This document shows, piece by piece, positions 1-64,000 of a DNA stretch of 64,000 bases. The notes under the pieces were generated by a model. It was not told where the DNA came from. It made no database searches and saw nothing but the letters and a program-made list of their open reading frames with translations. This DNA comes from Psychroflexus curvus. GTDB lineage: Bacteria; Bacteroidota; Bacteroidia; Flavobacteriales; Flavobacteriaceae. Where the stretch lies: NCBI RefSeq assembly GCF_020164585.1, contig NZ_JAIQZF010000003.1, forward strand, positions 248,001 to 312,000, given 5' to 3'. A program made the position numbers and the translations under genes. Every line of letters begins with the position of its first letter. Position 1 is the first letter of the stretch.

Positions 1-2273
1 GCAAAACCAGCTGAAACAACCGCGTTTACATCTTTGATGTTCAGGCCATATCTTGCAATTTTTTCTCTTTTGAAATTTATAGCCAGCTGAGGTAGTCCAA
101 TAATTTTTTCAACAAAAATATCTGCTGCGCCTTCTACATCAGAGATTAAATCTTTAATCTCATTTCCTTTTCTAGAAAGGATGTCGAGGTTTTCACCAAA
201 TATTTTTATAGCAATATCAGAGCGAACTCCGGTGATTAACTCATTAAAACGCATCTCGATAGGTTGGGTAAATTGTAATTCCATACCCGGAAAAACAGCT
301 AAAGCTTTTGTGATTTCACCAGCTAGTTTTGTCTTAGTCATGTCTTCTCTCCATTCTGATTTTGATTTCAGGATGACAATAACATCCGAATCCTGCATAG
401 ACATAGGATCGGTTGGAACTTCAGCAGCTCCAATTCTAGACACGACCTGGTCTACTTCTGGAAATTCTTCAATCAGAATCTTTTCAATTTCAGTAGTGCG
501 TTCTACAGTACTGCTTAAAGATTTACCGGTTTTTAAAATCGGTTGGATTACAAAATCTCCTTCATCTAAAGTTGGGACAAATTCCCCGCCCATTTTTGTG
601 AAGGTAAATATGCCAAGAGCAATTAATACTACAGCTGAGACTAAGACGACTTTAGTATGATCTAAAGCCCATTTTATAGAAGGTAAGTATAAACGCTTAA
701 TGCCATCCATAAGTTTTATAGAAAATTTGAATGGTTTAGAATTTGGTTTTAAAATCAGGCTGCAAGCTACAGGAACCCAGGTGAAGCCTAAAATCATAGC
801 ACCAATGAGTGCAAAACTAAAGGTAAGTGCCATTGGTCTAAACATTTTTCCTTCCACACCACTCAAAGACAAAATAGGGATAAAGACAATTAAGATAATT
901 ATTTGTCCAAAGATGGCAGAGGTAAGCATTTTGGAAGCACCTTTAAAGGTGATTTTATCTTTCAGTTTCCTGATTTCTGAAGAGCTTTTACCACTGAAAT
1001 TGTTGGCGCGTTGCCACATCCTGAAGGCTACAAACTCTACAATAATGACAGCCCCATCTACAATAATTCCAAAGTCTAAAGCTCCCATACTCATCAAGTT
1101 GACATCCACTCCGAAAACATACATTAAACTGATGGCACACAAGAAACTTAAAGGGATTATAGAAGAAATGACTAAGCCAGCTCTCCAGTCGCCTATAATG
1201 AGGATAACGATAAAGGCTACAACCAGAAAACCTAAAAAAAGGTTTTCTATAATTGTAGAAGTTGTGCGATCAATTAATTCTGATCTATCTAAGAAACCAT
1301 TGATATATACGCCCTCTGGTAAAGTGTTTTCAACTTGAGCTATTCTCTCTTTTACAGCATTTATAACTTTTTGAGAATTGGCACCCTTTAACATCATAAC
1401 CTGTCCAAGAACTTTTTCGCCTTCACCGTTACCAGTTATAGCTCCAAAGCGTCTGGCATGACCAAAACCCACTTCTGCGATGTCTTTGATATAAACAGGT
1501 TGATTGCTACGCGTGGTGACTACAATGTTTTTAATATCCTTGAGGTCAGAAATTAGGCCTTCTCCTCGAATAAAATAAGCCTCTCCATTTTTCTCAATAT
1601 AGCTTCCACCTTCAACCGAATTATTATTTTCTAAAGCTTGAAAGACTTCAGAAAAACTAACTTCATTGGCCTGCAGGCGTTTGGTGTTGATACTTACCTC
1701 ATATTGTTTTAAATAGCCGCCCCAGGAGTTAATTTCAACTACTCCGGGAATGCCAGAAAGTTGCCGTTTTACAATCCAGTCCTGAATAGTTCTTAATTCT
1801 CTGGCATCATATTCATCCTCATAACCTGGCTTAGTTTCGAGAGTGTATTGATAAATTTCTCCTAAGCCAGTGGTGATAGGCCCCATAAACGGAGAACCAA
1901 AGTTGGATGGGATTTTTTCAGCAGCGGATTTTAATTTCTCTGAAATTAATTGCCGTGGGAGATAAGTCCCATAATCGTCTTGAAATATAATGGTCACTAC
2001 CGAAAGGCCAAATTTTGATACAGAGCGTATTTCTTTAACGCCCGGTAAGTTGGCCACTTCCAGTTCCACAGGATAGGTGATAAATTGTTCAACATCACTA
2101 GTTGATAAATTGCGAGAAGTGGTGATAACTTGTACCTGATTATTGGTGATGTCGGGAACTGCGCCTATGGGTACATTCATTAAGGCATACGAACCAAATC
2201 CAATGATACCGCATACAAATAGAACAATAAGGAATTTAGATTTTAAACTAAATTCAATGATTTTTGATAGCAT
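1..2273 (-). CDS. czcA: CzcA/CusA-family heavy-metal efflux RND transporter, 3' end outside window
   Basis: Inner-membrane RND pump that exports divalent or monovalent metal ions through a periplasmic adaptor and an outer-membrane channel, driven by the proton gradient. The reading frame is open from the ATG at 2273 to the window edge, giving about 757 codons of a roughly 1,000-1,450 residue family. The N-terminus shows the first transmembrane helix followed by the family hallmark NVPIGAVPDITNNQVQV, then TYPVELEVANLPGV, and near the edge RYGLNIKDVNAVV, all typical of CzcA/CusA and not of drug-type RND pumps. The partial protein covers the first porter domain and the first helix bundle. It lies 50 bp after the His-rich small protein on the same strand, so the two probably share a transcript. 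Metal specificity cannot be told from this part. Confidence 0.9.
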   Translation of the reverse strand, partial: MLSKIIEFSLKSKFLIVLFVCGIIGFGSYALMNVPIGAVPDITNNQVQVITTSRNLSTSDVEQFITYPVELEVANLPGVKEIRSVSKFGLSVVTIIFQDDYGTYLPRQLISEKLKSAAEKIPSNFGSPFMGPITTGLGEIYQYTLETKPGYEDEYDARELRTIQDWIVKRQLSGIPGVVEINSWGGYLKQYEVSINTKRLQANEVSFSEVFQALENNNSVEGGSYIEKNGEAYFIRGEGLISDLKDIKNIVVTTRSNQPVYIKDIAEVGFGHARRFGAITGNGEGEKVLGQVMMLKGANSQKVINAVKERIAQVENTLPEGVYINGFLDRSELIDRTTSTIIENLFLGFLVVAFIVILIIGDWRAGLVISSIIPLSFLCAISLMYVFGVDVNLMSMGALDFGIIVDGAVIIVEFVAFRMWQRANNFSGKSSSEIRKLKDKITFKGASKMLTSAIFGQIIILIVFIPILSLSGVEGKMFRPMALTFSFALIGAMILGFTWVPVACSLILKPNSKPFKFSIKLMDGIKRLYLPSIKWALDHTKVVLVSAVVLIALGIFTFTKMGGEFVPTLDEGDFVIQPILKTGKSLSSTVERTTEIEKILIEEFPEVDQVVSRIGAAEVPTDPMSMQDSDVIVILKSKSEWREDMTKTKLAGEITKALAVFPGMELQFTQPIEMRFNELITGVRSDIAIKIFGENLDILSRKGNEIKDLISDVEGAADIFVEKIIGLPQLAINFKREKIARYGLNIKDVNAVVSAGF

Positions 2274-2323
2274 ATGTGTTTAGGTGTGTGAATAAATATT
2301 AATTCTAGATTTTAGGAAATCTA

Positions 2324-2704
2324 TTAATATTTTGGAGGGTACAGGATGTCGGTTTCACTTAAAAAAGTGAAATCAATCTTATAATTAAAATTATGATGAA
2401 TTTTTTCAATGGGTTTTGTTGACCCTAAATTTATAGATTCTGAAGATTCAAAATAAAAATTTGATGTATTGTATTGTGATTCTTGAAAAGGTAAATTTTC
2501 ATGGTCTTTGTGTTGACCTGCATGAGATTCTTTTTGGCTTCCATAATGAAGTTCAATAAATTCAGTAAAAGAATTATGATATTCATTCTGGTGAAGTTGA
2601 TAATGCTCAACTAAATCTGATAAATTCAAAAGATTAACCACCCCTATGCTCACTGGTTGGAAACCAATAACACTGACCAAAAAATATATTGCGAATGATT
2701 TCAT
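2324..2704 (-). CDS. small His-rich secreted protein of metal-efflux operon
   Basis: 126 residues. A hydrophobic N-terminus of about 25 residues looks like a signal peptide or membrane anchor. The mature part is rich in His, Glu and Gln, including clusters such as EHYQLHQNEYH and HAGQHKDHE, and ends with ILYPPKY. His-rich periplasmic proteins of this size commonly precede CzcA/CusA-type pumps in flavobacteria and are thought to bind or buffer metal; here that is inference from composition and position. It is the first gene of a probable two-gene or longer transcript with the pump. A TATTTTTG box lies 6 nt before its start codon. I do not recognise a named domain. Confidence 0.7.
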   Translation of the reverse strand: MKSFAIYFLVSVIGFQPVSIGVVNLLNLSDLVEHYQLHQNEYHNSFTEFIELHYGSQKESHAGQHKDHENLPFQESQYNTSNFYFESSESINLGSTKPIEKIHHNFNYKIDFTFLSETDILYPPKY

Positions 2705-2710
2705 AAATCA

Positions 2711-2718
2711 CAAAAATA
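2711..2718 (-). promoter_or_regulatory. -7 box TATTTTTG upstream of His-rich protein
   Basis: On the minus strand the sequence TATTTTTG matches the Bacteroidota sigma-A -7 consensus TAnnTTTG. Only six bases separate it from the ATG at 2704, so transcription would begin at or next to the start codon. No convincing -33 TTG is present at normal spacing. Confidence 0.35.
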
Positions 2719-2874
2719 ATAGTTTAGTTGCTCTTTAAACTTAATATTACCTAAAGATATTATTCACTGACTAATCCTATCAAAGCTTAACAAATCATTT
2801 TGTTTAGTTTTAATAAAATGGATAGTGTGTTTGTTTATATTGTAAATTATTAATAATTTAACTCTTAAAAGATT

Positions 2875-4452
2875 ATGGCAAGTTCAGATATTTCTGTGAT
2901 TGACTCCTTACTTCATCAAAAAACGTATTTAGATAATGGCCAGTTAGTCCCCTGGGAAGGAAAAATGGATGAGGTGCATTCAAGCATTTCAACAACCAAA
3001 GAATACAAACCAACTTTACTGGGAACCGTACCTCATATGGATGAGCCAACGGCTCTTGGGGTGCTAGATTCTGCAGTAAAAGCTTACGATCAGGGAAAAG
3101 GGGAGTGGCCAACTATGCGTGTAAAAGATAGATTGGCATGCATGACTTCTTTTGTGGAACTCATGAAAACCAAACGATTTGAAGTCGTCAAATTGCTGAT
3201 GTGGGAAATAGGCAAAACGCTACCAGATTCAGAAAAAGAATTTGACAGAACGGTAGACTACATTTATGATACTATTGAAGATTATAAACAATTAGACCGG
3301 GATAGTTCCAGGTTCAAGAAAGTTGGTGGCATTAACGCCCATATCAGAAGAGGTCCGCTTGGGGTGGTGTTATGTTTAGGACCTTACAACTATCCGTTGA
3401 ATGAGACCTTTGCTTTGCTTATTCCTGCCTTGATCATGGGAAACACAGCGGTTTTTAAACCTGCGAAACACGGCGTCTTATTATTGTCACCTTTACTGGA
3501 AGCTTTTCAGAAAAGTTTTCCGGAGGGAGTTATCAATGTGATTTATGGAAGAGGAAGAGAAGTAGCTGCTCCTATCATGAAGACAGGAAAAATAGATGTA
3601 TTGGCGCTGATAGGTAATTCTACTTCAGCCATCGCCTTGCAAGACCAGCATCCTTACAAAAATAGACTGAGGCTTATTCTTGGTTTAGAAGCTAAAAATC
3701 CAGCTATCATTTTGCCAAGCGCAGATTTAGATTTAGCGATTGATGAATGTATTAACGGCACTTTGTCGTATAATGGTCAGCGGTGTACGGCGCTAAAAAT
3801 TGTTTATGTTCATGAAGATATCAAAGATGAATTCAATACGCGATTTTCTAAACGAGTGGATGAGTTAAAATTTGGTCAGCCATGGGAAGAGGGTGTTAAA
3901 CTAACACCGCTTCCGGAACCTGGTAAGTCAGCTTACATTCAGGAATTAATCGACGATGCCAAAGAGAAAGGTGCTGAAATCCTAAATGAAAAAGGTGGAA
4001 ACACAACCGATAATTATATTTATCCAGCGGTTTTATATCCGGTGACTGAAAATATGCGGGTGTATCAGGAGGAGCAGTTTGGTCCAGTCGTCCCTATCAA
4101 ACCTTTTAACGATATTCAGGTGCTTCTGGACGAAATAGCAAAATCGAACTACGGACAACAGGTGAGCTTGTTCGGTGATAATGTGGATGCGCTTGCCCCG
4201 CTTATAGATGTACTGGTCAATTTGGTATGTCGTGTGAACCTTAATAGCTCTTGTCAGCGTGGACCCGATGTGTTACCGTTTACAGGACGAAAAGATTCAG
4301 CCGTGGGGACCTTGAGTGTGCATGATGCCTTGAGATCTTTTTCTATCCGAACTTTTGTAGCTTCTAAGGACAACCCAAAAAACAACGAAATTATTCAAAA
4401 GCTTCTAAAAAGCAATTCTTCTAATTTTGTAAATACAGATTATTTGTTATAA
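2875..4452 (+). CDS. gapN: NADP-dependent glyceraldehyde-3-phosphate dehydrogenase (non-phosphorylating)
   Basis: Cytosolic aldehyde dehydrogenase superfamily enzyme of 525 residues that oxidises glyceraldehyde 3-phosphate directly to 3-phosphoglycerate, making NADPH and bypassing substrate-level ATP formation. The nucleotide-binding and catalytic parts are intact: [10 protein letters not shown] near residue 170, general base Glu272 in [10 protein letters not shown], and the catalytic cysteine Cys304 in [10 protein letters not shown]. The C-terminal substrate region has [20 protein letters not shown], as in GapN. The long N-terminal segment before the Rossmann fold also fits flavobacterial GapN. 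It is transcribed alone, divergent from the metal-efflux operon, and followed at once by a hairpin terminator. A general NADP-aldehyde dehydrogenase is the alternative, but the C-terminal motif favours GapN. Confidence 0.88.
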
Positions 4453-4476
4453 AATTAGTAAGCATATTTAAATCTT

Positions 4477-4508
4477 AAAGCAGCGCATATTCGCTGCTTT
4501 TGTTTTTA
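4477..4508 (+). terminator. Rho-independent terminator after gapN
   Basis: Nine-base-pair perfect stem AAAGCAGCG / CGCTGCTTT with a six-base loop, followed by TTGTTTTTA. It begins 25 bp after the gapN stop. Confidence 0.8.
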
Positions 4509-4516
4509 TAAAAGCG

Positions 4517-4524
4517 TAATTTTG
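4517..4524 (+). promoter_or_regulatory. -7 box TAATTTTG upstream of OstA-like gene
   Basis: TAATTTTG fits TAnnTTTG and sits directly behind the gapN terminator, 18 bases before the TTG start of the next gene. The -33 region is partly occupied by the terminator T-run, so spacing is poor. Confidence 0.35.
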
Positions 4525-4542
4525 TAATTCAATATACAAGAT

Positions 4543-6270
4543 TTGAAGTACCTTATAGTTAGACTTTCTTTTTTCCTTTTAAGCAGTTTCCTTTATGCAC
4601 AGGAAGGCAAAGAGGTTCAATTTACTAGTGATAGAAGCCGTGTGGATCAGGAAAACTATCCTGATGCGTTTATTTTGTCCAAGGTCCAAAATCAGGTCTA
4701 TTTTATACATGAAGGGATAGAAGTGTGGTGTGATCGCGCCATATTTTACCAAACCGACGATTTTTTTAAGGCTTATGGTAATGTTAGGATGAAACAAGGC
4801 GATACCGTCAATATGACTAGCAAGTATGCCGAGTATAACGGAACTACCCAATTTGCATTTGCCAGTGAGGATGTGGTGTTGACTACACCAAGCAATAAGT
4901 TGACTACGGATTCCTTGTTTTTTAACAGAATTAATCAGGAAGCTTTTTATAGAAGCGGGGGGACAGTTAAAGATTCAGCATCTACCATTACAAGTGAAAT
5001 AGGCAGGTATTTTATGGATCAGGAAAAACTTTCTTTCAGGCAAAATGTGAAAGTGAGGAATCCTGAATATAACATCGATTCCGATTATTTAGATTTTTAT
5101 TCTGAAAAAGGACATGCTTATTTATATGGGCCTTCAACAATCACTAGCGAAACTAGCGTGGTTTACTGTGAGCGAGGTTTTTATGATACCCGAAATGATA
5201 ACGGGTTTTTTGTCAAAAACTCCAAAATCGATTATGAAAACCGAAAACTCGAAGGCGATAGTATCTTTTTTGACAGGCCTTCTGGCTTTGCTTCGGCCAG
5301 CAACAACATCAAAGTTACCGACACCATCAATCAGTCGGTCATCACAGGTCATTATGCTGAACTGTTTAGAAAGAAAGATTCTCTTTTTATAGCTAAAAAC
5401 CCTCTTGTAGCGATGAAGCAACAAAACGATTCTGTGTTTATCGCCAGTGATACACTTATGGTTACCGGAGAAGTTGATCAAAGACAACTCAGTGCCTTTT
5501 ATGATGCAAGGATATTTAAATCAGATTTAAGTGGAAAAGCAGATTCTATTCATAGTAGCGAACGTACAGGCATTACTAAATTAATTCGTGAACCTGTATT
5601 ATGGTCTGGTGAAAGTCAGATTACAGGCGATACCATTTTTCTGATCAGCAACACTGAAACTGAAGAACTAGATTCGCTAAAAGTGTTCTATAATGCTTTT
5701 ATGATCAAGAAAGATTCTATTGAAGGCTTCAATCAAATCAAAGGTAAAGAGCTGTATGGTCTTTTAAAAAACAACGAGATTTACCAAGTGAATGTTATCA
5801 AAAATACGGAATCATTGTTTTATTTAAGAGATGAGACAACAGATTTGATGGGGATAAATAAGTCCCTCTCTGCACGAATAAAAATAGTACTTGAAGACCA
5901 GGAAATTGTAGATCTTTATTATTATACCAATGTAGATTCCGATACTTATCCAAGTTCTGTATTTCCGGAGAATGAAAAAAAACTGAAAGGCTTTAACTGG
6001 CGAGGAGAGGAAAGGTTAACTGCAAAATCAGATTTATTCAAAGGGCGAGATAGCCTCGTACTCCCAAAAATACAAGGAATCAAAGAACCTGAAATTTATG
6101 ATGACTTCTTTGAAGGTATGCGAGATTTAAACCTGAATTCAACGTTAAAAGAATCTAGTTTAAAATCGACTACAGAGGCTGCTGAGCCTGAAGAAAAGGA
6201 AAATAAAAAGCCCAAAGCTCCTCAGAAATTACAGAAGTTAAAAGCCATACCGCCCGCCGATGAACAGTGA
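4543..6270 (+). CDS. OstA-like (LptA/LptD N-domain) envelope protein
   Basis: 575 residues, exported. The family carries the OstA beta-jellyroll used in lipopolysaccharide transport; in Bacteroidota this stand-alone form is thought to act in LPS export or outer-membrane assembly. A TTG start is chosen because it is the only in-frame start that leaves the complete signal peptide (MKYLIVRLSFFLLSSFLYAQ). After it come repeated strands of OstA type, for example DRAIFYQTDDFFKAYGNVRMKQGD and TSEIGRYFMDQEKLSFRQNV, giving three or more jellyroll-like units over residues 40-330. The C-terminus is charged and rich in Lys, Glu and Pro. No outer-membrane barrel of full LptD is visible. Its last 11 bases overlap the start of the aminotransferase gene, so the two are translationally coupled. 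Confidence 0.75.
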   Translation: MKYLIVRLSFFLLSSFLYAQEGKEVQFTSDRSRVDQENYPDAFILSKVQNQVYFIHEGIEVWCDRAIFYQTDDFFKAYGNVRMKQGDTVNMTSKYAEYNGTTQFAFASEDVVLTTPSNKLTTDSLFFNRINQEAFYRSGGTVKDSASTITSEIGRYFMDQEKLSFRQNVKVRNPEYNIDSDYLDFYSEKGHAYLYGPSTITSETSVVYCERGFYDTRNDNGFFVKNSKIDYENRKLEGDSIFFDRPSGFASASNNIKVTDTINQSVITGHYAELFRKKDSLFIAKNPLVAMKQQNDSVFIASDTLMVTGEVDQRQLSAFYDARIFKSDLSGKADSIHSSERTGITKLIREPVLWSGESQITGDTIFLISNTETEELDSLKVFYNAFMIKKDSIEGFNQIKGKELYGLLKNNEIYQVNVIKNTESLFYLRDETTDLMGINKSLSARIKIVLEDQEIVDLYYYTNVDSDTYPSSVFPENEKKLKGFNWRGEERLTAKSDLFKGRDSLVLPKIQGIKEPEIYDDFFEGMRDLNLNSTLKESSLKSTTEAAEPEEKENKKPKAPQKLQKLKAIPPADEQ

Positions 6271-7456
6271 TTTTCTAAACTATCAGGCACAGACGACCCC
6301 TCATCCTCTTGGTATGGAAGTGAGCCATGCAGAGGGTTCCTTTATTTTCACCAAAGATGGAAATCGACATTTAGATTTTGTTGCGGGAGTGTCGGCCTGT
6401 GGATTGGGGCATAGGCATCCAAAAGTGATTGAAGCCATAAAGAAGCAGCTCGATAAGTATATGCATGTCATGGTTTATGGAGAATATATCCAGACCCCAG
6501 CCGTTGAATTTACCAAATTATTAGCCAAACATTTACCTGAATCACTGTCTCAAACCTATCTTGTAAACAGTGGGACCGAGGCCATAGATGGGGCGATGAA
6601 ACTGGCCAGACGAGCTACAGGCAGAAGTCAAATCATTGCTGCCAGAAATTGCTATCACGGAAATTCCTACGGTGCTTTAAGCCTGATGGATTATGAAGAG
6701 CGCATAGCACCTTTTCGGCCTTTAGTCGGAGATATTACCCACATTCTATTTAATCAGGAAACCTGCCTAGATGTCATCACCAAAAACACAGCGGCTGTCA
6801 TTCTGGAAACTATACAAGGGGGCGCTGGCTTTATAATGCCGACCCATAATTATCTTAAAAAAGTAAAGCAAAGGTGTGATGAGGTTGGCGCTTTGTTGAT
6901 TTTAGACGAAATTCAACCTGGATTTGGAAGAACAGGGAAACTGTTTGGATTTGAACATTTTGAGGTGGTTCCAGATATTTTAGTGATAGGTAAAGCTATG
7001 GCATCAGGCTTGCCTGTTGGGGCTTTTACAGCTTCTAAAGCACTGATGAGTCTGTTGAGTGATAAACCAAAACTGGGACATATCACAACATTTGGAGGAA
7101 ATCCTGTTATTGCAGCAGCCTGTCAGGCCACTTTGGAAGTTTTGACCACATCTAAGATCATTGAAGGCGTAGAAAAGAAAGAGAACTTGTTTCGAGAATT
7201 ACTTCAACACGAATTGATTTCAGAAATAAGAGGCATGGGTTTGATGCTCGCGCCTATGCTTCAGTCTGAAGATATTGCCAATCATCTGGTGTTGCAGGCT
7301 AAAGAAAAAGGACTCATTTTATTTTGGCTGCTGTATGAAAAGAAAGCTGTACGAATTTCACCACCATTAACCATTTCTGAAGAAGAAATTGCTTTGGGCT
7401 GTGGCATTATAATTGATATACTTAATGATTATCATAAGCTTACAACTACTGAATAA
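6260..7456 (+). CDS. class III aminotransferase (acetylornithine/ornithine aminotransferase-like)
   Basis: 398-residue PLP-dependent fold-type I transaminase. Visible features are NSGTEAIDGAMKLAR (residues about 103-117, phosphate-binding region), the LDEIQPGFGRTG motif with Asp216, and the Schiff-base lysine Lys245 in VIGKAMASGLPVGAF. Members transaminate omega-amino groups of ornithine, acetylornithine, GABA or similar amines; the exact substrate cannot be read from sequence, and no arginine-biosynthesis genes are nearby. The ATG lies inside the end of the OstA-like gene. Flavobacterial genomes often keep this OstA-like/aminotransferase pair together. Length is normal and the active site complete, so it should be functional. 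Confidence 0.8.
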   Translation: MNSDFLNYQAQTTPHPLGMEVSHAEGSFIFTKDGNRHLDFVAGVSACGLGHRHPKVIEAIKKQLDKYMHVMVYGEYIQTPAVEFTKLLAKHLPESLSQTYLVNSGTEAIDGAMKLARRATGRSQIIAARNCYHGNSYGALSLMDYEERIAPFRPLVGDITHILFNQETCLDVITKNTAAVILETIQGGAGFIMPTHNYLKKVKQRCDEVGALLILDEIQPGFGRTGKLFGFEHFEVVPDILVIGKAMASGLPVGAFTASKALMSLLSDKPKLGHITTFGGNPVIAAACQATLEVLTTSKIIEGVEKKENLFRELLQHELISEIRGMGLMLAPMLQSEDIANHLVLQAKEKGLILFWLLYEKKAVRISPPLTISEEEIALGCGIIIDILNDYHKLTTTE

Positions 7457-7535
7457 CTTGTGGATAACATTTTTAAAAATTTAGACTTGTATTGAAAAAA
7501 GACGTTTATCTTACCCTCAAATTAAATCATTTTAT

Positions 7536-8897
7536 ATGCAGTTAGGATCCTCACATCACGATGACTTCGATTTTCCTATAGAGAAATTTGAAATGATGCT
7601 TAAGACCAATGAGGTCTTATTTTTCGATGCGGCTGAATTTGAAAACATCATAGCTCATTATATAGACAGTGGGCGTCTGGCTTTAGCTAAAAAAGCTTTG
7701 AAGCTTGCGCTTGATCAGCATCCAAAATCTGTGAATTTACTTTTGATGAAAGCTGAGCTTTACACCTTTGAAGACAAATTTGAAAAAGCTATGGATCTGC
7801 TTGACAGTCTCAAGTCTTTGGAGCCTAATAATGAAGAGATATACATTCTTATAGCCAACATATATTCTAAACAAGATTTGCATCTGGATGCGATTGAAGT
7901 CTTGAAAGAAGCGCTCAGCATTGCAGACGACCTTATAGAAATCCATAGCATCATGGGTATGGAATATTTATTCATAGAAGATTTTGAAAATGCAAAGAAA
8001 AGCTATATTCAGTGTTTAGAAAACGATGAAAATGATTACACAGCCCTCTATAATATCATTTATTGTTTCGATTTCCTAAATCAAAACGAGGAAGCTGTTG
8101 AATATATCAAGAATTTTTTGGATCGTCAACCCTACTGCGAGGTGGCTTGGCATCAACTTGGTAAATTGTATTTTGAGCAAAAACACTATGAAAAAGCTCT
8201 TGAAGCTTTTGATTTTGCCATTATTTCAGATGATTATTTTATTGGAGCTTATCTTGAAAAAGGCAAAGTTTTGGAACGTCTAAAACGCTACAAAGAAGCT
8301 ATAGAATGTTATACGCTAACACTTCAAATCGATGATCCTACGGCTTTTGCATACCTTAGGATTGGTAAGTGTTTTTTGAAACTCAACGATCCCGAAAAGG
8401 CATTAAAGCACTACAAAAAAGCCTTACATGAAGATCCGCTTTTAGATAAAGTCTGGCTGGCCCTTTCAGATTACCATGTCAAAATTAAAGATTATAAAAT
8501 GGCGCTTTATTACATCAATAAAGCCATCAATATAGATGAAGAAAATGTCCTGTATTGGAAACATTTTGCCATTATTAATTTGGAGTTAGATAACATTAAG
8601 GATTCAGCTTTCGGCTTCAAGAAAAGTTTGGAGTTGGGAAATTATGAGCTAGAAACCTGGATTACACGCATAGATATTCTTGTTCAATTAAAACATTTCA
8701 AGGATGCTTTGCAAACCCTGAAGCATGCAGAAGACTTCTTTCCACATTTTGCTGAACTCGAATACAGATATGCAGGGGTTTACTTTGAACTGGGAGAAAC
8801 AGAAGATTCAAAAGATCACTTGGAAAAAGCTGTTTTTTTAAATCCTAATTATAGTTTTGTAATGAAAGACTTATTTCCGGATTTTAATTTGGGATAA
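7536..8897 (+). CDS. tetratricopeptide-repeat protein
   Basis: 453 residues made almost entirely of TPR units, about eleven to twelve by eye from residue 40 onwards, with typical signatures such as EEAVEYIKNFLDRQPYCEVAWHQLGKLYF written here only in part (AWHQLGKLYF) and AYLRIGKCFLKLNDPEKALKHY in part (LKLNDPEKALKHYKKAL). There is no signal peptide and no transmembrane segment, so it is probably a cytosolic scaffold for protein-protein contacts. Partners are unknown. It follows the aminotransferase after 79 bp on the same strand and may have its own promoter. TPR proteins of this size near amino-acid or cell-envelope genes are common in Flavobacteriaceae. Confidence 0.75.
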   Translation: MQLGSSHHDDFDFPIEKFEMMLKTNEVLFFDAAEFENIIAHYIDSGRLALAKKALKLALDQHPKSVNLLLMKAELYTFEDKFEKAMDLLDSLKSLEPNNEEIYILIANIYSKQDLHLDAIEVLKEALSIADDLIEIHSIMGMEYLFIEDFENAKKSYIQCLENDENDYTALYNIIYCFDFLNQNEEAVEYIKNFLDRQPYCEVAWHQLGKLYFEQKHYEKALEAFDFAIISDDYFIGAYLEKGKVLERLKRYKEAIECYTLTLQIDDPTAFAYLRIGKCFLKLNDPEKALKHYKKALHEDPLLDKVWLALSDYHVKIKDYKMALYYINKAINIDEENVLYWKHFAIINLELDNIKDSAFGFKKSLELGNYELETWITRIDILVQLKHFKDALQTLKHAEDFFPHFAELEYRYAGVYFELGETEDSKDHLEKAVFLNPNYSFVMKDLFPDFNLG

Positions 8898-9096
8898 GTA
8901 ATTTTTTGTCTGTTCTGCGTAATCAACCCTACAAATAATAAGTTGCTAGAAAGGTATTTAGCCGAGGTCAAATCTGTAGGTGTTTGGTTTTGCCTGTTCA
9001 TGTCAGGTCGATCGCAGCTAAGACCTGGCTTTATGTTAATGCGCTGAGTAGCCTCTCGACTGCGCTCAAGTTAACAGCGTGTAAGGATGTGTTGTT

Positions 9097-9765
9097 CTAA
9101 CCGAAAGTAATCAGTTTTGGCTCTATTAGAACCTGCTCAAAACCAAAGGTTTTAGCAATAAACTCAAGTGTTTTTGGAGTATAAAAAAACACATGCGTAG
9201 GATCGTTATTGTACCACCAGTCTTTAAAGTGATCTTCGTCGCTGTCATCTTTCAAAATACTGGTTTTGCAGAACAGCTTTCCAGAAGGTCTTAGTAACTT
9301 TCTCAACACAGCAAATTCCTCTTTCGGATTAAAGAAATGTTCCATGACTTCACAGCAAATGATAAAATCGTAAGTTTTAGTGAGGTGTTCTGCATTAGGC
9401 TGGAAAAACGGGTCATATAAGGCAATTTCTTTAAACCCATCCGCCTCTAGCACGACTGATGCTACTGGTCCAGTTCCACATCCATAATCAAGTCCGTCTG
9501 CAGTTTTTGGAAACTGAGCTTCTATAGCATCGGTAATTGGACTAACGAATGTTTGATATCTAGGATCTTTTACATCGTTGTTGTGTTCTTCATACCTCGA
9601 CTTTTCAGAAGAATAATCAATATATTTTTTAGGGTGAAGAAAAACCGAGTGGCAGATATTGCATTTGTAATAATCTCTACCTTTCTTACCAATCGAACAA
9701 AAATAATCCGCTATACTGATGCATAACGGACATTTATAGGTTGAATCTGGTGTTTGTATTTTCAC
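9097..9765 (-). CDS. class I SAM-dependent methyltransferase with N-terminal zinc ribbon
   Basis: 222 residues. The first 40 residues hold two CxxC pairs (Cys12/15 and Cys35/38), a likely zinc ribbon. A Methyltransf_11/23-type Rossmann domain follows, with the SAM motif LDYGCGTGP near residue 95 and a CCEVMEHF segment near 135, typical of small-molecule or RNA methyltransferases. Substrate unknown. A GTG start is used: its first base is the last base of the upstream TAG stop, so translation is coupled to the DUF349 gene. The zinc ribbon plus methyltransferase pattern recalls RlmA- or sugar-modifying enzymes, but the rest of the protein does not settle this. Confidence 0.75.
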   Translation of the reverse strand: MKIQTPDSTYKCPLCISIADYFCSIGKKGRDYYKCNICHSVFLHPKKYIDYSSEKSRYEEHNNDVKDPRYQTFVSPITDAIEAQFPKTADGLDYGCGTGPVASVVLEADGFKEIALYDPFFQPNAEHLTKTYDFIICCEVMEHFFNPKEEFAVLRKLLRPSGKLFCKTSILKDDSDEDHFKDWWYNNDPTHVFFYTPKTLEFIAKTFGFEQVLIEPKLITFG

Positions 9766-11822
9766 TAAAGCTCTTTTATTTTCTTTAATTTAGTTTTCCA
9801 CATCTCAAGATCCTCTTTCAATTTATCAATAGTATTGTAAACATCTTTCACCAGTGGGTTGTCTCTATTGGCATCAGAGAAAAACTGGAGATTGTTTTCT
9901 AGTTGTTGTATCTCCGCTTTTGTGTCATCAATTTTCTTTCTAAGGAAAGTTTGCTCTTTGTAGATGCGTTGAGTATCGTCTGATTCTTCCAGATTTTGAA
10001 GTCTATTTTGATACTTTAACAATTCAGCATCTGTTTTGCTAATATCGATTTGTTTAAAAATCTGATCCAAAGCTCTGTTGAATTTATTTTCAACATAGCG
10101 TTTATTGGCAGGAACCATTCCGATGTCATTCCACTTTGAAATATAAGATTTTACAAGTTTGATGGTGCTTTCTTTGTCATCGACAATAGTTTCATCTTTA
10201 AATTTTTGGATAAGCTCTCTTTTAAGATTGAAAGCTTTCATTTCCTCATTGCTCTCCTCATTTTTACTGGAATGAAACCTGTCAAAATAATGGTTACAAG
10301 CTGCTTTAAATTGCTTCCAGATCTTATCGGAATCCTTTCTAGGGACATGACCTATTTTCTTCCAATCGTTTTGAATTTTTTTCATAAGAGGCGTAGTGGT
10401 TTTAAAATCGTCACTATCCTTATGTTCTTCAGCAATTTTGATAAGCTCTTTCTTCTTTTCAAGATTGGCGTATTGCTCAGCTTTTAATTCCTTATAAAAA
10501 TCATTCTTATTTCTGTTGAATTCTCTTGTCGCTTTTCTAAAGGCATCCCAGGTTTGATCTTGCTTCTGTCGAGGGACACTTCCCGCTCTAAAGAAAAGGT
10601 CGCGCAGTTTATTTACATTCTTGATGCGTTCCTGAGCGTCCTTGTGCTGTGTGATTTTAGTGTTTGTCAGCTTTTCAATCTGCTCAATAATATCGAGTTT
10701 CACCTTCAGGTGTTCCTCGCGTTTCTTGTCTAATTCTTCAAAGTAAGCCTGACGTCTGTCGTGAATCAATTTAGTGGCTTCACTAAATTTTTCCCAAATT
10801 TCATCTCTGAATTCTCTGGCTACTGGACCCAGCTCTTCTTTCCACATTTTGTGTAGCAACTGCAATTCTCGAAATGCTCTATTCACATCTTCCTGCTGAG
10901 CCAGTTCTTCAGCACGATTTATAATTTTGAGTTTTTGATCCAAATTATACTTAAAGTCCATGTCTCTAAACTCACGGTCTAGATGCAGAAAATCGTAAAA
11001 GCGCTCTACATGATGGTGGTAATTATTCCAAACTGTGTTATAATCACTTTTAGGAACAGAACCCGCATTTTTCCAACGCTCCTGAAGTTCTTTAAATTGT
11101 TTAAAACTGGTATTCATACTCTCACCAGAGCCGATCATATTTTTCAGCTCCTCGATAATTCCAAGTCTTGTTTTCAGATTGGTGTTGAGGTTTTTCTTAA
11201 GTTGAGTGTAGTGTTGGTCTCTCTTTTCACGATAATCAAAATATATCGTATTGAAGTTTTTCTTAACTGGAGAGGAATAGTGAAAATCTATAATGTTTCC
11301 GCCCTCAGCTATAAATTCTTCCTTTTTTTCTTCGATGACATCATTAAACTTCTTATCGAATTCAGTTTTAATATTATTGACGTGATCTTTGATAGATTGA
11401 ACCTTCTCTTTCTTTACCAAACTTTCCAGTTCAAGTACAAGCTCATCCAAGGACATGGCATGGTAATCCTTCATTTCTATCTCATGTCTTCTCCCAACAT
11501 CCTGGTCTTCGCTGTCTTCTGCATTAGCCTCATCAACATTTTGATCTTCAGATTTCTGATCTTCTTCATTGTCTTTTTCTTCTGATTTTTCTACAGACTC
11601 ACTGGAAGCCTCCTTATCTTCAGGAGTTTCAGCAGAAGTAGTTTCAGGTGTGTCTTCAGCTGGTTTTGAGACTTTTTCCTGCTTCTTCTTTTCTTCTGAT
11701 TCTGCTTTACTTGATGAGTGTTCATCTTTAGAAGTTTCAGCAGTCTTATTTTCAGAAGTGTCTTCAACTGATTCTGAGACGTTTTCTTTATTTATATCCT
11801 TTGGATCTTTCTGTTCTGACAT
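9765..11822 (-). CDS. DUF349-repeat protein with acidic N-terminal tail
   Basis: 685 residues from the ATG at 11822; a TTG three codons upstream is also in frame but less likely. Residues 1 to about 115 are low-complexity, dominated by Glu, Ser, Asp and Lys, and probably disordered. The rest carries five DUF349 repeats with the family signature WKxxGxVPR, for example ERWKNAGSVPKSD, KMWKEELGPVARE, RAGSVPRQK, DWKKIGHVPRKD and KWNDIGMVPANK. DUF349 repeats are helical and occur widely in Bacteroidota and actinobacteria; function is not established. A coiled coil closes the protein. Its stop overlaps the GTG of the methyltransferase by one base, which indicates an operon. It is transcribed divergently from the TonB-type receptor. 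Confidence 0.8.
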   Translation of the reverse strand: MSEQKDPKDINKENVSESVEDTSENKTAETSKDEHSSSKAESEEKKKQEKVSKPAEDTPETTSAETPEDKEASSESVEKSEEKDNEEDQKSEDQNVDEANAEDSEDQDVGRRHEIEMKDYHAMSLDELVLELESLVKKEKVQSIKDHVNNIKTEFDKKFNDVIEEKKEEFIAEGGNIIDFHYSSPVKKNFNTIYFDYREKRDQHYTQLKKNLNTNLKTRLGIIEELKNMIGSGESMNTSFKQFKELQERWKNAGSVPKSDYNTVWNNYHHHVERFYDFLHLDREFRDMDFKYNLDQKLKIINRAEELAQQEDVNRAFRELQLLHKMWKEELGPVAREFRDEIWEKFSEATKLIHDRRQAYFEELDKKREEHLKVKLDIIEQIEKLTNTKITQHKDAQERIKNVNKLRDLFFRAGSVPRQKQDQTWDAFRKATREFNRNKNDFYKELKAEQYANLEKKKELIKIAEEHKDSDDFKTTTPLMKKIQNDWKKIGHVPRKDSDKIWKQFKAACNHYFDRFHSSKNEESNEEMKAFNLKRELIQKFKDETIVDDKESTIKLVKSYISKWNDIGMVPANKRYVENKFNRALDQIFKQIDISKTDAELLKYQNRLQNLEESDDTQRIYKEQTFLRKKIDDTKAEIQQLENNLQFFSDANRDNPLVKDVYNTIDKLKEDLEMWKTKLKKIKEL

Positions 11823-12003
11823 GTCTTTCAATGTTAAGGTTCGTAAATTCGTTGAAATATAACAACTACCAAGTTACCTCACAAAAAAATGACTGAATTT
11901 CCTTGATAAATCAGTAGCTTAAAGTGTTAACTCAACTTTAACGACACCCGATTAAACTCAATTTATTTGTTTAAGTCCTAGTAATGAACTTTAAACAAAA
12001 GTA

Positions 12004-14448
12004 ATGTACAAAAAGATATTTATTATTCTTGCGTTTCTTCCAATCGTAGGATTTGCCCAAAAATATGAATTGACCGGAAAAGTAATCGATGGCTCAATGG
12101 ATTTTCCATTAGAGTATGCTTCTGTATCAGCTAAAAGCATAGAGGATGGAAGTATCGTAAATGGGGGAGTTACCAATCAAAAGGGAGTCTTCTCAATTCA
12201 ACTAGAAGAAGGGACTTATGATCTAGAAATTGAGTACATTTCTTTTGGGGTTAAAGAAATCAAAAATTTTAAAATTAATAAAAATACAGATCTTGGAACC
12301 ATCAAACTTGGAACTAAAGCAGATAGTCTCGATGAAGTCACTGTTGTGGCCGAAACTACCCAGGTAGAAGTAAGACTGGATAAAAAGATCTACAATGTAG
12401 GAAAAGACCTTACCACAGCAGGTGGTACTGTAAGTGATGCTTTAGGCAACGTTCCTTCTGTAACGGTAGATATTGATGGCGGCATAAGTTTAAGGGGAAA
12501 TTCTAATGTCAGAATTTTGATAAACGGAAAACCTTCATCTGTTGCAGGCTTTGGAAGTCAGGATGTATTTCAACAGCTTCCTGCTGAAGCCATAGAATCT
12601 GTGGAGGTAATTACAAGTCCTTCAGCGAGATACGATGCAGAAGGAACTGGAGGTATTATTAACATTATTTTGAAGCGCGAAAAAACCCTTGGTTTTAATG
12701 GTTCTGTGAGAGGAACAGTTGGGAGTCCAAGGAATACTGGTATTTATACAGATGTAAATTTAAGAAGCGATGACTTCAATATTTTTAATAGTTTAGGGTT
12801 TTCAGATCGAAGAAGACCAGGTAATGCCATTTTTGATAACAGATATCCAAACGGACAAAACTTCGATAGGATTTTAGAAACCAGAGAATATGACCGGTCT
12901 GGTGAAAATTTCAATTTAAATACAGGAGTGGAATACTTTATAGATGATATGTCATCTGTGACGGGAAGTTTTTTCATGAGACTTGGAGATGACCAAGACA
13001 TAACCACAAATGATAACAGGAGATTTGCAAGTGGAACGGAACAAAGTACAACCAGAAGGATTGAAGATGAAAGAGAAGATGACAAGCGTTTACAATACTC
13101 TTTTAATTATGAAAAGCGATTTGATAAGGAAAATAGAGATCATAAACTGACTGCAGATTTACAATATTCATCAAGTGACGAGACCAAGAACAGCTTTATT
13201 GAAGAGAATCAAATTATTCCTTCTTCAGCTGCTGTAGCCTATCAGGAGGTTTTAGAAACTGAAGACGAATCAAGTTACTTGATACAGGCAGATTATGTCA
13301 AACCTATAGGTGATGCTCAGTTTGAGGCTGGCTTCAGAGGTGATTACTCAGACCAGACACAGGGCTTTTTGGTAAGTCGTAGAAATCTCAATACTGGTAA
13401 TTTGGAAATTGATGAAAACGTGTCGAGTGATTTTGATTTTAAACAAAACGTAACAGCAGTTTATACTCAGTATGGGGATAAGTTTGGTGACTTTTCTTTT
13501 TTACTAGGTTTAAGGTATGAGAATACACAGCTTAAAGGTAACACAACCCCGAGGGTTCCAGAAAATTTTGATAGAAGTTTTGATTTCGATAAAAACTTTG
13601 ACGGGTTATTTCCAACCGTCAACCTGGTTTATGAATTAGGTGAAGAAGAAAATGTGACTTTAGGTTACAACAGACGAATTAACAGACCGAGAAGTTGGTA
13701 TTTAAATCCATTTCCTTCTCAGTCTAGTAGAACAAATGTATTTCAAGGAAATCCAGATTTGAATCCATCTTTTGCCAATGCTTTTGACCTGGGTTACTTA
13801 AAACGCTGGGAAAAATTTACATTGACGAGTTCTGTTTATTTCCAAAAGGAAACAGACGCTTTTGAACGTGTGCAACGGGATACAGGAAGAGATACTGAAG
13901 AAGATAATATTGACATTATTGAAAACATTCCAATTAATTTATCGACAGAACAACGTTATGGAGCTGAACTAGGAATTTTATACAATCCAGCAGATTGGTT
14001 GAGAACAAACTTGAGCTTTAATTATTTTAAATTTGAAACCGATGGAAGTTTTGAAGGGATAGACTACGGTGCTTCCAATGAAAGTTATTTTGGTAGATTC
14101 AGCTCCAATGTGATTTTACCTTGGAAAATCCAATGGCAGACCAATGCCTTTTACAGAGGTCCAAGGCAAAATGCCCAAACCGAAACCGATCCTATTGCTT
14201 CTTTAGATTTAGCGTTTAGTAAAGACATCTTAAATGAAAATGCGACAATTTCATTGAATGTAAGAGACGTTTTCAACTCAAGAAGGAGAGATCAATTTAC
14301 GGTGACAGATAATTTTACATCCAATAGTTCTTTTCAATGGAGAGAAAGACAAATCACTGCAACCTTAGTTTACCGATTTAATCAGCAGAAAAGAGATCAA
14401 AACCGAAGAGGTGGCGACAGTGATGATGATGGAGAGTATGGAGGTTAG
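12004..14448 (+). CDS. TonB-dependent receptor-like outer-membrane beta-barrel protein
   Basis: 814 residues. A signal peptide ending FAQ is followed by a CarboxypepD_reg-like beta-sandwich (about residues 22-100, LTGKVIDGSMDFPLEYASV), a plug domain (about 120-225, with SDALGNVPSVTVD, LRGNSNVRILINGKPS and TGGIINIILK) and a 22-strand type barrel of the OMP_b-brl_3 group to the C-terminus. Such proteins sit in the outer membrane and import nutrients or siderophores with energy from TonB, though this subgroup often lacks a clear TonB box and its ligands are unknown. No SusD partner, regulator or sigma/anti-sigma pair lies beside it. The tail is Arg/Gly/Asp-rich. It ends 28 bp before a strong terminator. 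Confidence 0.85.
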   Translation: MYKKIFIILAFLPIVGFAQKYELTGKVIDGSMDFPLEYASVSAKSIEDGSIVNGGVTNQKGVFSIQLEEGTYDLEIEYISFGVKEIKNFKINKNTDLGTIKLGTKADSLDEVTVVAETTQVEVRLDKKIYNVGKDLTTAGGTVSDALGNVPSVTVDIDGGISLRGNSNVRILINGKPSSVAGFGSQDVFQQLPAEAIESVEVITSPSARYDAEGTGGIINIILKREKTLGFNGSVRGTVGSPRNTGIYTDVNLRSDDFNIFNSLGFSDRRRPGNAIFDNRYPNGQNFDRILETREYDRSGENFNLNTGVEYFIDDMSSVTGSFFMRLGDDQDITTNDNRRFASGTEQSTTRRIEDEREDDKRLQYSFNYEKRFDKENRDHKLTADLQYSSSDETKNSFIEENQIIPSSAAVAYQEVLETEDESSYLIQADYVKPIGDAQFEAGFRGDYSDQTQGFLVSRRNLNTGNLEIDENVSSDFDFKQNVTAVYTQYGDKFGDFSFLLGLRYENTQLKGNTTPRVPENFDRSFDFDKNFDGLFPTVNLVYELGEEENVTLGYNRRINRPRSWYLNPFPSQSSRTNVFQGNPDLNPSFANAFDLGYLKRWEKFTLTSSVYFQKETDAFERVQRDTGRDTEEDNIDIIENIPINLSTEQRYGAELGILYNPADWLRTNLSFNYFKFETDGSFEGIDYGASNESYFGRFSSNVILPWKIQWQTNAFYRGPRQNAQTETDPIASLDLAFSKDILNENATISLNVRDVFNSRRRDQFTVTDNFTSNSSFQWRERQITATLVYRFNQQKRDQNRRGGDSDDDGEYGG

Positions 14449-14472
14449 TAGATATTGATTCTAACACACAAA

Positions 14473-14501
14473 AAAAGGCAGGAAATGAATTCCTGCCTTT
14501 T
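14473..14501. terminator. bidirectional Rho-independent terminator
   Basis: Perfect eight-base-pair GC-containing stem GGCAGGAA / TTCCTGCC with loop ATGAA, flanked by A-run on the left and T-run on the right, so it can stop the receptor gene (plus) and the small membrane-protein gene (minus). Confidence 0.85.
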
Positions 14502-14523
14502 ATGTTTGTAAAATATGTTTGGT

Positions 14524-14694
14524 TTAGTCGTCTTTCTTCTTCTTTTTATTTTCTTTCATTTCTTTCAATCTTTCCTTTAAGGATCCTCCTATCCAGTAAG
14601 GAATAATCGCCGTTAAAAATATCATTAACCAGAACCCGATAGTTAAGATGAGTAGAAAAAGTAAAAACCCTAAATATTGATCAAATTCGAACAT
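14524..14694 (-). CDS. small single-pass membrane protein, 56 residues
   Basis: ATG at 14694 to TAA at 14524. The N-terminal half is strongly hydrophobic (FLLFLLILTIGFWLMIFLTA, about residues 10-30), enough for one transmembrane helix or a hairpin. It then has PYWIGG and a very basic/acidic tail, SLKERLKEMKENKKKKKDD, predicted to face the cytoplasm. The composition, the clean start and stop and the shared terminator downstream support a real gene. Similar short proteins are found in flavobacterial genomes, but I know no function. It lies between the receptor gene and fumC on the opposite strand. Confidence 0.6.
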   Translation of the reverse strand: MFEFDQYLGFLLFLLILTIGFWLMIFLTAIIPYWIGGSLKERLKEMKENKKKKKDD

Positions 14695-14807
14695 CAGAAT
14701 AAATTTTGTTTACGCAAAGATAATTAAAGAATGAAATACAAGCCTACTATTCTGCAAAATAATTCTCTTCAAATTCAATCTGAGCGATAAGTAAGTTTTA
14801 TATTTCT

Positions 14808-14815
14808 TAAATTTG
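14808..14815 (+). promoter_or_regulatory. -7 box TAAATTTG upstream of fumC
   Basis: TAAATTTG matches TAnnTTTG and lies 19 bases before the fumC ATG, a normal distance for a short 5' leader. A clear -33 TTG is not seen. Confidence 0.45.
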
Positions 14816-14834
14816 GCAAATAAAAAATCATACT

Positions 14835-16226
14835 ATGTCCCACAGAATAGAGAAAGATACCATAGGCGATGTTCAAGTGCCAGCAGATAAATTATGGGCT
14901 GCTCAAACCGAGCGGTCGAGAAATAATTTCAAAATTGGACCCCAGGCTTCCATGCCTTTAGAAATCATTTATGGCTTTGCTTATTTGAAAAAAGCTGCGG
15001 CTTATACCAATGCAGAATTAGGCGTTCTTGAAGAAGAAAAAAGAGATTTAATAGCCAAAGTCTGTGATGAAATTCTTGAAGGCAAGCATGATGACCAGTT
15101 TCCTTTAGTCATCTGGCAGACGGGTTCAGGAACACAAAGCAATATGAATGTGAATGAAGTAATTTCTAACCGAATTCACCAGTTACAGGGACACGAACTT
15201 GGAAAAGGAGATAAATTTGTTGCTCCAAACGACGACGTCAATAAGTCCCAGTCTTCCAACGACACTTTTCCAACCGGGATGCACATAGCGATTTATAAGA
15301 AATTAGTAGATGTTACTATTCCAGGGGTTTCGCAATTGAGAGACCAATTACAAAAGAAGTCTGAAGAGTTTAAAGATGTCGTAAAAATAGGTAGAACTCA
15401 TTTCATGGATGCTACGCCGTTAACCCTCGGACAAGAATTTAGCGGCTACGTCTCTCAGCTTAATCATGGTCTGAAAGCTTTGGAAAACACCCTGCCTCAC
15501 TTGCAGGAACTGGCACTTGGAGGAACAGCTGTAGGAACCGGCCTCAATACTCCAAAAGGTTACGCTGATAAAGTGGCAAAGTATATTGCAGAATTCACCA
15601 GCTTGCCTTTTGTTTCTGCAGAAAATAAATTTGAAGCTCTTGCAGCACATGATTCCTTAGTTGAAACTCATGGCGCGTTGAAACAACTTGCCGTATCGCT
15701 TAACAAAATAGGAAACGATATCAGAATGCTGTCTTCCGGACCAAGAAGTGGAATAGGGGAGATCAATATCCCTGCTAACGAGCCAGGCTCGTCTATTATG
15801 CCGGGAAAAGTGAATCCAACACAATGTGAAGCTTTAACGATGGTCTGTGCTCAAGTGATGGGTAACGATGTTGCCGTTGGCGTTGGAGGTATGCAAGGTC
15901 AGTTTGAACTCAATGTTTTTAAACCTGTGATGGCTGCCAATGTGTTACAGTCGGCTCAGTTAATTGGAGACGCCTGCGTGTCTTTTGATGAAAATTGTGC
16001 TGCAGGAATCGAACCTAATCAGGAGCGAATCGATGAACTATTAAGAAATTCATTGATGCTGGTCACTGCTTTGAATACTAAAATCGGCTATTATAAAGCA
16101 GCTGAAATCGCTAATACAGCTCATAAAAATGGAACAACTTTAAAAGAAGAAGCGGTCAATCTAGGCTATACCACAGAAGAAGAATTCGACAAGTGGGTAA
16201 GACCAGAAGATATGACGAATTCTTAA
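14835..16226 (+). CDS. fumC: class II fumarate hydratase
   Basis: 463 residues, cytosolic homotetramer of the fumarase/aspartase superfamily; it interconverts fumarate and malate in the TCA cycle without an iron-sulfur cluster. The superfamily signature [15 protein letters not shown] is intact near residue 320, with the upstream regions [17 protein letters not shown] (about 96-112) and [19 protein letters not shown] (about 185-203) forming the remaining active-site loops. Length is that of standard FumC. It is monocistronic: own -7 box upstream and a perfect hairpin terminator 49 bp downstream. Aspartase and argininosuccinate lyase share the fold, but the TSxxMPxKxN and HFMDATP forms identify fumarase. 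Confidence 0.95.
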
Positions 16227-16275
16227 TAGCTAGCCATATTGAAATTAAATATAGGATAGCTGAAATAAGCCCTAT

Positions 16276-16315
16276 AAAAAAACTGGTTTGAAAATTATTT
16301 CAAACCAGTTTTTTT
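16276..16315 (+). terminator. Rho-independent terminator after fumC
   Basis: Eighteen-base-pair perfect inverted repeat built on AACTGGTTTG / CAAACCAGTT with flanking A- and T-runs and a four-base loop. It works in either direction. Its right arm runs into the first degenerate gene-tail copy of the repeat array. Confidence 0.85.
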
Positions 16316-16980
16316 ATGTTGAATAGCTTTTCAGGGTTGCTTTTGCAAAAAAAACTTTTCCTTGGCGAGCTTTGCGTATTTTTCTATTGCTTTGCATGAA
16401 TTAAGAGCAATCTTCAAATCCTTGCAGGTATAGAAGTTGAGAAATGAAATACACTAATTAAATGTATTTAAAAAGTTGTCTCATATGTTAGATGGCCTTT
16501 TTTATTTTGAGTAGCCTTCATGAATGGCATCAGCAAAAAAATCCTTAAGACAACTATGATCAATAGTATAGACTATAGAAAATTTTTCTTTGCGAGCTTT
16601 GCTTATTCTTCTATTGCTTTGCGTGAATTAAGAGCAATCTTCAAATCCTTGCAGGTATAACAGTTGAGCAATGAAATACACTAATTAAATGTATTTAAAA
16701 GGCTGTCTTTATCATATGTCAGGTAGCCTTTCTTTACTTTGAATACCCTTCATGAACGGCTGCAGCAGAAAAGTCCTTAAGATAACCATGATCAGAAGTA
16801 TAGACTATAGAAAATTTTTCTTTGCGAGCTTTGCGTATTTTTCTATTGCTTTGCGTGAATTTAAAGCAATCTTCAAATCCTTGCAGGTATAGAAGTTGAG
16901 CAATGAAATACACTAATTAAATGTATATAAAAGGTTGTCTTTGAAATATGTCAGAGAGCCTTTTTTATTTTGAATAGCCG
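16314..16980. repeat. direct-repeat array, period about 227-232 bp, carrying copies of the 3' end of the adjacent gene
   Basis: This is the only gene-free stretch above 300 bp. The core TCTATTGCTTTGC recurs at 16383, 16610 and 16842, followed each time by GCAATCTTCAAATCCTTGCAGG and ACACTAATTAAATGTAT (each quoted in part). On the minus strand each unit also contains a degenerate version of the C-terminal codons of the gene at 16965: stop codons at 16314, 16502 and 16734 end the readings KATLKSYST, DAIHEGYSK and AAVHEGYSK, against EAILSGYSK in the real gene. The first unit lacks about 45 bp. The units also hold short direct CGCAAAG motifs. No start codon opens any of the copies, so they are not functional genes. 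Confidence 0.85.
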
Positions 16981-17945
16981 CTTAGAATTGCTTCAGCAGA
17001 AAAACCTTTTAGATTTCCATACCGATGAATGCAGACATTCACGGGTAAGGGTTTTAAAACGCCTTCTAAACCTTCATAATGATGTATGCCTTTTTTCAAA
17101 GTTACAGTTTCATCTGGAGCATTTGCAGGAGTGTGACTTTCAGGAATGATAAGCAGAAAGCTTAAGTCTTTATAAGTGGCCAGCCATTCTCTTAAAATCG
17201 AATCTACTTTAGTCATTAACTCCGTGGTGAAAGGTGGGTCCAAACACCAGTGGCCAGAATTTTCTGGTTGGTCTAGATTGAAAAAACTCCCCGCACTGCC
17301 AAAAATTCGGTCTGTATCTTTAAAAAGACTGTGAAATTGAGCCTCTGGTTTACCAAGTAACCTGGCATTGAATGGTGAAGCAAAGCCTTCATTTCTTATT
17401 CCCCAGTCGTAAAACATATCATACACCTTTTGTGGTGGTCCAATATGTCGGGTCTCTGCATAAATGGAAGCGTACCTCAACGCAGATCTTAAAACGGCAT
17501 TTGCCGCTGTTTCTTCATTCGACTTCGACTTGACAAAATGGAAAGCTTTGTCGATATATTGATTTCGTTTGACTTTAAAATCACCTGCGTTAAATTCATT
17601 TGAATTGATGTCAATAGCTCTAGGAATATTGATACTTTCAGAGTAGTTGACGAAGGTATTTTTGATTAACTCCAGACAATCTTTCGCTTCTTTGGTGTTC
17701 AAACTCAAGTCAGCATAAGCGAAACCGGAAATAATGGCATCAGAATCAATCTTCATAAACAAATCCTCACCGGAAGTCTGCTGACTCAACAACACGTTCA
17801 TAAGAGTGTTTTCCAACCCGGCTTTTACCTGAGAACGATTTCCTTTAGGAGTTAGATAAGTGAAAATTTCATTCAGAACGTTTTGGCTTAAGGCCCATTG
17901 TTTATATTCATTGACAACTTCTGGAAATGCGGTGTGGGGCTTCAT
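16965..17945 (-). CDS. PCIF1/CAPAM-like adenine-N6 methyltransferase
   Basis: 326 residues, no signal or membrane segments. The C-terminal two thirds resemble the catalytic core of eukaryotic PCIF1, the enzyme that methylates the N6 of the cap-adjacent adenosine of mRNA. Points of agreement recalled from that family: EGFASPFNARL (residues 187-196; human ECFASPLN), FGSAGSFF (215-222; human YFGSRGPF), the amino-methyltransferase motif DPPF (236-239; human NPPF) followed by TTELM (human CEELM), and LSFLLIIPES (261-270; human LSFIVFIPEW). D/NPPF binds SAM and positions the target amino group. Bacterial mRNA has no m7G cap, so the substrate is unknown: DNA, tRNA or another RNA adenine. No restriction enzyme is adjacent. 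The last 25 residues are echoed in the downstream repeat array. Function is inferred from motifs only. Confidence 0.7.
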   Translation of the reverse strand: MKPHTAFPEVVNEYKQWALSQNVLNEIFTYLTPKGNRSQVKAGLENTLMNVLLSQQTSGEDLFMKIDSDAIISGFAYADLSLNTKEAKDCLELIKNTFVNYSESINIPRAIDINSNEFNAGDFKVKRNQYIDKAFHFVKSKSNEETAANAVLRSALRYASIYAETRHIGPPQKVYDMFYDWGIRNEGFASPFNARLLGKPEAQFHSLFKDTDRIFGSAGSFFNLDQPENSGHWCLDPPFTTELMTKVDSILREWLATYKDLSFLLIIPESHTPANAPDETVTLKKGIHHYEGLEGVLKPLPVNVCIHRYGNLKGFSAEAILSGYSK

Positions 17946-18006
17946 TTATTACATTTTAGATGTATAAAAATACAAAGATCACTATTCAAAAGAGACTCAA
18001 TAATCC

Positions 18007-18348
18007 CTAAAGAATTCCTTTAATATTCTCAGGAGGTCTGCCAATGACAGCTTTATCTTGATTAACTACAATTGGTCGTTCTATTAATTTAGGATATTCA
18101 TGAAGAGCGTCAATTACTTCTGAATCTGATAAAGGTTTCCCTTTGAAGTTCTCTTTCCAGATTTTTTCCTGCGTTCTAACAAGATCGATAGGAGAGATTT
18201 TAAGTTTATCTAAGATAGATTCAATATCGCTTTTGGAAGGAATGTCCTCCAAATACTTGATAATTTCAAAATCTTTTCCTGATGCTTCAAGAATGGCTAA
18301 GCCTTCTCTGGATTTCTTGCATCGTGGGTTATGGTATAGTTTAATCAT
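18007..18348 (-). CDS. ArsC/Spx-family thioredoxin-fold protein
   Basis: 113 residues, full length for the ArsC family. The N-terminus has the thioredoxin-fold strand and active-site loop YHNPRCKKSREGL with a single catalytic cysteine, Cys9 or so, and the family region IGRPPENI near the C-terminus in place of the ArsC RPI...R arrangement; ERPIVVNQDKAVIGRP retains RPI. It could be a glutaredoxin-dependent arsenate reductase or a YffB-like protein of unknown redox role. No arsenic-resistance genes are nearby, which argues against a dedicated resistance role. Its ATG overlaps the prfB stop in an ATGA junction, so it is translated with release factor 2. Confidence 0.75.
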   Translation of the reverse strand: MIKLYHNPRCKKSREGLAILEASGKDFEIIKYLEDIPSKSDIESILDKLKISPIDLVRTQEKIWKENFKGKPLSDSEVIDALHEYPKLIERPIVVNQDKAVIGRPPENIKGIL

Positions 18349-19452
18349 AAGCTATCTGTTTCTTTTTTCTGACCGCTACTCATAAGGAAGGTTTTCAAAA
18401 AGGAATCGATATGACCATTCATCACATCATCCACATTTCCGCTTTCGTGACCTGTCCTCACATCTTTCACGAGTTTATAGGGATGCATCACATAATTCCG
18501 AATTTGAGACCCCCATTCTATACTTTTCTTCTCAGATTCGATTTCGGTTCTGGCGGCTTGTTGCTTCTTCAATTCAATTTCATAAAGTTGAGATTTCAGC
18601 ATTTTCATAGCTTTTTCTCTGTTTTCTAACTGAGATCGAGTTTCAGAATTATGAATAACAATGCCACTAGGATGGTGAGTAAGAATCGCTTTGGTTTCTA
18701 CTTTGTTTACATTTTGACCTCCAGCACCACCAGATCTGGCAAAATCCCAGTTAATATCTGAAGGATTGATATCGATTTCTATGGTATCATCCACCAAAGG
18801 ATATACATAAACTGAAGCAAAAGAGGTATGGCGTTTAGCATTACTATCAAACGGAGAGATTCTGACTAAGCGATGAACACCGTTCTCGCCTTTTAGCCAA
18901 CCAAAAGCATAATCGCCTTCAATTTCTAAAGTCACTGTTTTAATACCTGCAACATCGCCAGACTGGTGATTGAGTTCTCTTACTTTAAAGCCCTTGCGCT
19001 CGGCCCACATCACATACATTCTCATGAGCATTTCTGCCCAGTCACAGCTTTCAGTACCGCCAGCACCGGCTGTAATCTGCAAAACAGCGGTTAAAGGATC
19101 GCTTTCCTCAGAAAGCATATTTTTGAATTCCAAATCTTCAATGAGGTCTAAAGCCTCATCGTGTTTTTCCTGAACTTCTTCTTCAGAAATTTCTCCATCT
19201 TCAAAAAATTCAAACAAAACGTTGAGGTCTTCTACCTTTTGCTTGGCTTCATCAAAGCTTTTGATCCATTGCTTTTCATCATTGATGGCCTGCATCAACC
19301 TCTGCGCTTCCTGAGGCTTATCCCAAAAATCTGGAGCAAATGTTTTTTCTTCTTCGTTGGTTACTTTGACGCGTTTAGCATCTAAGTCAAAGATACTGGT
19401 TTAGGGAAGTGATACGCTTGTTTATAGTCTTGATGGATTCAGAATTGATCAT
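18345..19452 (-). CDS. prfB: peptide chain release factor 2, programmed +1 frameshift
   Basis: Release factor recognising UGA and UAA. Translation starts at the ATG at 19452, reads 21 codons, and meets an in-frame TGA at 19389-19387 inside the classical slippery string CTT TGA C (19392-19386). A +1 shift continues into the main frame and gives a protein of about 368 residues, the normal RF2 length. The peptidyl-tRNA hydrolysis motif GGQ is present in SGGAGGQNVNKVETKA, and the recognition-domain segment precedes it. UGA reading by RF2 itself suppresses the frameshift, so the gene is autoregulated. The E. coli-type AGGGGG stimulator is replaced by AAACCAG, leaving TATCTTTGAC. The stop overlaps the next ATG by four bases. 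Confidence 0.95.
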
Positions 19453-19543
19453 AATTTAAATTTTGTCAAATTTAAAAATTATCTTTTGCGTCATCCATCT
19501 AATTATGTTTATTTTCGAATAAAAGTACTTAGATGAAACCGAC

Positions 19544-19593
19544 ATGATTAAAATAGTCATTAGACTAAATATTTAAATGATTATTTTAATCAT
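19544..19593. repeat. 17-bp inverted repeat upstream of threonine aldolase
   Basis: Arms 19544-19560 (ATGATTAAAATAGTCAT) and 19577-19593 are complementary with one mismatch; loop of 16 bases. AT-rich; no T-run follows. Confidence 0.6.
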
Positions 19594-19597
19594 CAAA

Positions 19598-19638
19598 GGT
19601 CACACCTGCCCGAGTGCCTCATTCAGGCGGGTGTGACC
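19598..19638. repeat. 13-bp GC-rich hairpin upstream of threonine aldolase
   Basis: GGTCACACCTGCC at 19598-19610 pairs with GGCGGGTGTGACC at 19626-19638, with one G-T pair and a 15-base loop. It ends 25 bases before the aldolase ATG and so lies in its probable 5' leader. It may be an attenuator, a protein-binding site or part of a dispersed intergenic repeat. Confidence 0.6.
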
Positions 19639-19663
19639 ATTAAAAAACAATAAAAATAAACAC

Positions 19664-20683
19664 ATGAAAATTGACTTAAGAAGTGATACCGTCACAAAGC
19701 CAACAAAAGAGATGTTGGAATACATGATGTCTGCTGATGTTGGCGACGATGTCTATAAAGAAGATCCGTCTGTAAATCAGCTGGAAACGTATTTGGCAGA
19801 CTTATTTGGGATGGACTCAGCATTATATTTTCCGACAGGTTCCATGTCCAACCAGGCGGCCATCAAACTCCATACTCAACCAGGAGAACAACTCATCTGT
19901 GATAAATGGGCTCACGTTTACAATTACGAAGGAGGTGGAGCTTCGTTCAATAGTGGAGTCTCTTGTAAGTTGGTAGATGGAGATAAAGGTAAAATCACTG
20001 CCGATCTAGTGGAAGCAGCTATCAATCCACCAGATTTCTACCACAGTCCATTAACGTCTTTGGTATGTTTGGAAAACACGACCAACAAAGGTGGAGGCGC
20101 CTGTTATGATATGGAGACTATTCAGTCAATTAGAACTGTTTGCGATAAACATGGATTGGGTCTGCACCTCGATGGAGCCAGACTTTATAATGCTATTGTT
20201 GCTAATAATCATGATCCAAAAGACTTTGGAAAAGAATTTGATACGATTTCTCTCTGTTTATCCAAAGGCCTTGGCGCTCCAATGGGAACAGTTTTGATGG
20301 GGAATGATGACCTTATGAAACAGGCCATGCGAGTTCGTAAAGTGCTTGGGGGTGGTATGCGACAGGTGGGCTATATGGCTGCAGCAGCATATTACGCGTT
20401 GCACAATCACGTGGATAGATTGAAAGTGGATCATGAAAGAGCCAGGGATATCGAACAGGCATTAACCGATCATCCCCTAATTAAAGCGGTGGATCACGTC
20501 GAGACAAATATTGTTATTTTTTACCTTCAGCCTCACCTCGATGAAATCAAATTCATGCGGGACCTGGAAGAAAAAGGGATTAGAATCAGTAATATGGGAA
20601 ATGGCAAAATGCGTTTAGTGACGCATTTGGATTATACAGAAGATCAGCATGAGTACTTCCTTAAAACTTTAAAGTCTCTTTAG
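19664..20683 (+). CDS. ltaE: low-specificity L-threonine aldolase
   Basis: 339 residues, cytosolic PLP enzyme of fold type I that cleaves L-threonine or L-allo-threonine to glycine and acetaldehyde. The N-terminal DLRSDTVTKPT is the family signature; PTGSMSNQAAI (about residues 57-67) forms the cofactor phosphate loop; HLDGARLYNA (about 168-177) supplies the Asp that contacts the pyridine nitrogen; and the Schiff-base lysine lies in SLCLSKGLGAPMG near residue 202. Length is standard. It stands alone, with two hairpins upstream and a large palindromic region downstream. Together with glyA (about 5 kb away) it can supply glycine. Confidence 0.9.
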   Translation: MKIDLRSDTVTKPTKEMLEYMMSADVGDDVYKEDPSVNQLETYLADLFGMDSALYFPTGSMSNQAAIKLHTQPGEQLICDKWAHVYNYEGGGASFNSGVSCKLVDGDKGKITADLVEAAINPPDFYHSPLTSLVCLENTTNKGGGACYDMETIQSIRTVCDKHGLGLHLDGARLYNAIVANNHDPKDFGKEFDTISLCLSKGLGAPMGTVLMGNDDLMKQAMRVRKVLGGGMRQVGYMAAAAYYALHNHVDRLKVDHERARDIEQALTDHPLIKAVDHVETNIVIFYLQPHLDEIKFMRDLEEKGIRISNMGNGKMRLVTHLDYTEDQHEYFLKTLKSL

Positions 20684-20702
20684 AATTATAGTTTGGGGCT
20701 TA

Positions 20703-20728
20703 CCCCTCCCCAAAGCTTTGGGGAGGGG
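20703..20728. repeat. 26-bp perfect palindrome, C-rich/G-rich
   Basis: Left half CCCCTCCCCAAAG mirrors the right half CTTTGGGGAGGGG with no loop. Followed by TCGGGCTTTTCG. It may terminate the aldolase transcript or be a copy of an intergenic palindrome of the kind scattered through many Bacteroidota genomes. Confidence 0.75.
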
Positions 20729-20759
20729 TCGGGCTTTTCGTTGCAATGCTTCAGCCCAA

Positions 20760-20825
20760 AAGCATAAAACTAAAAAGTTCGGCCAGCTTCTTTGGGCGCT
20801 AGCCGGACTTAAGTTTTATAAGCTT
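20760..20825. terminator. long hairpin between convergent genes
   Basis: Arms of about 28 bases (20760-20787 and 20798-20825) pair with a few mismatches; the centre GGCCAGC / GCTAGCC and the outer TAAAACT / AGTTTTA parts are the strongest. The right side ends in AAGCTTTTAG. It lies between the converging aldolase and transaldolase genes and could stop both. Confidence 0.5.
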
Positions 20826-20883
20826 TTAGTCTTGCAGGATTTTCACTTCAATCCCTAAGCCAAGACTAATGGTGTTGAGAATT

Positions 20884-21537
20884 TTAGTTATTCTTGTTAT
20901 AATCTGCAAGGAATTTTTCTAATCCGCTATCGGTCAATGGGTGTTTCAAAAGTCCTTCAATAGAAGATAATGGTCCAGTCATCACATCCGCTCCTAGTTT
21001 TGCACAGTCAATGATATGCATGGTATGTCTTACAGATGCAGCCAGAATTTGGGTTTCAAACATATAGTTGTCATAGACTAACCTAATTTCTTCAATTAAA
21101 TTTAAACCATCTGTTGAAATATCATCCAAACGTCCAATAAAAGGAGAGACATAAGTAGCACCGGCTTTGGCAGCTAAAAGTGCCTGCCCTACAGAAAATA
21201 CCAACGTGCAATTGGTTCTGATTCCTTTTTCTGAAAAGTATTTGATAGCTTTAACCCCTTCTTTAATCATCGGAACTTTTACAACGATTTGATCATGAAG
21301 TTTAGCTAAAGCTTCCCCTTCTTTGACCATACCGTCAAAATCTGTAGAAATAACTTCGGCACTCACATCGCCATCTACAATTTCACAGATTTTGATGTAA
21401 TGATTTCTGATATTTTCTTCTCCAGTGATGCCTTCTTTTGCCATCAAAGAGGGATTGGTAGTCACACCATCCAGGATTCCAAGATCCTGAGCTTCTTTGA
21501 TCTGGTCAATATTTGCTGTGTCAATAAAAAATTTCAT
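20884..21537 (-). CDS. transaldolase-like / fructose-6-phosphate aldolase family protein
   Basis: 217 residues, the short class of transaldolase (TalC/FSA-like) with a TIM-barrel fold. It starts [14 protein letters not shown] and carries [13 protein letters not shown], the Schiff-base lysine in [12 protein letters not shown] near residue 86, [25 protein letters not shown] (quoted in part) and [19 protein letters not shown] at the C-terminus. In most Bacteroidota this protein is the transaldolase of the non-oxidative pentose phosphate pathway, exchanging dihydroxyacetone units between sugar phosphates; true fructose-6-phosphate aldolase activity cannot be excluded. It follows the SDR gene by 23 bp on the same strand and may share its transcript. 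Confidence 0.88.
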
Positions 21538-21560
21538 AAGTATATGTTTTAATTACAAAT

Positions 21561-22364
21561 TTACAGTTTATAGTGTTTAAGCAGCAGTTTTTCAAAAACT
21601 TTATCTGGTAGAATGTGTTTGAGGAAAACCGATATTTTTTGTGTAAAATCACCAACTTTATAATGAATTTTTGGATTTGACTTTTGCATGATCGCATATA
21701 CGCTTTTGGCCATCAGATTCGGGTCTTTACCATGATCAACATGTTCATCCATCAGTTTCAGGCTTTTTTCGTAAACGGTTTTGTAGGGAGAACTGTCTTT
21801 AATCGGTGCGTGAAATCTTCCGGCAGCAATATTAGTAGCAAAATCTCCAGGTGCCACGTTGGTCATTTTAATGCCAAAAGCTTTCAATTCCATCCGATAA
21901 GATTCTGTTGTCAATTCTAAAGCTCCTTTGGTTGCTGAATAAAATCCACGAAAGGGTAAACCCATATGCCCAGCAATAGAAGTAATATTGATAATAAAAC
22001 CAGATTGTCTGGACCTCATGTGTGGTAAAACCGTGTTAATCACTTTAAGTGGTCCAAAGTAATTAGTTTCGAAAATTTTCCTTTGTTCTACGTCAGGTAT
22101 TTCTTCGAGAGGACCTGTAATGCCAACGCCTGCGTTATTAATTAGAAAATCAATCTGACCCTCTTTAGAAATCAGTGTCTCAATCGCTGTTTCTATACTT
22201 TCCTGCTGAGTCACATCAAGTTGAATAAAATGAATTCCATTGAGTTCTTTGTGCTGAGGTTTTCTGCTTGTACCGTAAACTTTATAATTGAAATTGGCAA
22301 GATACTCACCTATAGATTTTCCAATTCCAGAGGAAGCTCCAGTAATCAAAACGACGTTTTGCAT
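21561..22364 (-). CDS. short-chain dehydrogenase/reductase
   Basis: 267 residues from the ATG at 22364; the frame extends upstream without a plausible coding sequence, so the start next to the Rossmann motif is chosen. Shows the classical SDR pattern: cofactor loop TGASSGIGKSIGE (residues about 9-21), NNAGVG near 83, active-site Ser in INITSIAGHMG and the YxxxK pair in YSATKGALEL near 150. Substrate is unknown; the C-terminal extension with KHILPDKVFEKL resembles the acyl- or steroid-type SDRs annotated as oxidoreductases in flavobacteria. It lies between the SRP RNA gene (upstream, same strand) and the transaldolase gene. Confidence 0.8.
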   Translation of the reverse strand: MQNVVLITGASSGIGKSIGEYLANFNYKVYGTSRKPQHKELNGIHFIQLDVTQQESIETAIETLISKEGQIDFLINNAGVGITGPLEEIPDVEQRKIFETNYFGPLKVINTVLPHMRSRQSGFIINITSIAGHMGLPFRGFYSATKGALELTTESYRMELKAFGIKMTNVAPGDFATNIAAGRFHAPIKDSSPYKTVYEKSLKLMDEHVDHGKDPNLMAKSVYAIMQKSNPKIHYKVGDFTQKISVFLKHILPDKVFEKLLLKHYKL

Positions 22365-22442
22365 TGCTAGTTGAATTTCGGCAAATATCCAACTTATAGG
22401 CTTAAGAAAAAAATGAGGGAAAGGGATTGGAAATAAAAAAAA

Positions 22443-22538
22443 GGGCAAGCGACCTACATCACACCGCTACGACCATCTACCCTTGCTGCGTTCCCGCCCT
22501 GGGGGATTCGACAGGAGCTGGTTGTGTAGAACTTGCCC
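22443..22538 (-). ncRNA. ffs: signal recognition particle RNA, small bacterial type
   Basis: On the minus strand the RNA starts GGGCAAG and ends CTTGCCC, which pair to close the helix, and is followed by a T-run. The conserved tip is present: CCAGGGCGGGAACGCAGCA then AGGGTAGATGG, which corresponds to the internal loop and tetraloop that bind Ffh. Length is about 96 nt, as for 4.5S-like SRP RNAs. The RNA works with the Ffh GTPase to deliver nascent membrane proteins to the translocon. The call rests on the tip motif, end pairing, terminator-like T-run and a near-perfect promoter. Confidence 0.9.
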
Positions 22539-22543
22539 GACTG

Positions 22544-22573
22544 CAAATATACAATCTTATTTAAAGTCAACAA
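22544..22573 (-). promoter_or_regulatory. sigma-A promoter of the SRP RNA gene
   Basis: Minus-strand -33 TTG (22573-22571), 19-base spacer, -7 box TATATTTG (22551-22544). The predicted start is the G at about 22538, exactly the first base of the SRP RNA. This is the best promoter match in the window. Confidence 0.8.
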
Positions 22574-22626
22574 GTTGTTTTCTAGTCAAATTCCCTATTT
22601 TTACTCCGTATTTCAAATTTAGAATT

Positions 22627-23670
22627 ATGCGAATTATTAAATCCTTGGCAGTCATATTTTTAACGCTTAATTTCTTCTCCTGTGATGAAGATTTATCTAA
22701 AGATTTTAAAGTTTTAGTAGAGGGCAAGTCTAAAACTTTTACTAATTCGGAAGTGCTTAAAGCATCTATCAAAGCATTAAAGGATCACGAGGTAAATTCA
22801 GTAGATATAAAATTTCAAGGCGAACTACTTAAAGTTCAATTGTCAGAATCCTTTTCAATAGATTTATCTCAGCTGAAATTAGGAGATCACAAGCTTGACG
22901 TTATTATAGATATAAATGGGGAAGAGGTAAAACTGTCAGAAACGATTAAAATTTTGAATGATGATAGTCCTAAATTATACACCTACGAGATTGTAAATAC
23001 TTATCCTCACGATATTTCAGCTTATACGCAAGGTTTGGAGTTTCATGCCGACACCTTGTACGAAAGTACAGGTCAGCGTGGCGAGTCTTCTTTGAGAAAA
23101 GTAAATTATAAAACGGGGGAGGTACTGAAACATGTAGAATTAGATCAATTTTATTTTGGCGAAGGCTTAACGATTTTAAATGATAAAATCTATCAGTTGA
23201 CTTGGCAATCCCAAGAAGGTTTGGTTTATGATCTGGAAACTATGGACCTGCTTAGTAAATTTGCTTATTCTGAAAGCAAAGAAGGTTGGGGGCTGTGCAA
23301 TGATGGAGAACAATTGTACAAAAGCGATGGCACAAATAAAATTTGGATATTGGATCCAGAGAGTCTTGAAGAAGAATCTTACATTCAGCCGACTACTCAT
23401 AAAGCAGTTTTGAATCAGATGAACGAACTGGAATGGGTGGAAGGTAAGATATATGCGAATACGTATCAAAAAGACGGTGTAGTCATTATCGATCCTAAAA
23501 ATGGAGCAGTGGAAGGTGTGGTCGATTTTAGAGGGCTTCGGGAAAAAGTGAAACAACATTCTAATCTTGATGTCTTAAATGGAATTGCATACCATAAATC
23601 TACTCAGCGTCTTTTCGTAACTGGTAAAAACTGGAATAAGCTTTTTGAAGTAAAGCTTATCGAAAAATAA
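22627..23670 (+). CDS. glutaminyl-peptide cyclotransferase, lipoprotein
   Basis: 347 residues from the ATG at 22627, where a lipoprotein signal begins (AVIFLTLNFFSC, lipid-attachment cysteine about residue 17). An upstream extension would run back through the SRP RNA and is rejected. After an Ig-like N-terminal part (to about residue 115) comes the five-bladed propeller of the plant/bacterial glutamine cyclotransferase family: YPHDISAYTQGLEFH, STGQRGESSLRKV, GEGLTILNDKIYQLTWQ and WGLCNDGEQLYKSDGT. The enzyme turns N-terminal Gln of exported proteins into pyroglutamate. It probably sits on the outer face of a membrane. It is followed by the beta-helix lipoprotein after 37 bp. Confidence 0.88.
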   Translation: MRIIKSLAVIFLTLNFFSCDEDLSKDFKVLVEGKSKTFTNSEVLKASIKALKDHEVNSVDIKFQGELLKVQLSESFSIDLSQLKLGDHKLDVIIDINGEEVKLSETIKILNDDSPKLYTYEIVNTYPHDISAYTQGLEFHADTLYESTGQRGESSLRKVNYKTGEVLKHVELDQFYFGEGLTILNDKIYQLTWQSQEGLVYDLETMDLLSKFAYSESKEGWGLCNDGEQLYKSDGTNKIWILDPESLEEESYIQPTTHKAVLNQMNELEWVEGKIYANTYQKDGVVIIDPKNGAVEGVVDFRGLREKVKQHSNLDVLNGIAYHKSTQRLFVTGKNWNKLFEVKLIEK

Positions 23671-23707
23671 AATCGACCAAAAAGCGTTTGATCTTTTACA
23701 TCATTTT

Positions 23708-25255
23708 ATGAAACAACTTTTGTTTATCCTTTTGTTTATTGGTTTGATTTCATTTACATCTTGCAGGGATGATTTTGAGTTGGAGCCGAGTTTTGGAGCT
23801 CTGGAATTTTCTAAGGATACCGTTTACCTGGATACTGTATTTACGAATATTGGTTCAAGCACTTATAGTTTTAAAGTTTACAACAGAAGAGATCAGGATA
23901 TTTCAATTCCAAGCATTCAGTTGAATCATGGAGAAAGTTCGAACTTCAGACTGAATGTTGATGGAGTTGCTGGAAAAACAATCAATGATATTAATATACT
24001 GGCTAACGACAGCATTTTTGTGTTTGTGGAAGTCACAGCAGACATTCAGGAGCTGAGTCAGGATCAACTTTCATTTTTATACACAGATCAAATCAATTTT
24101 GATACCGGAGCCAACAGGCAACAGGTAGAACTTGTGAGCTTAGTTCAGGATGCTCATTTTTTGTTTCCAGAACGATTTGAAGATGGTTCCACCGAGACTT
24201 TAAGTCTTGGTTTGGATGAGGAAGGACAGGAAATACAGATTGATGGATTTATTTTGGATGATGAGCATTTGACGTTTACCAGTGGAAAGCCTTATGTCAT
24301 CTATGGATTTGCGGGAGTTCCATCTGGTGAGACTTTATCTATAGAAGCAGGAGCCAGAGTCCACTTTCACGAAAATAGTGGAATCATTGTATCCAGAGAT
24401 GCGTCTATGCGTGCCTTGGGGGAGGTAAGTGCGGATCCTGAACTGATGGAAAACGAAATCATTTTTGAAGGCGATCGACTTGAGCCAGAATTTTCTGAAG
24501 TTCCTGGTCAATGGGCAGCTATTTGGTTAACGCAAGGGAGCACAAATCACAGGTTTGACCATGTAACCATAAAGAATTCCACTGTAGGCATTTTGATGGA
24601 TTCCAACGATGGAACAGATCAGCCTACCTTGACTTTAAAAAACACTCAGATTTATAATTCTGCAAATGTAGGACTACTTGCCAGAACTGCATTCATTGAT
24701 GCTGAAAATGTAGTCATCAACAACAGCGGTCAGGTATCGTTGAATCTTTCGCTTGGTGGTCGGTACAATTTCAGACATTGCACTTTTGCCAATTACTGGA
24801 GAAATGGCTTTAGGCAGTTTCCTGCGGTATTGATTGAAAATAATCTGGAAGCAGGAGAAGCTTTATTTGTAGCAGATCTGGTTGAAGCCAATTTCAGTAA
24901 TTGTATCATTTATGGAAATGAATCTATTGAGTTGATATTCAATAAAGTGGATGAGGCTGCTTTCAATTATAAGTTTGAAAATTGTTTGCTGAGGTTTAAC
25001 GATACCAGTAATCGATTTGTTGATAACGATTTATATGACTTTGAGAATACTGATTTATTTGAGAATATCATCCTTAATGACGAGCCTTTATTCTTGGATG
25101 CAGAAGTCAATCAAATGATAATTAGTAATGAATCTCCTGCTGACGCTGCAGGAAATGCAACTACAGCCAATCGAGTTCCTTTCGATATTTTGGGAAAGGA
25201 CAGAACTCAGAGTCCGGATTTGGGAGCTTACCAAAGTATTCTCTTTGAGGAATGA
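23708..25255 (+). CDS. parallel beta-helix lipoprotein of unknown function
   Basis: 515 residues with lipoprotein signal (LLFIGLISFTSC, Cys about residue 19). The N-terminal 140 residues look like an immunoglobulin-type beta domain; the centre (about 230-430) has short repeated Asn/Asp-rich strands such as FDHVTIKNSTVGI, LKNTQIYNSANVG and ANFSNCIIYGNES, the pattern of a right-handed parallel beta-helix. The C-terminus has ILGKDRTQSPDLGAYQ, common in flavobacterial surface beta-helix proteins with a choice-of-anchor tail. It is probably cell-surface attached and may bind or cut polysaccharide, but no catalytic residues are evident. It lies in the same transcription unit as the cyclotransferase. 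Confidence 0.65.
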   Translation: MKQLLFILLFIGLISFTSCRDDFELEPSFGALEFSKDTVYLDTVFTNIGSSTYSFKVYNRRDQDISIPSIQLNHGESSNFRLNVDGVAGKTINDINILANDSIFVFVEVTADIQELSQDQLSFLYTDQINFDTGANRQQVELVSLVQDAHFLFPERFEDGSTETLSLGLDEEGQEIQIDGFILDDEHLTFTSGKPYVIYGFAGVPSGETLSIEAGARVHFHENSGIIVSRDASMRALGEVSADPELMENEIIFEGDRLEPEFSEVPGQWAAIWLTQGSTNHRFDHVTIKNSTVGILMDSNDGTDQPTLTLKNTQIYNSANVGLLARTAFIDAENVVINNSGQVSLNLSLGGRYNFRHCTFANYWRNGFRQFPAVLIENNLEAGEALFVADLVEANFSNCIIYGNESIELIFNKVDEAAFNYKFENCLLRFNDTSNRFVDNDLYDFENTDLFENIILNDEPLFLDAEVNQMIISNESPADAAGNATTANRVPFDILGKDRTQSPDLGAYQSILFEE

Positions 25256-25388
25256 AAAAGGACTGTGGCAAAAAATATTTTAAATACAAGTCAGTAGGGG
25301 AATTTTCCGGCAATTACTTTTATTTTTTGACCCACGACCTGCCTTTGCCAGGGAAACGCAGGCAGGCTCACGATAAGCAAATAAAAAA

Positions 25389-25420
25389 AATCACCCTTAA
25401 GGTTTAGGTTAAGAGTGATT
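25389..25420 (-). terminator. Rho-independent terminator of glyA
   Basis: Stem AATCACCCTTAA / TTAAGAGTGATT with an eight-base loop, followed on the minus strand by eight T residues. It lies 29 bp after the glyA stop. Confidence 0.8.
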
Positions 25421-25448
25421 TGAATTTATTCTGTAAATTGATTTTTAT

Positions 25449-26732
25449 CTAACTTTTCACCGTTTCAGCAAACAAAGGCTTCTGACTCATCATCTCGTGT
25501 ACTTGTTTTTTGATAGACTCTAGATGAGAAGTATTTTCAAAATTAGTGATGACCTCATCGATCAAGTCAACGATTTTTTCCATTTCACTTTCTTGTAAAC
25601 CTCTGGTTGTGATGGCGGGGGTGCCAATTCTAATTCCCGAAGTCACAAACGGTGATTTATCATCAAAGGGCACCATGTTTTTATTCACAGTAATGCCGGC
25701 AACACCTAGTGCTTCTTCAGCTTGTTTACCTGAAATGTTTTTATTTCTAAGGTCGATAAGCATCATGTGATTATCGGTACCTCCAGATATAATTTTGTAA
25801 TCCTTATCCATAAATGCTTTAGCCATTGCTGAAGCATTTTTGATCACCTGTTTTTGATACTCTACAAATTCGTCTGTAAGGGCTTCGCCGAAAGCAACAG
25901 CTTTAGCGGCGATAATATGTTCTAATGGACCTCCTTGATTTCCAGGAAATACTGAACTATCCAGCATACTCGACATTTTTTTCAAGTTTCCATTTTTTAA
26001 TTTTTCACCAAATGGATTTTCAAAGTCTTTACCCATCATAATGATTCCACCACGCGGTCCGCGAATGGTTTTATGTGTTGTTGAGGTCACAATATGACAA
26101 TGCTCTAGCGGGCTTTGTAGCAATCCGGCAGCAATAAGACCAGCGGGATGAGCCATATCGGCCAGTAGAATGGCTCCCACTTCATCTGCAATTTCTCTAA
26201 AGGTTTTATAATCGATTTCTCTGGAGTAGGCAGAGGCACCAGCAATAATCATTTTTGGTTTCTCTTTGTGAGCAACTTCCCTCACCATATCATAATCGAT
26301 AAGACCTGTTTCTTTATCCACGCCATAAAAAACGGGATCATAAAGTTTTCCTGAAAAGTTGACTGGAGAACCATGAGTTAGATGACCTCCATGAGAAAGG
26401 TCAAAGCCTAAAATTTTATCACCGGGCTTCAAACAGATTGAAAACACAGCAGTATTGGCTTGCGAACCAGAATGTGGTTGAACGTTAGCGTATGCTGCGC
26501 CGAATAATTTTTTCAACCGTTCTCTGGCCAGATCTTCCACTTTATCTACAACTTCGCAGCCTCCATAATAACGTTTGCCAGGATAACCCTCAGCATACTT
26601 ATTGGTAAGCACAGAGCCTGCAGCGTCCAAAACATCTTGACTTGTAAAGTTCTCACTGGCAATCAATTCTAAACCGTTTGTTTGTCTTTCTTTTTCTTCA
26701 AGTATTAATTCTGAAATGACTTTATCTTTCAT
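25449..26732 (-). CDS. glyA: serine hydroxymethyltransferase
   Basis: 427 residues, cytosolic PLP enzyme converting serine and tetrahydrofolate to glycine and 5,10-methylene-THF, the main source of one-carbon units. Signature regions are intact: [15 protein letters not shown] (about residues 44-58), [14 protein letters not shown] (about 88-101), [12 protein letters not shown] (about 195-206) and the Schiff-base lysine in [15 protein letters not shown] near 228. Length is standard. The gene has a TAAATTTG box upstream and its own terminator downstream, so it is monocistronic, divergent from fahA. Confidence 0.96.
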
Positions 26733-26759
26733 CGAAATAGGTTAAAGTTAAATGTGATT

Positions 26760-26767
26760 CAAATTTA
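26760..26767 (-). promoter_or_regulatory. -7 box TAAATTTG upstream of glyA
   Basis: Minus-strand TAAATTTG fits TAnnTTTG, 27 bases before the glyA ATG. It nearly abuts the oppositely oriented fahA promoter, so the two genes may share a compact regulatory region. Confidence 0.45.
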
Positions 26768-26771
26768 ACTA

Positions 26772-26807
26772 TTTTGAATGGTTAATACGGTTAAAATAAT
26801 ATATTTG
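26772..26807 (+). promoter_or_regulatory. sigma-A promoter of fahA
   Basis: -33 TTTTG (26772-26776), 23-base spacer, -7 TATATTTG (26800-26807); start expected near 26813, giving a leader of about 38 bases. Confidence 0.6.
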
Positions 26808-26850
26808 AGGTAAGTTTTAAGATTAGTTTTAAATCCAAAACCCTTAACCT

Positions 26851-28131
26851 ATGTCGCTAAAAGCTAATGATCCATCAAGAAAAACATGGTTGGATCTTCC
26901 AGAAAATACAGATTTTCCAATCCAAAATATTCCTTTCGGAGTTTTTCTAACTCGTGATGACATCATTACTATAGGAACTCGCATTGGCGATTACGCAATA
27001 GATTTAGGTGCACTTCATCAGCTTGGGTACTTCAAGGACATACCACTTACCGAGGATATTTTTCTGCAAGACAGTCTCAACGATTTTATTGCAGACGGTC
27101 GTAAAACCTGGAGAGCGGTAAGAAATAGAGTTGCAGAATTATTTGATGCAACCAATAATGAATTGAAATCAAACGAAAAGGATAAAGAAACCATCTTGTT
27201 CACTCTGGATGAAATTGAAATGCAAATGCCTGTGCAGGTAGGAGATTATACTGATTTTTACTCGAGCAAAGAACATGCAACCAATGTAGGCAAGATGTTT
27301 AGAGATCCTGAAAATGCGCTGCTGCCTAACTGGCTTCATGCGCCTATTGGTTATCACGGACGTAGTTCTTCTATAGTCCCAAGTGGGATACCACTTCACA
27401 GACCTCAAGGTCAAAAATTACCTAAAGGAGCCAGTGAACCCATTTTTGGTCCAACAAGGCATCTCGATTTTGAACTAGAAATGGCTTTTGTTACCACAGC
27501 CAGTAATCATCTTGGAGAACCGATACCTTCTGAAGATGCTGAAAATTATATTTTTGGGATGGTTCTTTTTAACGATTGGAGTGCAAGAGATTTGCAAAAG
27601 TGGGAATATCAGCCTTTAGGACCATTTTTGGGCAAAAACTTTGGTTCAGCCTTATCTCCCTGGATAGTTACTTTAGATGCTTTGGAACCTTTCCGAGTGG
27701 AAGGACCAAAACCTGTCAAGAAACTTTTACCGTATTTAGAAACCAAAGGTAAAAAGAGTTTTGACATCAGTTTGTCGGTTGCCATAACTCCTGATAGAGG
27801 AGAAGAAACAATTATTACGAAATCTAATTTCAAATATATGTACTGGAATATGAGTCAACAATTGGCTCACCATACAGTAAATGGCTGTCCGGTAAACAGC
27901 GGGGATCTGATGGCGAGTGGAACCATTTCCGGTCCTACGCCAGAGTCTTATGGATCTATGCTGGAGTTGTCTTGGAATGGTTCAAAACCTGTTAAGTTAA
28001 ACGATGGACAAGAGCGACGTTTTATAGAAGACAAGGATACGGTGACTTTACGCGGGTATTGTCAAAATCACGAAGTGAGAATAGGATTTGGTGAAGTGTC
28101 AACTAGAATTCTTCCGGTTTTTAAATCTTAA
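26851..28131 (+). CDS. fahA: fumarylacetoacetase
   Basis: 426 residues, the last enzyme of tyrosine/phenylalanine degradation via homogentisate: it hydrolyses fumarylacetoacetate to fumarate and acetoacetate. An N-terminal SH3-like domain (to about residue 120) precedes the FAH fold. Metal and substrate motifs are intact: DFYSSKEHATNVGKMFR (about 134-150), PIGYHGRSSSIVPSG (about 163-177, catalytic His), DFELEMAFV (about 207-215, metal Glu) and FNDWSARDLQKWEYQPLGP (metal Asp). It is full length and monocistronic. Homogentisate dioxygenase and HPPD are not in the window; kynA at the far end is another aromatic-amino-acid catabolic gene. Confidence 0.95.
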   Translation: MSLKANDPSRKTWLDLPENTDFPIQNIPFGVFLTRDDIITIGTRIGDYAIDLGALHQLGYFKDIPLTEDIFLQDSLNDFIADGRKTWRAVRNRVAELFDATNNELKSNEKDKETILFTLDEIEMQMPVQVGDYTDFYSSKEHATNVGKMFRDPENALLPNWLHAPIGYHGRSSSIVPSGIPLHRPQGQKLPKGASEPIFGPTRHLDFELEMAFVTTASNHLGEPIPSEDAENYIFGMVLFNDWSARDLQKWEYQPLGPFLGKNFGSALSPWIVTLDALEPFRVEGPKPVKKLLPYLETKGKKSFDISLSVAITPDRGEETIITKSNFKYMYWNMSQQLAHHTVNGCPVNSGDLMASGTISGPTPESYGSMLELSWNGSKPVKLNDGQERRFIEDKDTVTLRGYCQNHEVRIGFGEVSTRILPVFKS

Positions 28132-28185
28132 GCAGTCCTGATTTTATTATCAGTTTTAGGAGAGCAAACTACAAGAAGTTTAAAT

Positions 28186-28220
28186 AAAATTACCCCGCGG
28201 GCTTTGCTTCGGGGTAATTT
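28186..28220. terminator. terminator between fahA and DCC-family gene
   Basis: AAATTACCCCG pairs with CGGGGTAATTT around a loop of about 13 bases. It is flanked by A/T on both sides and lies between convergent genes. Confidence 0.75.
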
Positions 28221-28224
28221 CATT

Positions 28225-28641
28225 TTAGGTGTCTAGAAATTTTGATTGTTCCTTTTCAGAGGGCATAGGGCAGGTCTCTGATTTTCCAAACCATTGGTAG
28301 CGATGTCTAGCCACAAAATCGTAAATGAAATTTCTTAAGCCTTCAGGTAGGAACAAAAACAGACTTAAAACTGGATAAAGCCCGTTTAAATCTTTACAGA
28401 TTTCTAGAGCCGCTGTTGATTTAATGTAATAGGCATTTCCTGGATCGATCAGAATAATAGAATCAACTTTCGATGTGTCGATATTGCGTTCCTTGGCTAA
28501 CTTCTGCCCAAGATCGCTTTGTAAAGACGCAAATCTAAAACTATCCTTTTTATCTCTTTTGATAATGAATCTTACGGAAGCATTGCAAAAATTACAAACC
28601 CCATCAAATAAAACGATTTTTTTATTTTCAGTTAAGTCCAT
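28225..28641 (-). CDS. thiol-disulfide oxidoreductase DCC family protein (DUF393)
   Basis: 138 residues of the YuxK/DCC family, which has a thioredoxin-like fold. The hallmark is present at the N-terminus: FDGVCNFCNASVRFI, with a CxxC pair (about residues 16-19) after the conserved FDG. Downstream conserved pieces are SLQSDLGQ and YDFVARHRYQWFGK. Family members are predicted cytosolic or membrane-associated redox proteins of unknown substrate. Its ATG shares one base with the TAA of the mutS2-like gene, so the two are translationally coupled, a hint that it is simply expressed with the repair protein. Confidence 0.85.
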   Translation of the reverse strand: MDLTENKKIVLFDGVCNFCNASVRFIIKRDKKDSFRFASLQSDLGQKLAKERNIDTSKVDSIILIDPGNAYYIKSTAALEICKDLNGLYPVLSLFLFLPEGLRNFIYDFVARHRYQWFGKSETCPMPSEKEQSKFLDT

Positions 28642-30815
28642 TATTTGGCGCGTTTTACAAGTTCAAGTTGATCATCCGAAACACTGGTGGTAAACATTCC
28701 GTAATTAACAACTGCTTTCCCTTTTTCGAATTTATCTATAGTTCCAACTGCCCTGCCGTTCTGCATTCGCACAGAATCCCCTTCTTTTAATTTCGGTTTG
28801 TCAGGAGTTTTTGAAGCTTTTTCTTCTTCCTTAATCTTTTCTTTTTTCTTTTTAGATCTTATTTTTTCAACTTTCTCCTGAGCTTCTTCTTTAACCTCTT
28901 TTTCTTTTGCTCTCTGAATTTTTTCTTCTTTTCGCGTTTGTTTGATGCGTTTTGAATTCTCACGTTCAACGATTTTCAAAATGTTGGAGTAGAGTTGTTT
29001 TTTATTTTTATTGTTGAAATACTGTAATCCTATTTTATCGACTTTCTCACCTATACCAATCATGCGTTGGTTACTATCGTATAGCTCTTGAAAACTTTCT
29101 AGTTTTTGCTGAATCTTAGAATTGATCTCGTCCAATTTTTCCTGCTCTTTGCGGGTTTCATCCGTCTTTGTTCTTAATTCTGAATTTGTCTTGGCCAGTT
29201 TAGAACGTTCCATCTGTAATTTAGCAATACTTTTATCAAACCTGATTTTGCCACGTTCTACTTTTTTCTTTGCTCTGTTGATCAAGCTGAAAGGAATCCC
29301 GTTTTTCTGAGCCACTTCGAATGTAAACGAGCTTCCGGCTTCTCCGAGCTTGAGTTCAAATAAGGGTTCCATGGTATAGCTGTCAAAAGCCATATTGGCA
29401 TTGACGATCTCAGGATTTTCATTGGCCATCATTTTTAAGTTGGCATAATGCGTGGTGATAATGCCATAGGCTTTTTTCTCATGAAAAACTTCAAGAAAAG
29501 TTTCAGCCAAAGCACCACCAAGTTCGGGATCTGAGCCCGTACCAAATTCGTCGATCAAGAATAATGTTTTTTCATCGCAAGTCTTTAAAAACTTACGCAT
29601 GTTCTTTAAGCGGTAGCTATAGGTACTTAGATGGTTCTCAATGCTTTGGTTGTCACCAATATCTGTAAGAATTTTATCAAAAAAACAAATCCTGGAATAT
29701 TCGTGAACAGGAACCAGCATTCCTGCTTGTAGCATAATTTGCACCAGCCCGATGGTCTTGAGAGTTATACTTTTACCTCCGGCATTAGGACCAGAAATCA
29801 CTATGATTTGTTGTGAACCATTTAATGTAATGTCCTGAGGGTATGTTTTTTGTCCAATTTTGTTGTGATTAATCAGCAAAAGAGGATGGTAAGCATCCTT
29901 TAGGTATATCTCTTTATCGGTTGATATTTTTGGAAGTAAACCGTTGTAAAGTTCAGCATATTTCACTTTTGCAGAAATCAAGTCAATTTCACTTAAGTAA
30001 TTTTGATACTCTTTCAAAAGCTCTATATAAGGCCTCAGGAAATTAGTCAAAGCCTTCAGAATTCTAGTGACTTCTTCTTTTTCTTCATATTCAGCTTCAT
30101 CCAATTCCCGTTCAGATTGCTGAGTTTCTTCAGGTTGGATATACACAATATTTCCAGATTTGGAACTTCCCAGCATACTGCCTTTTACCTTTTTCTTGTG
30201 CATGGCAGTCACCGCCAAAACGCGCACGCTATCGACGACAGATTCTCTTATTTCGTCAAGATAACCATAGCTGCTATATTTTGATAAAGCTTTAGAAAAA
30301 CTTGAATTGATTTTGCCTTTAGCAACATTTATGGTTTTGCGTATCCTAAACAACTCTGGAGTTGCATCATTTCTTATATCCCCAAATTTATCGATGTTTC
30401 GTCGTATCTCATCTACAATAGCTGTTGTGTATTCTATAGGTTGCGTAGATCTGTATAAATTGGGGTATAACTCTTTGTATTTCTGAAAATAGTTGATGTG
30501 TATATTGACAGTCTCAGATAGATTTAGAATTTTTCTAAACCCATTCAATTCCAGAACTGATCCTTCAATGTTTAAAATCTTAACTGCTTCATCAATACTT
30601 TCGAAACCGTGATTTGGTATAGGTTTTTCCTGCAAGGCAGAAGATTTGTATTCTTCGGTTTGATGAAGGTGAAAATAAATGGATTTGTAGGTAGAATAGG
30701 GGGTGAGCTTTAAGGCTTTTTCCTGTCCTTTGTCTGTTATGCAGTAATGACCCAACTGTGAACAAACTGCCGGAAATTCTAAATCTATTAATGCTTTTTC
30801 GCTAATGTTTATCAT
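28641..30815 (-). CDS. mutS2: MutS2-like DNA-binding ATPase lacking the Smr domain
   Basis: 724 residues. The core and clamp regions of MutS2 (residues 1 to about 320) are followed by the ABC-type ATPase: Walker A GPNAGGKSITLKTIGL near 343, signature TYSYRLKNMRKFL, Walker B TLFLIDEFGTGSDPELG near 420 and the dimer HTHYAN-like ITTHYANLK. A long basic coiled coil follows (about 520-675) and the protein ends with an SH3-like segment GDSVRMQNGRAVGTI. The nuclease Smr domain that normally closes MutS2 is absent. The mismatch-recognition domain of MutS1 is also missing. MutS2 proteins suppress homologous recombination or rescue collided ribosomes; without Smr the cleavage role is doubtful. Confidence 0.85.
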   Translation of the reverse strand: MINISEKALIDLEFPAVCSQLGHYCITDKGQEKALKLTPYSTYKSIYFHLHQTEEYKSSALQEKPIPNHGFESIDEAVKILNIEGSVLELNGFRKILNLSETVNIHINYFQKYKELYPNLYRSTQPIEYTTAIVDEIRRNIDKFGDIRNDATPELFRIRKTINVAKGKINSSFSKALSKYSSYGYLDEIRESVVDSVRVLAVTAMHKKKVKGSMLGSSKSGNIVYIQPEETQQSERELDEAEYEEKEEVTRILKALTNFLRPYIELLKEYQNYLSEIDLISAKVKYAELYNGLLPKISTDKEIYLKDAYHPLLLINHNKIGQKTYPQDITLNGSQQIIVISGPNAGGKSITLKTIGLVQIMLQAGMLVPVHEYSRICFFDKILTDIGDNQSIENHLSTYSYRLKNMRKFLKTCDEKTLFLIDEFGTGSDPELGGALAETFLEVFHEKKAYGIITTHYANLKMMANENPEIVNANMAFDSYTMEPLFELKLGEAGSSFTFEVAQKNGIPFSLINRAKKKVERGKIRFDKSIAKLQMERSKLAKTNSELRTKTDETRKEQEKLDEINSKIQQKLESFQELYDSNQRMIGIGEKVDKIGLQYFNNKNKKQLYSNILKIVERENSKRIKQTRKEEKIQRAKEKEVKEEAQEKVEKIRSKKKKEKIKEEEKASKTPDKPKLKEGDSVRMQNGRAVGTIDKFEKGKAVVNYGMFTTSVSDDQLELVKRAK

Positions 30816-30859
30816 ACTAAAATTCTACATTCGTAGTCTCACAAAAATACGCATAATAA

Positions 30860-31525
30860 ATGGAGGTTCAGATTGAAGCAAATTGGAAAAATATCTTAAA
30901 AGATGAGTTTAAAAAACCTTATTTTAAATCCCTTATTGATTTTGTAAAGTCAGAATACAAGAATTACACTTGTTATCCTAAAGGTGCCGACATATTTAAT
31001 GCTTTTGAATTTTGCCCATTTGATAAAACAAAAGTCGTCATCTTGGGTCAGGACCCCTATCACGGACCTAAACAAGCACATGGACTTTCGTTTTCGGTAC
31101 CAAAGGGAGTTCCTATGCCTCCATCACTCGTCAATATTTATAAAGAATTAAAGGACGACCTAAATATTGGTCTTCCCCTTACTGGAAATCTGGAAGCCTG
31201 GGCTCATCAAGGGGTTTTGTTATTGAATGCAACCCTTTCGGTTAGGGCTAATGAGGCTGGAAGTCATCAAAATAAAGGATGGGAAATCTTTACAGACGAA
31301 GTGATTAGAAAGCTATCCAGCGAAAAAAAAGGGATTGTATTTTTGCTTTGGGGTGGGTATGCTAAAAAGAAAGCTAAACTTATCAATGCTTCAGAGCACT
31401 ATATTTTAACTTCTGGTCATCCGTCACCTTTAAGCGCTAACCGAGGCTATTGGTTTGGAAACCGACATTTTAGTAAAACGAATCAGCTTTTACAGGAACA
31501 AAATAAAACACCAATTGAATGGTGA
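30860..31525 (+). CDS. ung: uracil-DNA glycosylase, family 1
   Basis: 221 residues, starts base-excision repair by removing uracil from DNA. The water-activating loop GQDPYHGPKQAHGLSFSV is complete with the catalytic Asp65, and the minor-groove loop HPSPLSANRG contains the active-site His. The uracil-specific LLLNATLSV is present near residue 115. Length is standard. It is divergent from the MutS2-like gene, separated by 44 bp, so two DNA-maintenance genes share a promoter region. The stop lies two bases from the stop of the small membrane-protein gene on the opposite strand. Confidence 0.96.
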   Translation: MEVQIEANWKNILKDEFKKPYFKSLIDFVKSEYKNYTCYPKGADIFNAFEFCPFDKTKVVILGQDPYHGPKQAHGLSFSVPKGVPMPPSLVNIYKELKDDLNIGLPLTGNLEAWAHQGVLLLNATLSVRANEAGSHQNKGWEIFTDEVIRKLSSEKKGIVFLLWGGYAKKKAKLINASEHYILTSGHPSPLSANRGYWFGNRHFSKTNQLLQEQNKTPIEW

Positions 31526-31526
31526 G

Positions 31527-31703
31527 TTATTTATCAGCAAAAATTGGATTTGAATCCGATTTTTGCTGAGACCAAATTTCGGGTGTGTTTATTTTTAATT
31601 TCTTTTTTGAAACTTTAGGTTGTGAATTTACACAGTCACAACTAAATCTGAGTAACAGAAAGTTGATGAGGATAAGACATGCAATGATTATTAAAAAAAT
31701 CAT
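31527..31703 (-). CDS. small single-pass membrane protein, 58 residues
   Basis: ATG at 31703 to TAA at 31527. Residues 2-20 are a clear hydrophobic helix (IFLIIIACLILINFLLLRF), followed by a Cys pair (SCDC) and a polar basic tail KVSKKKLKINT. It could be a membrane-anchored small protein or a lipoprotein-like anchor. There is no good Shine-Dalgarno, as is usual here. Its last 12 codons are the arms of the hairpin downstream of ung. I do not know a family; support comes from composition and clean boundaries, so it could still be chance. Confidence 0.45.
   Translation of the reverse strand: MIFLIIIACLILINFLLLRFSCDCVNSQPKVSKKKLKINTPEIWSQQKSDSNPIFADK
31534..31569. terminator. 17-bp hairpin after ung
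   Basis: TCAGCAAAAATTGGATT pairs with AATCCGATTTTTGCTGA (one G-T pair) around a two-base centre. It begins nine bases after the ung stop and overlaps the 3' coding end of the small gene on the other strand. Confidence 0.55.
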
Positions 31704-31775
31704 AGAACATTGACTTTAAGATAAAATTGATATCTATTACTAAGATGCAAAAAAGATTGGTAGGTTGCGTATGAT

Positions 31776-32621
31776 TTAAGAAATAAATTCAGAATAAGGT
31801 TTTTCTTGCTGTATTAAATTCAAATCTTTTAGTCTTTTTTGTGTTTGCTGCACATCTTTTTCTGAGATTTGATGTTGACTCCATTCTGTTATTGAAAGCC
31901 AGTTTCTTACATCTTTTGTTCTTAAATTGTAGCGTTCAGAAATTCTTTCTTCAATATTTTGAAAAGACTTAATGGTCCTGCTTTTTTGATTAAGGGGTTC
32001 CAGCAAAGCAGAAACCAATTCATAATTAGTTTTCAAAAATGATTCTGTAGTTACGATTACAAAACAGGGCCAGGGTGTAGGTTCATCACCAAGTCTTCTG
32101 AATATACCATTATCCACAAATGGTTTGGTTGTAAAATGCTCCCATAAAAAATAATCTGAAGTTCCTTCTGTTAAAGATTCTTTTGCTCCAGTGAGATTTT
32201 GAGTGATTTCAAAATTTAAATGTTCTGTGTTCCAGCCATGATTTTGGGCATGTACATAAGTCATGAGATGAGATCCAGAACCAAACCGACTGATGGCTGC
32301 CGTTTTGTTTTTTAGGTCTTCAATTTTATGGAAATCAGAATCTGAATGCACGTGTATTCCCCACAACAACGGACTTTTCACATAAGCCTGTATGATTTTA
32401 AAAGGGCTGCCAGCACAGATTTCCTTAATACATCCTTCAGTGAGCATCACAGCTATATCCACCTCTCCATTTTTTAAAGCTTCACTCATTTCACCAGTGC
32501 CTCCATGAAAATCTGTCCAGGATACATCGATTTTATTTTTTTCAAAATCGCCATTTGTAATGCATAAATGCCAAGGTAAATTGAAGTGTTCTGGAACTCC
32601 ACCAATTTTCAGTTTTGTCAT
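31776..32621 (-). CDS. periplasmic-binding-protein-fold protein without signal peptide (Ca3427-like)
   Basis: 281 residues. The layout fits a type 2 periplasmic-binding fold of the NMT1/THI5-related Ca3427 group: KIGGVPEHFNLPWHLC at the start, TEGCIKEICAGSPFKIIQAYV near 80-100, and AISRFGSGSHLMTYVHA near 118-134. There is no signal peptide or lipobox, so the protein is probably cytosolic, unlike ABC-transporter binding proteins. The Cys-rich motif of THI5 pyrimidine synthases is absent. It might be a ligand sensor or an enzyme acting on a heterocyclic compound; that is inference. It lies 16 bp after a nucleoside phosphorylase on the same strand, which hints at a nucleobase-type ligand. Confidence 0.65.
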   Translation of the reverse strand: MTKLKIGGVPEHFNLPWHLCITNGDFEKNKIDVSWTDFHGGTGEMSEALKNGEVDIAVMLTEGCIKEICAGSPFKIIQAYVKSPLLWGIHVHSDSDFHKIEDLKNKTAAISRFGSGSHLMTYVHAQNHGWNTEHLNFEITQNLTGAKESLTEGTSDYFLWEHFTTKPFVDNGIFRRLGDEPTPWPCFVIVTTESFLKTNYELVSALLEPLNQKSRTIKSFQNIEERISERYNLRTKDVRNWLSITEWSQHQISEKDVQQTQKRLKDLNLIQQEKPYSEFIS

Positions 32622-32637
32622 AGAATTGATTTCTTTT

Positions 32638-33510
32638 CTAAAGCTTAATAAGCTTTTCTAGAGTAAATTGAATAAGTGAATCCACTAAAGCTTTTGGGTC
32701 TTTACTGAAATTACCTGTAGATCTATTGGCTATAATTGCATTCATGGATAAAGCTCCATGGCCCAGAAGTTTTGCCAACGAATAAATAGCACTGGTTTCC
32801 ATCTCTAAGTTGGTAATTGATTTGTCTTGAAATCTAAAATCAACCAACTGATCAATAAAATCAGGATCTTGGGTTTCCAGCCTGAGCGTTCTTCCCTGAG
32901 GTCCGTAAAAACCAAGATTTGTCCCTGTAAAACCAGGAATTACCTTTTTATCGGTGCTGAAAAGAGTCATCAATTCAGGATCTGCATCTACTATATAAGC
33001 ATCAGGTTTATTTGGAGATACTTTTAAATGGGTATTAAGTGCTTTTGTCGCTTCTTTATTGGTGATATCGTTTTTGTAATAATGCAGTAAGCCGTCAAAA
33101 CCAACACCAGCTTCACTCATGACGAATTTATCCAGCTCAGCATGAGGTTGGATTCCGCCTGAAGTACCAATTCTTACAATGTTCAGTTTATGGTGTTTAG
33201 TTTTGATCTCTCTTGTTTCAAGATCAATATTGACAAGGGCATCCAGTTCGTTCAGGACAATGTCAATATTATCTATCCCAATTCCGGAAGAAATCACCGT
33301 CATTTTTTTTCCCTTGTAGAAACCTGTCTGTGTTTTGAATTCCCGTTTTTGAGTTTCGAAAATGATTTCGTCGAAATAAGAAGTCACTTTAGCCACTCTA
33401 TCCTGATCGCCAACGGTTATAATTATATCGGCAATATTCTCAGGCTTTAAGTTGAGGTGATAAATACTGCCATCTGGATTTAAAATTAATTCTGAAGATG
33501 CTATAGGCAT
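32638..33510 (-). CDS. nucleoside phosphorylase (uridine phosphorylase-like)
   Basis: 290 residues of the PNP/UDP superfamily. Visible are the phosphate-binding VGDQDRVAKV (about residues 33-42), SSGIGIDNIDIVLNEL (about 75-90), the RIGTSGGIQPHAELD loop (about 112-126) and the ribose-binding NLEMETSAIYSLAKLLGH (about 236-253). The enzyme splits a nucleoside with phosphate into base and ribose-1-phosphate; uridine is the closest match, but purine specificity cannot be ruled out. It is followed by the binding-fold protein and preceded by a 145-bp gap with no visible feature. Confidence 0.82.
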   Translation of the reverse strand: MPIASSELILNPDGSIYHLNLKPENIADIIITVGDQDRVAKVTSYFDEIIFETQKREFKTQTGFYKGKKMTVISSGIGIDNIDIVLNELDALVNIDLETREIKTKHHKLNIVRIGTSGGIQPHAELDKFVMSEAGVGFDGLLHYYKNDITNKEATKALNTHLKVSPNKPDAYIVDADPELMTLFSTDKKVIPGFTGTNLGFYGPQGRTLRLETQDPDFIDQLVDFRFQDKSITNLEMETSAIYSLAKLLGHGALSMNAIIANRSTGNFSKDPKALVDSLIQFTLEKLIKL

Positions 33511-33655
33511 GCTTTATGTTTTAAACGATTGAATTTGGGTATTCAATCTCGTGTTATAGTTTATGAAAATTGCCGAGAACCTGGTTAAGATTAGCTTTTG
33601 CGATGATTGAAAAAAATGATTCATTTGCTAGACTGATTTTCTGAAATAATCAATT

Positions 33656-33991
33656 TTAACCCCCAACGCGTTTTACGTTAAAGCCTAGATCTTTTAATAA
33701 CTCCATGATCTGGTCTCGATAGTCCCCTTGAATGATGATTTCTTCATTTTTATGACTACCGCCAACACCAATCTCTTTTTTAAGGTATTTGGTAAGGTTT
33801 TGAAAATCCTTTTTAGCTCCAGAATAGCCTTTTATCAACGTGTTCGCTTTGCCTTTGCGTTTCGAAAATTCGCAGATCAGCGGGTCGGATTGAAGCCAGA
33901 TATTGAGTTCATCACTTTTTGAAGTCGTTTTTTCTTCTTCCTGGGGCTCGTGTTCGGGAAACAAATCTTTCAATTGATCTTTAAGATCCAT
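33656..33991 (-). CDS. SUI1/eIF1-like translation factor (YciH family)
   Basis: 111 residues. The C-terminal 75 residues form a SUI1 domain with KRKGKANTLIKGYSGAKKDFQNL (in part RKGKANTLIKGYSG), a KKEIGVGGSHKNEEIIIQGD segment (in part IGVGGSHKN) and a closing DLGFNVKRVGG. The N-terminal 35 residues are acidic. Bacterial SUI1 proteins resemble eukaryotic eIF1 and can influence start-codon fidelity in vitro; their in-cell role is open. Four bases separate it from the oxygenase gene upstream on the same strand, so the two are co-transcribed. Confidence 0.88.
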   Translation of the reverse strand: MDLKDQLKDLFPEHEPQEEEKTTSKSDELNIWLQSDPLICEFSKRKGKANTLIKGYSGAKKDFQNLTKYLKKEIGVGGSHKNEEIIIQGDYRDQIMELLKDLGFNVKRVGG

Positions 33992-33994
33992 AAG

Positions 33995-34951
33995 TTATTC
34001 TTTTATCAGTCCAATTTCAACCAATCGCTGATGAAGAAACTCTCCTGCAGTAATATCTTCGTATTGTTTTGGATTATTCTCATCGATACATTCTTCAAGG
34101 CAGTCTAAGCGCATATCGCTTCTGGGATGCAGGAAAAAAGGAATAGAATATCTGGGTTTGTCCCACTCCTCTTTAGGTGGATTCACAACTCTATGAATGG
34201 TGGATCTCAACTTATTATTGGTATGTCTTTCCAGCATATCCCCAACATTGATTACAAGTTCGTTTTCTTTAGGTTTAGCATCGATCCACTCTCCATCCTT
34301 ACGTTTGACCTGTAAACCACCGGCTGAGGCGCCCATAAGTAAGGTGATAAGGTTGATATCTCCATGAGCACCGGCTCTCACTGCTCCCTTTGGCTCTGAT
34401 TCTATAGGTGGATAGTGAATTGGTCGTAAAATAGAATTTCCATTACTTGCCCAATAATCAAAATAATATTCATTGAGTCCTATATAAAGCGCCAAAGCTC
34501 TTAAGACATAAATGCCTGTTTTCTCCAGCATTTTGTAGGCTTCCATTCCTGCTTCATTGAACTGTGGCAATTCTTCTACTTTGATGTTTTCTGGATAATC
34601 TTCTTTTAAATCAGCATCCTCGTCAGGCTCCTGACCAAAATGCCAAAACTCCTTTAGATCTCCTTCTTTCTTGCCTTTGGCATGTTCTTTACCAAAGGAA
34701 ATATAACCACGTTGACCTCCTAAATCTTCTCTTTCGTACTTCTTTTTAATCTCTTCTGGAAGATCAAAAAAGGCTTTGACCTGAGTATATAATTGGTCTA
34801 TCAATTTTTCGTCTAAAAAATGATGGTTTAACGCAACAAAACCTATTTCTTCGTAAGCTGAACCGATTTCGTTAACGAACTTTTGTTTTCTTTTTGGATC
34901 TTCAGATAAAAAATCTGCAAGATTCACACTTGGAATATTTGTCATTGACAT
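33995..34951 (-). CDS. isopenicillin N synthase-like 2-oxoglutarate/Fe(II) dioxygenase
   Basis: 318 residues. An N-terminal DIOX_N region (IPSVNLADFLSED, AFFDLPEEIKKKYE) precedes the jellyroll with the iron facial triad: His and Asp in HGDINLITLLMG near residue 192 and the second His in RSTIHRVVNPP near 248, then the cosubstrate-binding RYSIPFF. All metal ligands are present. Members hydroxylate or desaturate small molecules; in flavobacteria this protein is common and its substrate unknown. True penicillin synthase is excluded by context. Two in-frame ATG codons, two residues apart, are possible starts. Confidence 0.8.
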   Translation of the reverse strand: MSMTNIPSVNLADFLSEDPKRKQKFVNEIGSAYEEIGFVALNHHFLDEKLIDQLYTQVKAFFDLPEEIKKKYEREDLGGQRGYISFGKEHAKGKKEGDLKEFWHFGQEPDEDADLKEDYPENIKVEELPQFNEAGMEAYKMLEKTGIYVLRALALYIGLNEYYFDYWASNGNSILRPIHYPPIESEPKGAVRAGAHGDINLITLLMGASAGGLQVKRKDGEWIDAKPKENELVINVGDMLERHTNNKLRSTIHRVVNPPKEEWDKPRYSIPFFLHPRSDMRLDCLEECIDENNPKQYEDITAGEFLHQRLVEIGLIKE

Positions 34952-34970
34952 GAGGCTGTGTTTTAAAAAA

Positions 34971-34978
34971 CAAATTTA
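34971..34978 (-). promoter_or_regulatory. -7 box TAAATTTG upstream of 2OG oxygenase
   Basis: Minus-strand TAAATTTG lies about 19 bases before the ATG at 34951. A -33 element is not clear. Confidence 0.4.
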
Positions 34979-35036
34979 ATGAATTTAATTCAACAAGAAT
35001 TTTTGCTTTCCTATTAATTATAAGTTTTCATTATGA

Positions 35037-35044
35037 TACATTTG
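35037..35044 (+). promoter_or_regulatory. -7 box TACATTTG upstream of E1 fusion
   Basis: TACATTTG fits TAnnTTTG and lies 23 bases before the ATG at 35068. TTTTG at 35001-35005 is too far for a good -33 element. Confidence 0.4.
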
Positions 35045-35067
35045 AATAGTGAGTTAATATACAACCT

Positions 35068-37044
35068 ATGAATTTTGAGCACCATTCTTTAACTAAAGAG
35101 CAACACATAGATCTATTCAAAAGTATTTTGAAGCCTCGGCTTATCGAAGAGAAAATGCTGGTGCTTTTACGGCAAGGAAAAATATCAAAATGGTTTTCTG
35201 GTATTGGACAGGAAGCTATAGCGGTAGGGGTAGCAAAAGCTTTAAATTCAGATGAATACATCTTGCCGATGCATAGAAACTTAGGAGTGTTTACCGAAAG
35301 AAATATTCCTTTGTATCGCTTGTTCTCCCAGTGGCAAGGCAAACTGAATGGGTTTACTAAAGGTCGGGACCGAAGCTTTCATTTTGGGACTCAGGAGTAC
35401 AAAATTATCGGAATGATTTCACATTTGGGCCCACAATTGGGAGTTGCAGATGGTATTGGTTTAGCGCATAAGCTAAAAAATGAAAAAGCTGTAACTGCAG
35501 TTTTTACAGGAGAAGGAGGCACTAGTGAAGGTGATTTTCACGAAGCTTTAAATGTAGCTTCAGTATGGCAACTTCCCGTGTTGTTTTGTGTTGAAAACAA
35601 CGGCTACGGACTGTCAACTCCCACCGATGAACAGTTTAATTGTGAACATATTGCAGACAAAGCCTTAGGCTACGGAATGGAATCTCACATCATTCAAGGT
35701 AATGATATCGTTGAGGTTTATACTAAAGTCAGTGAGATTGCAGAAAGTGTAAGGCAGAATCCGAGACCCATACTTCTTGAATTCAAAACCTTTAGAAGAA
35801 GAGGGCACGAAGAAGCAAGCGGTACCAAATACGTGCCGGAGGAGTTGATGAAACACTGGGAAAAATTAGACCCTGTCGATAATTATGAGTTATTTATTCT
35901 GGAATCAAAATTTTTGACCAGAAAAGAAATCTCTTCACTAAAATCAGAACTAAAATCAGAAATCGATGAACATCTCAAGTTAGCTAACGAAGAAGCAGAA
36001 GTCGAAGCTGATGAAGCTACAGAGTTACAGGATATTTATAAACGTCATGAGTTTGATAACCAAATGCCTTCTTCTCAAAAGACCGAATTGCGTTTTATCG
36101 ATGCCATTTCTGATGGCTTGAAACAAAGCATGGAAAAATTTGAGGATTTGGTCATCATGGGGCAGGACGTTGCAGAATACGGAGGCGTTTTTAAAATTAC
36201 TGAAGGTTTTGTAAAAAAGTTTGGAAAAGACAGAGTTAGAAATACACCTATTTGTGAGTCGGCCATCATATCTGCAGCCATGGGACTTTCCATTAAAGGA
36301 ATAAAGTCGGTGGTAGAGATGCAGTTTGGAGATTTTGTGACATCTGGATTTAACCCCCTTGTAAACTATCTGGCTAAAGTACATTATAGATGGGGTCAAA
36401 ATGCCGATGTGGTGATACGCATGCCTTGTGGAGCCGGCGTAGGCGCAGGGCCCTTTCATAGCCAAACTAATGAGGCCTGGTTTACCAAAACCCCGGGTCT
36501 GAAAGTGGTGTACCCTTCAAGTCCTCAGGATGCAAAAGGCTTGCTGGCAGCCTCTATAGAAGATCCTAATCCGGTTTTGTTCTTTGAGCATAAGGCTTTA
36601 TACAGAAGTATCAGAGAAGAGGTTTCAGAGGACTACTTTACGCTGGAACTGGGAAAGGCTAATCTGATACAGGAGGGGAATGACATTTCGATTATTACTT
36701 ATGGAGCTGCTGTTCACTGGGCCAGGGAGGTTTTAGATGAACTCCCATCAATTTCAGCTGATCTTATTGATTTACGAACTTTATCTCCTTTGGATGAAGA
36801 AGCGATTTTTAAATCTGTCAAGAAAACAGGAAAAGTGATTATCCTTCAGGAAGATTCTATATTTGGTGGAATAGCTTCAGATATTTCAGCCCTTATTTCA
36901 GAACACTGTTTTGAATATTTGGATGCTCCGATTAAACGTGTGGCAAGTTTATCGACGCCTATCCCTTTCGCTAAAAACCTGGAAAACCAATATTTGGGGA
37001 AATTAAAATTTGAAGAGGCTTTGATAACATTAAATAAATACTAA
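35068..37044 (+). CDS. 2-oxoacid dehydrogenase E1, fused alpha and beta subunits (branched-chain type)
   Basis: 658 residues. Residues 1 to about 330 are the E1-alpha (TPP-binding) part with SKWFSGIGQEAIAVG, LPMHRNLGVF and the thiamine-diphosphate motif GEGGTSEGDFHEALN...ENN (GEG in place of GDG). Residues from about 340 are the transketolase-like E1-beta part with MGQDVAEYGGVF, CESAIISAAMGLSIKG, PCGAGVGAGPFHSQ and VYPSSPQDAKG. The enzyme decarboxylates branched-chain 2-oxoacids (or pyruvate) and passes the acyl group to an E2 lipoyl protein; branched-chain products would prime the iso-fatty acids typical of Bacteroidota. E2 and E3 are not in the window. Alpha-beta fusion is usual in this phylum. 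Confidence 0.9.
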   Translation: MNFEHHSLTKEQHIDLFKSILKPRLIEEKMLVLLRQGKISKWFSGIGQEAIAVGVAKALNSDEYILPMHRNLGVFTERNIPLYRLFSQWQGKLNGFTKGRDRSFHFGTQEYKIIGMISHLGPQLGVADGIGLAHKLKNEKAVTAVFTGEGGTSEGDFHEALNVASVWQLPVLFCVENNGYGLSTPTDEQFNCEHIADKALGYGMESHIIQGNDIVEVYTKVSEIAESVRQNPRPILLEFKTFRRRGHEEASGTKYVPEELMKHWEKLDPVDNYELFILESKFLTRKEISSLKSELKSEIDEHLKLANEEAEVEADEATELQDIYKRHEFDNQMPSSQKTELRFIDAISDGLKQSMEKFEDLVIMGQDVAEYGGVFKITEGFVKKFGKDRVRNTPICESAIISAAMGLSIKGIKSVVEMQFGDFVTSGFNPLVNYLAKVHYRWGQNADVVIRMPCGAGVGAGPFHSQTNEAWFTKTPGLKVVYPSSPQDAKGLLAASIEDPNPVLFFEHKALYRSIREEVSEDYFTLELGKANLIQEGNDISIITYGAAVHWAREVLDELPSISADLIDLRTLSPLDEEAIFKSVKKTGKVIILQEDSIFGGIASDISALISEHCFEYLDAPIKRVASLSTPIPFAKNLENQYLGKLKFEEALITLNKY

Positions 37045-37103
37045 AAAAGACTTAATACCGAAGTATTGATGTAACTTAGAAATCAAACCAAAAACACATT
37101 AGT

Positions 37104-37265
37104 ATGATACGCTGGATAATTACATTTCTTGTTATTGCCTTAATTGCAGCCGTTTTAGGCTTTGGAGGCGTTGCTGAAGGCGCCGCAGACATTGCCAAAA
37201 TCATTTTTTATATTTTTGTTGTTTTATTCGTCATTTCACTTATCGGAAAATTATTCAGACGATAG
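37104..37265 (+). CDS. DUF1328 small membrane protein
   Basis: 53 residues, ATG at 37104 to TAG at 37265. Sequence pattern [20 protein letters not shown] then [20 protein letters not shown], ending LIGKLFRR, is that of the DUF1328/YtjA family: two transmembrane helices joined by a Gly/Ala-rich turn. Function is unknown; members are often stress-inducible. It lies between the E1 gene and a lipoprotein gene on the same strand. Confidence 0.88.
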
Positions 37266-37337
37266 ACGATTATATACGTCAGTTTATTTGTAGAATAGAT
37301 TTACGGATTTTTTTATTATAACCCTATTAAATTACTT

Positions 37338-37811
37338 ATGAAATATATTTTAACGATTGTAGTAGCATTTTTAATCACTTCGTGTGGTCCTGCTTATTTA
37401 GCCAATCAAGTAGAGAAAGACTTTAAAGGTGATTGGATTTTAGAATCCATTTCCTACCCAGATGCTTCCGGCTTATTTGATGTAGAACTGTTCAACCTGG
37501 CCAGTGCTTCCTGTTTTGAGAATTCAGTCTGGGAGTTTATTCCCAATAATAGCACCGGGAATTTTGTCTTAGATGGAAATAGCTGCTCTAAAACTCAGGA
37601 ACAGTTCACCTGGTTTGTAGACAAGACCACAGCCGAAAGTTTCAACCCTGAGATGCTGCTAAAGGTTACCACTGGACAAAAAGCCCGAAAAGTTGACCAG
37701 GGAACACGAGTAAAAATTAAATCTTTGTTAGCAAACCAAATGGTATGGGAACAAAACGCTATGTTTAAAGGTGAAGAAATTACAATACAAATGACATTTT
37801 CAAAATTATAA
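37338..37811 (+). CDS. lipocalin-like lipoprotein
   Basis: 157 residues. Lipoprotein signal with attachment cysteine at about residue 16 (AFLITSCGP). The mature part starts with a lipocalin-type FKGDWILESISYP and continues as short alternating strands with a conserved Cys pair (SASCFENSVWEF and DGNSCSKTQ). This is the pattern of the small lipocalin-like proteins common in flavobacteria, often next to OmpA. It would be held in a membrane facing the periplasm and could bind a hydrophobic ligand; ligand unknown. The gap to the OmpA gene is two bases, so the two are co-expressed. Confidence 0.7.
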   Translation: MKYILTIVVAFLITSCGPAYLANQVEKDFKGDWILESISYPDASGLFDVELFNLASASCFENSVWEFIPNNSTGNFVLDGNSCSKTQEQFTWFVDKTTAESFNPEMLLKVTTGQKARKVDQGTRVKIKSLLANQMVWEQNAMFKGEEITIQMTFSKL

Positions 37812-37813
37812 TT

Positions 37814-38509
37814 ATGAAACATTATCAAAATAAACTATTCGGAGTTTTAATAGCTATGGCTTTTTTATTTAGCTCATGCGAAGCGACGAAAAATACTAAC
37901 AAAACACAGCGAGGCGGAGCAATAGGAGCTGCAAGTGGTGCAGTTATTGGCGGAGTCATCGGCAACAATACAGGCGATGGAGACAACACTGTTCTTGGTG
38001 CTATTATTGGAGGTGTCGTTGGAGGTGCTGCTGGTGCTTATATCGGTAACCGAATGGATAAGCAGGCCAAAGAAATAGAACAGGAAATTCCTGGTGCAGA
38101 GGTAACCAGAGTTGGGGAAGGCATCAATGTAACGTTTGATGAAAATTCAGGTGTGTATTTTGCAACCAACAAAGCAGATATCGGTGGAAAATCTGAAATT
38201 TCATTATTGAAATTGATTAATATTTTTCAAAAATACCCTAAAACCAATATCATCGTTGAAGGGCACACCGATTCTACAGGTAGTGAAAGTTACAATATGC
38301 AATTATCGAAAGAGCGTGCTCAAGCCGTTACTGATTATTTAACCAGTAATGGAATTGATGCTTCAAGAATTAAAACCAGTTGGTTTGGTGAGGAGCAGCC
38401 TAAGTATGACAATTCAACTGAAGTTGGACGTTCCAAAAACAGAAGAGTTGAACTCGCAATAGTTGCCAGTGAAGAACTGAAGGAAGAAGCTCGACAGAAA
38501 GCTCAATAA
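37814..38509 (+). CDS. OmpA-family lipoprotein with glycine-zipper segment
   Basis: 231 residues. Lipoprotein signal (MAFLFSSCEA), then a Gly/Ala-rich glycine-zipper region (residues about 33-80, GGAIGAASGAVIGGVIG and GAIIGGVVGGAAGAYIG) that may insert in a membrane, and a C-terminal OmpA domain with the peptidoglycan-binding signature IIVEGHTDSTGSESYNMQLS then RAQAV and RSKNRRVEL. It anchors the outer membrane to the cell wall. The layout resembles the YiaD family. A strong terminator follows. Confidence 0.88.
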   Translation: MKHYQNKLFGVLIAMAFLFSSCEATKNTNKTQRGGAIGAASGAVIGGVIGNNTGDGDNTVLGAIIGGVVGGAAGAYIGNRMDKQAKEIEQEIPGAEVTRVGEGINVTFDENSGVYFATNKADIGGKSEISLLKLINIFQKYPKTNIIVEGHTDSTGSESYNMQLSKERAQAVTDYLTSNGIDASRIKTSWFGEEQPKYDNSTEVGRSKNRRVELAIVASEELKEEARQKAQ

Positions 38510-38529
38510 TCCTTAAAATAATTGACAAG

Positions 38530-38560
38530 AAAATCCTAATGCTACATTAGGATTTTTTTT
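38530..38560 (+). terminator. Rho-independent terminator after OmpA-family gene
   Basis: Twelve-base-pair perfect stem AAAATCCTAATG / CATTAGGATTTT with a three-base loop and a run of eight T. It insulates the following biosynthetic operon. Confidence 0.88.
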
Positions 38561-38577
38561 ATGCCTAAATTTCAGCA

Positions 38578-39693
38578 ATGAAAATCTATGATGTCATAAT
38601 TATTGGTGGAGGCCTTGCCGGATTAACATCTGCTATAGATTTGTCTTTGTATGGTTTTGAAGTTTTGTTGATTGAGAAGGATGAATATCCCAAACATAAA
38701 GTCTGTGGGGAATACGTTTCCAATGAAGTTTTACCTTACTTAAAAAGGCTTGGTGTCGACATAAGTCAGACCAATTCAGATCAAATTACTCAATTAGTTT
38801 TAAGCAGTCGTAGCGGTAATTCAGTTAAGGTAGAACTTCCTCTTGGCGGATTTGGAATGTCCAGATATGCTTTGGATGAGCTTTTATATAAAAAAGCAAA
38901 ATCCAATGGCGTTGAATTTAAATTTGAAACCGTTGTTGATGTCACGTTCGAAACTCAACAGTTTACTGTCAAAACCACTAAAAATGAATTTTACTCAGAA
39001 TTAGCTATCGGCAGTTTTGGAAAGCGCTCCACTTTAGATAAGAAATTGAACAGGAATTTTATCTACAACAAAACACCCTGGATTGGGATTAAAGCGCATT
39101 ATAAAAACGATGATTTTCCTGATGGAGAAGTACAGCTTCATAATTTTGAAGGCGGGTACTGCGGGCTATCCAAAACTGAAACCGGTGCGGTCAATTTTTG
39201 TTATTTAGCACATTACGATAGCTTCAAACAGGAAAGGTCTGTTGAAGATTTCAATAGAAATATCATAACTCAAAATCCTAAATTGAATTTGTTTCTTAGT
39301 CATGCTGAGTTGCTTTTTGAGAAACATTTAGCGATTTCACAGGTGTCTTTTCAGAATAAAGATGCTGTAGAAAATCACATGTTGATGGCCGGGGATTCTG
39401 CCGGGCTCATACATCCGCTGTGTGGAAACGGAATGGCCATGGCGATACATTCGGCTAAATTGCTTTCAGAAGAAATCAAAAATTACAGATATCATAAGGA
39501 TCGAAGTCAATTGGAAGCAAATTATTCGAAAATCTGGAAGCAGACTTTTCGCAAAAGACTTATTTTCGGTTCTTTGTTTCAAAATATACTTTTACAACCA
39601 AAACTCACAAATATTGGCATGTTAGCGGTTTCCAAATCCCCTTATTTACTCAAAAAAATGATTCAACAAACCCACGGTAAGCCTATTTTATGA
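38578..39693 (+). CDS. FAD-dependent oxidoreductase of type III PKS operon
   Basis: 371 residues of the geranylgeranyl-reductase/aromatic-hydroxylase (p-hydroxybenzoate hydroxylase fold) flavoprotein group. Visible are the FAD-binding GGGLAGLTSAIDLSLYG (residues about 9-25), the VCGEYVSNEVLPYL loop (about 43-56) and the second FAD motif GDSAGLIHPLCGNGMAMAIHSA (in part, near 275). It starts an operon with type III PKS genes: its last four bases overlap the methyltransferase start. The likely role is hydroxylation or dehydrogenation of the polyketide ring or acyl chain, by analogy with flavoproteins in comparable clusters; this is inference. Confidence 0.82.
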   Translation: MKIYDVIIIGGGLAGLTSAIDLSLYGFEVLLIEKDEYPKHKVCGEYVSNEVLPYLKRLGVDISQTNSDQITQLVLSSRSGNSVKVELPLGGFGMSRYALDELLYKKAKSNGVEFKFETVVDVTFETQQFTVKTTKNEFYSELAIGSFGKRSTLDKKLNRNFIYNKTPWIGIKAHYKNDDFPDGEVQLHNFEGGYCGLSKTETGAVNFCYLAHYDSFKQERSVEDFNRNIITQNPKLNLFLSHAELLFEKHLAISQVSFQNKDAVENHMLMAGDSAGLIHPLCGNGMAMAIHSAKLLSEEIKNYRYHKDRSQLEANYSKIWKQTFRKRLIFGSLFQNILLQPKLTNIGMLAVSKSPYLLKKMIQQTHGKPIL

Positions 39694-40400
39694 AACGTAT
39701 TTCTACCAAAACCCGTAGCAAAGAGGCAGAAATCATGGATGAGTTTGACTTCAAGGGAGATGAACTTAAACATGTGCTTAAAACGATCGATAAAATCAAT
39801 ACCAAACTTGGCGGACACCGTGTTACCATTAAAGGTATACAGAAATTACTGGAAAATCATTCCAAAAACCACCTGGTCATCGCCGATCTGGGTTGCGGCA
39901 GTGGAGACGCCTTAAGACAGGTCTCCCGATGGGCTAAAACACAGGGTATCAACGTCCAGCTCATAGGAATAGATGCCAATCCGTACACCATTGAGATTGC
40001 AAGAGAATGGTCCATGGACTACAAGAATATCTCCTACCGGGTCATCGATGTGTTTAGCGAAGATTTTGATGATTTTGAGGCCGATATTATTACCTGCTGT
40101 CTGACGCTTCATCATTTTGACAATGATTTTATAAAAAAATTAGTACCTGTTCTTTCAGATAAAGCTGGCTTTGGTCTTGTTATCAACGATTTACAAAGAA
40201 GTAAAATAGCTTACAGATTATTCGAGTTATATTGTTCAGTCTTTGTAAATTCAGACATTGCAAGAAAAGACGGACTAACCTCCATTTTGAGAGGTTTTAC
40301 ATCGGATGACTTAGAAGATTTCGCAACACAATTAAATTTAAAGCACCACATCACATGGTATTGGGCATTCCGTTACCAGTGGATTATTTATAGCTCATGA
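39690..40400 (+). CDS. SAM-dependent methyltransferase of type III PKS operon
   Basis: 236 residues, class I Rossmann fold. SAM motif VIADLGCGSGDALRQV lies near residues 62-77; GIDANPYTIEIARE (in part) near 92 binds the ribose; TCCLTLHHFDND near 132 is the typical post-motif stretch. Sandwiched with four-base ATGA overlaps between the flavoprotein and the type III PKS, it most likely methylates the polyketide product, at an oxygen or a ring carbon. No residues distinguish O- from C-methylation by eye. Codon usage from here into the PKS gene seems somewhat more GC-rich than the flanks. Confidence 0.85.
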   Translation: MKRISTKTRSKEAEIMDEFDFKGDELKHVLKTIDKINTKLGGHRVTIKGIQKLLENHSKNHLVIADLGCGSGDALRQVSRWAKTQGINVQLIGIDANPYTIEIAREWSMDYKNISYRVIDVFSEDFDDFEADIITCCLTLHHFDNDFIKKLVPVLSDKAGFGLVINDLQRSKIAYRLFELYCSVFVNSDIARKDGLTSILRGFTSDDLEDFATQLNLKHHITWYWAFRYQWIIYSS

Positions 40401-41449
40401 GTGTAAAAATAGATACAGTAGCCACAGAAACTCCTCAGTATTACAAAGAAACCAAAGATATAATCCCTTTTGTGGAGATGTGGCTGGCCAATGAAGACGA
40501 GAGGTTCAGGAGGAAGGTGATCAAAATTTATGAAGGTGCCCAAGTCGACAAACGCTATTCGATCATGGATCCGGAGGAGGTTTTTTCGGCTACTTCCTTT
40601 GAAGATAAAAACCGAATTTACACCCGGGAGGCTAAAATCCTGGGAAAAAAGGTTTTAAAAAAGGCCTTGCATCAGGCGGGATGGGTAGGACAAAGCCTGG
40701 ATTACATCATCACGGTAAGTTGTACGGGAATTATGATTCCATCTCTGGATGCGTTTCTTATCAACGATTTGGACCTGAGACAGGATATCGTCAGGCTCCC
40801 GGTGACCGAAATGGGTTGTGCGGCAGGAATATCTGGAATGATCTACGCGAAGCAGTTTCTTCAGGCCGATCCCGGTAAGCGTGCAGCAATAGTCTCTTTT
40901 GAAGCCCCCACGGCTACCTTTCAGCTCAACGATAAATCCATGGCAAACATGGTGAGTTCCGCCATTTTTGGGGATGGTGCTGCCTGTGTGCTGATGAGTT
41001 CTGAAGAAGAATGCAAAGGCCCTAAAATCTTGGGTGAATCCATGTATCATTTTTATGAAAACACCCACATGATGGGCTTCGATTTGACCAATTCCGGTCT
41101 GAAAATGGTACTCGACATCGATGTGCCTGAGAAAATAAGTGAGCATTTCCCGCAGATCATTCATCCTTTTTTGGAAAACCATCAGCTCAACATTGAAGAT
41201 ATAGATCATCTTATCTTTCATCCCGGAGGCAAGAAAATTATTAATACCGTGGAAGCTCTATTTGGAGCTATGGGTAAAAACATAGACGACACCAAGGAAG
41301 TGCTTCGTCTTTTTGGAAACATGAGTAGCGCAACCGTGCTGTATGTGCTCGAGCGCATGATGAATAAACCAATTGAGAAAGGAGAAAAAGGATTGATGCT
41401 GAGTTTCGGACCCGGATTTTCAGCTCAGCGTATTCTTTTAGAATGGTAA
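40397..41449 (+). CDS. type III polyketide synthase
   Basis: 350 residues of the chalcone/stilbene synthase superfamily. The catalytic triad is complete: Cys141 in TEMGCAAGISG, His275 in IFHPGGKKI and Asn308 in LFGNMSSATV. The enzyme loads an acyl-CoA or acyl-ACP starter, extends it with malonyl-CoA and cyclises the chain to a pyrone, resorcinol or phloroglucinol. The closest functional type cannot be set by eye; the adjacent ACP and fatty-acid-type enzymes suggest a long acyl starter delivered by ACP, as in alkylresorcinol and alkylpyrone synthases. It starts inside the methyltransferase stop (ATGA), and is followed by an 80-bp gap before the reductase. Confidence 0.93.
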   Translation: MSVKIDTVATETPQYYKETKDIIPFVEMWLANEDERFRRKVIKIYEGAQVDKRYSIMDPEEVFSATSFEDKNRIYTREAKILGKKVLKKALHQAGWVGQSLDYIITVSCTGIMIPSLDAFLINDLDLRQDIVRLPVTEMGCAAGISGMIYAKQFLQADPGKRAAIVSFEAPTATFQLNDKSMANMVSSAIFGDGAACVLMSSEEECKGPKILGESMYHFYENTHMMGFDLTNSGLKMVLDIDVPEKISEHFPQIIHPFLENHQLNIEDIDHLIFHPGGKKIINTVEALFGAMGKNIDDTKEVLRLFGNMSSATVLYVLERMMNKPIEKGEKGLMLSFGPGFSAQRILLEW

Positions 41450-41528
41450 GTTGCCGGCGTGATGCAATTAGGCGGGTTTCTTCTGATTTTAATAAAAGTA
41501 AGATTTAATTGTATAAGATATTTAGCTT

Positions 41529-42311
41529 ATGACCAACCCATCACTTAAACATTACGCCCTGGTTTTAGGAGGGAGTCAGGGTCTTGGATATGCTTCAGCT
41601 TTGAAGTTAGCTCAAAAAGGGTGGAATTTGCTCATCATCCACAGAGATAGAAGAAGCGATTTACCTGACATTGAAGCCAAATTTGAAGGGATTGAGCAAT
41701 ACGGAGTAAATCTCAAAACCTTTAATCTGGACGCCACAAATTCAGAAAAAAGAAAAGAATTTATAAGTCAGCTTCCAGAACTTCTTGGCGAATCCGGGAA
41801 AATTAAGCTGTTGCTTCACAGCATCGCCAAAGGAAACCTGAAAGCTATGACCGGCGATTCCCCACTGAATCAAACCGATTTACAAATTACAGCCAATGCG
41901 ATGGCGTATAGTTTTTACGACTGGTCGAAGGCTATTCTGGAAGCTGATGGCTTCGCCAAAAATACCAGGCTGTTAGCGTTCACAAGTGAGGGAAATCAAC
42001 GGGTCTGGAAGCATTATGCCGCTGTGTCGGTGGCCAAAACAAGTCTGGAAACTTTGATGAAATACATGGCTACAGAGTTTGCGGCGTATGATATCACGGC
42101 CAATTGTATTCAAGCCGGAATGGTGGAGACGCAGTCTTTCCATAGGATTCCCGGTCATGAACAATTGAAAGCAGCTGCTGAAAAGCGCAATCCCTTTCAG
42201 CGTCTGACGAAGCCAGAAGATATTGCCAATGTGGTTTATTTAATGAGCTTAGACGAAGCGAATTGGATCAATGGAAGCATCATCAAAGCTGACGGTGGCG
42301 AAAGTCTTTAA
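41529..42311 (+). CDS. enoyl-ACP reductase-like SDR
   Basis: 260 residues. The cofactor motif is LVLGGSQGLGYASALKLA (residues 11-28). The active site has Tyr163 and Lys170 in HYAAVSVAKTSLE, that is Y-x6-K, the spacing of FabI-type enoyl-ACP reductases rather than the Y-x3-K of ketoreductases. IAKGNLKAMTG near 99 and the IIKADGGESL end also fit FabI-like proteins. It would reduce the trans-2-enoyl-ACP formed by the dehydratase encoded next. It lacks a recognisable counterpart ketoreductase in the operon. The cofactor preference (NADH or NADPH) is not clear; HRDRR after strand two may favour NADPH. Confidence 0.72.
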   Translation: MTNPSLKHYALVLGGSQGLGYASALKLAQKGWNLLIIHRDRRSDLPDIEAKFEGIEQYGVNLKTFNLDATNSEKRKEFISQLPELLGESGKIKLLLHSIAKGNLKAMTGDSPLNQTDLQITANAMAYSFYDWSKAILEADGFAKNTRLLAFTSEGNQRVWKHYAAVSVAKTSLETLMKYMATEFAAYDITANCIQAGMVETQSFHRIPGHEQLKAAAEKRNPFQRLTKPEDIANVVYLMSLDEANWINGSIIKADGGESL

Positions 42312-42317
42312 AATATA

Positions 42318-42764
42318 ATGCTGATGAAATCCTCCGAAATCATTTCGAAATTACCCTATCAGGAGCCTTTTCTGTATGTGAAAACCATAGATGAGGTGTC
42401 CGATAAGTTCATAAAAGGAAGTTATACGTTTAAGGCGTCTTCCTGGTTTTACAAAGGGCATTTCAAAAATAACCCCATCACTCCAGGGGTTATTCTTACC
42501 GAATGTGCTGCTCAGATTGGCCTGGCCAGTTTTGGGCTGTATCTTTTATCTCAGCAGGAAAATATAAATTTGGAGCAGGTAAAACTGGCCATGACATCCA
42601 CAACTGTTGAGTTTCTTAAACCGGTTTTGCCAGACGAAAAAGTAATTGTGGAAGCTGAAAAAATGTACTTTAGATTTAATAAATTGAAATCTTCTGTCAA
42701 AATGTTTAATATGTCGGGAGATTTGGTGCTTCGTGGTGAACTTGCAGGCGTTATTTTACCCTAA
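42318..42764 (+). CDS. FabZ-like 3-hydroxyacyl-ACP dehydratase
   Basis: 148 residues, hotdog fold. The active-site helix is complete: GHFKNNPITPGVILTECAAQ with catalytic His48 and Glu62, matching FabZ (H...E). It dehydrates 3-hydroxyacyl-ACP to trans-2-enoyl-ACP. Two ATG codons are possible, at 42318 and two codons on at 42324. It lies six bases after the reductase gene and two before the ketosynthase gene, so it is clearly operonic. Confidence 0.85.
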   Translation: MLMKSSEIISKLPYQEPFLYVKTIDEVSDKFIKGSYTFKASSWFYKGHFKNNPITPGVILTECAAQIGLASFGLYLLSQQENINLEQVKLAMTSTTVEFLKPVLPDEKVIVEAEKMYFRFNKLKSSVKMFNMSGDLVLRGELAGVILP

Positions 42765-42766
42765 TT

Positions 42767-44041
42767 ATGGATAAAAAAAGAGTGGTTATAACAGGAATGG
42801 GCGTAGTCGCGCCAAATGCAACAGGACTTTCTCAGTTTGAGGAGGCTATCAAGTCGGGTAAAAGCGGGATTGAATTTCATAAAGAGTTAGAAGAATTAAA
42901 ATTTAGCTGTCAGATTGGAGGTGTGCCAAAGGTCTCTCAGGATCTCATGGATCATTACTTTACCGCTTTGGAGCAGCGAGGCCTTTTGGCCACGGGTTTG
43001 ATTTACGGCGGGATCGCCGGACAGGAAGCCTGGGAAGATGCTCAACTGGAAATCAGCGACCAACTCGATACCGATTCTGGAATTATCTTTGGAACCGGTG
43101 TTCTTGGTGTTGAAAAACTGAGAGAAGCCTTCAATAAAATAGACGCTAAGCAAGTTAGAAGACTGGGAAGCACCAGTGTTTTACAAACCATGGCCAGTGG
43201 AATTAGTGCCTTCCTGGGTGGTAAATTGGGTTGTGGAAATCAGGTCACCTCCAATTCTTCTGCCTGTTCCACAGGAACGGAGGCTTTATTGATGGGGTAT
43301 GAACGCATCCACTATGGAAAAGCCAAACGTATGCTGGTGGGGAGTTGTAGTGATTCCGGACCTTATGTTTGGGGTGGTTTTGATGCCTTACGGATTTTAC
43401 CACATCAGTACAATGATCGACCGGAATCAGCTTCTCAGCCTTTGTCTGCTGGTGCTGCAGGTTTTGTGCCGTCAAGTGGGGCTGGAGCTTTGGTTTTGGA
43501 AAGTCTGGAGTCTGCTTTGGTAAGGGACGCCAATATTTATGCAGAAGTTTTAGGAGGACACCTCAACTCTGGAGGTCAACGCGAACAGGGGAGCATGACG
43601 GCCCCCAACTCTACGGCGGTCATAAGCTGTATATCTGAAGCCTTAAAGCAGACTGGTGTTAATTCAGAAGAAATTGACCTTATCAACGGCCACCTCACGG
43701 CAACCGCTATGGATGCTACTGAAATCGAAAACTGGTCTAAGGCTTTGGGTTTAGAAAGAGAAGATTTCCCCTATATCAACTCGCTAAAAAGTCATGTTGG
43801 TCATGCTTTGGCAGCAGCAGGGAGTATTGAACTGGTGAGCTCTGTTTTGCAGATTTCTCGCGGATTTATTTTTCCAAACCTAAATTGTGAAACCATACAT
43901 CCGGAAATTTTGAAACACGTCAGGGAAGATAAAATACCAAGAGAAGTACTCAGAACAAAATTAAACTTTCTGGCCAAGGCAAGTTTTGGATTTGGGGATG
44001 TCAACGCCTGTGTCATATTAAAATCTTATAACGATGAATAA
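42767..44041 (+). CDS. beta-ketoacyl-ACP synthase (FabF-like)
   Basis: 424 residues, thiolase fold. The condensing triad is complete: Cys167 in TSNSSACSTGTEAL, His309 in INGHLTATAMDATE and His346 with Lys341 in SLKSHVGHALAAAGS. It performs decarboxylative Claisen condensation with malonyl-ACP. The active-site His loop reads GHLTAT instead of the usual AHGTST, which sets it apart from the housekeeping FabF and suggests a specialised chain builder, as in aryl-polyene or flexirubin clusters. No chain-length-factor partner is encoded beside it. The small membrane-protein gene starts inside its 3' end. Confidence 0.88.
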   Translation: MDKKRVVITGMGVVAPNATGLSQFEEAIKSGKSGIEFHKELEELKFSCQIGGVPKVSQDLMDHYFTALEQRGLLATGLIYGGIAGQEAWEDAQLEISDQLDTDSGIIFGTGVLGVEKLREAFNKIDAKQVRRLGSTSVLQTMASGISAFLGGKLGCGNQVTSNSSACSTGTEALLMGYERIHYGKAKRMLVGSCSDSGPYVWGGFDALRILPHQYNDRPESASQPLSAGAAGFVPSSGAGALVLESLESALVRDANIYAEVLGGHLNSGGQREQGSMTAPNSTAVISCISEALKQTGVNSEEIDLINGHLTATAMDATEIENWSKALGLEREDFPYINSLKSHVGHALAAAGSIELVSSVLQISRGFIFPNLNCETIHPEILKHVREDKIPREVLRTKLNFLAKASFGFGDVNACVILKSYNDE

Positions 44042-44279
44042 ACAACAACTTAAAAAACGCTACTGGTTTTTCGGTGGATTAGGAACTGGCCTTTTGGGAT
44101 TCGGACTTTCTGCTTTGGTAGAAAGCGGATTTTTAAAACATAGCAGTGCTCCGGAATGGCAATGGATTCTGGCTGGAACTTTATCTTTAATGCTTGTTAT
44201 GGCTGGGGTTAATTTCTTGTTTGAGAGCTTCAGGTGTAAGCAAAAGCTAGGTCTCGACGGAGCCTGTCCTGATGAATAG
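44034..44279 (+). CDS. small two-helix membrane protein in the PKS operon
   Basis: 81 residues, ATG overlapping the ketosynthase stop by eight bases, so it is translationally coupled. Two hydrophobic segments are seen, about residues 10-30 (WFFGGLGTGLLGFGLSALVE) and 44-64 (WILAGTLSLMLVMAGVNFLF), with a basic N-terminus and an acidic, Cys-containing tail (CKQKLGLDGACPDE). I recognise no family. Position suggests a role in membrane attachment of the biosynthetic enzymes or product export; that is inference. Confidence 0.65.
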   Translation: MNKQQLKKRYWFFGGLGTGLLGFGLSALVESGFLKHSSAPEWQWILAGTLSLMLVMAGVNFLFESFRCKQKLGLDGACPDE

Positions 44280-44473
44280 AAAGGCTCGATCTGACAAAGA
44301 CTGACATGGTTTTGGAATGTCACCCTGTTCTGCCGGCAGGCAGTCGAGAGGTTAACAGGTAAGAAGCGACAATTTTAAAAACTTGATAAGTCATTTTAGG
44401 AAGCTTCTCGATTAAGAGTCTTTATATATATTTAAAATTATTAAAACTAATTAGTAAATTGCTCAAAAAACCT

Positions 44474-44728
44474 ATGACTTCTGAAGCTATACAGGCACGT
44501 TTAAAGCAAATCGTAAAACCTTACGTCAATAATCAGCAAAACTTTGAAAATCTGACGTCTGAATCTAACTTTATCAATGACCTCGAAATCAATTCAGCTA
44601 ATTTGGTGGATATCGTGCTAGATGTTGAGGATGAATTCGATATTCGCATTGAAAATGACGATATGGAAAAAATGATGGATGTAGAAGCTACCGTCGGAGT
44701 GATTCAAAAGAAACTCACGACCAAGTGA
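44474..44728 (+). CDS. acyl carrier protein of the PKS operon
   Basis: 84 residues from the ATG at 44474; a TTG at 44459 would add five residues and is less likely. The phosphopantetheine site is NDLEINSANLVD with Ser41: the usual DSL is NSA here, while the surrounding helix-two pattern and acidic surface (DVEDEFDIRIENDDMEKM, in part) are those of ACPs. It would carry the growing acyl chain for the ketosynthase, dehydratase and reductase and possibly deliver it to the type III PKS. Its stop overlaps the transferase start by three bases (GTGA). Confidence 0.85.
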   Translation: MTSEAIQARLKQIVKPYVNNQQNFENLTSESNFINDLEINSANLVDIVLDVEDEFDIRIENDDMEKMMDVEATVGVIQKKLTTK

Positions 44729-45246
44729 TTGGGAACGACATCGTCGATTTGGCAAAAGCTAAACAAGAGTCTGGTATTTTTCGGCCTCGCTATCTTGAAA
44801 AAATCTGTTCAACTGAAGAAATTAATCTCATTTTATCTGCTGCCGAACCTATCAGGTGTTTCTGGAGAATCTGGACGATGAAAGAAAGCGCTTACAAAGC
44901 GGTTCAGAGACAGTTCAATTTAAAACCGGCATTTAATCCCTTTGCTTTTGCTTGTCTTTTTCAAGATTCTGAATTTGGAACAGTGGATTTTAGAGTTCAT
45001 CAGCTTTCTACAAAAACCATTAAAACCGATGATTATGTCTATTCTGAAATCATAGATAATGAAATAAAACAACAGTTTTTTGGTGCGAGTTCCGATTTTC
45101 TTTTGATGTTAAAAAACGAGCTGAATTTGCAATCCTTACCAGAATTTTCTAAAACAAAACAGGGTTTACCTATTTTAAATTTGGCGGACAAAACTTTATC
45201 TGTTTCAAAAACCCATCATGGAAGATTTCAAGCCTTTCAGTATTAA
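44725..45246 (+). CDS. 4'-phosphopantetheinyl transferase
   Basis: 173 residues, AcpS/Sfp superfamily. GTG start, overlapping the ACP stop, giving IGNDIVDLAKA with the metal-binding Asp at the N-terminus, and the second signature RIWTMKESAYKAVQ near residue 50 with the metal-binding Glu and catalytic Lys. It transfers phosphopantetheine from CoA to Ser41 of the adjacent ACP. A dedicated transferase next to its ACP indicates that the operon makes its own carrier protein active, so the ACP is probably not served well by the housekeeping AcpS. Confidence 0.85.
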   Translation: MIGNDIVDLAKAKQESGIFRPRYLEKICSTEEINLILSAAEPIRCFWRIWTMKESAYKAVQRQFNLKPAFNPFAFACLFQDSEFGTVDFRVHQLSTKTIKTDDYVYSEIIDNEIKQQFFGASSDFLLMLKNELNLQSLPEFSKTKQGLPILNLADKTLSVSKTHHGRFQAFQY

Positions 45247-45295
45247 GAATTTTATAAAGAACTTGCTTCTGGTATAATTCATGCGTATAGTTTGA

Positions 45296-45303
45296 TATAT
45301 TTG
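45296..45303 (+). promoter_or_regulatory. -7 box TATATTTG five bases before an ATG
   Basis: TATATTTG is followed by TTATT and then the ATG at 45309. Transcription would start at or beside the start codon. No -33 TTG at 17-23 bases. Confidence 0.4.
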
Positions 45304-45308
45304 TTATT

Positions 45309-45956
45309 ATGAAAGGTTTCAACTACATATTTTTAATTTTTCTATTAAGTTCAGTAGGACTTGTGAGTGCCCAAAACCGAGATTTTCCAACCCGAGGATC
45401 GGAAGTGAATACCAATCCGAAATTCAAATCGTCAGGTTCAAGTTCAGGGATGAATCGTCTTGGTGTTCCCAATCGAAGTAAGGTTAAGGATTTTTTCGCA
45501 AAAGATGAAAAAGGGGTTGATTTTAAGCCTAAAACTCAGTTTACCAACCCCAGTGATTTATGGACAGATAAGCTCAACAAAAACCCGGAAGACGAGAATA
45601 AAGGAATGAGAGCAGAATGGTCGGAAAACATGAGCCTTGGTGATTTTGTGACTTCTTCAGACCAGATGACTTTTATATGCAGAGACCACATGTTGTTTGA
45701 TGGAGACCGTGTGCAGATAAGAGTCAACGATAAAGTGGTTGTGGAAAACTTACTTTTGGAAAATGCTTACAAAGAAATCACAATTCCTCTTGAAATTGGA
45801 TTCAATAAAATTGAATTTATAGCGCTCAATCAGGGAGACTCTGGACCAAATACAGCAGAGCTTAAGATCATTGATGGGTCTAAATTACTATCGAGAAACG
45901 TCTGGAATTTATTAACTGGCGTTAAAGCCAGTGCCGTCATTGTTAAAAACGAGTAA
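45309..45956 (+). CDS. secreted protein of unknown function
   Basis: 215 residues with a signal peptide ending LVSAQ (about residue 21). The mature N-terminal half is low in hydrophobic residues, with Ser/Gly/Asn-rich stretches (KSSGSSSGMNRLGVPNRSK), followed by an all-beta C-terminal part with short strands (GDRVQIRVNDKVVVENL and GFNKIEFIALNQGDSGPN) that resembles a small beta-sandwich. I recognise no family name; similar proteins are widespread in Flavobacteriaceae. Probably periplasmic or surface-located. It converges with recQ, the two stops being adjacent. Confidence 0.7.
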   Translation: MKGFNYIFLIFLLSSVGLVSAQNRDFPTRGSEVNTNPKFKSSGSSSGMNRLGVPNRSKVKDFFAKDEKGVDFKPKTQFTNPSDLWTDKLNKNPEDENKGMRAEWSENMSLGDFVTSSDQMTFICRDHMLFDGDRVQIRVNDKVVVENLLLENAYKEITIPLEIGFNKIEFIALNQGDSGPNTAELKIIDGSKLLSRNVWNLLTGVKASAVIVKNE

Positions 45957-48044
45957 CTACTTCTCTAGAATAGCAATGGCTATTCGAATTTTTCCATAAC
46001 TCATTTTTTCATCCATAGCTTCAAAAATTGGTTTTAAGGCACCTTCGTAGTCTACATTTTTAAGCACATTCTCAACCTCTTTTATTTCTGAATCTGAAAT
46101 GTACTCGCCTAATTTTATAGGTTTTCCTTCAGCATAAAGCTTACATAAATGAGAGATGATGGTCGTTGTCTTCAGATGTCGAGCCTGAGCAATGTCTTCA
46201 ATACTTTTACCATTCTTGTAAAACCTGTAAGTGTCTTCATAAGTTGAGGTTTTCTTTTTTCTTTTTTTGGTATTGAATAATTTGATGACATCAATAAATT
46301 CATCGGCATATTTTTCAGCTTTTAAACTATTCACACCGCTGATGGATTTGAACTCATCCTCGCTTTGTGGTCTTTCTTTTTCTATTTTTTTAAGCGTGGC
46401 GTCGTTGAAGACCAGGTAAGGCGGAATGTTTTCTTCAACAGAAATTTGCATTCTCAGTTGTTTTAACTGATTGAATAGATTTGATGTTTTCGAAACCTTT
46501 TTAGTTTCTGTGCCGCCGGTTTGTTCTGTTTTCGGTTTTGTCAACCACACCTGTTCACCTTCAAAAAGGACCTGCTTTGCTAAAGGAGTGAATTCTAAAG
46601 CATTTTTTCTGTGGAAAGCAATTTCGATATAACCCAGGTTGATGAGCTGTAAAATGTAGTGCTGCCAATCCTTCCAGCTTATATCACTTCCAATGCCATA
46701 AGTTTTAAGTTCCTGATAGCCTTTGTCATAAATTCCCGCATTTTTGGCTCCTCTTAAGATGTCAATAATGATACCTATAGGTTCTTCCTGCTTAACCCTT
46801 GCGACTGCGGAAAGCGCTTTTTGAGCAATAACTTTGGCATCAATAAATCGCGGTGGATTTTTGCATACATCGCAAAACCCACAGTTCTCGGTGAGGTGTT
46901 CACCAAAATAACCAAGTAAAATTCGTCTTCTGCAGGAAGTGGCTTCGGCAAATTGCTTCATCCGTTCCAGTTTGGCATCCTGAACGTCCTGGTTATTACT
47001 GTTTTCGTTGAAACGTTTATACTGAATGACATCGGCATAGGAATGAAACATCAGGGCATTAGCTGTAAGACCGTCTCTTCCAGATCTACCTATTTCCTGG
47101 TAGTAGCCTTCGATATTTTTGGGCATATTATAATGAATGACCCAACGCACATTGGACTTATCAATACCCATCCCAAAAGCTACTGTAGCACAGATGATCT
47201 GAGTTTTATCGTACACGAACTCTTCCTGTATTTTCGTTCTTTTGTCAGCATCCAGACCTGCATGATAGGCTTTGGCTTTAAACCCTTTCTGAGTGAGGTC
47301 TTTCGCCAGCTTTTCAGTTGATTTTCGGCTCAAACTATAAATAATTCCAGCTTCATCTTTTCTTCTCAATAAAAAGTTTTCAATCTGCTTTAAACGCTGA
47401 TTGGCTGTTCTGACTTCCAAAAAGATATTTTCCCTGTCAAATGACGACAGAAACACTTTAGCTTTTGGAATGCTGAGTTGTTTTAGAATATCTTTTCTGG
47501 TGGTTTTATCAGCCGTAGCTGTTAAGGCTAAAACAGGTGTATTGGGTAAGGATTTTTTTAAGAAGCCGAGCTGTTGGTAGGAAGGTCTGAAATCATGACC
47601 CCAGGATGAAATACAGTGGGCTTCATCTACAGCTACACAGCTGATATAGTTCTCGTTTAAAATCTCCTGAAGACCCGAAAGGCTCTCTGGTGCTGTATAA
47701 AGCAATTTCAGGTCTTTTTTAGCGACTCTGGATTTGATGTCCTGCTGGGTTTCAGGTGTCTGAGTCGAATTGAAAAATTCAGCTTCAATGCCGTTGCTTC
47801 TCAGCCCGTCTACCTGATCTTTCATCAGGGCAATTAGCGGAGAAATGACCAATGTTACCCCTTCAAATTCCAAAGCTGGTAACTGAAAACACATAGATTT
47901 TCCACCTCCAGTAGGCATGACGACTAAAGCGTCATTTTTATTTAAAACATGCTCAATAATTTCAGATTGATTTTTTCTGAAACTATCATATCCAAAATAG
48001 GTTTTTAGATGTGAAAGGCTATTCTGAATCAGTTGAGAGGTCAT
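45957..48044 (-). CDS. recQ: RecQ-family ATP-dependent DNA helicase
   Basis: 695 residues. The helicase core holds Walker [15 protein letters not shown] near residue 40, the DEAH box [20 protein letters not shown] (in part [11 protein letters not shown]) near 133, and motif [13 protein letters not shown] near 310. A zinc-binding RQC region follows (four Cys around CGFCDVC near 380), then a winged helix, an HRDC domain (about 520-600, [14 protein letters not shown]) and a C-terminal helix-turn-helix-type tail ([16 protein letters not shown]). It unwinds DNA 3'-5' in recombination and fork repair. The gene diverges from the Rrf2 regulator. Its N-terminal reading frame overlaps the regulator's upstream region. 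Confidence 0.94.
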
Positions 48045-48112
48045 GTAAGTGTTTTCCGAATTGAAGCTGCAAATTACAATTTCAGTTTTAGTTTTTTAAA
48101 GTTGAATAATGA

Positions 48113-48120
48113 TATATTTG
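48113..48120 (+). promoter_or_regulatory. -7 box TATATTTG five bases before the Rrf2 ATG
   Basis: TATATTTG is followed by TAGAA and the ATG at 48126, within the same GATATATTTGT context as at 45294. Supports a leaderless transcript. Confidence 0.45.
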
Positions 48121-48125
48121 TAGAA

Positions 48126-48563
48126 ATGATATCAAAAAAGACAAAATACGCCATCAACGCCCTGGTTTTTCTTGCCAAAAGAGAAGGACAGGGTCCAATA
48201 GTGATAAGCGAAATCGCTGAGAAAGAACATATTCCACGAAAATTTTTAGAATCAATTCTGCTGAACCTCAAAAAAGCAGGAATTTTAGCCAGTAAAAAAG
48301 GGAAAGGAGGTGGCTACTATCTTTTGCAAAACCCAGACGAAATCAACTTAGCTGATGTGATGCGACTCTTTGATGGTCCCATAGCTTTTTTGCCTTGTGT
48401 GACTTACAAGTACTACGAGCGTTGCGAAGAATGTAAGGATGAAGAAACCTGCGGTATTCGAGATGTTTTTTTTGAAGTGAAAAAGAAAACCGTTGAGCTT
48501 TTGAAAAAAGCCAGCTTAAGCGAAATTATAAAGCGTGAAAACCGTTTGATTAGTCTGCTCTAA
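48126..48563 (+). CDS. Rrf2-family transcriptional regulator
   Basis: 145 residues from the ATG at 48126; further upstream codons would run into recQ and are rejected. A winged-helix domain (MISKKTKYAINALVFLAKRE, in part, then IAEKEHIPRKFLESILLNLKKAG, in part, and KGKGGGYYLL) is followed by a Cys cluster: Cys near 97 (LPCVTYK), then C-x2-C-x5-C (RCEECKDEETCG). Rrf2 proteins sense iron-sulfur clusters, NO or cysteine precursors. The four cysteines allow an Fe-S cluster, though the spacing differs from IscR. It lies 87 bp before an SLC13-type permease, which it probably controls; a CymR-like link to sulfur is inference. Confidence 0.85.
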   Translation: MISKKTKYAINALVFLAKREGQGPIVISEIAEKEHIPRKFLESILLNLKKAGILASKKGKGGGYYLLQNPDEINLADVMRLFDGPIAFLPCVTYKYYERCEECKDEETCGIRDVFFEVKKKTVELLKKASLSEIIKRENRLISLL

Positions 48564-48626
48564 TTCTTAGAACAATGCAAAAAAATATTTTATTCAGATA
48601 AAGTCTATAGATTTGGTAGACTATTA

Positions 48627-48634
48627 TATATTTG
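48627..48634 (+). promoter_or_regulatory. -7 box TATATTTG upstream of SLC13-type permease
   Basis: TATATTTG lies 16 bases before the ATG at 48651. A TTTG at 48612-48615 is only 11 bases away, too near for a normal -33 element. Confidence 0.4.
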
Positions 48635-48650
48635 GAGAAAATATTTTTGA

Positions 48651-50447
48651 ATGACTACAGCAGCCATTATTACCATTTGTGTCATTATTCTTGCCATTAT
48701 CTTATTTGCGACTGAAGCTTTGCCAATTGATTTGGTAGCTATTACCATAATGATCATTTTGATATTAACGGGTGTTATAACTCCTCAAGAAGGTGTTGAA
48801 GGCTTTAGTAACAAGGCGACGATAACAGTTGCCTTCATGTTTGTATTGAGTGCTGCCCTGCTTAAAACAGGAGCTCTTCAGGTTTTGGCTCATCGCCTGT
48901 CCACTATATTTCGATACAATTTTAACAGTGGCATTTTGATGATGATGTTTATGATAGCTATTATATCCGCATTTGTCAACAATACTCCTGTGGTTGCTGT
49001 TTTTATACCTGTGGTCATTCAACTGGCGCATACCTCTGGTCAAAGTCCTTCCAAGATGTTGATTCCGCTTTCTTTTGCTTCTATTTTTGGAGGGATGTGT
49101 ACTCTTATTGGTACATCTACAAATATCCTGGTGAGCGGCATTGCCGAAAAAGAAGGCGTAAAGGCAGTGGAAATGTTTCAAATGACACCTGTAGCCGGAA
49201 TACTTTTAGTGGTAGGTGTCGTTTATATGTCAATTTTAGGCATTAAACTACTTCCTAAATCCAGACGTTCCAAAGATTTAAAGGAAAAGTTTGAAGTTAA
49301 CAATTACATCACTTTAGTGGAGTTGTTATCAAATTCAACTTCAATAGGGAAAAAAATTATGGAATCTGAGTTGGTGACAGAATTCAAGATGGATATCATT
49401 GAGGTGAGACGAAATGGAAGTCAGTTTACCCTTCCGCCCGGAGATTTTGAATTGAATGAGGGAGATATTCTCAAGGTGCGGTGTGATGTGGAAAAGCTGA
49501 AATCACTCAAAGGTAAGACCAAAACTTTATCGGTTTCTCCGGTAAAAATTGGTGATAATGACCTTTCTGGAAAAAATTCTGCTTTGGTGGAAATGGTGAT
49601 CACCTCTTCATCAGAAATTCATGGTAAGACGCTTAAGGAATTAGATTTCAGAAGGCGATTTAGAGCAATTCCTTTGGCTATAAAGCACAGGGAAGACATC
49701 AGACATGCCGATTTATACGACATTAAACTAAAGGCTGGAGACGTTATTCTTGCCGAGGTGAAGTCACATTATGTGAAAGAACTCAGCAAGTTGGAATCTG
49801 GTCAAAACACACCCTTTGTATTGCTGTCTGAAAATCATATCACAGATTTTGATAAGAAGAAGTTTAGTATTGTCATTTCATTGATTGGAATCATGGTGCT
49901 CTTAGCGAGTATTGGATTTTTAGACATTATGGTTGGGGCCATTTGTGCCGTGGTAGTTTTGGTTTTTGCCAGGATACTCACTATGAAAGAAATTTACGAA
50001 GCCATCAATTGGAAGATTATTTTTTTACTGGTCGGGGCTTTAAGTTTAGGCCTGGCCATTAGCAAGACGGGTCTGGATACGCTTATCGCTCAGACTATGC
50101 TTGGTCAGCTTCAACCGCTCGGCATCATCGCTGTGATTTCTGGGTTATATTTAGTGACTTCTCTGCTGACAGAAGTGATGTCCAATAATGCTTCAGCAGC
50201 CTTAATGACGCCTATTGCTATTGCCATCGCTCACAACTCTGGTGTGGAAGTTTTACCATTTCTGGTCACTGTTATGATTGCGGCTTCAGCCACATTTATG
50301 ACACCTATTGGCTATCAAACCAATACCATGGTATATAGCGCGGGCAATTATAAGTTTAGGGATTTCTTTAAAGTAGGTTTTCTTCTGAATATGGTATTCT
50401 GGATCATCTCCAGCTTTACTATACCCTGGTATTTTGATCTGATTTAA
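48651..50447 (+). CDS. SLC13-family permease with two RCK_C (TrkA-C) domains
   Basis: 598 residues. N-terminal and C-terminal groups of hydrophobic helices (about residues 1-200 and 400-598) resemble divalent anion:sodium symporters; NNTPVVAVFIPVV, SFASIFGGMCTLIGTSTN (in part GGMCTLIGTSTNI) and the mirrored MSNNASAALMTPIAIAIA fit the SLC13/DASS signatures. Between them are two cytosolic RCK_C domains (about 215-380), the arrangement of the YbaL/SdcS-like group that responds to ligands. Likely substrates are sulfate or C4-dicarboxylates. Its stop overlaps that of the DoxX-like gene on the opposite strand by four bases. An Rrf2 regulator precedes it. Confidence 0.85.
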   Translation: MTTAAIITICVIILAIILFATEALPIDLVAITIMIILILTGVITPQEGVEGFSNKATITVAFMFVLSAALLKTGALQVLAHRLSTIFRYNFNSGILMMMFMIAIISAFVNNTPVVAVFIPVVIQLAHTSGQSPSKMLIPLSFASIFGGMCTLIGTSTNILVSGIAEKEGVKAVEMFQMTPVAGILLVVGVVYMSILGIKLLPKSRRSKDLKEKFEVNNYITLVELLSNSTSIGKKIMESELVTEFKMDIIEVRRNGSQFTLPPGDFELNEGDILKVRCDVEKLKSLKGKTKTLSVSPVKIGDNDLSGKNSALVEMVITSSSEIHGKTLKELDFRRRFRAIPLAIKHREDIRHADLYDIKLKAGDVILAEVKSHYVKELSKLESGQNTPFVLLSENHITDFDKKKFSIVISLIGIMVLLASIGFLDIMVGAICAVVVLVFARILTMKEIYEAINWKIIFLLVGALSLGLAISKTGLDTLIAQTMLGQLQPLGIIAVISGLYLVTSLLTEVMSNNASAALMTPIAIAIAHNSGVEVLPFLVTVMIAASATFMTPIGYQTNTMVYSAGNYKFRDFFKVGFLLNMVFWIISSFTIPWYFDLI

Positions 50448-50803
50448 AATAAATCAAATACCTCTAAAAATCTAAAGGCTACATATAAGTTTAGTAGCGC
50501 AAAAAAAAGGGAAGGGAAGGATTGAACAAAGTTATCTTTAATCTTTAGTCGAACTCCAAAACCAAGACTCATCAAAAGTGTGAGTCCGATGGCTGCAAAG
50601 ACACCTATAAGAGGGATGAAATAATAACCGGCTACCAAACCTAATGCTCCCAAAACCTGAAAGAACCCTGTGAGCTGTCTTTGAATAGGGCTCAGGCCAA
50701 ATCTTTTGAATTCCTCATACATCTTTGGGCTATAAAAACAACCAAGTCCGTAAAAGAAGAATGAAATACTTATGAAGAGAACCAGAATTTGCAGAACAAT
50801 CAT
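50444..50803 (-). CDS. DoxX-like small membrane protein
   Basis: 119 residues, four predicted transmembrane helices, with GLGCFYSPKMYEEFKRFGLSPIQRQLTGFFQVLGALGLVAGYY (in part RFGLSPIQRQLTGFFQVLGA) in the loop between helices one and two. The pattern is that of the DoxX/DoxD-like family, whose members are membrane proteins of unclear redox or stress role. It lies six bases after the DUF2752 gene on the same strand and converges with the permease gene. Function is not known. Confidence 0.72.
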   Translation of the reverse strand: MIVLQILVLFISISFFFYGLGCFYSPKMYEEFKRFGLSPIQRQLTGFFQVLGALGLVAGYYFIPLIGVFAAIGLTLLMSLGFGVRLKIKDNFVQSFPSLFFALLNLYVAFRFLEVFDLF

Positions 50804-50809
50804 ATCAGT

Positions 50810-51220
50810 TTAGGGTGCCAGGATTAGAAACGGTTCCAAAGGTATGTTTCTAAGAATCCAAAACCCCAATACGAATGCTAAAATTATCCACGGAGCTGCA
50901 TTATGATGTAATAAATTATGAGTTACCTTAGATTTAGACTTTTTGGTATAAGATATATAAGCTTTGTAGCCTATAATGACTCCAGCGAGTAAAATTAAAA
51001 AGTTGTGCTGTAAGCCACCCCAGATATTCCCATGTAACATTTCATGAAAAGCACGCTGAGAGCCACATCCCGGGCAGTGCAATCCCGTTAGAGAATGAAA
51101 AGGGCATTGTGGTGTGTAGGCAAATGTAGTTGGATTTATAGAGTAATAAAATATACCCAACGTTAGAATGACGAAGGGTATACCTACTTTTAACAGTAAA
51201 GAATTAGTTCTAAGCACCAA
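50810..51220 (-). CDS. DUF2752 membrane protein
   Basis: 136 residues. After the first helix comes the DUF2752 signature CPFHSLTGLHCPGCGSQRAFHEMLHG, given here in parts (TGLHCPGCGSQRAFHEM); two further helices follow. The CPxCG and CPFH cysteines could bind metal or form disulfides. The upstream frame permits TTG at 51220 or GTG at 51217; the TTG directly follows the TAA of the CD225 gene. DUF2752 and CD225 proteins are commonly paired in Bacteroidota. Function unknown. Confidence 0.8.
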   Translation of the reverse strand: MVLRTNSLLLKVGIPFVILTLGIFYYSINPTTFAYTPQCPFHSLTGLHCPGCGSQRAFHEMLHGNIWGGLQHNFLILLAGVIIGYKAYISYTKKSKSKVTHNLLHHNAAPWIILAFVLGFWILRNIPLEPFLILAP

Positions 51221-51529
51221 TTAATAAGTATTTTTTTGCATTTCAGCATTATAAGCTTCCCAGAATGTCTCGCCACCAACGATGGCAATAAAAGCAATGT
51301 ACCCTATTATAATTACAAGGCCAGCTACTAATGCGACAATCCACCATGTTTTAGCATTTTTAGAAGCTCTTAAAGCGCCTTCATAATCCCCGGCATTGTA
51401 TTTTGTGTTGACTTGCGAGGCATAGATGATACTAACTATGCCAGCCGGTAAACAGCATAAAATTGTAGTGATGATAGCTAATGCCAAATGATTTGGCGGC
51501 ATTGGCGGTTGAGTTTGATTTGTTTCCAT
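51221..51529 (-). CDS. CD225/dispanin-family membrane protein
   Basis: 102 residues. A proline-rich start (TQPPMPPNHLALAI) leads into the CD225 domain: first hydrophobic stretch TTILCCLPAGIVSIIYA, a conserved cytosolic loop VNTKYNAGDYEGALRASKNA (in part) and the second helix VALVAGLVIIIGYIAFIAIV. This is the family of animal IFITM antiviral proteins; bacterial members are common and uncharacterised. The next gene begins with the base right after its stop, so it is expressed with DUF2752. Confidence 0.85.
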   Translation of the reverse strand: METNQTQPPMPPNHLALAIITTILCCLPAGIVSIIYASQVNTKYNAGDYEGALRASKNAKTWWIVALVAGLVIIIGYIAFIAIVGGETFWEAYNAEMQKNTY

Positions 51530-51597
51530 TGATTAAGTTTTTTAGGTTTAGATAAAATTAACAATTCATACGAAATAACCTAAAAAACTAATATTAA

Positions 51598-52887
51598 TTA
51601 TTTCAACTCATCAACAAATTCAGAAAGCGCTTTGATGGTGTGGTCTATGTCCTCATAGGATAAGGCATCATTTAAGAAATAACTTTCAAAAGCACTTGGA
51701 GGCATATACACACCTCGGATTAACATCCCGTGAAAGTAAATCTTGAATTTATCATTATTGCCATGGGCTGCAGATTTAAAATCAGTGACAGGTTTTTCGC
51801 AAAAGTGAATCGATATCATAGAACCAATCCTGTTGATTTGGTGAGCAACTCCTGCATCATCAAGCACCTTCTTCATGCCTGTGTGTAAATATTTCGTTTT
51901 CTCATTTAAACTTTCAAAAATGGCTTTGTTGGAGTTCAGTTCAGTCAGCATGGCAAAACCGGCGGCCATGGCTAATGGATTTCCACTTAATGTGCCAGCC
52001 TGGTAAACGGGGCCGTCCGGAGCCAGATAGTTCATGATTTCTGCTTTTCCAGCAAAAGCGCCGACGGGAAGCCCGCCACCAACAACTTTTCCAAAGGTGA
52101 CAAGATCTGCTTTCACTCCCAGTAATTCTTGAACACCACCTGGGGCTAATCTAAAACCAGTCATCACTTCATCAAAAATTAAGAGGATATTGTTTTCATC
52201 GCACAGCTCTCTCAAACCTTCCAAAAACCCTTGTCTGGGGATGATGCAACCCATGTTTCCTGCAACAGGTTCCAGTATGATGCAGGCAATGTCTCCTTTA
52301 TTTTCTTTGAAGAGTGTTTTTACACTTTCCAAATCGTTATACTCCGCTAAAAGTGTATCTTTTGCTGTGCCTTTGGTAACGCCGGGTGAATTAGGCTCTC
52401 CAAATGTAACAGCGCCGCTTCCGGCTTGTATCAGAAACGAATCGCTATGGCCGTGATAGCAACCTGCAAATTTGATAATTTTGTCCTTATTGGTGTAACC
52501 TCTGGCTAGCCTAACTGCACTCATGCAGGCTTCGGTTCCGCTGTTAACAAAACGAATTTTGTCGATATTGGGCACCATTTCCACAGCAAGTTTCGCGATG
52601 TTAGTCTCAAGCTCTGTAGGAATCCCGTAAGAAGTTCCAAGTTTGGTGCGTTCTATAACAGCATTCACAACAGGAGGGAAAGCATGGCCCAAAATCATTG
52701 GACCCCAGGAAGAAATATAATCGATCAATTTGTTACCGTCTTCATCATGCAAATAAGCACCCTCTGCTTTTTTAACGAAAATAGGATCTCCTCCAACTGC
52801 ATTAAAAGCTCTTACTGGAGAATTTACTCCTCCAGGAATGTATTTCTTAGCTTCATCAAATAGGTCACTACTTCGTTTGTATATCAT
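51598..52887 (-). CDS. hemL: glutamate-1-semialdehyde 2,1-aminomutase
   Basis: 429 residues, PLP fold-type I. It converts glutamate-1-semialdehyde into 5-aminolevulinate in the C5 haem pathway. Signature parts are [17 protein letters not shown] at the start, [16 protein letters not shown] near 115, [16 protein letters not shown] near 238 and the Schiff-base lysine in [19 protein letters not shown] near 267. Active site and length are standard. It lies four bases after the glucosaminidase gene on the same strand, so a common transcript is likely although the functions are unrelated. Confidence 0.95.
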
Positions 52888-52891
52888 AATT

Positions 52892-53728
52892 TCATTTTTT
52901 TATTTTCAATTCCTGACCAGCTTGAATATGGTCATTTTTCAATTTATTTATCGATTTCAATTCTTCAACTGTAAGGTTAAATTTTTGAGAGAGATTATAA
53001 AGGGTATCTCCTCTTTTAACACTGTAATAGTCAGAATTACTGGACGTATATCTTTGGGGTTTTGGCAGAGGTAAATCAGCATTTTTCTCTAAAACTTCTT
53101 TGTCATACTGGTAAAGGTGATAACGCTCTATCAAGCTGATTAATTTCTCGGGATATCTCGGGTCGGTCGCATATCCTGCTTTTTTTAGGCCTTTCGCCCA
53201 CGACTTATAATCATCACTTTTATAGTCAAATAATAAACCATACCGGTTTCGTTCAAATAAAAACAAGGAATGATCCCTAAACGAGTACCTGGCATCTGTA
53301 TATTTTCGAAAGCATTCTTGTGCTTCATCATCATCATGGTATACCTTTTCACCCTGCCATCCGTTACATTTAATACCGAAATGATTATTGGATTTTCGTG
53401 TAAGGTTTCCGCTTCCGGATCCAGATTCCAGAATCCCTTGTGCAATCGTAATACTGGCGGGAATGCCGTAAAGTCTCATTTCTTCCTGAGCAATACCAGC
53501 AAAATTATAAATGTAAAGTTCAACCGGGCTCAAACCACTCAAATCTGTTTTTTCAAATTTTTCGTAAACTCGTCCTTCCAGATCAGAATAACGTTTAGAC
53601 TCTTCAACTCTTGGCATCGATTGCTGAGTGTGAGTTCTTACTGTTGAAGCCGATTTCGTTTTCTTAGATGTTCCGCAGGACATCATCATAAGAAAAAACA
53701 CAAAACTAAATGCTAACGTATATTTCAT
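52892..53728 (-). CDS. LysM-domain peptidoglycan glucosaminidase lipoprotein
   Basis: 278 residues. Lipoprotein signal ([15 protein letters not shown]). A mannosyl-glycoprotein endo-beta-N-acetylglucosaminidase (FlgJ-like) domain spans about residues 70-210, with the catalytic Glu in [15 protein letters not shown] and the conserved SNNHFGIKC then [11 protein letters not shown] LysM peptidoglycan-binding module closes the protein ([19 protein letters not shown], in part). It cuts glycan strands in cell-wall turnover. The upstream ACC-deaminase-like gene ends inside its start (ATGA overlap of four bases). Confidence 0.9.
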
Positions 53729-54660
53729 GACCTATCGATGGTTTGTAAACCTTTTTGTTCTAAAACCTGGTTCATGCCTTCAATTCCTTGAAGACCGCCA
53801 GTATGGACTGCTAAAATACGAGTATTTTTGGGAAAATACCCAGCTTCTATCATTTCAAAAATGCCATAAAATAGCTTTCCAGTGTAGATGGGGTCGAGAG
53901 GAATGCTGTATTTTTTTTGAAAACTATTTATAAATGCTATCAATTCTGAATATACCTTGGCATAGCCTCCAAAGTGGTAATCCGTTTGAAGCGTCCAGTT
54001 AGCTTTGGGTGTCCAGCTGGCTATCTCTTTCTCTAAAAAATTTCCCTTCAACGCACTAAAACCTATACAATGCTGAGAAGCGTTTGAGGCTTCTATGAGT
54101 CCGGCTAAGGTTCCGCCAGTACCCACTGAAGAACAAATGAAATCGAAATTATCTCCTTTTTGCATAATTTCTTGGCAGCCTTTTATAGCAAGTGCATTAG
54201 TCCCCCCTTCAGGAATTATAAAAGTTGAAGGTTTTTGATCGACTATAGTTTTTACAATTGGCATGTCTTCTTTGAGCCTAAAGTCAGTTCTGGAAACAAA
54301 GTGGAGCTGCATTCCTTTTTGATGAGCCAATTTTAATGTGGGGTTGTTTGTTAATGTGTTATCTAAATTACGGCCAAGTTCATCACCACGAATGATACCT
54401 GTGCTTGGAATCCCTAATAAATGACAGGCCTCTGCTGTCGCCGCTATATGATTGGAGTAAGCACCGCCAAAAGTCAGGATGTTTGCATTTTCCCTCTTTT
54501 GTGCTTCCAGTAGGTTATACTTAAGTTTTCTGAATTTGTTTCCAGAAATGATGGGATGGATTAGATCTTCCCGTTTGACAAACAGGTCCACCTCATTAAA
54601 CCTTCCAACATATTCAGTGACGGAATTATAATTTTGTTCAAAAAAGGAAACGGATATCAT
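53725..54660 (-). CDS. 1-aminocyclopropane-1-carboxylate deaminase / D-cysteine desulfhydrase-like enzyme
   Basis: 311 residues from the ATG at 54660; a TTG eight codons upstream is possible. Fold-type II PLP enzyme. The Schiff-base lysine is in IISGNKFRKLKYN near residue 41; FGGAYSNHIAATAEA near 66 and EGGTNALAIKGCQEI near 150 line the active site; SSVGTGGTLAGLIEA near 177 binds the phosphate. The Asn-His in SNHIAA supports the ACC deaminase/D-cysteine desulfhydrase clade rather than a cysteine synthase. Substrate choice cannot be read; in bacteria D-cysteine desulfhydrase is commoner. It forms an operon with the glucosaminidase and hemL. Confidence 0.85.
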   Translation of the reverse strand: MISVSFFEQNYNSVTEYVGRFNEVDLFVKREDLIHPIISGNKFRKLKYNLLEAQKRENANILTFGGAYSNHIAATAEACHLLGIPSTGIIRGDELGRNLDNTLTNNPTLKLAHQKGMQLHFVSRTDFRLKEDMPIVKTIVDQKPSTFIIPEGGTNALAIKGCQEIMQKGDNFDFICSSVGTGGTLAGLIEASNASQHCIGFSALKGNFLEKEIASWTPKANWTLQTDYHFGGYAKVYSELIAFINSFQKKYSIPLDPIYTGKLFYGIFEMIEAGYFPKNTRILAVHTGGLQGIEGMNQVLEQKGLQTIDRS

Positions 54661-54735
54661 ATCATTAACTAAAATCAAACTCAAAATTAAAGCCTTATCT
54701 TCGATTTCAAAGAAAGGTTTATTTAAATTTTACGA

Positions 54736-54903
54736 ATGAATTATTTTAAAAAGCATATTCCACTGGAGGAGGGAGATTTTTACACGACCAAAGAAGGATA
54801 TAGGTGCTTTACCGAGCAATACCATCTCAAAAGGGGGTACTGCTGCAAGAGTGGGTGTAGACACTGTCCTTATGGATACGATGTAAAAAAAGATAAAAAT
54901 TAG
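54736..54903 (+). CDS. DUF5522 Cys-rich small protein
   Basis: 55 residues, ATG at 54736 to TAG at 54903. The pattern KRGYCCKSGCRHCPYGYD in the second half has four cysteines in C-C-x3-C-x2-C arrangement, a likely zinc or Fe-S site, and FTEQYHLKRG precedes it. This is the DUF5522 family, found next to many unrelated genes in Bacteroidota and other phyla; function unknown. It is divergent from the ACC-deaminase-like gene and 130 bp before the DUF4136 lipoprotein gene on the same strand. Confidence 0.85.
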   Translation: MNYFKKHIPLEEGDFYTTKEGYRCFTEQYHLKRGYCCKSGCRHCPYGYDVKKDKN

Positions 54904-54975
54904 GTATTGAATAATCACTTTTTAGTTTCTTTAAAATAAGCATCAAAAATTATGAATTATGGCATACTACTTGAT

Positions 54976-54983
54976 TATATTTG
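54976..54983 (+). promoter_or_regulatory. -7 box TATATTTG upstream of DUF4136 lipoprotein
   Basis: TATATTTG lies 49 bases before the ATG at 55033, the longest leader among the boxes listed. No clear -33 TTG. Confidence 0.4.
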
Positions 54984-55032
54984 AGTAATTCTGTAAAGAC
55001 TTAATATATTTTTAATACATTAAATCAAAACT

Positions 55033-55569
55033 ATGAAAACAATAAAAGCGATAATGCTGCTTGCTGGGGTTTTCTTTTTAACCTCGTGTTCATCTGTTAA
55101 AGTTGCAACTGACTATGATAAAAAAATAGATTTCACAGCTTATGATTCTTTTGCCTTTTATAAGCCAGGAATCGATGCTGCAGAAATTTCAGATTTAGAT
55201 AAAAAAAGAATTTTAAGAGCTATAGAAAGAGAACTTGTAGCTAAAGGAATGGTTAAAAAGACCAGTCCGGATTTGCTGGTCAGTATTTTCACAGAAACTA
55301 CAGAAAACGTAAATATTTACCAAAATAACTTCGGTTATGGCTGGGGATGGAATCCTTATTTCTGGGGTCCGGGCGGATATAATACCGTGTCCACCAATGT
55401 GGAAGGAACACTATATATTGATCTGATAGATGCCGAGAAAAACGAATTGGTTTGGCAAGGTCTAGGAACTGGTATATTAAGCTTGAATATGGATAAGAAA
55501 GAAGAAAAAATTAATGAAATCGTAAATAAAATCATGGAGAAATATCCTCCAGAGAGAAACCAAGACTAA
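55033..55569 (+). CDS. DUF4136 lipoprotein
   Basis: 178 residues. Lipoprotein signal with Cys about residue 19 (LAGVFFLTSCSSVKV). The mature part fits DUF4136: TDYDKKIDFTAYDSFAF at the start, LVSIFTETTENVNIY, a Gly/Trp/Tyr-rich centre (FGYGWGWNPYFWGPGGYN) and EGTLYIDLIDAEKNELVWQGLG (in part), a common motif of periplasmic or outer-membrane lipoproteins of unknown role. A hairpin terminator follows. Confidence 0.85.
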   Translation: MKTIKAIMLLAGVFFLTSCSSVKVATDYDKKIDFTAYDSFAFYKPGIDAAEISDLDKKRILRAIERELVAKGMVKKTSPDLLVSIFTETTENVNIYQNNFGYGWGWNPYFWGPGGYNTVSTNVEGTLYIDLIDAEKNELVWQGLGTGILSLNMDKKEEKINEIVNKIMEKYPPERNQD

Positions 55570-55602
55570 GTTCATGGTTGTTTATTTAGTTTGTTAGGTA
55601 AG

Positions 55603-55646
55603 GCTGTACAAAAATGTTTCATTACATTTTGTACAGCTTTATTTTT
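55603..55646 (+). terminator. terminator after DUF4136 gene
   Basis: GCTGTACAAAA pairs with TTTTGTACAGC around an A/T-rich centre, followed by TTTATTTTTT. It also separates the next gene. Confidence 0.75.
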
Positions 55647-55662
55647 TAAAATAATTAGAAAT

Positions 55663-56157
55663 ATGAGTAGAGGATTTGTAAAAGAAAGCGATCAGGAAGA
55701 ACCTATTGTAGTTCCGCCAAGGGCTTCATTGCCAGAGAAGGAAACCAATTATGTGACTCCTTATGGTAAAAACCAGCTGGAGAAAGAAAAAAATACTTTA
55801 GAAAAGCAGCGTACTGAACTAGACACCAAAGATGAAACTCAGCGAAGACGTGAGTTATCCTTGATTGACGGTAAGCTGAAGTTGCTTTCTGAGCGTTTAA
55901 AAACGGCTCAGGTGATTCAGCCAAAAGATCAAAATCAAAGTGAAGTACGTTTTGGCGCTAAAGTCAAATTCAAGATGAATGGGAATGTTCAGGAATTTCA
56001 AATCGTTGGAGTAGATGAGGCCAATGTAAAGGAAAAAAAGATTGCCTTTATTTCGCCATTGGCCAAAGCTATGACCTCCAAAAAAGAAGGAGATAAATTT
56101 GAATTTCATTTAGGAGAGGAAAGTCGGCCTATCGAAATTTTAGGAATTAACTATTAA
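55663..56157 (+). CDS. GreA/GreB-like transcription elongation factor
   Basis: 164 residues from the ATG at 55663; the frame continues upstream through the terminator and is not used. The N-terminal part is a coiled coil of Glu/Lys-rich heptads (about 38-85, GKNQLEKEKNTLEKQRTELD), like the Gre finger, and the C-terminus is a GreA_GreB domain (SEVRFGAKVKFKMNG, FQIVGVDEANVKEKKIAFISPLAKAM in part, ILGINY). The C-terminal domain binds the RNA-polymerase secondary channel. The finger is shorter than in GreA and the acidic tip is not obvious, so it may be a Gre-like regulator rather than a true cleavage factor. Confidence 0.8.
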   Translation: MSRGFVKESDQEEPIVVPPRASLPEKETNYVTPYGKNQLEKEKNTLEKQRTELDTKDETQRRRELSLIDGKLKLLSERLKTAQVIQPKDQNQSEVRFGAKVKFKMNGNVQEFQIVGVDEANVKEKKIAFISPLAKAMTSKKEGDKFEFHLGEESRPIEILGINY

Positions 56158-56212
56158 AGCGTTTTTATTGACCTTTACCAGGTAAAAGTTGCGGATCAAT
56201 TGATTAGAATTC

Positions 56213-56860
56213 TTAAGCTAATTGTTTAGAAATTTTTTTCAAACTGGCTTTATGCATCACATGTTTCCCCTTAAATTTTAAAATTTCTGGTGGGTTAGGG
56301 AAAATGGTTTTTGCCAGCTCTAGCTGACTTTGAATTCTTTCTTCTGTTAAATATTCATCTTGAGTTCCGTAGATGATTGATGTTTTTAAATCAGGAAGAT
56401 ATGCAAAGCTGCTGGAATCAAATTCATAGGGAATACTTCCGGAGTGGATCACCAAATGATCACATTGAATCTTGCGCTGCGCCATCCAGCGGGTCACCAC
56501 CGAAACGCCCTGAGAAAAGCCAAAAAGAATGATTTTCTTATCGGTTGGCAATTCTTGCATTTCCAGAAGGGCGTCCAGATAGTTGAGTACATTTTCGGTT
56601 TCCAATTCTCTATTTTCCTTGGTTAACCAGGAAGCACCCACATATTTGTAAGCCTTGGTTTGGTAATATTTGGAAGGTGCCTGCGGAGCGATGATATAAT
56701 TGAGTTTTGGATCGAGATCCTCAAAATAGCTGATAAAAAATTTACTCAAATAACCAATGCCATGACAGGCAATCCAAATGTTTTGAGTGTCTTCGGTTAA
56801 AGAATTGAGTATAGAATAGGTGTTTGTGGATTGGTAACTGACTTGTTTTTTGTGGCTCAC
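56213..56860 (-). CDS. alpha/beta hydrolase (carboxylesterase/phospholipase-type)
   Basis: 215 residues, no signal peptide. The nucleophile elbow GFSQGVSVV has Ser near residue 119; the acid is probably Asp in YGTQDEYLT near 169 and the base His in GKHVMHK near 203; the latter two assignments are by position. Short alpha/beta hydrolases of this kind (esterase_phd/YpfH group) act on carboxylic esters. Start is GTG at 56860, because no in-frame ATG leaves the oxyanion region (IWIACHGIG) intact. It is divergent from the GH113-like gene, whose ATG is 56 bp away. Confidence 0.75.
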   Translation of the reverse strand: MSHKKQVSYQSTNTYSILNSLTEDTQNIWIACHGIGYLSKFFISYFEDLDPKLNYIIAPQAPSKYYQTKAYKYVGASWLTKENRELETENVLNYLDALLEMQELPTDKKIILFGFSQGVSVVTRWMAQRKIQCDHLVIHSGSIPYEFDSSSFAYLPDLKTSIIYGTQDEYLTEERIQSQLELAKTIFPNPPEILKFKGKHVMHKASLKKISKQLA

Positions 56861-56901
56861 TTTGGTGATGAATTTTAAAAATTTAGGTCAAAGTAAATGT
56901 T

Positions 56902-56909
56902 TAATTTTG
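56902..56909 (+). promoter_or_regulatory. -7 box TAATTTTG six bases before an ATG
   Basis: TAATTTTG is followed by TTGCGC and the ATG at 56916. A further near-leaderless arrangement; -33 not clear. Confidence 0.35.
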
Positions 56910-56915
56910 TTGCGC

Positions 56916-57950
56916 ATGAAGATATCGAGATTTTATCTGTTTTTATTTTTCTTTCTGAACACTTTGCTGTCTGCTATTGCTCAAGATGAGGTTTCACAAA
57001 AGATAAATGGCATCAGCATGGTCGCTTCCAGAAATTCTATTGATATGGGGAAAGCTGAAGACCTGAAGCAACTAGGGAGCAATTATATCGCTGTTATGCC
57101 TTATGCCTTCATGCCAGAAAATGAAAACCCTAAGCTAATTTTTGATACGAAACGCCAGTGGTCTGGAGAAACAGTAAAAGGGATTGGAACCGATGTACGA
57201 ATTCTGAAATCTCAGGGTTTACAAGTCATGATCAAACCACATATCTGGGTAGGAAATGGAGTTTTTACTGGAGACATTTCTATGCTTTCTGATAAAGACT
57301 GGAAACAATTTGAAGAGAATTATAGGACTTATATTCTAACGTTTGCAAGGTTGGCTGAACAACACAGAGTTTCACTTTTGTGTATAGGAACAGAGTTGCA
57401 TGAGTTTGTTTCACAAAGACCAGAGTTTTGGTGTAGACTCATCGATGAAGTGCGAAGCATTTATACTGGGAAATTGACTTATGCAGAAAACTGGGATAAA
57501 CACAATAACCTTATGCTTTGGGATAGTTTAGATTTTATAGGCATTGATGCCTATTTCCCTATTTCTGAATCTAAAACACCAAGTTTAGAGCAGGTCAATA
57601 TGGTCTGGAAAGACTTGGCTAAAGAGCTGAACTCTTTTTCAAAATTTCACAATACCAAAATTCTTTTTACTGAATACGGATACAGAAGTATCGACTATGC
57701 GGGTAGAGAACCCTGGAATTCTTCTAGAAATCAACATCCAGCTAATGAAACTGCTCAGCTCAATTTAATCAAAGGTTTGCATCAAAGTTTATGGGATGAA
57801 GATTGGTTTGCCGGTGGCTTTTTATGGAAATGGTTTCCAAATTATGACCCTAATTCTAAAAGATATAAAAATCGGTTTGCGGTCCAGGGTAAGGTATCCG
57901 AAATTTATTTAAAGTCTTTTTTTAGCAGACCCACGATTATTGAATATTAA
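56916..57950 (+). CDS. glycoside hydrolase, GH113-like, exported
   Basis: 344 residues from the ATG at 56916, chosen because a signal peptide starts there (FYLFLFFFLNTLLSAIAQ). The domain looks like a TIM-barrel glycosidase of the GH113/clan A type: GISMVASRNSIDMGKAEDL, VMIKPHIWVGNGVFTG, LCIGTELHEFV (acid/base Glu near residue 163) and ILFTEYGYRS (nucleophile Glu near 250), then FLWKWFPN. GH113 enzymes are beta-mannanases; a periplasmic or secreted hydrolase of a beta-linked polysaccharide is a fair guess. No polysaccharide-utilisation genes flank it. Confidence 0.78.
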   Translation: MKISRFYLFLFFFLNTLLSAIAQDEVSQKINGISMVASRNSIDMGKAEDLKQLGSNYIAVMPYAFMPENENPKLIFDTKRQWSGETVKGIGTDVRILKSQGLQVMIKPHIWVGNGVFTGDISMLSDKDWKQFEENYRTYILTFARLAEQHRVSLLCIGTELHEFVSQRPEFWCRLIDEVRSIYTGKLTYAENWDKHNNLMLWDSLDFIGIDAYFPISESKTPSLEQVNMVWKDLAKELNSFSKFHNTKILFTEYGYRSIDYAGREPWNSSRNQHPANETAQLNLIKGLHQSLWDEDWFAGGFLWKWFPNYDPNSKRYKNRFAVQGKVSEIYLKSFFSRPTIIEY

Positions 57951-57957
57951 ATATGAA

Positions 57958-58015
57958 ACACCGAATACTGAATACCGAATACTGAATATCGAATAGTGAA
58001 TACGAATAATTACTC
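57958..58015. repeat. short degenerate tandem repeat of GAATAC(T/C)
   Basis: Downstream of the GH113-like gene, units CGAATACTGAATAC repeat as CCGAATACTGAATACCGAAT, then ACTGAATATCGAATAGTGAA. The following bases to about 58080 are T/C-rich with TTTCTCTTTGTTC repeated twice. No gene is visible in 57951-58172. Confidence 0.75.
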
Positions 58016-58146
58016 ATTTCTCTTTGTTCCTTTTTCTTTGTTCCTGAGTCATGACTCTTTTCTCTTTGTTCTTCTCAGCTTCAAACAAATTCCATAAAAC
58101 TCTTTTAAAATACAGGTGATAAATAGTACGAATAGCTTTGCTTTCG

Positions 58147-58154
58147 TAATTTTG
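58147..58154 (+). promoter_or_regulatory. -7 box TAATTTTG upstream of thioesterase
   Basis: TAATTTTG lies 18 bases before the ATG at 58173 and could drive the menaquinone operon. No strong -33. Confidence 0.4.
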
Positions 58155-58172
58155 TTAATTCAATCTCCGATA

Positions 58173-58592
58173 ATGAATAAACAAAAAGTTTTAGAGCAAT
58201 GCAATGCTTATACGAAGAATACTCTGATGGAAACTCTGGATATTTCTTATGTCGATGTAGGTGATGATTTCCTGGTGGCTAAAATGCCGGTTACGCCAAA
58301 AGTTCATCAACCCGATGGTGTTTTGCACGGTGGGGCAATGGTAGCTTTGGCCGAGAGTGTGGGAAGTGCTGCCTGTTTTGTTTTTCTGGATACCGAGAAT
58401 TTCATGATACGGGGATTGGAAATCTCTGCTAACCATGTAAGAAGTTTGAGTGAAGGCGATGTATTTGCGACTGCAAAATTTATTCATAAAGGACGAACGA
58501 CTCAAGTGTGGGATATTAAATTGACAGATAGTGAAGACAGATTGATTTCTGCTGTAAAGTTAACTACCATTGCTTTGCCAAAAGCCAAGTAA
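58173..58592 (+). CDS. hotdog-fold thioesterase (probable DHNA-CoA thioesterase)
   Basis: 139 residues, PaaI-type hotdog fold. The active-site helix motif is HQPDGVLHGGAMVALAESVGS (in part HGGAMVALAESVGS), with the catalytic Glu or Asp and His/Gly pattern of 4HBT-like thioesterases, then GLEISANHVRSLSEG for the substrate pocket. It lies immediately before genes for isochorismate synthase and MenD, with a one-base overlap to the former, so its most likely job is hydrolysis of 1,4-dihydroxy-2-naphthoyl-CoA in menaquinone synthesis (MenI role). That role is inferred from context. The start at 58173 is used because no SD or conserved sequence lies before it. Confidence 0.82.
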   Translation: MNKQKVLEQCNAYTKNTLMETLDISYVDVGDDFLVAKMPVTPKVHQPDGVLHGGAMVALAESVGSAACFVFLDTENFMIRGLEISANHVRSLSEGDVFATAKFIHKGRTTQVWDIKLTDSEDRLISAVKLTTIALPKAK

Positions 58593-59692
58593 TGCAAGAG
58601 TTGATTCAATATATCGAAGAGGCCTGGGCTTCACAAATGCCATTTGTAGCTTATCATTTTCCTGATGCTAAAGGTGTCAATTGTTTGTTTCCAAAAGATT
58701 CAGAATTACGTCACCTTCAGCGTTACGACGAGGCTGGTTTCATATTTTCACCTTTTGAAACTACATCCCAACCCATCGTGTTCCCTGAAGTTTCTTCTGA
58801 GGTTTTGAAGTTTGAACTCATCGATCATGAATTTGAATCGCCGGGCAAATTCAGAATAAAAGAAAATCCAGAAGAAAAAGAGAATTACCTGAAGTTACTT
58901 TCGCAGGCGATTGACCAAATTAAAGCTGAAGAGTTTAGAAAAATAGTAGTCTCCAGGAGGATTTCTGCCGATTATGAGTTGGAACATCCCGCTGAATTGC
59001 TGCTAAAATTGATACAGTCTTACCCAGAGGCCTTCACTTATGTGTGGTTTCATCCCAAAGTTGGATTCTGGGCTGGGGCCTCTCCAGAGGTGTTTGCAAA
59101 AACGTACAGAACACAGTTTAAAACCATGGCGCTTGCAGGGACTAAACAAGTTGATGAAGATCGAGATTGGACTGAAAAAGAGCTAGACGAGCAGCAGATA
59201 GTAACCGATGAAATTGTGGAAGCGCTTAAAAATCACACAGAGAATCTTCAGATTTCTGAACGAAAAACAGATAGAGCTGGTGAGCTTTTGCATTTAAGAA
59301 CAGATATAACGGCGACTTTGGAAAGCTCAAAATTAGGTGATGTGCTCAGTGAACTGCATCCCACCCCTGCGGTTTGTGGTTTGCCAAAAGATAAAGCTTA
59401 TAAATTCTTGAAAGTCAATGAAAGCTATGATAGACAGTTCTACACTGGTTTTTTTGGCGAATTGAATATGCCACAGCACAACCAAAGATCTGGTCGTACT
59501 CGAAATCAGGAGAACCAGGCTTATAAGTCGGTGGTGAGAGCTTCCGGTTTATATGTCAATTTGAGATGTCTGAGTTATGCGGCCGGAAAAATAAATATTT
59601 ATGTGGGTGGAGGCCTTACAAAAGATAGCATTCCTGAAGAAGAGTGGGCCGAAACCGTTAATAAATCTAGGACGATGTTAAAAGTCCTATAA
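58592..59692 (+). CDS. menF: isochorismate synthase
   Basis: 366 residues, chorismate-binding (MST) family. It converts chorismate to isochorismate at the head of menaquinone synthesis. Signature parts are VVSRRISADYE (about 128-138), WFHPKVGFWAGASPEVFAK (about 152-170), MALAGTKQVDEDRDWTEKELDEQQ in part (ALAGTKQVDED), LHPTPAVCGLPKDKA (about 256-270) and YTGFFGELN near 290. The conserved Lys and Glu residues of the active site are present. Isochorismatase or salicylate synthase domains are missing, so a siderophore role is unlikely. Starts on the last bases of the thioesterase stop (TAATG). Confidence 0.9.
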   Translation: MQELIQYIEEAWASQMPFVAYHFPDAKGVNCLFPKDSELRHLQRYDEAGFIFSPFETTSQPIVFPEVSSEVLKFELIDHEFESPGKFRIKENPEEKENYLKLLSQAIDQIKAEEFRKIVVSRRISADYELEHPAELLLKLIQSYPEAFTYVWFHPKVGFWAGASPEVFAKTYRTQFKTMALAGTKQVDEDRDWTEKELDEQQIVTDEIVEALKNHTENLQISERKTDRAGELLHLRTDITATLESSKLGDVLSELHPTPAVCGLPKDKAYKFLKVNESYDRQFYTGFFGELNMPQHNQRSGRTRNQENQAYKSVVRASGLYVNLRCLSYAAGKINIYVGGGLTKDSIPEEEWAETVNKSRTMLKVL

Positions 59693-59731
59693 GAATTCAA
59701 CTAACTTTGACTTTAACGAAGTTCTCCCCTT

Positions 59732-59739
59732 TATTTTTG
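59732..59739 (+). promoter_or_regulatory. -7 box TATTTTTG four bases before the menD ATG
   Basis: TATTTTTG followed by TAAT and the ATG at 59744. If active, menD has an internal, leaderless transcript within the operon. Confidence 0.35.
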
Positions 59740-59743
59740 TAAT

Positions 59744-61501
59744 ATGAATCAGATTTATTCTTCGATACCAACTGCTCAATTGATTACAGTACTTTGTGTT
59801 CAAAACGGCATTGAGCATGTGGTGATTTCTCCTGGTTCCAGAAATGCACCGTTGACGATTACACTCGCCAATCACCCCAAAATAAAAGCCTACAGCATTG
59901 TGGATGAGCGCTGTGCAGCATTTTTCGCGCTGGGTATGACGCAGCGTTTTAATGCGCCTGTGGCCGTGGTCTGCACGTCTGGGTCTGCACTTTTGAATTA
60001 TTATCCTGCCGTTTCAGAAGCCTTTTACAGCAATTTACCTCTGGTTGTCATATCAGCAGACCGGCCTCCACATTTGATAGATATTGGTGACGGGCAAACC
60101 ATAAGACAGGCTAATGTGTTTGAAAATCACATTTTGTATTCAGCCAATTTAAAAGGAGATTTTCATCAGTCTGAGGATGAATCAATTTTAGATTTTAATG
60201 CTCAGCAAGTACATAAAGCTTTACAAGCCGCCATCTGGAATCAAGGACCTGTGCACATAAATGCACCGTTTGATGAACCTCTCTATCACAAAACCGACAG
60301 GTTGAGCATTGACGTTCCTCAACTCGATTCTTTAAAACCTGAGCACGTTGAATATGATGCTTCAGAGTTTATTAAATCCTGGAATTCTTCAGCAAAAAAG
60401 CTGGTTTTGGCAGGGGTGAATTTAGACGAAGACATAGATGAAGAGGTTTTGAAATTAATATCTGAAGACCCTTCTGTGATTGTAATGACAGAGATCACCT
60501 CTAATATTTCAAATAAAAATTTCTTTACCAATATAGATTCTATTCTGGCACCAATAGAATCTGAAGAAAATTCAGAAGCATTATTTGAAGCGCTTGAGCC
60601 AGACCTGCTGATTACGTTTGGCGGTCTGATTGTATCTAAAAAGATAAAAAAATTCCTGAGACAATTTCAGCCTCAAAAGCATTTCCATATAGACCCCAGA
60701 GAAGCCAACGATACCTTTTTTTGCTTATCTAAGCATTTTGAAACTACGGTGAATTCTTTTTTTGAATCTGTGAATTCATCATTAGACAGGGTTGAGTCTC
60801 CCTATTTTGAAACCTGGAATGCGATCAGATTAAAAACCCTTGACTACAGGAAGCAGTATAAAAATGAAATTGGGTTCTCTGATTTTGCTTTTTACTATAG
60901 CTTATTCGACAACTTGCCACAGGATGAAACGGTCCATTTCGCCAACAGTTCCAGTATTCGGTATGCGAATTTATTTGACTCCAGGAGAGAAATTAAAGCC
61001 TTTGCCAACCGAGGCACAAGCGGGATAGATGGAAGCACCTCTACAGCTATAGGTTATGGAGTGGCCAGCCAAGAGCCAACTACCCTGGTGACTGGAGACC
61101 TGAGTTTCTTTTACGATTCCAATGCCCTCTGGAACACTTATATTCCAAAAAACTTTAAAATTATTCTTCTCAATAATGCTGGTGGTGGAATTTTTAGAAT
61201 TCTTCCAGGGAATAAAGAAGAAGCCTATTTTGCCAATTATTTTGAAACGACACATGATCTCAATGCAAAACATTTATGTGACATGTATAAAATTCAATAT
61301 ACAGAAGCGCATGATCTTTCTGAAGTTGATAAAGAATTGCCTTTGTTTTTTGAAAGAAATGAAACACCACAACTCATCGAAATCTTCACGCCCAGGCTGG
61401 AAAATGATAAAGTCCTTTTGGCCTATTTTGAGTATTTAAAAACGCATATCGATTTTCAATCGGTCTTAATAAAAAGAGCAACAGAGTCTAATCAAAACTA
61501 A
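59744..61501 (+). CDS. menD: SEPHCHC synthase (MenD)
   Basis: 585 residues, thiamine-diphosphate enzyme that adds the succinic semialdehyde unit from 2-oxoglutarate to isochorismate, the first committed step of menaquinone synthesis. Seen are VVISPGSRNAPLTITLA (about residues 26-42), VDERCAAFFALGMTQRF near 55 with the catalytic Glu, VVCTSGSALLNYYPAV near 77, ADRPPHLIDIGDGQTIRQ near 105 and the ThDP motif GDLSFFYDSNALWN...NNAGGGIF near 450-480. Length and motifs are complete. Confidence 0.95.
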   Translation: MNQIYSSIPTAQLITVLCVQNGIEHVVISPGSRNAPLTITLANHPKIKAYSIVDERCAAFFALGMTQRFNAPVAVVCTSGSALLNYYPAVSEAFYSNLPLVVISADRPPHLIDIGDGQTIRQANVFENHILYSANLKGDFHQSEDESILDFNAQQVHKALQAAIWNQGPVHINAPFDEPLYHKTDRLSIDVPQLDSLKPEHVEYDASEFIKSWNSSAKKLVLAGVNLDEDIDEEVLKLISEDPSVIVMTEITSNISNKNFFTNIDSILAPIESEENSEALFEALEPDLLITFGGLIVSKKIKKFLRQFQPQKHFHIDPREANDTFFCLSKHFETTVNSFFESVNSSLDRVESPYFETWNAIRLKTLDYRKQYKNEIGFSDFAFYYSLFDNLPQDETVHFANSSSIRYANLFDSRREIKAFANRGTSGIDGSTSTAIGYGVASQEPTTLVTGDLSFFYDSNALWNTYIPKNFKIILLNNAGGGIFRILPGNKEEAYFANYFETTHDLNAKHLCDMYKIQYTEAHDLSEVDKELPLFFERNETPQLIEIFTPRLENDKVLLAYFEYLKTHIDFQSVLIKRATESNQN

Positions 61502-61525
61502 AGCAGTTTCAATTTTAAAATTCAT

Positions 61526-61533
61526 TACTTTTG
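61526..61533 (+). promoter_or_regulatory. -7 box TACTTTTG upstream of CvfB-like gene
   Basis: TACTTTTG lies 19 bases before the ATG at 61553. It could give the S1-domain gene its own transcript. Confidence 0.35.
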
Positions 61534-61552
61534 CAGTCTAAATAATTTTTGA

Positions 61553-62392
61553 ATGTTAGACTTAGGCGTAAAGCATACCTTAACAATAGATAGAGATACT
61601 CCACCTGGATTGTTTTTAAGAAATGAAGCTGATGAAGACGTTTTGCTTCCAAACAAATACAAGCCAAGTCAGTTTGAGATCGGAGATGAACTTGAGGTTT
61701 TTGTCTATCTGGATTTTGATGAGCGTCCGGTGGCGACAACACTTGAGCCAAAAGTGATGCTGGATGAGTTTGCTTATTTAACCTGTGTGGATAGCAATGA
61801 TTTTGGTGCATTTTTAGACTGGGGGCTCGAGAAGCATCTCTTTGTACCGCACATGGAGCAGGCCTACAAAATGATAAAAGGTGAGCAATATCTTATTTTT
61901 TGCTACCTAGATGAGCAAACCAATCGATTGGTAGCATCAAGCCGGGTCAACAAATTTGTAGATAACACCATTTTAACCGTTGAGCATTTTGATGAGGTAG
62001 ATCTGATTGTTACCAATCCTACCGAAATGGGTTACAATGTGATTATCAATGAAATTCATATTGGATTGCTTTATAAAGATGAGGTTTTTCAGGATTTGAA
62101 AACCGGTGATCGACTAAAGGGTATCGTTAAGAAGATAAGACCTGATAACAAGATTGATGTTTCCTTACAGCGTCCTGGCTACAGAGGTATAGAGCCTAAT
62201 GCAGCTAAAGTTATGGAAATTTTGGAAGCTACTGAAGATGGCTTTTTACCACTCCATGATAAATCGAAACCTGAAATGATATATGATACCGTTCACCTTA
62301 GCAAAAAAGCTTTCAAAAAGGCAATAGGGACGTTATATAAAGAGCGTCAAATTACTATTGAAAATGGGGTAGGGATATTCTTGAAGCAGTAA
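61553..62392 (+). CDS. S1-domain RNA-binding protein, CvfB-like
   Basis: 279 residues. S1-like OB folds in the middle, including FGAFLDWGLEKHLFVPHMEQ (about residues 86-105), and LKGIVKKIRPDNKIDVSLQRPGYRG (in part KKIRPDNKIDVSLQRPGY, about 200-217), with a winged-helix C-terminal part ending in GTLYKERQITIENGVGIFL, as in CvfB of Firmicutes, where it affects virulence gene expression. Biochemical role in Bacteroidota is unknown. It follows menD after 51 bp on the same strand, a frequent neighbour in flavobacterial genomes. Confidence 0.85.
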   Translation: MLDLGVKHTLTIDRDTPPGLFLRNEADEDVLLPNKYKPSQFEIGDELEVFVYLDFDERPVATTLEPKVMLDEFAYLTCVDSNDFGAFLDWGLEKHLFVPHMEQAYKMIKGEQYLIFCYLDEQTNRLVASSRVNKFVDNTILTVEHFDEVDLIVTNPTEMGYNVIINEIHIGLLYKDEVFQDLKTGDRLKGIVKKIRPDNKIDVSLQRPGYRGIEPNAAKVMEILEATEDGFLPLHDKSKPEMIYDTVHLSKKAFKKAIGTLYKERQITIENGVGIFLKQ

Positions 62393-62393
62393 T

Positions 62394-62900
62394 TTATCTG
62401 CTGATATAAAATACGGGCCTTGAACTTCTTCTATAGGGAGAGAGTTGATAAAACGGAGACATCCGATTGAACTTATCTCCCAAATCTTCGTAAGCAGAAT
62501 TCTTTACGCGGTTAAGTTCAGAATAGATTGGCTGCTGATGATAAGAAGGAGCATAAGGTGAAGCTGATGAATTATCAAATTTTGGTTTGAATTTACTAAA
62601 CATGGCTGATTGTCTTTCTACAAAAGAAAACTTTCGTTCTTGCCCCTGTTCTGCTCTGTATGCTTTTTTGTTAGCCGCTTCCACCATATTAATTTCAGCT
62701 CGCTCTGCAAATCTATCCTTGAAAATATCAACTTCCGGGAGGTTAAATTCTCTTCCAAGTGCTGTTGTACTAAATGGATCCATATTGAAACTTAAGGACA
62801 CAACTGGTCTAGCCTCAAACCTATCGAAATCGGTCTGGGCGGTCAATACAACACTATTGAAAACTAAAATAAAAACTATAAGAAGTTGAAATGATTTCAT
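62394..62900 (-). CDS. secreted protein of unknown function
   Basis: 168 residues with a signal peptide (LLIVFILVFNSVVLTAQT). The mature protein is rich in Arg, Phe, Ser and Pro with short motifs DRFEARPVVSLSFNMDPFS and YQLSPYRRSSRPVFYISR at its end. I recognise no domain. It may be a small periplasmic or surface component. It converges with the S1-domain gene (one base between the stops) and lies 20 bp downstream of kynA on the same strand, so the two may be co-transcribed. Confidence 0.65.
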   Translation of the reverse strand: MKSFQLLIVFILVFNSVVLTAQTDFDRFEARPVVSLSFNMDPFSTTALGREFNLPEVDIFKDRFAERAEINMVEAANKKAYRAEQGQERKFSFVERQSAMFSKFKPKFDNSSASPYAPSYHQQPIYSELNRVKNSAYEDLGDKFNRMSPFYQLSPYRRSSRPVFYISR

Positions 62901-62919
62901 ACGGTTAAACTAACAAATA

Positions 62920-63822
62920 TTATACCCAATCCAGAATTTCCTGATCTTTCCATAATTTTGGGAAGAAACTTCGCTGTTGATGTTTGGGATGCAAATATTT
63001 TTTCCAGGGCGAACCTCCTGTTGCTTCTTTGGTTTCACCTTTTTTATCAAGGTATTTTTCAGCGGTTTTTAAATGAGTTTTAGGCCATTCGACATTGTAT
63101 TGATGATCAAAATCTTTCATTCTGAAAATTAAATTGTCAGATGGATTTTCAAACTTTTGAAATTGTTCCCATAATGTATGATCTTTTATAGCAATGCTTA
63201 GGTCTTTAAAAGACTGTAGATATTTTTCTTCAAAAGCCTTTAAAGTATATGACGTTTTTCCTGTTTCCCTGTTGTAGCCAGCATCTCTCCAGTAGATGTT
63301 TTCAAAAATTTCATCAAGTGTTGGCTTTTTCGAAATTCTTTTTTGCCCTTCATTATTGACCAGGTTAAGCACTGGTGTGCACATCAGCTCTAAATATCGA
63401 AATTGTGCACTCTGGAAACCACTGGCAGGGGTTAAGGCCATTCGAAATTTATTGTAATCGTCGTAGTTCAAACCTTCAGTCATGACTTCAAAAGAGGTGA
63501 TGAGCATATCGGTATATCTGATGAGTCGTTTAAGTTTTTCAGCAAACTTTTTTTCTGAATTAAAATCTTTTAGTTCAACAAGCTGCTTTATCTCGTGAAT
63601 CATGAGTTTTAACGTCAGTTCTGTAATCTGATGATAAATGATAAATACAGTCTCATCTTTGAAGTTGGTTTTTGGCTTTTGCAAAGCTAAGAGGGTATCC
63701 ACTTCAATATAGTCCCAGTAGTTAAGTGGTTTTGTATAAAGAAGTCCTTTCAGATAGTTGTCAGCGTTCTCCCCCAGAGCTTCATACTTTTCTTCAAGTT
63801 GCTTCAAAAGCTCTTTGTTCAT
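62920..63822 (-). CDS. kynA: tryptophan 2,3-dioxygenase
   Basis: 300 residues, haem enzyme that opens the indole ring of L-tryptophan to N-formylkynurenine, first step of the kynurenine path. Features recalled for the family: YWDYIEVDTLL at the start, the substrate-binding FIIYHQITELTLKLMIHE (in part YHQITELTLKL, near residue 62), FRMALTPASGFQSAQFRYLE (near 125-145), and the haem-proximal side near the C-terminus (GGSPWKKYLHPKHQQ). The rest of the pathway is not in the window. A TAAATTTG box lies upstream. Confidence 0.9.
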   Translation of the reverse strand: MNKELLKQLEEKYEALGENADNYLKGLLYTKPLNYWDYIEVDTLLALQKPKTNFKDETVFIIYHQITELTLKLMIHEIKQLVELKDFNSEKKFAEKLKRLIRYTDMLITSFEVMTEGLNYDDYNKFRMALTPASGFQSAQFRYLELMCTPVLNLVNNEGQKRISKKPTLDEIFENIYWRDAGYNRETGKTSYTLKAFEEKYLQSFKDLSIAIKDHTLWEQFQKFENPSDNLIFRMKDFDHQYNVEWPKTHLKTAEKYLDKKGETKEATGGSPWKKYLHPKHQQRSFFPKLWKDQEILDWV

Positions 63823-63838
63823 TACTTAGAATTTTAGT

Positions 63839-63846
63839 CAAATTTA
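63839..63846 (-). promoter_or_regulatory. -7 box TAAATTTG upstream of kynA
   Basis: Minus-strand TAAATTTG lies about 16 bases before the kynA ATG at 63822. The rest of the 178 bp to the window end shows no other gene or site. Confidence 0.4.
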
Positions 63847-64000
63847 TTAAAATAAGTTAAGTTCACGATAATAATAGTCGATTAATGAGACAATGACTTC
63901 TAACTTTTATCAACTTCAGAAGAAAAATAAATTCAAATATAAATTGAAGTTATAGTGATATGTTAATAAGGAATTTAATCGCTGATTGAAACCCCAAAAA

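Follow-up and report, generated by a model that had tools for sequence, protein, structure and literature searches.

The nine genes at positions 38578–45246 of the window, that is, of the whole 64,000-nucleotide stretch of Psychroflexus curvus DNA that was analysed, form a genuine operon, which is commoner than a first-pass annotation of the sequence had implied. The order of its genes is kept in 41 other loci, and its type III polyketide synthase (PKS) and ketosynthase (KS) co-occur across 296 genomes, indicating that the genes constitute a unit beyond chance. On balance, and with moderate confidence, we consider the product of the operon to be a lipophilic lipid, either aromatic or a pyrone, made by a type III PKS that is fed by a fatty-acid-type module and followed by ring-tailoring enzymes.

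All nine genes lie on the + strand, as first annotated, and their family assignments hold in Pfam and NCBIfam profile searches, except for the subtype of the reductase. The spacings at the junctions are, in gene order, −4, −4, +79, +6, +2, −8, +194, and −4 bases, and therefore four of the eight junctions overlap. The earlier description, in which most genes overlapped by 1–8 bases, is thus right about the overlaps but not about "most", and two of the gaps are sizeable. Within the 79- and 194-base gaps, the list of predicted sites contained no terminator-like site on the + strand. The promoter-like sites over positions 37000–46200 numbered 24, compared with a shuffle mean of 22.1, and thus showed no excess.

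Two + strand neighbours are possibly linked to the operon: a gene for a lipocalin-like lipoprotein (37338–37811; PF13648, 7.8e-06) and one for an OmpA-family glycine-zipper lipoprotein (37814–38509; PF00691, 1.1e-25), the latter lying 68 bases upstream of the operon. Lipocalin-like and OmpA-family lipoprotein genes also precede the operon in several genera. Lipid-handling genes were seen to adjoin the operon in the form of this lipocalin gene in the window, YceI genes in L057, L060, and L091 (three of the 15 loci in which upstream genes were inspected), and a gene for a START-domain protein in L064.

For the type III PKS (40397–41449, + strand, 350 residues), both PF02797 (2.7e-20) and PF00195 (6.8e-18) were matched above cut-off. 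The catalytic triad Cys141/His275/Asn308, which the first-pass annotation had pointed out, is intact and does not vary across the 71 aligned rows, which represent 63 distinct sequences because eight loci were entered twice. In a tree with long branches, the operon PKSs form a single deep clade on the Pks11/BpsA-like side, apart from PKS18. The PKSs of the Bacteroidota loci L086, L087, and L089, which carry the trio of flavoprotein, methyltransferase, and PKS genes, are 27–30% identical to the operon PKS and fall on a different branch. The nearest solved chain among the matches listed is mycobacterial Pks11 (2.5e-52; 31.8% identity over 343 residues), for which we know of no fatty-acid module.

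The flavoprotein (38578–39693, + strand, 371 residues; PF01494, 2.4e-15) is an FAD protein of the geranylgeranyl-reductase/phenol-hydroxylase superfamily and is proposed to be a ring hydroxylase. In a Foldseek search with its predicted model (pTM 0.88), the top matches were halogenases of phenol and pyrrole, and 3-hydroxybenzoate 6-hydroxylase and UbiI were also retrieved. The motif GG-Y-x-G-x-S is present at residues 192–198 in 21 of 21 rows. Flavin-dependent halogenases carry the motif WxWxIP, and an assignment as a halogenase was rejected despite the top matches, as WxWxIP was absent from the alignment columns inspected, where the motif-equivalent stretch was chosen by judgement. The flavoprotein could instead reduce a double bond, since its best NCBIfam model is that of geranylgeranyl reductase (TIGR02032), matched at 110.7 bits, below the cut-off of 158.8. 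For the flavoprotein relatives on a Bernardetia and a Hymenobacter plasmid, no PKS is annotated in the 19 kb inspected.

The methyltransferase (39690–40400, + strand, 236 residues; PF13649, 1.2e-11) is proposed to methylate the ring at O or C, and all 71 rows (63 distinct) have D66, H141, and H142. An ICMT-family methyltransferase is the defining feature of Srs-type clusters; the enzyme of the operon matched class I SAM families only.

For the SDR protein (41529–42311, + strand, 260 residues; PF13561, 2e-39), the catalytic pair is Y163-x6-K170. Y-x6-K is the catalytic signature of the enoyl-ACP reductases FabI and FabL, and was observed in all 45 rows (42 distinct), which rules out a ketoreductase. 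As yardsticks in the host genome, FabG has Y-x3-K and a FabI-like enzyme encoded elsewhere has Y-x6-K. The protein had been called FabI-like, whereas its best NCBIfam model is FabL, at 141.2 bits and below its curated cut-off of 328. For the FabZ/FabA-type hot-dog dehydratase (42318–42764, + strand, 148 residues; PF07977, 1.5e-13), H48 and E62 are present in all 67 rows (60 distinct). The FabF-type KS (42767–44041, + strand, 424 residues; PF00109, 2.8e-29) has the catalytic residues C167/H309/H346, and C167, H309, and L310 were found in 53 of 53 rows. Its unusual HLT and GFGD motifs, which are HGT and GFGG in the host FabF, are a mark of the family.

The dedicated acyl carrier protein (ACP; 44474–44728, + strand) most likely starts at the ATG at 44474, which gives 84 residues, as in many relatives, rather than at the TTG at 44459. 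It scored below the curated cut-off of all NCBIfam ACP models matched (best, 49 versus 71 bits). Around the phosphopantetheine serine it reads N-S-A-N, with Asn-Ser-Ala in place of the usual Asp-Ser-Leu as a further family mark, and the motif N-S-[AS]-[NH] is present in 36 of 36 rows. The 4'-phosphopantetheinyl transferase (PPTase; 44725–45246, + strand, 173 residues; PF01648, 3.2e-13) accounts for one of the genome's two PF01648 matches and retains D5, W50, E54, and K58 in 27 of 27 rows. Its gene is missing in 11 of the 40 loci in which the ACP was seen, and the ACPs of these loci keep the NSA-type motif, which rules out a strictly private ACP–PPTase pair. The small membrane protein (44034–44279, + strand, 81 residues), with two hydrophobic stretches by hydropathy, had no match in Pfam or NCBIfam, and was ruled out as a core part because homologues were found in only 10 of the searched loci, seven of them from Psychroflexus. 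The catalytic residues of the PKS, KS, dehydratase, and SDR, the ACP serine, and those of the PPTase are all intact.

The order flavoprotein, methyltransferase, PKS, enoyl reductase (where present), dehydratase, KS, ACP, and PPTase (where present) recurs in Flavobacteriaceae, Taibaiella, and other Bacteroidota. Core genes and order are conserved in 42 loci, namely that of the window and 41 others, and in all 42 the flavoprotein, methyltransferase, and PKS genes are contiguous in this order. The enoyl reductase is absent from nine of the 42, whereas the KS or ACP is absent only from loci truncated by a contig end. Among 296 genomes of the order of the host, the PKS occurs in 44, and the matching KS (E <= 1e-90) in 43 of these 44 but in no genome among the remaining 252, although these are not 44 independent events because the PKS genomes share ancestry. 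In the sole PKS genome without the matching KS, the PKS lies at a contig end. The gene order and the co-occurrence indicate that the chain-building module and the adjacent ring-forming, methylating, and oxidising enzymes are co-inherited as one unit, in support of this part of the first-pass annotation. The 18 more distant Bacteroidota PKS loci have no fatty-acid genes, and three of them contain the trio without the module, one with a weak flavoprotein match. About two thirds of the sampled Flavobacteriaceae (33 of 50 genomes) are positive. Type III PKS clusters are a common type in this family, at 10.74% of its clusters, and no product is named in the passages of PMC10734526 that report this figure.

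In the proposed pathway, the KS, the FabZ-type dehydratase, and the FabL-type enoyl reductase would assemble an acyl chain, or lengthen one, on the atypical ACP, which would be activated by the operon PPTase or, where its gene is missing, by another PPTase. Within the operon of the window, no ketoreductase, malonyl-CoA:ACP transferase, or FabH-type starter enzyme was found, and the SDR and PPTase genes are each missing in some loci; therefore, host FabG, along with others such as a malonyl transferase, would have to take part, and the description of the chain builder as "autonomous" had to be given up. Since the enoyl reductase is missing in nine loci, saturation of the chain by the module is not essential. 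Cys141 of the PKS would then take over the chain from the ACP, and the chain would be extended with malonyl-CoA and cyclised to a resorcinol or pyrone; such priming by an ACP-bound chain would follow the precedent of ArsA, whose ACP-bound chains pass directly to the PKSs ArsB and ArsC according to passages of PMC6274091. Hydroxylation by the flavoprotein and methylation by the methyltransferase may give a methoxylated phenol, hydroquinone, or quinone lipid, probably destined for the envelope. The product would thus be a lipid of the phenolic, quinone, or pyrone type that carries a methyl group and, probably, a ring hydroxyl. It is a tentative and somewhat doubtful extension of this proposal that Bacteroidota possess a private type II fatty-acid line, marked by the NSA ACP and the HLT/GFGD KS, that solely feeds one deep type III PKS clade and yields a methylated, oxidised, lipoquinone-like membrane product common to some two thirds of Flavobacteriaceae.

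The PKS product may instead be a methylated alkyl-alpha-pyrone, in place of a resorcinol or quinone, with the flavoprotein acting on the chain or on the pyrone. Pks11 is named an alpha-pyrone synthase, a pyrone is as compatible with it as a resorcinol, and the PKS clade lies on its side of the tree. However, the branches there are long and the identity to Pks11 is low, and the conservation, next to the methyltransferase, of a flavoprotein with an aromatic-hydroxylase fold fits a phenol or quinone better; we regard this product as rather unlikely. For the choice between pyrone and resorcinol, passages of PMC6274091 give a rule that involves Trp281 of ArsB and Gly284 of ArsC.

It appears quite improbable that the KS, dehydratase, and ACP supply either a polyene or a short starter with unsaturation, that the final compound resembles an aryl-polyene pigment whose ring comes from the type III PKS, and that the enoyl reductase was added later as an option. 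Although these three genes are kept wherever the sequence reaches and the enoyl reductase is optional, the operon SDR is of the enoyl-reductase type in every row, the host FabI-like enzyme could reduce the chain, and the operon of the window has no ketoreductase, ammonia-lyase, or aryl-activating ligase. Trios without the module, present in three distant Bacteroidota loci and, in passages of PMC10896814, in planctomycetes, would be in line with two functions on one transcript, namely a hid-like resorcinol trio drawing on host acyl pools and a KS–dehydratase–enoyl reductase–ACP set for an unrelated membrane fatty acid. This arrangement is very improbable, as the KS was not found without the operon-type PKS in any of the 296 genomes and the clade loci lose the KS or ACP only at contig ends.

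No characterised product for the nine-gene set was found in the titles, abstract openings, and passages inspected from the open-access PMC literature, in agreement with the first-pass annotation, yet both halves of the set are known, from hidABC and the planctomycetal trio and from arsABCD, and it is their combination that is new. If the product is a phenolic or quinone lipid of the envelope, it would represent a lipid class that is widespread among common bacteria of marine and soil habitats and, as far as those texts show, unrecognised. The genes define a single coherent family whose biosynthetic logic can be tested, to which the fatty-acid genes belong and for which the NSA ACP and the HLT/GFGD KS serve as recognition marks.

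The flexirubin, dialkylresorcinol, and aryl-polyene clusters of Bacteroidota also combine fatty-acid-type enzymes and an ACP with a resorcinol moiety, but to our knowledge use no type III PKS, and the operon SDR scored 75.1 bits against the FlxB model, with a cut-off of 340. An actinobacterial cluster on a Streptomyces plasmid (L115), which we take to be Srs-like, shares the PKS, methyltransferase, and flavoprotein in a row; its methyltransferase, unlike that of the operon, is of the ICMT family, and its flavoprotein is 21% identical.

The hidABC genes for hierridins (PMC8086630) and the planctomycetal trio (PMC10896814), as described in passages of these papers, share with the operon a methyltransferase, an FAD oxidoreductase, and a type III PKS in a row and give lipid phenols. 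The planctomycetal operons yield alkylresorcinols, methylated in one co-expression. In contrast to the operon, in which the flavoprotein comes first, the gene order differs and the host supplies the chains; a word search of passages of PMC10896814 found no mention of a ketosynthase or dehydratase. In arsABCD of Azotobacter vinelandii, as described in passages of PMC4824345, PMC6274091, and PMC3098273, a fatty-acid synthase, a PPTase (ArsD; PMC4824345), and type III PKSs are likewise combined in one operon, and the ACP-bound chain is handed to the PKS, the same flow as is proposed here. Those passages describe two PKSs alongside ArsA, a large synthase of type I, with no tailoring pair, whereas the present operon has discrete KS, dehydratase, enoyl reductase, and ACP genes, one PKS, and the flavoprotein and methyltransferase in addition. 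Overall, the operon may be read, by analogy, as the type II equivalent of ArsABCD, combined with a pair of tailoring enzymes of the hid type.

The nine plus-strand genes at 38578-45246 of the window are a real, conserved and coherent biosynthetic unit. In order, they encode a flavoprotein (PF01494), a class I methyltransferase (MT; PF13649), a type III PKS (PF02797/PF00195), an SDR (PF13561), a FabZ/FabA-type dehydratase (DH; PF07977), a FabF-type ketosynthase (KS; PF00109/PF02801), an 81-residue protein without a family match, an ACP (PF00550, 20.5 bits, slightly below the cut-off of 20.8) and a PPTase (PF01648). The eight junctions are -4, -4, +79, +6, +2, -8, +194 and -4 bases, so that four of the eight are overlaps, and not most of them as the first-pass annotation had stated. 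No plus-strand terminator-like site was found within the +79 and +194 gaps, and the number of promoter-like sites around the operon was at chance level. ATG 44474 is the best reading of the ACP start. The 194-base gap ahead of it (44280-44473) holds a short G+C-rich palindrome, CTGCCGGCAGGCAG, and its length differs between Psychroflexus species.

That the PKS and the genes for chain building serve one function is best supported by the co-occurrence of the KS and the PKS. In scans of the same 296 Flavobacteriales genomes, the operon-type PKS was found in 44 (E <= 1e-138 and >= 60% identity; next best match, 2.1e-33) and the operon KS in 43 (E <= 1e-90; weakest match, 2.9e-148). Comparison of the lists by eye placed all 43 KS genomes within the 44 PKS genomes, although these co-occurrences are not independent events, since the genomes share ancestry. 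The 44th genome, G091, is 66% complete, and its PKS lies at bases 618-1667 of a contig that begins inside the SDR match; the KS was absent at E <= 1e-90 from all 252 other genomes. The rarity implied at first pass is contradicted by these counts. Within Flavobacteriaceae, the PKS was present in 33 of 50 genomes (counted from the order list, the window's genome included), and beyond the order it was found in three genomes, at 67-70% identity, in a sample of 395 Bacteroidota genomes. The closest named relatives are Psychroflexus species; the P. aurantiacus PKS is 97% identical to that of the window, with the same gene order and flanks. The 19 PKS loci from a scan of genome contigs came from Psychroflexus (seven), Salinimicrobium, Salegentibacter, Taibaiella and uncultured Flavobacteriaceae (two each), and Maribacter, Arenibacter, Croceitalea and Saprospiraceae (one each).

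Gene content was tallied over 42 long-flank loci (the window, L003-L021, L052-L071, L090 and L091), each with a distinct PKS, leaving out the 4-kb loci L022-L051; an earlier pass had used the window proteins alone as queries. The flavoprotein, MT, PKS and DH were each detected in 42/42 loci, the KS in 41 and the SDR in 33, with profiles built partly from the same loci, so that members match by construction. The locus without a KS, L018, terminates after the DH. The ACP was found in 40 of the 41 loci with a KS, and the PPTase in 29 of those 40. The exception, L020 of P. sediminis, reaches its contig end about 560 bases past the membrane-protein gene, in the gap preceding the ACP position, where a partial transposase gene on the opposite strand was seen by eye. 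No second same-strand SDR or KS was found in the scanned span of any locus with an operon-type PKS. Among 18 selected distant Bacteroidota PKS loci (L072-L089; PKS 27-36% identical), none had the DH, KS or ACP, and three had both the MT and the flavoprotein (L086, L089 and L087, the flavoprotein match being weak in the last, at 44 bits). Individual loci carry other genes: a MepB-like gene at the position held by the SDR gene in relatives (L062:8448-8969), a small gene between DH and KS that appears by eye to encode a GIY-YIG-type nuclease (L057:7782-8156), and a YitT-family membrane protein gene between PKS and SDR (L064:10065-11027).

In a PKS tree of 47 rows (the window, 22 of the 41 other operon-type loci, 16 of the 18 distant loci and eight references), the 23 operon PKSs formed a single clade (support 100/100; stem, 1.7 changes per column). 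This clade fell on the side of the Pks11, BpsA-like and RppA sequences, a deep placement that is tentative because several reference rows are partial and have long branches and the root is a midpoint. The PKSs of the three distant loci with MT and flavoprotein grouped with L088, PKS18 and 4b0n (99/97); at one of them, L086, identity to the window was 36% for the flavoprotein, 31% for the MT and 30% for the PKS. These sequence comparisons suggest that the tailoring pair, flavoprotein and MT, has been combined with different PKSs.

Alignment rows under the score threshold were removed (16 distant PKSs, 12 KS fragments, two non-operon SDRs, seven flavoproteins and two MTs). With eight loci fetched twice, so that the rows hold 63 distinct PKS, 42 SDR, 60 DH and 63 MT sequences, the PKS catalytic triad was kept in 71/71 rows, KS C167, H309 and L310 each in 53/53, DH H48 and E62 in 67/67, and PPTase D5, W50, E54 and K58 in 27/27; KS K341 and H346 were kept in 52/52 and 51/51 rows having a residue at the position. 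Three motif departures appear to be particular to this family. In the KS, HLT (L in 53/53) and GFGD (41/41 rows having a residue at the position) stand against HGT and GFGG in the host FabF; the ACP has N-S-[AS]-[NH] in 36/36, the usual motif being D-S-L; and E-[AS]-P-[TA]-x-T in the PKS (P in 71/71) corresponds to ELCS in Pks11. The SDR has Y-x6-K in 45/45 rows, as does the host FabI-like protein and unlike the Y-x3-K of the host FabG, which makes enoyl reductase its most likely identity.

Genes for a ketoreductase, a malonyl transferase and a FabH-type starter enzyme are lacking from the operon in the window. Judging from this predicted gene content, the module must borrow from host primary metabolism, so that it is not the autonomous acyl chain builder proposed at first pass. 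In the 3.0-Mb genome, where the window is C23:248001-312000, FabG at C1:377970 exceeds its curated cut-off (349.9 vs 297.75 bits), as does FabF (429 vs 387 bits; partial sequence), which adjoins an ACP on contig C12; the FabI-like SDR reaches at best 142 bits, under its cut-offs, and a second PPTase is encoded elsewhere. A further KS-like protein (L094, C12:55062-55592; 398-residue open frame), unlike the operon KS, lies far below the FabF cut-off (105 vs 494 bits; partial sequence).

For the flavoprotein, a structure model from 21 sequences (pTM 0.88) matched, in Foldseek, pyrrole and phenol halogenases, 3-hydroxybenzoate 6-hydroxylase, a geranylgeranyl-reductase-like protein and UbiI. The halogenase motif WxWxIP was absent from the alignment columns inspected, and a GG-Y-x-G-x-S stretch is conserved. 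We infer that the protein is probably a hydroxylase; alternatively, it may be a reductase. On a Hymenobacter swuensis plasmid, a relative (L113:8947-10131) comes after genes for an isonitrile synthase and a TauD-type dioxygenase, and the family may therefore have a role in a second pathway too.

Upstream of the operon, in the window and several genera, lie genes for a lipocalin-like and an OmpA-type lipoprotein. YceI-family genes adjoin the operon in L057, L060 and L091, and none was evident by eye in the other 12 of 15 loci with upstream genes inspected; L064 has a START-domain protein gene between flavoprotein and MT. In a planctomycete-related operon, too, the PKS is flanked by genes for a putative lipoprotein and for a protein that binds lipids or isoprenoids (PMC10896814). 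These neighbours agree with a lipophilic product without proving it. Also upstream, in several genera, is a fused E1 component of a 2-oxoacid dehydrogenase (35068-37044; PF00676 plus transketolase domains). Enzymes of this type can supply branched acyl starters, and a link to the operon's chain is therefore possible.

On a plasmid record labelled Stenotrophomonas rhizophila (L114), a type III PKS occurs together with an ICMT-type methyltransferase, fosB and rsgA; these look like Bacillaceae genes, and the record is possibly mislabelled.

The open PMC literature searched yielded no description of this operon, and Flavobacteriaceae surveys (including PMC10734526) tally type III PKS clusters, without product names in the parts covered. 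The first-pass outline is largely right, apart from autonomy, predominant overlap and rarity. In arsABCD, a fatty-acid synthase is joined by a pair of type III PKSs and by a PPTase (PMC4824345), with ACP-bound chains passed directly to the PKSs (PMC6274091), and hidABC and a planctomycetal trio each combine methyltransferase, oxidoreductase and PKS (PMC10896814; PMC8086630, which covers the hierridins). Expressed in a foreign host, the PKSs of the planctomycetes yielded alkylresorcinols, with one methylation when the partner genes were co-expressed (PMC10896814). The operon unites the arsABCD idea with that of hidABC and the planctomycetal trio, using discrete enzymes.
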